A stretch of 21,787 nucleotides of DNA. It comes from a virus. The DNA lies in IMG/VR virus record IMGVR_UViG_3300037459_000026, positions 1 through 21,787 of that record. One strand, given 5' to 3'. Below the pieces are notes generated by a model. That model saw only the letters and a list, made by a program, of their open reading frames with translations, did not search any database and was not told the DNA's origin. A program made the translations under genes and the position numbers. Every line of letters starts with the position of its first letter. The stretch's first letter is position 1. This document shows, one piece after another, positions 1 through 21,787 of this stretch.

Positions 1-1020
1 ATTGATAAGTATGCCAATCAGGCAACAATGGCGCTTTACCCTAATACAATTCAATTAGGTGACGTTACAAAGTGGCGTGAATGGGAAATTGACTGGTCAA
101 CTATTGATTTATTGGTTGCTGGGTTTCCTTGTCAGGCTTGGAGTATGGCGGGTAAGCAAAAAGGCGACAGTGATCCGCGCGGCGCATTAGTTCATGATTT
201 AATTGATATTTGGAATAAAATAAAAGACAAAAACCCTAGCATGAAATTCATGTTTGAAAATGTGAAGATGAAAAAGGAATTTTTAGATTATATAAATGAA
301 TTGTTTGGTGTTGAGCCGATATGTATTAATTCTGCACTGGTTAGCGCTCAAAATAGAAAGCGTTACTACTGGACGAACATTAAAGGCGTTGATCAGCCGG
401 TCGATAAAGGTATTGGTTGGGGCGATGTTAGGGAGGTTGGCGTTAATGAATTTTATTATTCAGAAAAGGGTTTGCAGTGGCTCGCAAGACATAGCCAAAG
501 AAAGAATAAAACTTTAAATGTTTGGGGTGATAACGAAAAAGCCCAGATGTTAGAGGCTAGCCATTATAAGAATTATTCAGCACAAAGGTTTTTCGGGGTT
601 TGTGATTTGCCGAGTGATGAGTCTGTGATTGCATCAATGAGTGGCAGAAGGATAAATGAAAATGGAGTTAGGGTTGATAACGATAAAAGCATAAAAATAG
701 AGCAGTACGTTGAGTTTAAATACGATAATAAATCAAACTGTATTAGCACAGTGCAGAAGGATAACGTTGTTGTGCCGTTTACTCTTCCAAATAGAATCCC
801 TCTTGATATGTTCTTTTTTAGATACATAACACCAAGAGAGTGTATGAGGCTTCAAACAGTACCAGAAAGACATACAGACACATTATTGAACTCAGGTATT
901 AGTAACAGTCAGCTTTATAAAATGGCTGGCAACGGCTGGACTCATGACGTAATTGTCCATATTTTTAAAAACCTACCTAAGCGCAATGTGAACCTAGAAT
1001 TATTTGAGGAATTAACATGA
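1..1020 (+). CDS. DNA (cytosine-5)-methyltransferase, 5' end outside window
   Basis: This enzyme would transfer a methyl group from S-adenosylmethionine to C5 of cytosine in a DNA recognition site. The frame is open from base 1 (IDKYANQAT precedes the first ATG at 28), and that stretch fits the end of the SAM-binding region, so the start lies upstream and the ATG at 28 is internal. Counting from that ATG, the visible motifs are a GDV at 11-13, the catalytic GFPCQ at 32-36 (Cys35), ENV at 77-79, and QNRKR at 108-112. Near the C-terminus come RYITPRECMRLQ and then MAGNGW. The stretch between them should be the target-recognition domain; its site cannot be read. Motif I (the FxGxGG loop) is not in the window. 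The stop overlaps the next start by 4 bases (ATGA). No restriction endonuclease is visible, so it is probably an orphan enzyme protecting phage DNA. Confidence 0.93.
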   Translation: MDKYANQATMALYPNTIQLGDVTKWREWEIDWSTIDLLVAGFPCQAWSMAGKQKGDSDPRGALVHDLIDIWNKIKDKNPSMKFMFENVKMKKEFLDYINELFGVEPICINSALVSAQNRKRYYWTNIKGVDQPVDKGIGWGDVREVGVNEFYYSEKGLQWLARHSQRKNKTLNVWGDNEKAQMLEASHYKNYSAQRFFGVCDLPSDESVIASMSGRRINENGVRVDNDKSIKIEQYVEFKYDNKSNCISTVQKDNVVVPFTLPNRIPLDMFFFRYITPRECMRLQTVPERHTDTLLNSGISNSQLYKMAGNGWTHDVIVHIFKNLPKRNVNLELFEELT

Positions 1021-1256
1021 AAACAAAATTTAAACGCTTCATAGTTTTTACTCACGCAAGGCGTTACCCGTCTGGCGGCATGAGTGATTTTCAGGATGAC
1101 TTTGATTATGCGGATCAAGCAAAGGGCGCGGCTTTGGAATCGCTTAAAAAGTTCTACAAACTTTACGGCTCTGGCCCCGACCCTTTCACAACAACTGTTT
1201 TTGATTGCCAAAGACAGACAATAATTTTAAAGGTAACAAATGATGGCCAAGATTGA
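1017..1256 (+). CDS. Small hypothetical protein, 79 aa
   Basis: I do not recognise this protein. It begins in an ATGA overlap with the methyltransferase stop, with GAGGA about six bases upstream of the start, so it is probably translationally coupled to that gene. The product has a basic N-terminus (KTKFKRF, HARR), a central acidic patch (DFQDDFDYAD) and a C-terminal stretch that looks beta-rich. There is no signal peptide, membrane segment or Cys cluster. Its 3' end overlaps the next gene by 17 bases. The tight overlaps on both sides and the good ribosome binding site are the main reasons to believe it is real. Confidence 0.6.
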   Translation: MKTKFKRFIVFTHARRYPSGGMSDFQDDFDYADQAKGAALESLKKFYKLYGSGPDPFTTTVFDCQRQTIILKVTNDGQD

Positions 1257-1521
1257 ACTAATAGAAAATTTAACAAGTGTGTGCAATTCGATTGAGAAAA
1301 TTGAATTAGTTGAAAGCTTGAACAAAGGTGAAAAATTATTGTGCGCAACTTTTACGGGTGGAGTGGAATATTTGCAAATAATAAAAATGCCGCTTGATTT
1401 GCATGAGACTGGTATTGCGCTTGTTAAATTTGGCGAGTTTTTAATTAGTAAAAATGACCCTGATAATTTTGCGAATATGAGCTTTAACGATTATAAAAAA
1501 ATAATGTCGGAGAAAAGTTAA
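1240..1521 (+). CDS. Small hypothetical protein, 93 aa
   Basis: I do not recognise this protein. Two consecutive ATG codons (1240 and 1243) follow an AAAGG site; either could be the start, and the first has the more usual spacing. The first 30 residues contain a near-repeat (KIELIENL, then KIELVESL) and look helical. The rest is mixed, with no Cys cluster and no membrane segment. It overlaps the preceding gene by 17 bases, and its TAA is followed immediately by the ATG of the next gene, so it is embedded in the rightward operon. It may be a small accessory protein of the nin-like region, but the sequence shows no specific function. Confidence 0.6.
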   Translation: MMAKIELIENLTSVCNSIEKIELVESLNKGEKLLCATFTGGVEYLQIIKMPLDLHETGIALVKFGEFLISKNDPDNFANMSFNDYKKIMSEKS

Positions 1522-2022
1522 ATGCTTGACTCTGAAAAAGCGCGAGCTGCTGAAATAAATTATTACATGTCTATACCAAATACCACTTACAGCATTATTA
1601 CTGGAAAGCTAACAGCAAACAATAAAGGTGAAAGCGTGACTAAATCAAAAATATTTATTAACTGGAAAGATAAAAACGGTAAAGAAATAAAGCTTGGTGA
1701 TAAAATTTCTTATTATGAGTTGTTTCAATGTCATTCGGATGCGATTGAATATTTTGATGTTGAGCCACAAAATAACTTCCCAGTTCATGAGATTTTCATT
1801 CAAGAAAAATCGGGAATTGTTGTTTATGAGGATTGCGCTTTTAGGGTGAATGGTCGCGTTCTTAGTGAGCTGGGCAAGGAGGTATCTAATGAAATTATAG
1901 AGCTAGATTTAATGGGTTATCTAGGTATGGATCTAAATAGTTTTATATGGGAAGAATATTCTAGGCTGGAAATAACAAAAGGGCTTTCTCGGCTTGTAAA
2001 GGAGATTGAAATAAATGGGTAA
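1522..2022 (+). CDS. Hypothetical phage protein, 166 aa
   Basis: The start lies directly after the previous stop (TAAATG), with a GGAG site about nine bases upstream that overlaps the end of the preceding gene. The phrase WKDKNGKEIKLGDKIS (about 48-63) resembles the D-x-NGKEI-x-x-GD turn of YopX-type phage proteins, but the rest does not fit well and I would not assign that family. The middle (about 60-120) looks beta-rich, and the C-terminal 50 residues are acidic and helical. There is no signal peptide or membrane segment. The last 8 bases overlap the ninG start. It may be a small beta-barrel accessory protein; its function is unknown. Confidence 0.65.
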   Translation: MLDSEKARAAEINYYMSIPNTTYSIITGKLTANNKGESVTKSKIFINWKDKNGKEIKLGDKISYYELFQCHSDAIEYFDVEPQNNFPVHEIFIQEKSGIVVYEDCAFRVNGRVLSELGKEVSNEIIELDLMGYLGMDLNSFIWEEYSRLEITKGLSRLVKEIEING

Positions 2023-2647
2023 CTCAAAAAAAGAATGCAAATTTTGTGAGAAATATGTGCGAGTCGGCGAGGGCAAGCAAGTCCCCGCTGGGTTTTTCTG
2101 TAGCATTGACCATGCAATTAAATTTGCCAGAAAAAAAACGGATGATAAAAACGCGCGTCAGCAAATTAAAAATGAAAAGGTAAATTCTGACTTTGCAAAA
2201 ATTACAAAACTTCCAAAAATTAAACAGAAAGAATACCTGAGAACTCGCCCAGAATGGTATGACAAGCTACAAATGGTAGTCAATCAATGGATTGTACACG
2301 TACGAGACAAGGGTAAATCATGCTGTACGTGCAATACCGAAAAGCAAACTATCAAATATGACGCTGGGCATTGCTTTACCCGTGGCGCTCGTTCTGAGCT
2401 GCGTTTTGAGTTAACAAATATTCATATTCAATGCGGGTATTATTGCAATATGAATAATTCAGGATTTCAAGCAAAGCACAAAGTATTTATTTCTAAAAAA
2501 TATGGGGACGCTCATCTTGCGAAATTAGAAGATCGAACCGCGTGGCCAACTTTGAAAGAAAAGTTTCCACATACTGACGATATAAAAACGGAAATTTTAA
2601 GATGGAAATTAATATTAAGAGAAAATGGATTAACACCAAGAACATAA
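2015..2647 (+). CDS. ninG: NinG-like recombination protein (lambda NinG/Rap family)
   Basis: Lambda NinG (Rap) is a DNA-structure-specific endonuclease that promotes Red-dependent recombination. The 210-residue length is close to that of lambda NinG. Three features match: an N-terminal Cys pair (C8, C11) with C29 and H33 as a possible zinc finger; a basic helical linker (about 38-75); and a C-terminal HNH-like core. The core has CCTC at 103-106, DAGH at 116-119, LRFELTNIHIQC at 129-140, C144 and NNSG at 147-150, the same order as DAGH..., LRF..NIH.QC, CN..KSG in lambda NinG. AAGGAG lies about ten bases before the ATG, inside the previous gene. It is the last gene of the rightward operon and is followed at once by a terminator. 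Whether it cuts DNA as Rap does is inferred from the family. Confidence 0.88.
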   Translation: MGNSKKECKFCEKYVRVGEGKQVPAGFFCSIDHAIKFARKKTDDKNARQQIKNEKVNSDFAKITKLPKIKQKEYLRTRPEWYDKLQMVVNQWIVHVRDKGKSCCTCNTEKQTIKYDAGHCFTRGARSELRFELTNIHIQCGYYCNMNNSGFQAKHKVFISKKYGDAHLAKLEDRTAWPTLKEKFPHTDDIKTEILRWKLILRENGLTPRT

Positions 2648-2676
2648 AAAAAGCCCTGAATTAACAGGGCTTTTAT
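2648..2676. terminator. Bidirectional intrinsic terminator between converging operons
   Basis: A perfect 8-bp stem (AAGCCCTG, loop AATTAA, CAGGGCTT) spans 2651-2672. It has an A-run on its left side and TTTTA on its right, so it can end transcription from both strands. It starts just after the ninG stop and ends 15 bases before the tailspike stop codon on the other strand, exactly where two converging operons meet. Confidence 0.85.
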
Positions 2677-2686
2677 TTGCGAAACT

Positions 2687-4915
2687 CTAAGTTGTGCTAT
2701 CTGTTATTAATCCATAACTCACTAATGCGGTTAATATACTGGCCAGTGCTGCATTGCCGCCCCGCGAACCTGTAATATCTGGCTTTACAATAGGTGTGCT
2801 ATCGTTAAATCCAACGCCGTCAGCATTTACAGCTATACCTGCAACGCCATTTGAGGCCAACCCTACAGTGTTAAGAGAGAAAAATATTCCCACACCATCC
2901 TCGTCTCTTTTTGTCAAAATCGGGTCGGTTGCGTCGGTCGATTTATGCTGGATTTTAGTTTGAACGAGTAGAGCATTATTAGATTGCACTCGTATCTCTC
3001 TTAGATTCGTGCCTGCTGACTGGATATTACCTATATTAATTATATTTCTAGGTTTATTGTTTACAAATACAGTTCCGTCGGGTGTATTTACTTCGCGCCC
3101 TAAATTCCTCCATCCGTCAACAATATTATCGACAACACTACAATCAATCGTCCCGTCAATTTCAAACGCCGTGCCTAATGATGCAGTGTTGTAGACGGCT
3201 TTTTGGCCTAGCGCTTTGTTATTTCTAACCATCGTATTTTCTGTGTTTAACACATCTATAAAGTTAAACTCTAAAGCTGTGATAATTGAAACACCGTCTG
3301 CCAGTAAAGCCCCACTATTAAATGCATAATTGTTTTTTATTGTCGCATCGTCGCAAGCGTCCACCTTTACAGTAACAAGACACTCTAAAGCCGCGTTATC
3401 TTTTATTGTGCATTTTATAACCGCAAACCCTGAAACTTGCTCACACAAATAAGCTCTTACACAATTAGTCGCGGTGTTTTGATATATTTCTAAATTTCTG
3501 ATTATTCGCTTTCCAGCCGCCCCGTGAAAGCAATTTTTAAACGTGTTTTTACAAATAGTGACACTACTGTCAATATCTGCATTCTGACTAGCAGACGCAT
3601 ATACCCCTAAATCTCTATTCCCAATGCAAATGTTGTCAGTTATAAGCATTTGGATTGCTCCACTCGCAAAAATACCAGAATCGCCCCCCGCAATTTCCCA
3701 GTGATCACCAGCATTAGTTTCAACACCTGTAATAAGTAGTATATTAGCTCCCGCCTCTGTGTCGCTGCTTATCAAAAGCTTGAAGCTCAGTCCGTCACAT
3801 GTTGCGCTTGATCCTGGGTTTGCTGGTGGATAGTCGCCAGAAAACGGTATCACAGTCGAGTTTTTCTGGTCTGACTGATCAAATTTCCCGCCAATCCATG
3901 TCACCGATTCAATAGCCGCAGAAAGCGATTGGTCTGCGGTTATTCTTATCATGTCGTTATCTAGTGCATCCGTGTAAAATCTCACCCCCTCTTCACAAAG
4001 AATATAAGTATCACGACTAATGACTGCCGACACTCCGCCAGAATCCGGGCCGGTTCCCTCGATAAAATAATCTTGTGATATAAATTTCTTTTTGACGTGA
4101 TTAAACTCAATAAATTTTTCAATTATTGAAGTTTTATCATTGGTATCATCAGTTATTCCAAACATCACGCTTGTTAAATACTCGCCAATTTGCCTAACCC
4201 AAGCCCCGCCCGATCCGGTGCCGCTTAAATAAGGAACATAAACACCATTTTCGGGATCTGTGGCGGCCTCCGTCGATAAATCCGAAGAGTCCCAAATAAA
4301 CAACCCGCTTCGTCCGCCATCCGAAAGCTCTACTTGTTGCCCATTTTTATATGCTTTTATATTTGACAGGTCGGATGCCGAATAAACAACTTGACCAGAT
4401 TCGTAATCAATAATAAACGCTTGGATAATATCCAGGCTTGGGTCTAGTGCTTCGTCAACGCTCGCTGTGATAATTGTATTAGGGGCTGAATAAATAGCGG
4501 TTTCAATTACTCCAAACACATTGCCGCTATTTTGTTGTAGCCTGATTTTTCGGCCTTCATTAAATAGTGAAACTTGGTTGCCCACAATTGAAAAACTTGA
4601 AGGGCTGATATATGTTGCAGTTATGTCGGACAGCCATTCTGACGCTGTATTGTTTGTAACAGGGTCGCTTGTCCATATTTCGTTATCGTCAGAGTCTTTA
4701 AGTACAAACTTATAAGAGCCGGATAGATAAACGTCAGCATAACCTTCCGCATTCAATATGACCGGATTAGTGTTTGCAACTAGCTGATTTTCACTTTTAT
4801 AAGTGTCTTTAGGTATATTTGTTTGCACTTCGTATGTGTATAGCTTGCCGCCCACTAAAGGCAAACCATCCACATCCCAACCATAAAACTTAGGCCCAAT
4901 AACTGCTACTGCCAT
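2687..4915 (-). CDS. Tailspike, beta-helix receptor-binding protein
   Basis: This is the host-surface-binding protein at the virion tip, likely a trimer and possibly a polysaccharide depolymerase. Residues 1-95 are the particle-binding domain common in phage spikes (PKFYGWDVDGLPLVGGKLYT, then NPVILNAEGYADVYL and YKFVLKD). Residues 96-255 hold a connector with GGRSGLFIWDSSDLS at 200-214 and GAWVR at 237-241, which in many spikes precedes the helix. Residues about 255-635 have the Asn-rich, short-strand rhythm of a right-handed parallel beta-helix and an unusual number of cysteines. The C-terminus ends with VKPDITGSRGGNAALASI and ITDSTT, a tail seen in many phage spikes. I cannot point to catalytic residues. 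AAGGGG overlaps the stop of the giant gene, so translation is probably coupled. It is the last gene of the late operon. Confidence 0.88.
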   Translation of the reverse strand: MAVAVIGPKFYGWDVDGLPLVGGKLYTYEVQTNIPKDTYKSENQLVANTNPVILNAEGYADVYLSGSYKFVLKDSDDNEIWTSDPVTNNTASEWLSDITATYISPSSFSIVGNQVSLFNEGRKIRLQQNSGNVFGVIETAIYSAPNTIITASVDEALDPSLDIIQAFIIDYESGQVVYSASDLSNIKAYKNGQQVELSDGGRSGLFIWDSSDLSTEAATDPENGVYVPYLSGTGSGGAWVRQIGEYLTSVMFGITDDTNDKTSIIEKFIEFNHVKKKFISQDYFIEGTGPDSGGVSAVISRDTYILCEEGVRFYTDALDNDMIRITADQSLSAAIESVTWIGGKFDQSDQKNSTVIPFSGDYPPANPGSSATCDGLSFKLLISSDTEAGANILLITGVETNAGDHWEIAGGDSGIFASGAIQMLITDNICIGNRDLGVYASASQNADIDSSVTICKNTFKNCFHGAAGKRIIRNLEIYQNTATNCVRAYLCEQVSGFAVIKCTIKDNAALECLVTVKVDACDDATIKNNYAFNSGALLADGVSIITALEFNFIDVLNTENTMVRNNKALGQKAVYNTASLGTAFEIDGTIDCSVVDNIVDGWRNLGREVNTPDGTVFVNNKPRNIINIGNIQSAGTNLREIRVQSNNALLVQTKIQHKSTDATDPILTKRDEDGVGIFFSLNTVGLASNGVAGIAVNADGVGFNDSTPIVKPDITGSRGGNAALASILTALVSYGLITDSTT

Positions 4916-4926
4916 GATATTTCCCC

Positions 4927-7900
4927 TTAATTAATTTTAGATTCTTCGTTTTTTACTTTTTCAAGTATTGATTTAAATTGCTTCAAGCTGTCTTCAAACG
5001 TTTTATTTCTCGACGTTAACCGCTCAATATGTTTTTTCTCTTTTTCTGCCGCTGTTAACTTCGGGTCTCGATCAGAAATAATAATACCCAGTGACCACTC
5101 TTTGTACGCTTTGTTTATTTCACGCATTGGGGCTGCTAGTACAGATAAAGTTAACTCTTCTTTGCTCGCTGCTATACCTCCGCGCTTTGTGCCTTCAATA
5201 ATTTGTTGCAAATCGGTAGTGCTTGATTTTGATGCCTCAATCGCTTCACCATAAAGCTTGTAATATGCCGTCGTGTATTTAGTTCTGAATGTTCGCTCAC
5301 TAACTTTAAATTGGCGAAAGGAAATATCAGCAAAGCTTTTTTGAAATGGTCTTTCGCCCCACGCCTCATAATCCCAAAACAACCTATCGGTATACTCTTT
5401 CATGTATTCCGAATAATAACCAATTGAATTTTTTATCACATATTCAGTTTTTATAGGCGAAAGATTAATCCCAAATTTTGATTTTAAGTTTTGCGATAAC
5501 TCAACCAACCCCATACTTGTTCGTGAGTTGTATTGCTGGAATGCTTTCACGTCCGTTAAATTTGCTGGAACAATTGGGGACCCTTTCCAGTCCTCGCCCG
5601 ATATGAAATCGAGTGGCAATTGAAGTATTGAAGGTGATCCACTTAAAACCATGTGATAACCCAAAGCAAAAAGGACATCATCTTTTAAAAACTCTTTGTC
5701 TTCATCTGGGTTTAAATGCTGATTAATTCCAATTTCAGACATGGCCATACTGAATCCAAAAACACCAATAGGCTTGGGCAATTTGGTGCCGCCTGGTAAA
5801 TAAATAAATCGGCTTCGCTCGTCTGGTGTTAAATTTCTATAAGTTTCACGGTCTTCTTCGTCGTCAGAATTCACCATCAAATAAGCTGACATCATAGCAA
5901 GCCCGCTCAACATCATCATAACGCCATACATACGCGCCTTAACCGATTCAATTGTTAAGATACCCTTTTCATCTTTATACCAATTAGAAAGCTTCATTTC
6001 TCCATTAACTTCAAAGATTGCCTCCATTTCACGCATAAATCCCATCATACCCGCGTTAAGGAATGCGGACGTTCTGACAGCGTAAGCAAGCTGAGGATTG
6101 GATCCATGCTTTTGAAAGTCGGTGGTAATTTGACGCGTTTGCCATGCAGCTTCAACAGGATCAACCCCCGCTTTCCGCTGCTCTGCGTAAAAACCAACAC
6201 GAGTCATCATCTCTGTAACGTCTGCTACTTTGGTGTAAGCAAAGACTAATTCTTTTGCGATTCTTAGGGGTGATTTATACCAAGCCTTATTGCTTAAATA
6301 TTGAGTGTTTGAACCTGCCAAACCCCAGCTATCGTACATAGCACTTTGCATGCGGCCGCCTGAATAGCCACCATTACCTCTTAATTCACCAACCAAGCCA
6401 TTTTTATTCCACAGCGATTCAGTCATGTGGGCCAACCCTCGTATGTGGCTGATAACCGGCTTAAATTTAAATCCACTTAATGCCATTGCTGTTGCTGAAT
6501 CTCTAAAAATGTTACCGCCTGCAAACTGCCATGCACTTGTAATACCTAAAGTTTTAAAGTTTTTATAAATTAAAGGCAATTTTGCAAGTGCTTTAACATA
6601 CGGATTTTTTGGTAAATTCATTCCGTTCAATGAATCGATCATTGAAGGTAAGAGCGTATTATCTTCATTAATTTGAATCCACTTTGTATCGCCATTTTCA
6701 TCAATGTATGAATCAAAATCGGTGCGCTTATCTTTTGGAGGATGGCCGAATGTCCAAAATTTCAGAAGATCGGGATTACTGTTTAAGTAGATGATTAGCT
6801 CAACCATTGTTTTAACCGGTTGACCGTTATGCTCAAATTCCAAATCACTTACTTTTAACGCGTTTTTGGTTCCCGTTTGTAGAATAGTTTTTGCTATTTG
6901 ATCGGCATCAATTGTGATTGGTTTAACGTCTGTTGTTGCCTCGGTTATAAACTGACTTCCACCCTGTTTAACATCTTTACCGCCACCCGCTAAAGTCTGC
7001 TCATAAAGTCCACGCATAGCACGAGCTTTTAAAGCTGCGGCAATATGAATACCTGTCTGCTTTAGGGTGTTGTTATAAATATGTAATACACTTTCTTCTG
7101 ACCCACTTTGACGCGCCCCAATATTGCTACCAGCACCAGCGCCATCTTTATCAAGCCCATGTATTGCCCTGTGAAACGCCACGTAAGCAGTGTTATTTTT
7201 AAGGAATGCATTCATAGAGCTTTGGCTGATATAGCCGCTGTCCACGTAAAATTGAAGCATAGCTTTGTTGAATATTTGAAAGTCTGCGAACGCCTTTTTG
7301 AAGTATGGGAATTTTTCACCAAGAGCCAAACCTTCTCGAATCATGCCTTTTGTAAATAATTTCTCAGTACCTTTTTTAGTGGCTTCTTCTGCCCGTCGCG
7401 ATGCAAAATATGCCTCTTGATCTTTAATGCGGTTATGACCTTCTTTTTTAGATTGGCCCCAAACCTTATCAAGGCTCATACCTTTAAAATCAAGAGAGCC
7501 ATCTTTTTTGTAATAAGGCGCACCACGCTTATAGGATTCTGCAAAAATCTGATCCGCACCATGTAACAGTTGTAATAATTTATACGGCTCGCTAACACCT
7601 TCGGTTAATCCGCCCTTAACTTCACGGCTCATTACTTTTGCAGCATGCAGATAATCGAAAACACCTTGCTTAAATTCCGCCCCAATTTCTGCCTGATTAA
7701 GTCTCATAACTTTTTCACGCATAGTTAAGCTTTTATTTAATTTGGTTTCACCTGATATACCTTCAACCAATCTAGCTTTATCACCCTGAAAATACCAACG
7801 GTGCATTTTTACCTGCAAGCCGTATAATTTATTTTTAAGTGATTTGTTTTTATTTAAATAATGTTCAAAAGCTCTGGTAAATTTAGGCGCTTTCTCAACT

Positions 7901-10900
7901 GCGTAATCATAATTTGTTAACCATGCTCTAACGTATTCAGCAAAACCTTCTGTAAGTAATAATTTTTCATCACTCGTATAGCTAAATAATTTAATCTCTG
8001 CCTCATACTCAGGCTTGGAATAAATCTCTTTAATTTGGCGGCCACCTTTATAATAAAAATCAAGAAAATGAGCCATTTCATGCGCAAGGGTTTCAACGTC
8101 ACCGTATTTATCAAGCCTTAATTCGCCATTAACTGTGTTGTAAAATCCAGCAATGTCCTTGCCTTTGATGCGATTGTAATAAAGGCGCTTACCAATAATA
8201 CTTTTCGTATGCATGATAATGCCCTCACGCCTCTGGGGATTTTGCTCACTACTGCTTTTTATTTTCTTTCCACGCAATAAGAAAAACTCTTTTCGTGCTG
8301 GCATTTCACCGGCTTTTTCGCGCTTATAATAAGATGGCGGGTTATTAATCATTGGCCCGTCTTTAGTTTTATTCTGGACAGCATTAAGCGCATTATCTTC
8401 TTGCAAAGGCAGGTGCTCTTTACTCGCTGGTTCCATTTCTATTTTTTGTTTGGGGGTGAAAGTCCTGCTATATAAAACGCCATCGCTTGCACTTTCTTCG
8501 GTGCGAGTAGATTTTAAAACGCCTTTAGGTTTTGGTGATTTTGCTTCGATGAATTCTTGATGTAATGGACTGACGTTTTCGGGCACTTCCTGTTTTGCCC
8601 CAGTTTCGGAGGTTAAAATTTCATCATTAAGGATAACTAGGTTTTTGGCTGTCTGCTTCCCACTTCCTGTTGGTGTTATATCTTGATCGAAAAATGATAT
8701 TGCAGTTTTACCCATTTCTTTTAGTTTATTTTTAAGCTTGATAACATTTTCTTTGCCAATAAATTGCTCAAACTCAGGGTCTAATAATTCGTAAATAGAT
8801 GCCTCATCCAAATCCCACGAATCATCTAGTGGCTTTATATCTAGGCCGTCCATTATTTCAAGAGCCGCATCTTCATCTAAAATACTAGGCTCATCAATTT
8901 GAAACTCTTTAACAACCCCCTCATTACCTTCCGCGTACGCCTCTGCCTGCTTAATATCTTCCGCTACAAACAATAAACCTTCTGACTGCCTACCAGGAAC
9001 ATCCAAAGTGCCGCCATGATAAAAGGTTTTTAATGGTAGGTCGCTGGGCCTTTTGGATGCCAAGACGGGGTCAACTTTAGTTGAAATCTTCACTTCCTGT
9101 TTTTCAGCTAAATCTTTTCTGGTAAATGTGGTAGAGCCATCTTCGTTAATGGTTTTATTGAATTGCTGATTTGCGAATGTGCGAACCAGCCCCTTAAGCG
9201 CCACGCCTTTCGGAAGGGTAAACTCTTTAATTGCATCCTTATTTATGTAATCAGTTTTAAATTCATTTCCGCCAATTATCCCAGTTGATGGTTTTTTATT
9301 AATCTCACCCGATACTAAACTTCCATCAAATACAATTTGAACGCCTTTGTTTTTGTCTTGGCCTAATGCTAAATCCTTGTCGTCAGTTACGAAAATTGAG
9401 GTTACTGCACCTTTGTCAGAATTATTTGACAGCGTTTCACGCAAAAGACCCGTAACGCCTTCAATGCTAGTTTCACGATAAAGCTCTTTGTTATTAATTG
9501 CTTTTGGCGTGAATACTACAGAACCAGCGCTTACTTTTTCAGGCATTGATTTGGCTTGTTTTTCCAGTTCAGTTTTAGGCTCGACAATTTCAGATGCTAC
9601 GGGTTTTTCAGTCTCAATCTCTTTTCCGGCAGCCTCTACTTCTGGCTGTCCTGCTTTAGTTTCCACTGGCTCGACAACTTCAAAACCCTCTGGAATCTCA
9701 AGCGCAGTAGGCTCAACTTCGGTGGGTAAATTAGTTTGATCAATGTCAAAAACACCCGTTGGCTCTGTGGTCATTTCTGGTAAGTCGGCTATTTCTTCAT
9801 CGGTTATTGCAGTGTCGTCCTGCTCGCGAACTAAGTCAAAACCGTCTGGCAATTGAGTATCTTCAAATTGAAAGCTTTCGATATTTTTGTTTATTTCTTG
9901 CTCAATTTTTTGGGCTTCTGTGTCTGCGCCGGGCACTGCTGCCGACATAACCGCGCCACTTGTTCCGCCCACAATACCAGCTTGTACAATTCTTTTAATT
10001 GCCTGATCTAATGGGGTGTTTTTGTCAAGAATCCCTTGCTCAAGGCCAATATGAAAGCCCTCAGTAATTGACTCTGTGATACTTTCCGCGCCTGCTGTCT
10101 TGGTCATTTTTCCAAGAAAATTATCAGACTGTTTTAACATTGCGCCCAATGGAATTTTTTCTAATATTCCAGAAACTAAGGCTTTAGAGAATGAAATTTT
10201 AAGTTTTTGATCGGGTGTTAAATTAGGGTCAACCATGTGCTGCGCATATTCAGAACCAAACTCCAAAGTAAAAAAGGCGGATGCACCTATTTTTGGGTTA
10301 CGAGTAATTGCACTTGCAACAATTGCGGGGGTCATGTGCACCAAACTTTCGCCAGTTCGAGCAAATAGCCATTTTAAAGGATCGTCACCAGTTGAATATT
10401 TACCCTTTTTCTCTTCAAGCGCTTTTGATTGTTCGCCTAAATCATTTAAATGCTCGCTTAATAATTGCTTGCTTGTTTCGTTATACGTCATTTTCCACTT
10501 TTCGTTTTCTGGCTTGGTTAATTCCAATTCACGGTAAACGTTAAGCATTCCATCAACTATAAAATTAAGTTCTTTTTCATCAATCGTTCCGTTTTTATAA
10601 TCACGGATATATCCATCAATTTTATTTTTAGGGTCAAAAGTTTCGGGGGTGCTTTGTAATGGGTTGGCTGAATACATAGATTCAACAACAGTTAATTGCT
10701 GCGCTGTCTTTTCGTCCAAGCCACTTTTTTGATACTGATCTATTTCTTTTTCATAGTAATTTAATTGAGAAGCTTTTAAACCGAGCTTAGTTTGGCCCCA
10801 ACCCTCTTTAGCATTCACCAAAAAGCGGCCTGCAATTTCTGCATAAGTACTTTCATCTGTAGGACGCTGACGAACAATTTGTAAATCTTTTGTATCGTTT

Positions 10901-11724
10901 AAATAGTTTTTACGCGCTTGCTTGCCTTGATTTGATAGCTCTTGCTGTTTTTGTTTAGCTGCCACGTAATCAAGCACCTCACCAGCGGTTAACGAGTCAG
11001 CGCCTTCCTGTTCAACTTTGTAGTCAAGATCAGCAACGGTTTGTTGAATAAGGTTAAATTTACGTTCAATCTGAAATTGAGAGCTTTCAAAGTCGGATGT
11101 TCTGGCCTTGTATTTCTTTTCAAGTTTTTTAGTCCAGCGAAATTTGGCTTCTGCATCCATCGGGATTACAGCATCTTGCACTGTTGTATTTTTAATCATG
11201 CCGCGTGGCAAATCATCTTTGTCTCTGCGACTTTCATAACTCGCTACGGTTTCGGGTGACCCGCTTACATCGATTAAAGTCATACCGTCGGGCAGGTTTT
11301 TATAATCCAAATCTGGGAAATCATTCTTATAACGATTAACGACAACTTGTTGCGCTGTATCGGATTTAAGTTTCAACTTCATTTTGTTTCGGAGTTTGCG
11401 CATTTTGTAGCGATTGTCAGATAAAAAGAAATCGGACTTTGCCTGGGTTTCAAGGTCAAAAGGAATGTTTCGGCCTTGATCCAACTCATTGCCTAAAGGG
11501 GTGAATTCTTGAGGCTGAACAGGCTCTTGAATTAATGGTTCTTGCTGTGTGAACTCTTGTTGAATTGGCTGTGACTCAATAATTTGAGGCGCATCCTGTG
11601 ACACAACTTCAAAACCAGAAGGCAGGCCGCCCACTGGCTCACTTGGCGCTAATTCAAAACCCTCTGGTAATCCAGTGCTGGGGGTTTGGTCTACTACTTC
11701 AAAACCTTCGGGCAATGCTGGCAT
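4927..11724 (-). CDS. Giant polyvalent virion protein (putative ejected protein in gp16 position)
   Basis: This 2265-residue protein is probably packaged in the head and injected with the DNA; it stands where P22 encodes ejection protein gp16 (609 residues). From the N-terminus: three LPxGFE repeats (4-41); a helical charged region (100-600) ending in a Gly/Ala-rich hydrophobic stretch (579-599); an acidic linker with two more LPxGFE-like motifs (601-730); an ADP-ribosyltransferase-like domain (about 736-846, LYRETS then SIFVTDD and GNEF); a second one (about 897-1040, FYHGG then AEAYA); a zincin motif HEMAH (1215-1219) with TEGFAE (1258-1263); and a long helical half (1300-2265) with a hydrophobic segment at 1932-1951. 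This mix is typical of phage polyvalent proteins. No lysozyme or transglycosylase motif is evident. GTGAG precedes the ATG. The frame is intact, with no sign of frameshift. Domain calls come from reading motifs and are unconfirmed. Confidence 0.85.
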   Translation of the reverse strand: MPALPEGFEVVDQTPSTGLPEGFELAPSEPVGGLPSGFEVVSQDAPQIIESQPIQQEFTQQEPLIQEPVQPQEFTPLGNELDQGRNIPFDLETQAKSDFFLSDNRYKMRKLRNKMKLKLKSDTAQQVVVNRYKNDFPDLDYKNLPDGMTLIDVSGSPETVASYESRRDKDDLPRGMIKNTTVQDAVIPMDAEAKFRWTKKLEKKYKARTSDFESSQFQIERKFNLIQQTVADLDYKVEQEGADSLTAGEVLDYVAAKQKQQELSNQGKQARKNYLNDTKDLQIVRQRPTDESTYAEIAGRFLVNAKEGWGQTKLGLKASQLNYYEKEIDQYQKSGLDEKTAQQLTVVESMYSANPLQSTPETFDPKNKIDGYIRDYKNGTIDEKELNFIVDGMLNVYRELELTKPENEKWKMTYNETSKQLLSEHLNDLGEQSKALEEKKGKYSTGDDPLKWLFARTGESLVHMTPAIVASAITRNPKIGASAFFTLEFGSEYAQHMVDPNLTPDQKLKISFSKALVSGILEKIPLGAMLKQSDNFLGKMTKTAGAESITESITEGFHIGLEQGILDKNTPLDQAIKRIVQAGIVGGTSGAVMSAAVPGADTEAQKIEQEINKNIESFQFEDTQLPDGFDLVREQDDTAITDEEIADLPEMTTEPTGVFDIDQTNLPTEVEPTALEIPEGFEVVEPVETKAGQPEVEAAGKEIETEKPVASEIVEPKTELEKQAKSMPEKVSAGSVVFTPKAINNKELYRETSIEGVTGLLRETLSNNSDKGAVTSIFVTDDKDLALGQDKNKGVQIVFDGSLVSGEINKKPSTGIIGGNEFKTDYINKDAIKEFTLPKGVALKGLVRTFANQQFNKTINEDGSTTFTRKDLAEKQEVKISTKVDPVLASKRPSDLPLKTFYHGGTLDVPGRQSEGLLFVAEDIKQAEAYAEGNEGVVKEFQIDEPSILDEDAALEIMDGLDIKPLDDSWDLDEASIYELLDPEFEQFIGKENVIKLKNKLKEMGKTAISFFDQDITPTGSGKQTAKNLVILNDEILTSETGAKQEVPENVSPLHQEFIEAKSPKPKGVLKSTRTEESASDGVLYSRTFTPKQKIEMEPASKEHLPLQEDNALNAVQNKTKDGPMINNPPSYYKREKAGEMPARKEFFLLRGKKIKSSSEQNPQRREGIIMHTKSIIGKRLYYNRIKGKDIAGFYNTVNGELRLDKYGDVETLAHEMAHFLDFYYKGGRQIKEIYSKPEYEAEIKLFSYTSDEKLLLTEGFAEYVRAWLTNYDYAVEKAPKFTRAFEHYLNKNKSLKNKLYGLQVKMHRWYFQGDKARLVEGISGETKLNKSLTMREKVMRLNQAEIGAEFKQGVFDYLHAAKVMSREVKGGLTEGVSEPYKLLQLLHGADQIFAESYKRGAPYYKKDGSLDFKGMSLDKVWGQSKKEGHNRIKDQEAYFASRRAEEATKKGTEKLFTKGMIREGLALGEKFPYFKKAFADFQIFNKAMLQFYVDSGYISQSSMNAFLKNNTAYVAFHRAIHGLDKDGAGAGSNIGARQSGSEESVLHIYNNTLKQTGIHIAAALKARAMRGLYEQTLAGGGKDVKQGGSQFITEATTDVKPITIDADQIAKTILQTGTKNALKVSDLEFEHNGQPVKTMVELIIYLNSNPDLLKFWTFGHPPKDKRTDFDSYIDENGDTKWIQINEDNTLLPSMIDSLNGMNLPKNPYVKALAKLPLIYKNFKTLGITSAWQFAGGNIFRDSATAMALSGFKFKPVISHIRGLAHMTESLWNKNGLVGELRGNGGYSGGRMQSAMYDSWGLAGSNTQYLSNKAWYKSPLRIAKELVFAYTKVADVTEMMTRVGFYAEQRKAGVDPVEAAWQTRQITTDFQKHGSNPQLAYAVRTSAFLNAGMMGFMREMEAIFEVNGEMKLSNWYKDEKGILTIESVKARMYGVMMMLSGLAMMSAYLMVNSDDEEDRETYRNLTPDERSRFIYLPGGTKLPKPIGVFGFSMAMSEIGINQHLNPDEDKEFLKDDVLFALGYHMVLSGSPSILQLPLDFISGEDWKGSPIVPANLTDVKAFQQYNSRTSMGLVELSQNLKSKFGINLSPIKTEYVIKNSIGYYSEYMKEYTDRLFWDYEAWGERPFQKSFADISFRQFKVSERTFRTKYTTAYYKLYGEAIEASKSSTTDLQQIIEGTKRGGIAASKEELTLSVLAAPMREINKAYKEWSLGIIISDRDPKLTAAEKEKKHIERLTSRNKTFEDSLKQFKSILEKVKNEESKIN
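7915..8112 (-). other. Zinc-metallopeptidase (gluzincin-like) motif region of the giant protein
   Basis: Within the giant protein, ETLAHEMAHFLDFY (residues 1211-1224) has the HExxH zinc-binding signature, with H1215 and H1219 as ligands and E1216 as the general base. About 40 residues further on, LTEGFAEYVRAW (1257-1268) supplies a Glu in the position of the third ligand in gluzincins (E1259 or E1263). Both halves of the site are intact, so it could be active. A role as a maturation protease in the head or as a protease inside the host cannot be told from sequence. Confidence 0.75.
8605..9036 (-). other. Second ADP-ribosyltransferase-like domain of the giant protein
   Basis: Residues about 897-1040 start with LKTFYHGG, the first strand seen in H-Y-E type ARTs. 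There follow LLFVAEDIKQAEAYAEG (917-933), the usual strand-helix with a Tyr, and KEFQID. The segment ends with AKNLVILND (1026-1034), where the family normally has a Glu or Gln just before the hydrophobic strand; here that position is Lys or Asn. The fold assignment is plausible, but catalysis is doubtful. Confidence 0.55.
9187..9519 (-). other. First ADP-ribosyltransferase-like domain of the giant protein
   Basis: Residues about 736-846 contain ELYRETS (747-753), a strand starting with an Arg as in R-S-E ARTs. Next are TSIFVTDDKDLALG (775-788), a strand-helix step with Ser776, and GGNEFKTDYINKDAIKEFTL (818-837), with a Glu before the last strands. These could be an R750-S776-E821 triad, which would use NAD+ to modify a host target. 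This is read from spacing and motif style only. Confidence 0.5.
11602..11715 (-). repeat. Three tandem LPxGFE motifs, 15-residue spacing
   Basis: The N-terminus of the giant protein carries LPEGFEVV (4-11), LPEGFELA (19-26) and LPSGFEVV (34-41), exactly 15 residues apart. LPDGFDLV (625-632, bases 9829-9852) and IPEGFEVV (677-684, bases 9673-9696) recur in the acidic linker ahead of the ART-like domains. The even spacing and conserved core suggest a short docking or processing motif rather than a folded domain. Confidence 0.85.
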
Positions 11725-11737
11725 TTTTTATCTCACT

Positions 11738-11758
11738 TATTAACTATTAACTATTAAC
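11738..11758 (-). repeat. Three copies of 7-bp GTTAATA at a gene end
   Basis: Read on the minus strand, GTTAATA occurs three times without a break across the last codons and stop of the 356-residue gene and into the gap before the giant gene. The TAA stop lies inside the array and would survive the loss of one unit. The array also sets the distance to the GTGAG site of the giant gene. Confidence 0.8.
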
Positions 11759-12817
11759 TGGAACCCACTGACCATTTACCATGCGCAATGATTCGCCTGT
11801 TGATGGGTTTCTGATCACCGTACCTTCTTGATATTGTGGTGCCGCCTGCGTTTGGGCCGGCGCTGGCGTTGGTGTCGCTGGTTCTGGTGCTGGCGCATTT
11901 TGTGGGCCTCTTAATGAATCTTGTAAGAAGCCGGGCAAATTGCTTAGATTGTCTGGGGCATCTCCAACGCGGATATCAAATTTATTCGCCGCTAATTTAA
12001 CAGCCTCCCCGCGAGTTATTCGCCCGTTTTCTTTTGCGAAAATATTGGCCGCTTCGGTTGAAATTGAAACTACAAGATTCGCCTTTTCCGGGTCAAGAAC
12101 TGTGATATTCCCATCTTGATCCATTATTCCTCCAAGCAAGCCGACAACCTTTCTATCCATTAAACTTTCGTCTGCGCTGCTTATTTTGAATGATTTTCCT
12201 CCACCGCCCAAAGCTTTTGATTTAGCATTAAGACTATTCTGGCTCGCAGTACGCTCAAGCTCTTGACCACTTTTGTATAAAATGTCCTCACTTCCAAAAT
12301 TAACCGCCTTCGGATTTTCAAGTATTTTCTCCATCGGTATTGCACGAGCAAGTGATAGCGATACAAAATTAGGATCAAACTGCTCTGGCATACTTGCCTG
12401 AACTTCGGTCGATAGCGATTGACGCGCCCTACTGTATCTCGAAGCCTGCTCTTCTGGCGTTTTACCCTCCATTACAAATGCGGATATAGTGCCCATTTCG
12501 TCAACGTTTCGCTTCATTGCTTCAAGTTGATTTTTATCCGCATTATAAACTGCCTCCATAAATTTAGGGCCGTTTTTGGGGTCAAGTGAAATTAATTGTT
12601 GCGCATCCGCCTGACTACCACCCGCCGCACTTTGACGCAAACCAGTTAAAACATTTTGGCGCTTTTGTTCTGCTGCCTGCTTTGCTGGGCGCTGCTCAAT
12701 CATTAATCTTTTTTCATCTAAGTCAATTTGACCTGATTGGTTTTTTATTCTTGAGCCTTTAATGGCTTCGACATTGCCCAAAATTGAACCCATGTCAATA
12801 CCGTATTTGTTAGCCAT
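11747..12817 (-). CDS. Putative internal virion / DNA ejection protein (gp20 position)
   Basis: This 356-residue protein lies between a gp7-like gene and the giant gene, where P22 encodes gp20, a protein that leaves the head with the DNA. The N-terminal 200 residues are predicted helical, with Gln/Ala-rich segments such as RPAKQAAEQKRQNVLTGLRQ (48-67) and a small-domain pattern (LISLDPKNGPKFMEAV, then EEQASRYSRARQSL) often seen in phage internal proteins. A Pro/Ala linker (about 309-328) leads to a short C-terminal module, NPSTGESLRMVNGQWVPV. There is no membrane segment or known catalytic motif. AAGGGG lies six bases before the ATG and overlaps the end of the upstream gene, so the two are coupled. 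Function is inferred mainly from position; it is shorter than P22 gp20 (471). Confidence 0.7.
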   Translation of the reverse strand: MANKYGIDMGSILGNVEAIKGSRIKNQSGQIDLDEKRLMIEQRPAKQAAEQKRQNVLTGLRQSAAGGSQADAQQLISLDPKNGPKFMEAVYNADKNQLEAMKRNVDEMGTISAFVMEGKTPEEQASRYSRARQSLSTEVQASMPEQFDPNFVSLSLARAIPMEKILENPKAVNFGSEDILYKSGQELERTASQNSLNAKSKALGGGGKSFKISSADESLMDRKVVGLLGGIMDQDGNITVLDPEKANLVVSISTEAANIFAKENGRITRGEAVKLAANKFDIRVGDAPDNLSNLPGFLQDSLRGPQNAPAPEPATPTPAPAQTQAAPQYQEGTVIRNPSTGESLRMVNGQWVPVNS

Positions 12818-12820
12818 GAT

Positions 12821-13585
12821 TTACCCCTTTTGATTTGAGTTATATTTTTTATTCGCTAAATCGTAAGTAAGCCAATTACCAACGGCTTGATTGCCAATAT
12901 TCGCGACATCCGTATAGGCTCCGCCTCGAACGGCACCAGTGTTATAGGCCGCATTTGCCGCGCTCTGACCTTGCGCGTTTAATATATTACCAGTGGTTTG
13001 AGCAAGGTTTGATGTTGCTTGTGCCTGTCCTGCTGCTGAGGATTGGCCGCCCTGAGACAATCCTGACAAAATATTGAATTTACGGTTCTTTGCTTCCAAA
13101 TCACGAGCGTAATTTGTGGCTTGCTTATTAACTTCACGAGAATAAGCATTGCCATATTCTTGGCTTGCCACATTTTGAGCGTAAGCATTGACGCCTTTTT
13201 GCTGGGCCCCACTTAATAATCGGCCCCTTGAAGCTGCTGACTTATCTAGCGCCTCGATACCTTGGTTTAATCTAAATTTATAACCTGGGTCTTGAGTTAC
13301 ATCAATGCTACCAACTTGATACTGGCTTGGGTCAACATCAAACGAGCCGTCATTAATGCCTTGCTGGATTTGCTGTAAGGCTTGCTGCCCAGTTTCACGC
13401 CACGGAACAAAATCTTCTCGCTGCTGATTTGCCATTTCTTGTTGAAAGGCTAGGTTTTTATCAGCCATTTCAGCCTGAGCTTGTGTGCCTTTTTCAATAC
13501 CTTCTACTTGAGCATCCGCCGCTTTACTAGACGAATATAAACTCAATAATGCAGAGCCGCCAATGGCCAAAGCAATTGCACTCAT
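12821..13585 (-). CDS. DNA transfer/ejection protein, gp7-like
   Basis: The 254-residue product resembles a common podophage internal protein: a hydrophobic N-terminus (residues 3-17), a Gln/Ala-rich helix (20-57), and then PWRETGQQAL. The best-conserved region is DPGYKFRLNQGIEALDKSAA (99-118), followed by SRGRLLSGAQQKG and SQEYGNAYSREVNKQA; this DPGYxFR...ALxxSAAxRG pattern recurs in virion proteins needed for DNA delivery. The C-terminal third is low-complexity, rich in Gln, Ala, Asn and Gly. P22 gp7 is of similar size (229) and lies at the same place in the gene order. The start overlaps the previous stop in an ATGA. The role is inferred from family and position; it probably acts in the mature head and during injection. 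Confidence 0.8.
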   Translation of the reverse strand: MSAIALAIGGSALLSLYSSSKAADAQVEGIEKGTQAQAEMADKNLAFQQEMANQQREDFVPWRETGQQALQQIQQGINDGSFDVDPSQYQVGSIDVTQDPGYKFRLNQGIEALDKSAASRGRLLSGAQQKGVNAYAQNVASQEYGNAYSREVNKQATNYARDLEAKNRKFNILSGLSQGGQSSAAGQAQATSNLAQTTGNILNAQGQSAANAAYNTGAVRGGAYTDVANIGNQAVGNWLTYDLANKKYNSNQKG

Positions 13586-14133
13586 GCGTCACCCCCTAAA
13601 ATTTTATGAGCGACTTCTGTTAAGTTTTGCTCATCTTGTTTAATTTGCTTCATAGCCTTCTCAAATTCTTCGTTGAATAAATCAAGCTCTTCAAAGTTTT
13701 CGCAAGTTAGAAATTCATACATTTCTTCAGGGTCGCGCTCTTCCGCTGAATGGAAAGTAATCCAATGAGTATCTTCATGCGCATAGCCAGCCCGTTTTTT
13801 ACCAGCCTGACCTTCTAAAATATGCAAACCTTCCAACCTTTTAACTTCGCCGTTATCAGTTGAAACGGTAATGTCACCTGAAAGCATAATGTCAAAATGT
13901 CCAAACTTATGAATACGACCGGTTAATAATGTGCCCTTAGGGATTGTAATTTCACGCGAATAAATTCCACCAGCAAATCTATGAGTGACATCAATCTCAA
14001 CCTGTTTTTCAAGCCTCATCATTTGCTCAAGTGCAATAATGCTCGCTCGGCGCTGCTCAATATCTCCACCACATACGCTTTTAACAATTTCAATCGAACT
14101 TTCGTCACTGTTTTTTATCTGTGCTTCTTTCAT
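13582..14133 (-). CDS. Cupin-like phage protein in the gp14 position
   Basis: The 183-residue product has a central domain (about 45-130) with the turn-rich beta pattern of a small cupin: HRFAGGIYSREITIPKGTLL (51-70), then GRIHKFGHFDIMLSGDITVS (72-91), and HEDTHWITFH (119-128). Candidate metal or ligand residues are H75, H79, H123 and H128. Proteins with this HxFAGGxYxRE...PKGxxxxGxxHK signature turn up in many phage genomes, mostly without a known role. The C-terminal 50 residues are acidic and helical. AAAGGGG precedes the ATG by six bases; the stop overlaps the gp7-like start. It sits where P22 has gene 14, but I see no basis for calling it homologous. Confidence 0.7.
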   Translation of the reverse strand: MKEAQIKNSDESSIEIVKSVCGGDIEQRRASIIALEQMMRLEKQVEIDVTHRFAGGIYSREITIPKGTLLTGRIHKFGHFDIMLSGDITVSTDNGEVKRLEGLHILEGQAGKKRAGYAHEDTHWITFHSAEERDPEEMYEFLTCENFEELDLFNEEFEKAMKQIKQDEQNLTEVAHKILGGDA

Positions 14134-14143
14134 AGATTCCCCT

Positions 14144-14971
14144 TTAGGTGGTCATTTGGCCGGATGTTTTGCTATTTAACAGTAATTCGTTAAGCACTGC
14201 AATTGCGGCATTTAAGTCTGATGCAAGATCGTTAATGGCTGCTTTGTTTTCATTTGTTAGTGTTGCTTGTAAATCGGTATACGCTTGATCATAAGAGGCT
14301 GGCGCGGCTGCAATATCAGCGGTTACAATGCTTACCGTGGTATCAGCTGCATCCGCTATGCTGGTCATTCTTTTAACAAGCCCAACAACTAACTCGGTTG
14401 ATAAATCGTTAAACCCTACAATATCCCCGTTTGATCCATGCGCGGATTCTAGCGCATCATGGTCTGTTATTGCTGTTGCGTTGTTTCCAATATCAGTTGT
14501 GTTAGTCCCTATATTTGTTGTATTGGTGCCGATATTAGTTGTGTTAGTTCCTATGTTTGTTACGTTGGTGCCAATACTTGTTGTGTTTACTGTTATGGCT
14601 GCCGCATTGTTCCCAATATTTGTCACGTTTGTTTCAATATTGTCTGTATTTTCTTCAATGTCGGCTGTGTTGGCGATAATGTCTGTCGTATTCTGCTGTA
14701 TATCAAGCTTGCTTTGAGTGATATCACCTTCGTTTACTTCGATTCTATCCTCATGATTTTGCGCGATATCTTTTAAATCTGCGATAGTTTCGGCATCTTC
14801 GATTACCCGATCGTCTAAGTCATCAATTGCGTTGCCACCTTTGTATGATGTTCTTCGGTACAGATCGCGGAACCAATTTGACCAGGCTGAATTCAGCTGT
14901 CCAGACTTATCCGACATGGGAGTCATAAGAGGTGGCTGTGATACATTGTTGACTTGATTATTTGTAGCCAT
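14144..14971 (-). CDS. Tail needle-like trimeric coiled-coil protein (gp26 position)
   Basis: In P22 the needle gp26 plugs the portal channel and helps pierce the outer membrane. This 275-residue protein has the same genomic position and overall style. The N-terminus (SGQLNSAWSNWFRDLYRRTS, 23-42) resembles the attachment segment of other phage tail proteins. A helical stretch (50-90) leads to eleven unbroken heptads of the type IxxNTTx (91-167), which predicts a parallel three-stranded coiled coil. The C-terminal 105 residues are Ala/Thr/Asp-rich and form either a tip or a continued helix, with no membrane segment. It starts in a TAATG overlap with the gp10-like gene. It could instead be a thin fibre, but the neighbours favour a needle. 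Confidence 0.8.
   Translation of the reverse strand: MATNNQVNNVSQPPLMTPMSDKSGQLNSAWSNWFRDLYRRTSYKGGNAIDDLDDRVIEDAETIADLKDIAQNHEDRIEVNEGDITQSKLDIQQNTTDIIANTADIEENTDNIETNVTNIGNNAAAITVNTTSIGTNVTNIGTNTTNIGTNTTNIGTNTTDIGNNATAITDHDALESAHGSNGDIVGFNDLSTELVVGLVKRMTSIADAADTTVSIVTADIAAAPASYDQAYTDLQATLTNENKAAINDLASDLNAAIAVLNELLLNSKTSGQMTT
14471..14701 (-). repeat. Eleven Ile/Asn heptads in the needle (21-bp units)
   Basis: Residues 91-167 of the needle form eleven heptads with Ile at every first position (91, 98, ... 161) and Asn at every fourth (94, 101, ... 164). In the core of the array three successive units read IGTNTTN. At DNA level the units are 21 bp long and differ mostly at synonymous positions. 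IxxNTTx heptads are known from trimeric autotransporter stalks, where the buried Asn residues coordinate an anion. Confidence 0.9.
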
Positions 14972-16344
14972 TACCTTGCCTCAATCCATGCTCCGCCAAT
15001 ATCAATTCTCACAGGGTCGGAAATTTCAACTTTAAAAGTGAACTGTCTTGCGACCCCAAACCGATTGGCCTTAGCCCTTGCTAAATACTTGCCCAGCTTG
15101 CCAATTTTCATAACCTTGTAATTTTGACCATAAGTAATCCCGCCGTCTTTAGATGTGTATATTCTGGCTTCTGGGTCGTCACCGTACCCATGAGTCAGCC
15201 CAACACCTGCCGTCATATCAAATTCAAGGCTGTCAATTGTCATGTATTCACGGCCATTATTTACGGTTGGCAATATGAACTCTCTGATTATCGGGTCTGT
15301 ATCGTCTTTATAGAAATTATCCGAAAGCTCGTAAATTCGACCGTTTTGAAAATCACCAACTAGATTTTTCTTACCAAACAAAATTGCACAATTAGAATGA
15401 TGTCGGCCGAATTGATAGCTCTGCCTGATATGCCATGCGCCGGTTGCAATGTCGTAACACCATGTAATGTTTTGGCAAGGAATAGTGAGAACATAAAACA
15501 AATGACCCTCGCTTTGATACTCATACGCAAATGCATCTGTTAAATCGACACCTTTTAAATCTTTCTCAACTGCATGGGTTGATATTCTCACAGGAGTGTA
15601 CCCAGACATTTGATAAACCATTTTGTCCGAACCAATAAAATATATTGTGTTGTTTTGTTTAACGACTGAGTGAGCCGCTGCACAACCCTTTTCTACAAAT
15701 GCGCCTTGGTTTCTTTCAAATGTGAAATCTGACGCGCCTGAGTTGTACCAAACCTCAATGGATTCAGTGCCAAATAAAAACAATTCTCGGTGATCACTCA
15801 AGGTTCTGACTAATGGGTCTGGCTGGCCTTCTGCCGTTGCAAAGTCCAGCGCATCAAAATCAATACTTAATAATTTGGACAAGAAAAACTGACCCGTACC
15901 CGAGCGATTAAAAATAAAATAACCGTCTTGATAGGTAACACTGTCCGAAGGATAAAACGCATCATCAGTAATTCTCTTTACTTCGCCAGTATTGTCGTCG
16001 TAGTAATAACCCTTTCGACCATCGACCATTACAAGCTGTGTACCGTTATCCGCCATGACAACCCGACCGCTTAAATCAACATTTCCCAGAGATTCAAATG
16101 TGCCGTCTTTGAATATCTCATAAAGCCTTGTGGGTGTAACCGCAAAAGCTCTGTGATTATTAACGTGCATTTGCAAAACGGGAAAAGTGGGAAGCTCACA
16201 AAAAAAAGCAGTGCCCGGCGTACCTACTAAATTAAAAGGATATTTACCGCCTTCCGTTTTAGTCGGGTACATATTAATCAAAAGTTCGCTACCCGAAACG
16301 CTATCTTCGGCAGTTGTTGTAACTAGAGGGATTGGCTTCTGCAT
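14971..16344 (-). CDS. Packaged-DNA stabilisation protein gp10-like (tail hub)
   Basis: The 457-residue product matches the P22 gp10 family (about 472 residues), which forms the hub linking the portal adaptor to the needle and spikes and stops DNA leaking out. The N-terminus, MQKPIPLVTTTAEDSVSGSE with LLINMYPTK after it, and the following GTPGTAFFCEL are typical. The body is built of repeated beta-strand and turn units (for example VMADNGTQLVMVDGRKGYYY, SIEVWYNSG, WCYDIATGAWHIRQS, NGRIYEL) that suggest a beta-propeller-like fold. There is no membrane segment. It shares one base with the stop of the gp4-like gene (TAATG) and one with the needle start. The function rests on family resemblance plus exact gene order. 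Confidence 0.87.
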   Translation of the reverse strand: MQKPIPLVTTTAEDSVSGSELLINMYPTKTEGGKYPFNLVGTPGTAFFCELPTFPVLQMHVNNHRAFAVTPTRLYEIFKDGTFESLGNVDLSGRVVMADNGTQLVMVDGRKGYYYDDNTGEVKRITDDAFYPSDSVTYQDGYFIFNRSGTGQFFLSKLLSIDFDALDFATAEGQPDPLVRTLSDHRELFLFGTESIEVWYNSGASDFTFERNQGAFVEKGCAAAHSVVKQNNTIYFIGSDKMVYQMSGYTPVRISTHAVEKDLKGVDLTDAFAYEYQSEGHLFYVLTIPCQNITWCYDIATGAWHIRQSYQFGRHHSNCAILFGKKNLVGDFQNGRIYELSDNFYKDDTDPIIREFILPTVNNGREYMTIDSLEFDMTAGVGLTHGYGDDPEARIYTSKDGGITYGQNYKVMKIGKLGKYLARAKANRFGVARQFTFKVEISDPVRIDIGGAWIEAR

Positions 16345-17078
16345 TAGTATGGACCTGAATTTATATCGTAGTTATCGCGCTGAATTATCGCCGAATCCAC
16401 GCGCAAAATACTCTTACGTTTGTTTGCACGCTTTAATAGTTTTTTGGATTGGACTGCAAATACAGCAACTGTACTTGGCACATCTTTTCCCCACTCCGGC
16501 GCAAGCTCAAGGGCTAAATTATAAAGCAATGCTCTTTCATATCCCGGCGGTAAATCAATAATGTCAGTTAAATTAGCGGCAGGTAAAACATCAGTTAATG
16601 GCTGAATAACTTCTAAATGCAAAGTCTCGCCAACAAACGGAACTTGGTCAAAAAAGATGCTATCCAACGGCCACCCTTTTCTCAAGTAGTAACCGCCGGG
16701 CCTTGCAACATTATCTTTAACCGTAATACGTGCATAGTAATCCGAATCCAAAACCTTTAACGGGTAATCAACACTCGCAGAATCACGGGTCCAAGCCCTA
16801 AGAATTCGCTCAGGTCGTGCCGTTTCTATGTGATTTACAGGCAAAGGAACTGGCACTGGTGCAGGATAAATACCAATTGTGTAATTATTTTGCTCAATCA
16901 ATGGAAATGTAATTTTGGTCACAGTAGGAATGAGCAAATCCTCATTTGTCCATGCGTCAACCATTTGCTGAAACACCACACGAACATCGTCGGCTTCGTC
17001 TGTTAGAACTTCGCCAGCGCCCAGCACGCCTATCTTTCGCATTGCACCCGCTAGTAACTCAACTACCGTAATAGTCAT
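16344..17078 (-). CDS. Portal-closing tail accessory protein gp4-like
   Basis: P22 gp4 binds the portal after packaging and makes the platform for gp10. The 244-residue product keeps the family's features: an N-terminal helix pair (VELLAGAMRKIGVLGAGE, then VFQQMVDAW), a beta-rich middle with PARPERILRAW-like text (IETARPERILRAWTRDS, 84-100), and LPPGYERALLYNLALELAPE (176-195), a hallmark helix. It is longer than P22 gp4 (166), mainly in the middle. AGGTG precedes the ATG by about eight bases. The first 12 bases upstream separate it from the fusion gene, and it ends in a TAATG overlap with the gp10-like gene. Confidence 0.87.
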   Translation of the reverse strand: MTITVVELLAGAMRKIGVLGAGEVLTDEADDVRVVFQQMVDAWTNEDLLIPTVTKITFPLIEQNNYTIGIYPAPVPVPLPVNHIETARPERILRAWTRDSASVDYPLKVLDSDYYARITVKDNVARPGGYYLRKGWPLDSIFFDQVPFVGETLHLEVIQPLTDVLPAANLTDIIDLPPGYERALLYNLALELAPEWGKDVPSTVAVFAVQSKKLLKRANKRKSILRVDSAIIQRDNYDINSGPY

Positions 17079-17090
17079 ATATATTTACAC

Positions 17091-17591
17091 CTATTTTGAA
17101 GTGGAGCCTGTGTTTTTAAGCAAGTAGCCTTCAAGCTCCCACAGTTTATTTGTCGCATTTGTAAGGCAGCGCTCTTTCGCGTATTTCTTACCAAGATCAA
17201 AATCAAAATTGGCAGGATCAACACAAGCACTATCACCGTAACCAACTTGAAAGCCATTAGGTAAAAACGCCCAACAACCTGTAACTGTGGTTTCGCCTAC
17301 ACGCTCAAATTTATAATCCAATGATGCTACCATTTTTTGGATTTGAGAATACTCAACTTTGTTTTCTGGGCTGATTTCTTTGTAAGCATTATCAAATTGC
17401 TCTTTAGGCGACCAGCTAACATAACCATCAAATTCGGGAGTGTTAGGCTTTCCGCCGTCAGTGTATTCAACCAGATAACCCTCGTCAGCGCCGTCTTCGT
17501 CTTCGGGTAATTTCCACCCTCTGAACTCGTTATATCTCAATCGACCCATAGGGAGGGCATTGATTTTTTTTGTGCCGATATATTTTTTCAT
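17091..17591 (-). CDS. Two-domain phage protein with Gp49/gp66-like C-terminal domain
   Basis: Two known phage modules seem to be joined here. Residues 1-72 carry KKYIGTKKINALPMGRLRYN, RGWKLPEDED, DEGYLVEYTDGG and GYVSWSPKEQFDNAY, a signature found in many phages as part of small proteins of unknown role. Residues about 82-161 match the N4 Gp49 / Sf6 gene 66 family: GETTVTGCWAFLPNGFQVGY, SACVDPANFDFDLGKKYAKE and LWELEGYLL. Neither part has a demonstrated function that I know of. There is no membrane segment. The gene lies between the coat module and the tail-closing genes; GAG about eight bases before the ATG is a modest ribosome binding site. Confidence 0.8.
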   Translation of the reverse strand: MKKYIGTKKINALPMGRLRYNEFRGWKLPEDEDGADEGYLVEYTDGGKPNTPEFDGYVSWSPKEQFDNAYKEISPENKVEYSQIQKMVASLDYKFERVGETTVTGCWAFLPNGFQVGYGDSACVDPANFDFDLGKKYAKERCLTNATNKLWELEGYLLKNTGSTSK

Positions 17592-17632
17592 TTAATAGCT
17601 CACATTTGTATTTAAAAATAAAACCCGTACTT

Positions 17633-18169
17633 TTAAGCGGTTTTCATAGCTTCTTGAATTTTCTCTATTAAAGTGTCTTCAAGCATACCGACACGCAAAC
17701 CCAGCTTAAACTCTGTATTTCCAAATCTTACAAGTTCTTCTTTTGTTAATGATTTTGGTTTTTCCATGAAACGATCTGCTAAGCTTTCTTCTTCGGAATC
17801 TTTTAATCCGCGACTTTCGGCTTCTGCAATTAGTTCGTCATTACTGAATGAATCAATAGTAACCGGTTTAATTTTTGATACAGCCTTGTTAATTTCCGCC
17901 GTAAACTCTAAATCAGTTAAAACTTTATAGCCCATAGTCTTAACCATGTTGACCAATTCATCTGGTCGCATTTGTTCAACTTGTTCAGGGTTAATTACTT
18001 TTTCTTCTTTTGGCAAATCAAGTTTTGCAGGTGAATCAACCCATCCAGATTCACGCATCTTTTCGACTTCTGACGTTAAAAATGCACGACCATTGGGGGT
18101 GCTTTGACTATATAAATAAACGCGCGTTGGTTTTTTTGGCGGTAAAGGAGCCATGTTTTTTCTAGCCAT
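17633..18169 (-). CDS. Hypothetical head-module protein, 178 aa
   Basis: I chose the ATG at 18169 (product MARKNMAPLPP) over the GTG at 18181 because GTGAG then becomes a normally placed ribosome binding site. The N-terminal part has a Pro/Lys segment and a compact piece, RVYLYSQSTPNGRAFLTSEV with SGWVDSPAKL after it, seen in phage proteins near the coat gene. The rest is helical and charged, with two short helix-turn-helix-like units (SFSNDELIAEAESRGL and LTKEELV...) that recall SAP/HeH-type motifs, though weakly. It follows the coat terminator, so its transcription depends on read-through or on a promoter I cannot see. Possible head-completion role; position only. Confidence 0.7.
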   Translation of the reverse strand: MARKNMAPLPPKKPTRVYLYSQSTPNGRAFLTSEVEKMRESGWVDSPAKLDLPKEEKVINPEQVEQMRPDELVNMVKTMGYKVLTDLEFTAEINKAVSKIKPVTIDSFSNDELIAEAESRGLKDSEEESLADRFMEKPKSLTKEELVRFGNTEFKLGLRVGMLEDTLIEKIQEAMKTA

Positions 18170-18192
18170 GATGTTTCTCACTTATTTTAGTT

Positions 18193-18223
18193 AAATAAAA
18201 AAGGCCCTCATTGCGAGAGCCTT
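18193..18223 (-). terminator. Intrinsic terminator just after the coat gene
   Basis: On the minus strand AAGGCTCTC, loop GCAAT, GAGGGCCTT forms a 9-bp stem (one G-U pair) at 18201-18223, followed by TTTTATT. It lies 14 bases after the coat stop and inside the late operon, so it probably lowers, rather than ends, transcription of the genes beyond. Confidence 0.8.
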
Positions 18224-18236
18224 AACTTTGCTGATT

Positions 18237-19496
18237 TTAGTTAGTTGCTGCGCCCCATAGACGTTGAGCCATATCACCATAAACAAGATCAGTACCCCAT
18301 ACCGCATCGATACGAGTTACTTCTGAATGTTCATTGATGTCAAAATCTTGAACCATTAACAATGATAACCCTGAATCTGGATCACTTGCACGAGCTTTAA
18401 CCGTTGCCGATTTAGGCAATTCTAACTCAACCATCGCCAAAGCAATTGCTTCTTTGTGGAATAAGTAAGTTTGCTCATACTCTTTATTTGCGTCACCTGT
18501 AACAGTGATCACAGCATTATCCGCTGGTAAAGCAGTAATGTTTTGAGTTGCAGCCAAGCTAATAGTATCGCCATCTTCGTTCAACGTTGTTGCTGTACCG
18601 TCGTTCATATCCGGGAAAACTTTAATAGTGGCTAATCCACCCGCGTCTGAATCAACATCTTCCTGAACAACAAAGTCTAGTAACAGCCCTGTGGTTTCAT
18701 AAGATTGTGGATTAACACCATAAACACCAGCAAATTGAATCACATCACCAGCTAATAATAAGCCAGTTGTAGACACATCCCAACCATCAGTAGTGATTGT
18801 ATCGCCGTTTACGATAGTGCCAGCAATTAAAGGAGTGCCGCCGTGATCACCAACCAAATGCAATGGAATGTTTTGAGATTCAAACATTTCGTAAGAATCA
18901 ACTTTGCCTTTATATCCAGCCATGTAAGCTTTCTTAACCATTTCAGGGTTAAACAGCTTGGTTACTTCGTCAGACAAGCCAGCCGCAGTAAATGGGTTGA
19001 TAATCGCGCAACGTCTGCCGTCATTAGGAATTGCATAAGTAGTTTGTTTTGCGCCTGCATTTGCAAAATCAATAAACTTACTTGGGCGAACACCTGGTGT
19101 ACCAACAGAATGCCATGCTTTTTTCATTACAAGCATAATACTACGGTCAATCACGTTAGCAATTTGTGACATACCAGACGCTAAATAACGATCAGAGAAC
19201 TCGCTAATGCTTAACGTCATATCTTCCAAAGTGTACTCAATACCAAAATGTTCTTGGCGATTGATTTTCAAAGGAAAAGTTTCGTCAACCATTGGTTGCT
19301 TGACTAATACACGACCACTTGCAGTTTTAGTGCGAAAAGGTTTTTTGATGTTGATAGTTTTACCAACTTTACCTTTAAAGTTCTTTTCATAGCCACGGAA
19401 AACTAGTTTTGACATAACTAGATTGTTTTTCAGTAAACGTAACGCTTCTTTAACGATGATGTCATCGGTGAGTAACTTATTCTTTTCAACAGCCAT
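18237..19496 (-). CDS. Major capsid (coat) protein, P22 gp5 family
   Basis: This is the shell-forming protein of the head, with the HK97 fold plus the extra I-domain of P22 coats. The 419 residues compare with 430 in P22. The N-terminal arm and E-loop region show DDIIVKEALRLLKNNLVMSK, then GYEKNFKGKVGKTINIKKPF, a pattern characteristic of the family. Residues about 225-345 (TIVNGDTITTDGW, LLAGDVIQFAGVYGVNPQS, FVVQEDVDS, ...) form the beta-rich insertion. The C-terminal part carries FHKEAIALAMVELELPKS and ends WGAATN. AGGAGG five bases before the ATG is the strongest ribosome binding site in the window, and a terminator follows directly; both fit the need for several hundred copies per head. 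It lies just after the scaffold gene, as in P22. Confidence 0.93.
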   Translation of the reverse strand: MAVEKNKLLTDDIIVKEALRLLKNNLVMSKLVFRGYEKNFKGKVGKTINIKKPFRTKTASGRVLVKQPMVDETFPLKINRQEHFGIEYTLEDMTLSISEFSDRYLASGMSQIANVIDRSIMLVMKKAWHSVGTPGVRPSKFIDFANAGAKQTTYAIPNDGRRCAIINPFTAAGLSDEVTKLFNPEMVKKAYMAGYKGKVDSYEMFESQNIPLHLVGDHGGTPLIAGTIVNGDTITTDGWDVSTTGLLLAGDVIQFAGVYGVNPQSYETTGLLLDFVVQEDVDSDAGGLATIKVFPDMNDGTATTLNEDGDTISLAATQNITALPADNAVITVTGDANKEYEQTYLFHKEAIALAMVELELPKSATVKARASDPDSGLSLLMVQDFDINEHSEVTRIDAVWGTDLVYGDMAQRLWGAATN

Positions 19497-19501
19497 GATG
19501 G

Positions 19502-19507
19502 CCTCCT
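19502..19507 (-). promoter_or_regulatory. Consensus ribosome binding site of the coat gene
   Basis: AGGAGG on the minus strand, followed by CCATC and ATG. It is the only full six-base consensus among the late genes here; most others use AAGGGG or GTGAG variants. Confidence 0.85.
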
Positions 19508-19520
19508 AAGATTAAAAAAT

Positions 19521-20459
19521 TTAACCCCGTTCTTGCGCGTTTCTGTAAGCTTCAAACTCGCCGAATGTCATTTCACTTTCTGACTTTTGCGCCGCGCTTG
19601 AGGCCTTCTTAACAGGCTGAATGGGTTCTTTTGTATTGGTTAATTTAACAGTCTTTTCAGGTCGAAAAGGTTTAACTGTCATATCTAATTGAGCAATTGC
19701 TCTCATTTGTTGTGCTGGGCTTTTGTCTGCAATCTCTTGCGCAATAGCCGTATTTTTCCCCAAGTGATACATAATATCGACTTGATTATCACATTCTGCG
19801 AGAGCTTCTAGCATCGACGGGCTAATTGGTACTGAATCATTCAGTGCAACTTCATCAAAATCTTTGGGCTTATCTGCATTTGCTACCACATCTTGAATCA
19901 CTGCAAGAGCTACTTGCTGATTATCAGTTAGTGATTGATCGTCTTTTGTTGCTGTCTCGGTTTTAACTTCCGGCTTAACACCTTCTGTCTTTGCCTGTCC
20001 AGCTTCAAAAGCATCTACTGCATCCAAATATTTGTCATAAGTAGGGAAGTCAGTTTCAACAGGTGTTTTATCACTTGTAGAAACTGGCTTATTATTTTTA
20101 GCTTCTAGCGCATCAAATCTTTTTTGAAGATCATCTTTTGCTCTACGCTCCGTTTCACGCTCTTTAATAATTTTATTGATACGCTTTTGCACACCACGGG
20201 ATTTTTTCCCAGTTGGTTGCTCGGTTGTATTCTCACCGTCAGCATCTATTTCACTTTCTACTTTTTCCGCTTCACCATCTTCTTCGGCTGCATCGGTTTC
20301 GTTATTTGAATCAGTTTCCTGAGATTGCTCTGTAGCTGATTCAACTTCCTCGACCTCTGCCCCTGCGTCTGTTTCTGGCTCAATGTTTAAAGCTTCTAGT
20401 TCGCTAGTTGCTGTAACGAAATTTGCTGTTTCGTCAACTTGTGTATTTTCTTCCGACAT
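19521..20459 (-). CDS. Scaffolding protein (P22 gp8 position)
   Basis: The 312-residue product (P22 gp8 is 303) lies between portal and coat, where the scaffold is encoded. Residues 1-82 are extremely acidic (Glu/Asp/Thr/Ser-rich) and likely disordered. A basic coiled-coil segment follows, KKSRGVQKRINKIIKERETE (85-104) and on to about 122. The middle third (about 180-255) is helical, and the C-terminus has a basic Pro-rich stretch ending with MTFGEFEAYRNAQERG (297-312), a small helix that could bind coat subunits. There is no catalytic motif. AAAGGGG lies six bases before the ATG. Family resemblance is weak at residue level, as is usual for scaffolds, so position and composition carry the call. 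Confidence 0.8.
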   Translation of the reverse strand: MSEENTQVDETANFVTATSELEALNIEPETDAGAEVEEVESATEQSQETDSNNETDAAEEDGEAEKVESEIDADGENTTEQPTGKKSRGVQKRINKIIKERETERRAKDDLQKRFDALEAKNNKPVSTSDKTPVETDFPTYDKYLDAVDAFEAGQAKTEGVKPEVKTETATKDDQSLTDNQQVALAVIQDVVANADKPKDFDEVALNDSVPISPSMLEALAECDNQVDIMYHLGKNTAIAQEIADKSPAQQMRAIAQLDMTVKPFRPEKTVKLTNTKEPIQPVKKASSAAQKSESEMTFGEFEAYRNAQERG

Positions 20460-20527
20460 GTCGCACCCCTTTGGATGATTAGAACCCAGTGATTAGCCGC
20501 TGGTAGCCTTGAATCCCGAATATTGCA

Positions 20528-21787
20528 CTAAATTGGTTGAATGTCACCCCCTTCATCTGCTAGAAGCTGCGTAAGAGCTTGCGATACCAGCTCTTTAACT
20601 TGAGACGCTAATTCCCCGCCTTGCGCAGCACCATCGTTTATTTGCTGCAAACTGGCTTGAGCTTCCTCGGTTTTAAGTTGGGCTTGAATAGTTTTTTGCT
20701 TCTCTTGCTCAACGTCTGCTTGGGCTGTAGCTGTTTTTGCTTGAGCCTCGGCGGTTCTTGCTTTAAGTTCTGCCATCTGAACCTCTTGTTCTGGGTTCGG
20801 GCCTTCTGGCTCTGGTGGCATATCTTCAGCTAATTTTTCACGCTCCGTTTGAGTTAATACTTCAGGCGGTACAATTTTCTTAAGTCTTCCCGCTATTGAA
20901 TCAGCGCCCGGCCAATCCATATTTAACGCGATTAAATCAGCCATAACAATTGCAGCCTCCGGAACAGCTTTAGCAAATTGAATCATTGACTCCGCCGCTT
21001 CCATTCGCTGCGTTTGATAGCTAGGGCCTGTCGTCACTTCGATATCATATTTTGCAATATTCAAATCGTGAATGGTTACATACTCGTTTTTTTCTTCGTC
21101 GAGTATTTGCTCATTAATCATTACGAAATCTTCAGTGCCATCTTCAAACTTAAGTCTCATTGTTCGCTCTGTGTCATAAGTGGCAGGAATCATTTCAATT
21201 AAGATTTTACCAATACGACGCATTGCACGATTAAGATTATCGATAAAAGCAAACGAACCACGGTCACCCTGTCTTTGTCTTGCAATGATAGCTCTACCAG
21301 AAGTTTCATTTCCAGTATTACCCATTGACGCGTCAAACATGCCCATAGTTGATTTTATTTTATCGCTCGAATTCATGGCCATTGTTATTTCGGCGGCGGG
21401 TACTGCGCTAGGCTGTTCACGTCTTGGGCCTGTATCATTTGGAGAGTCTTTATTGTATTTAAGGATTGCATGGTTTTCAGTGTTCGCTGTCTGCCATTCC
21501 TCTTCGTATCCTTCAATATGATCCTCAGTACCAATAAATGGCGCTTTAGGTGCAAGAGCAACCGATTCAGTTGCGGCACTTTCCCAATAATTGGCCATTC
21601 TCATTGCGTCATGCGAATAACGATGCAATGAACGGAAAATAGTTTCTTCTCCGATTGTGTGCGCTTTACCCCAAACAGGGACCACCGGAATAGTTGAGCA
21701 ATCAATTTCAATTGGCCCCTCTAAAACTTCGGTACCCGTTATTTTTCGCCAATAAGTTTTATGAGTATTTACGTTACGCTCTTTTGC
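20528..21787 (-). CDS. Portal protein, P22 gp1-like, 5' end outside window
   Basis: The portal is the dodecameric ring through which DNA enters and leaves. The frame is open to the window edge: 34 codons precede a GTG at 21685, and its residues read through as CSTIPVVPVWG, so that GTG is internal and about 419 residues of a larger protein are seen (P22 portal: 725). Counting from the GTG, family features are the VPVWG start of a strand, DAMRMANYWESAATESVALA (26-45), NETSGRAIIARQRQGDRGSF (126-145) and DNLNRAMRRIGKILIEMIP (149-167), followed by YDTERTMRL. The C-terminus (296-350) is a Gln/Ala/Lys helix, like the barrel helix of the P22 portal. The gap of 68 bases to the scaffold start shows no clear promoter or hairpin. 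Confidence 0.9.
   Translation of the reverse strand, partial: AKERNVNTHKTYWRKITGTEVLEGPIEIDCSTIPVVPVWGKAHTIGEETIFRSLHRYSHDAMRMANYWESAATESVALAPKAPFIGTEDHIEGYEEEWQTANTENHAILKYNKDSPNDTGPRREQPSAVPAAEITMAMNSSDKIKSTMGMFDASMGNTGNETSGRAIIARQRQGDRGSFAFIDNLNRAMRRIGKILIEMIPATYDTERTMRLKFEDGTEDFVMINEQILDEEKNEYVTIHDLNIAKYDIEVTTGPSYQTQRMEAAESMIQFAKAVPEAAIVMADLIALNMDWPGADSIAGRLKKIVPPEVLTQTEREKLAEDMPPEPEGPNPEQEVQMAELKARTAEAQAKTATAQADVEQEKQKTIQAQLKTEEAQASLQQINDGAAQGGELASQVKELVSQALTQLLADEGGDIQPI

Follow-up and report, generated by a model that had tools for sequence, protein, structure and literature searches.

A giant gene within a P22-type morphogenetic block

The DNA analysed here, referred to as the window, is an entire IMG/VR record of 21,787 bases derived from a marine, P22-like phage in which a giant protein occupies the place of a small DNA-ejection protein (Table 1). 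The gene encoding this protein is surrounded by a P22-type morphogenetic block, all of it on the same strand, that comprises the portal (PF16510, 1.5e-106), a putative scaffold assigned by position, the coat (PF11651, 5e-29), a gp4-like adaptor, a gp10-like Hc3 protein (phrog_578, 6e-132) and a needle-like protein, and that continues through a short tail-fibre-like protein, a gp7-like ejection protein and the gp20 slot to the giant and a tailspike-like protein. Late virion genes adjoin the giant gene, as they do those of phage polyvalent proteins. The order gp7, gp20, giant, tailspike was found again in about 16 distinct related contigs, and the placement of the giant is therefore not a matter of chance.

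Table 1. Position of the giant gene, its neighbours and its sub-regions in the window
Feature	Position	Strand	Residues and remarks
Giant polyvalent gp16-slot protein	4927..11724	-	2265 aa; intact ORF, ATG start, no internal stop
Gp20-slot protein	11747..12817	-	phrog_36852
Gp7-like DNA-ejection protein	12821..13585	-	phrog_598, 1e-39
Tailspike-like protein	2687..4915	-	weak NosD beta-helix match
N-terminal tag, three tandem LPxGFE motifs	11599..11724	-	residues 4, 19, 34; proposed virion-loading signal
Gly/Ala-rich hydrophobic module	9889..10353	-	residues 458-612; proposed membrane-crossing part
Fourth and fifth LPxGF[DE] motifs	9676..9852	-	residues 625 and 677; acidic linker
ART1-like domain	9085..9522	-	residues 735-880; R750, T780, E821 candidate R-S/T-E residues
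ART2-like domain	8590..9042	-	residues 895-1045; H903 present, strand-2 Tyr replaced
Zincin-like metallopeptidase	7735..8307	-	residues 1140-1330; HEMAH 1215-1219, D1222, EGFAE 1259-1263
Helical chassis	4930..7734	-	residues 1331-2265; no counterpart found among solved structures
Pfam LPD38	5380..5847	-	residues 1960-2115; E=4.5e-14

A preliminary description of this DNA had assigned the giant to the slot of P22 gp16, and the gene does follow the gp7-like and gp20-slot genes and precede the tailspike. In P22, gp16 likewise lies after gp20 and before the tailspike, but an immunity region intervenes between gp16 and the tailspike. P22 gp16 has 609 residues (PMC8954989), so that the giant is 3.7 times its length, in agreement with the "almost four times" first given. 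Kinship by sequence is another matter: neither BLASTP nor profile comparisons, applied to the chassis and the hydrophobic module, detected homology to P22 gp16, and an ejection role thus rests on position. Among the annotated genes of the complete genome of Shewanella phage X14, the region from the gp20 slot to the tailspike holds no gp16 of its own, and it is this slot without another gene, together with position and the hydrophobic module, that suggests a gp16-like role for the giant. As injection machines, the P22-type phages rank with the most thoroughly studied; what occupies the gp16 slot in this one appears to be a modular carrier of enzymes.

Several other features of the window were recorded. 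The protein in the needle position (14144-14971, minus strand) has no significant similarity to P22 gp26 and carries consecutive seven-residue repeats of the TNIGTNT type, which suggests a trimeric shaft. At the left end, positions 28-1020 (plus strand) encode a C-5 cytosine DNA methylase (PF00145, 2e-26); Vibrio phage 1.211.A likewise has genes annotated as C-5 cytosine DNA methylase beyond its tailspikes. The product of positions 2015-2647 (plus strand) belongs to the NinG family of recombination proteins (PF05766, 6e-27) and weakly matches PtuB (0.0016).

A conserved C-terminal half and its relatives

Residues ~1066-2265, which comprise the zincin, a helical part of ~940 residues and LPD38, form a conserved chassis, and conservation throughout the relatives of the giant covers residues about 1096-2265. 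The long, mostly helical C-terminal half with a hydrophobic segment that had been described is present, the hydrophobic stretch lying at 1932-1953. When the whole protein was used to scan viral and genome collections directly, nothing matched; a profile built from a five-sequence alignment of the C-terminal half detected the chassis in 75 viral contigs, and one built from a 32-sequence alignment detected it in 34 bacterial contigs. A tblastn search of phage genomes returned 28 records, including Thalassomonas phage BA3, Vibrio phages VvAW1 and 1.211 and phage X14, in all of which the slot is likewise occupied by a giant protein. Among the relatives, we noted an apparent single in-frame stop in the chassis region of the giant gene in two contigs (L023, around 3603-3605; L048, around 10721-10723), and in a third (L108) the giant seems to be split into three open reading frames (1078-7881, 7895-10999 and 10873-13212), with the cargo apart from the chassis.

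LPD38 is the sole Pfam domain recognised in the giant, where it scores above the curated cut-off, and was found in all 32 aligned sequences; PADLOC and NCBIfam searches gave no match for the giant. Phage polyvalent proteins were described in 2017 as multidomain virion proteins with a zincin hub, ARTs and LPD38 (PMC5512222). As had been proposed, the giant belongs with them: it is a further member of this known class, sharing with the proteins of Iyer et al. its great length, the combination of zincin and LPD38 with putative unrelated enzyme domains, and its place beside late virion genes. It differs in that its pair of ART1-like and ART2-like cargo domains was found in no other sequence examined, and in that its ART1 matches no Pfam family. 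The idea that the giant is an undescribed version therefore holds for its domain combination but not for its kind.

The zincin was borne out by its HExxH motif and downstream glutamate, and H1215, E1216, H1219, D1222, E1259 and E1263 are invariant or nearly so in the 32-sequence alignment. Its identity is solid by motif, and the domain is a predicted protease; the Pfam family MPTase-PolyVal matched it weakly (0.049 at best, in 3 of the 32 sequences). At E<=1e-3, an AF2 model of the chassis (pLDDT 74.5) has 64 matches among predicted viral proteins, many of them named LPD or polyvalent. No solved relative of the chassis fold could be found: Foldseek comparison of the model with solved structures gave none at E<=0.001, the matches of highest probability (0.57-0.63), which span about 155 columns of a mycobacterial regulator, being not significant, and neither the whole protein nor the chassis alignment matched any solved structure by sequence.

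Comparison with characterised phages links this chassis to virions. The chassis profile matched BcepIL02 gp70 (1e-41) across the helical part and LPD38; the Bcep22-like giants (BcepIL02 gp70, JC1 gp69) differ in their length of about 4,500-4,700 residues and in leaving the zincin part of the profile unmatched. JC1 gp69 was identified by 51 unique peptides in mass spectrometry of CsCl-purified virions (PMC9144972). The presence of this group of chassis homologues in virions is accordingly supported, the link to JC1 running through BcepIL02 gp70 and published kinship, and by its kinship to JC1 gp69 the giant of the window is probably injected with the DNA. The product of BA3 gene 0002 (2631 aa) shares with the giant its slot, its chassis (28-32% identity) and ART1 (54-61%), but differs in a methyltransferase domain, in the absence of a match to ART2 and in its N-terminus. 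The VvAW1 'DarB-like' protein (3640 aa) shares the slot, the chassis (32.5% identity) and the hydrophobic module; its cargo, however, is an Eco57I-type methylase and a helicase. In layout the giant also resembles the C-terminal domain of the N4 vRNAP (PMC12633501), in which an HExxH zincin is followed by a helical part of ~110 kDa without a known structural relative. The N4 protein, another ejected giant, carries an RNA polymerase as cargo, and its C-terminal domain did not match significantly by sequence (hhalign probability 0.3%).

The names given to some of these relatives raise the alternative that the giant is a DarB-type antirestriction protein. VvAW1 and the Bcep22-like phages have relatives so annotated, and the methylase-helicase cargo of VvAW1 suits the name. 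We consider this reading improbable for the giant of the window, since no methylase or helicase domain was recognised in it and its chassis and hydrophobic module have no detectable homology to P1 DarB; comparisons with P1 DdrB and DarA detected none either. P1 DarB is better regarded as a functional analogue.

Exchange of the N-terminal half and the ART-like domains

The nearest relative of the giant, encoded by contig L010, is 64% identical to it across 1190 columns of the C-terminal half and unrelated upstream. At the DNA level the similarity ends at window nucleotide 8531 (residue ~1065), where the linker that precedes the zincin begins, and the genes flanking the giant in L010 are homologous to those of the window. 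Other relatives carry different enzymes in this region: ART-PolyVal in L011 (3.7e-16), an inorganic pyrophosphatase (InPase) in L019 (2e-49), a methylase with an SNF2 helicase in L020, GNAT with a methylase in L030, and ddrB-ParB (3e-35) with PBECR1 in L045. These comparisons are direct evidence, at the level of sequence, that the whole N-terminal half is replaced as cargo while the chassis stays. Within the L010 giant, residues ~1180-1410 hold an ART-like stretch that Pfam does not recognise and, after it, a GNAT-like domain.

The cargo of the window's own giant had been described as including two ART-like domains, a proposal that holds in part. ART1 has relatives in BA3 and L086 only (64% identity in the latter). 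An AF2 model of the domain (pLDDT about 70-84) has ART-fold proteins prominent among its best Foldseek matches (Scabin, Rhs toxins and others), at E values of 0.1-0.6, none of them significant, in a list that also includes unrelated beta proteins; a search of solved structures by sequence gave no match. Fold thus lends ART1 weak support. ART2 is suggestive only. It had no relative in the viral contigs or phages searched when taken alone, no Pfam match, including to PF18760 (absent also from the records of the relatives, L011 excepted), and only chance matches in a sequence search of solved structures. Against a home-made ART-PolyVal profile it scored 8.4 bits, and none of about 1,940 shuffles did as well, but this score is equalled by a few fragments from other giants, among them one from L010 that also looks ART-like by eye. 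When ART2 was examined for the histidine of strand 1, the tyrosine of strand 2 and the aspartate of strand 5, H903 was present, the tyrosine was replaced by leucine, and the aspartate could not be assigned; most residues of the region were modelled with pLDDT <40. ART2 is a possible ART domain, perhaps catalytically altered. Of the candidate catalytic domains, then, the zincin is secure on its motif, ART1 has weak backing from its fold and ART2 is marginal, and the N-terminal domains look like ADP-ribosyl-transferring, protein-modifying enzymes.

These results bear on the possibility that the giant is mainly a structural ejection protein whose ART-like domains have no activity or act as folded spacers. 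The missing strand-2 tyrosine of ART2, the lack of a significant match between ART1 and a known enzyme, and the plasticity in size of gp16-type proteins (PMC8954989) are all in its favour. We nevertheless regard it as unlikely. The ART1 sequences of BA3, L086 and the window are 54-64% identical within a half of the protein that otherwise changes rapidly, all three keep R750, T780 and E821, residues that would fit an R-S/T-E site, and other members of the group carry clear enzymes.

Tandem N-terminal motifs and a proposed route of delivery

The giant contains five copies of LPxGF[ED], against a mean of 0.02 in shuffled sequences. The domains had been thought to be linked by these repeats, which is only partly right, because none of them joins ART1, ART2 and the zincin; three copies stand at the extreme N-terminus and two between the hydrophobic module, which is common to many relatives, and ART1. 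Tandem motifs at the N-terminus are a new lead from this analysis, and a literature search found no earlier description, although one may exist. Scored against shuffles of the first 80 residues with a threshold of z=4, such motifs were present in 22 of 93 chassis proteins and in 6 of 372 other open reading frames of the same contigs, and 1.6% of internal windows passed. The Fisher p-value of 6e-12 is optimistic, because a simple rule was used to pick the start codons and the set was incompletely purged of related proteins. More than ten different motif types occur among these N-termini, and many other chassis proteins have a common N-terminal module of 48 residues.

We favour, with fair confidence, the explanation that the giant is a phage polyvalent ejection protein in which exchangeable cargo is attached to a conserved chassis. 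The giant would be synthesised late and loaded into the procapsid by its LPxGFE-bearing N-terminal tag together with the chassis; we infer this function of the tag by analogy with P1 DarB, whose first 30 residues target it to the capsid (PMC9024508). The chassis and hydrophobic module would act as the constant parts responsible for placement in the virion and passage through the envelope, in the stead of gp16. On infection the gp7- and gp20-like proteins would accompany the giant out of the virion, the hydrophobic module may help it to cross the inner membrane, the zincin would probably cut the cargo from the chassis at their linker inside the host, and ART1, perhaps with ART2, may modify host proteins early. 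If cargo is indeed exchanged behind a constant chassis and a short N-terminal tag, the arrangement is directly testable in laboratory phages and would account for the many unrelated enzymes that annotations assign to giant 'DarB-like' genes.

The action of the zincin is the step at which another course is a serious, if less probable, contender: the protease may cleave host proteins, or process virion proteins at assembly, rather than set cargo free inside the host. Both roles have been discussed for polyvalent zincins, and P1 DdrB is cut before packaging while the N4 vRNAP is packaged uncut (PMC5512222). Nothing specific speaks against them; the position of the zincin, right at the junction of cargo and chassis, favours auto-release without proving it. 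More speculatively, the tandem motifs (LPxGFE here; GFxPL, DxEFxxLD, NAFDQFD and LSFL in relatives) might constitute a general, interchangeable address tag that governs loading into the virion or order of exit, such that tag, hydrophobic module, zincin and helical chassis form constant parts able to deliver any cargo enzyme. We put this forward tentatively, as a doubtful generalisation.

Tandem motifs that differ in sequence from one another were seen at window positions 11599-11724, at the N-termini of the giants in L011, L031, L043, L051, L065, L069 and L073, and in L092-L094, L106, L109, L122 and other contigs. One of the six other open reading frames passing z=4 lies in L108, where it adjoins the split giant. 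In L011, residues 1-45 carry tandem LPEGFE motifs, and at the same place L086 has the 48-residue FRxxNPxY...KYYSDIP module, the two being interchanged; homology between the proteins sets in at about residue 40 of L011, with a stretch that starts VDETTIEQPL.
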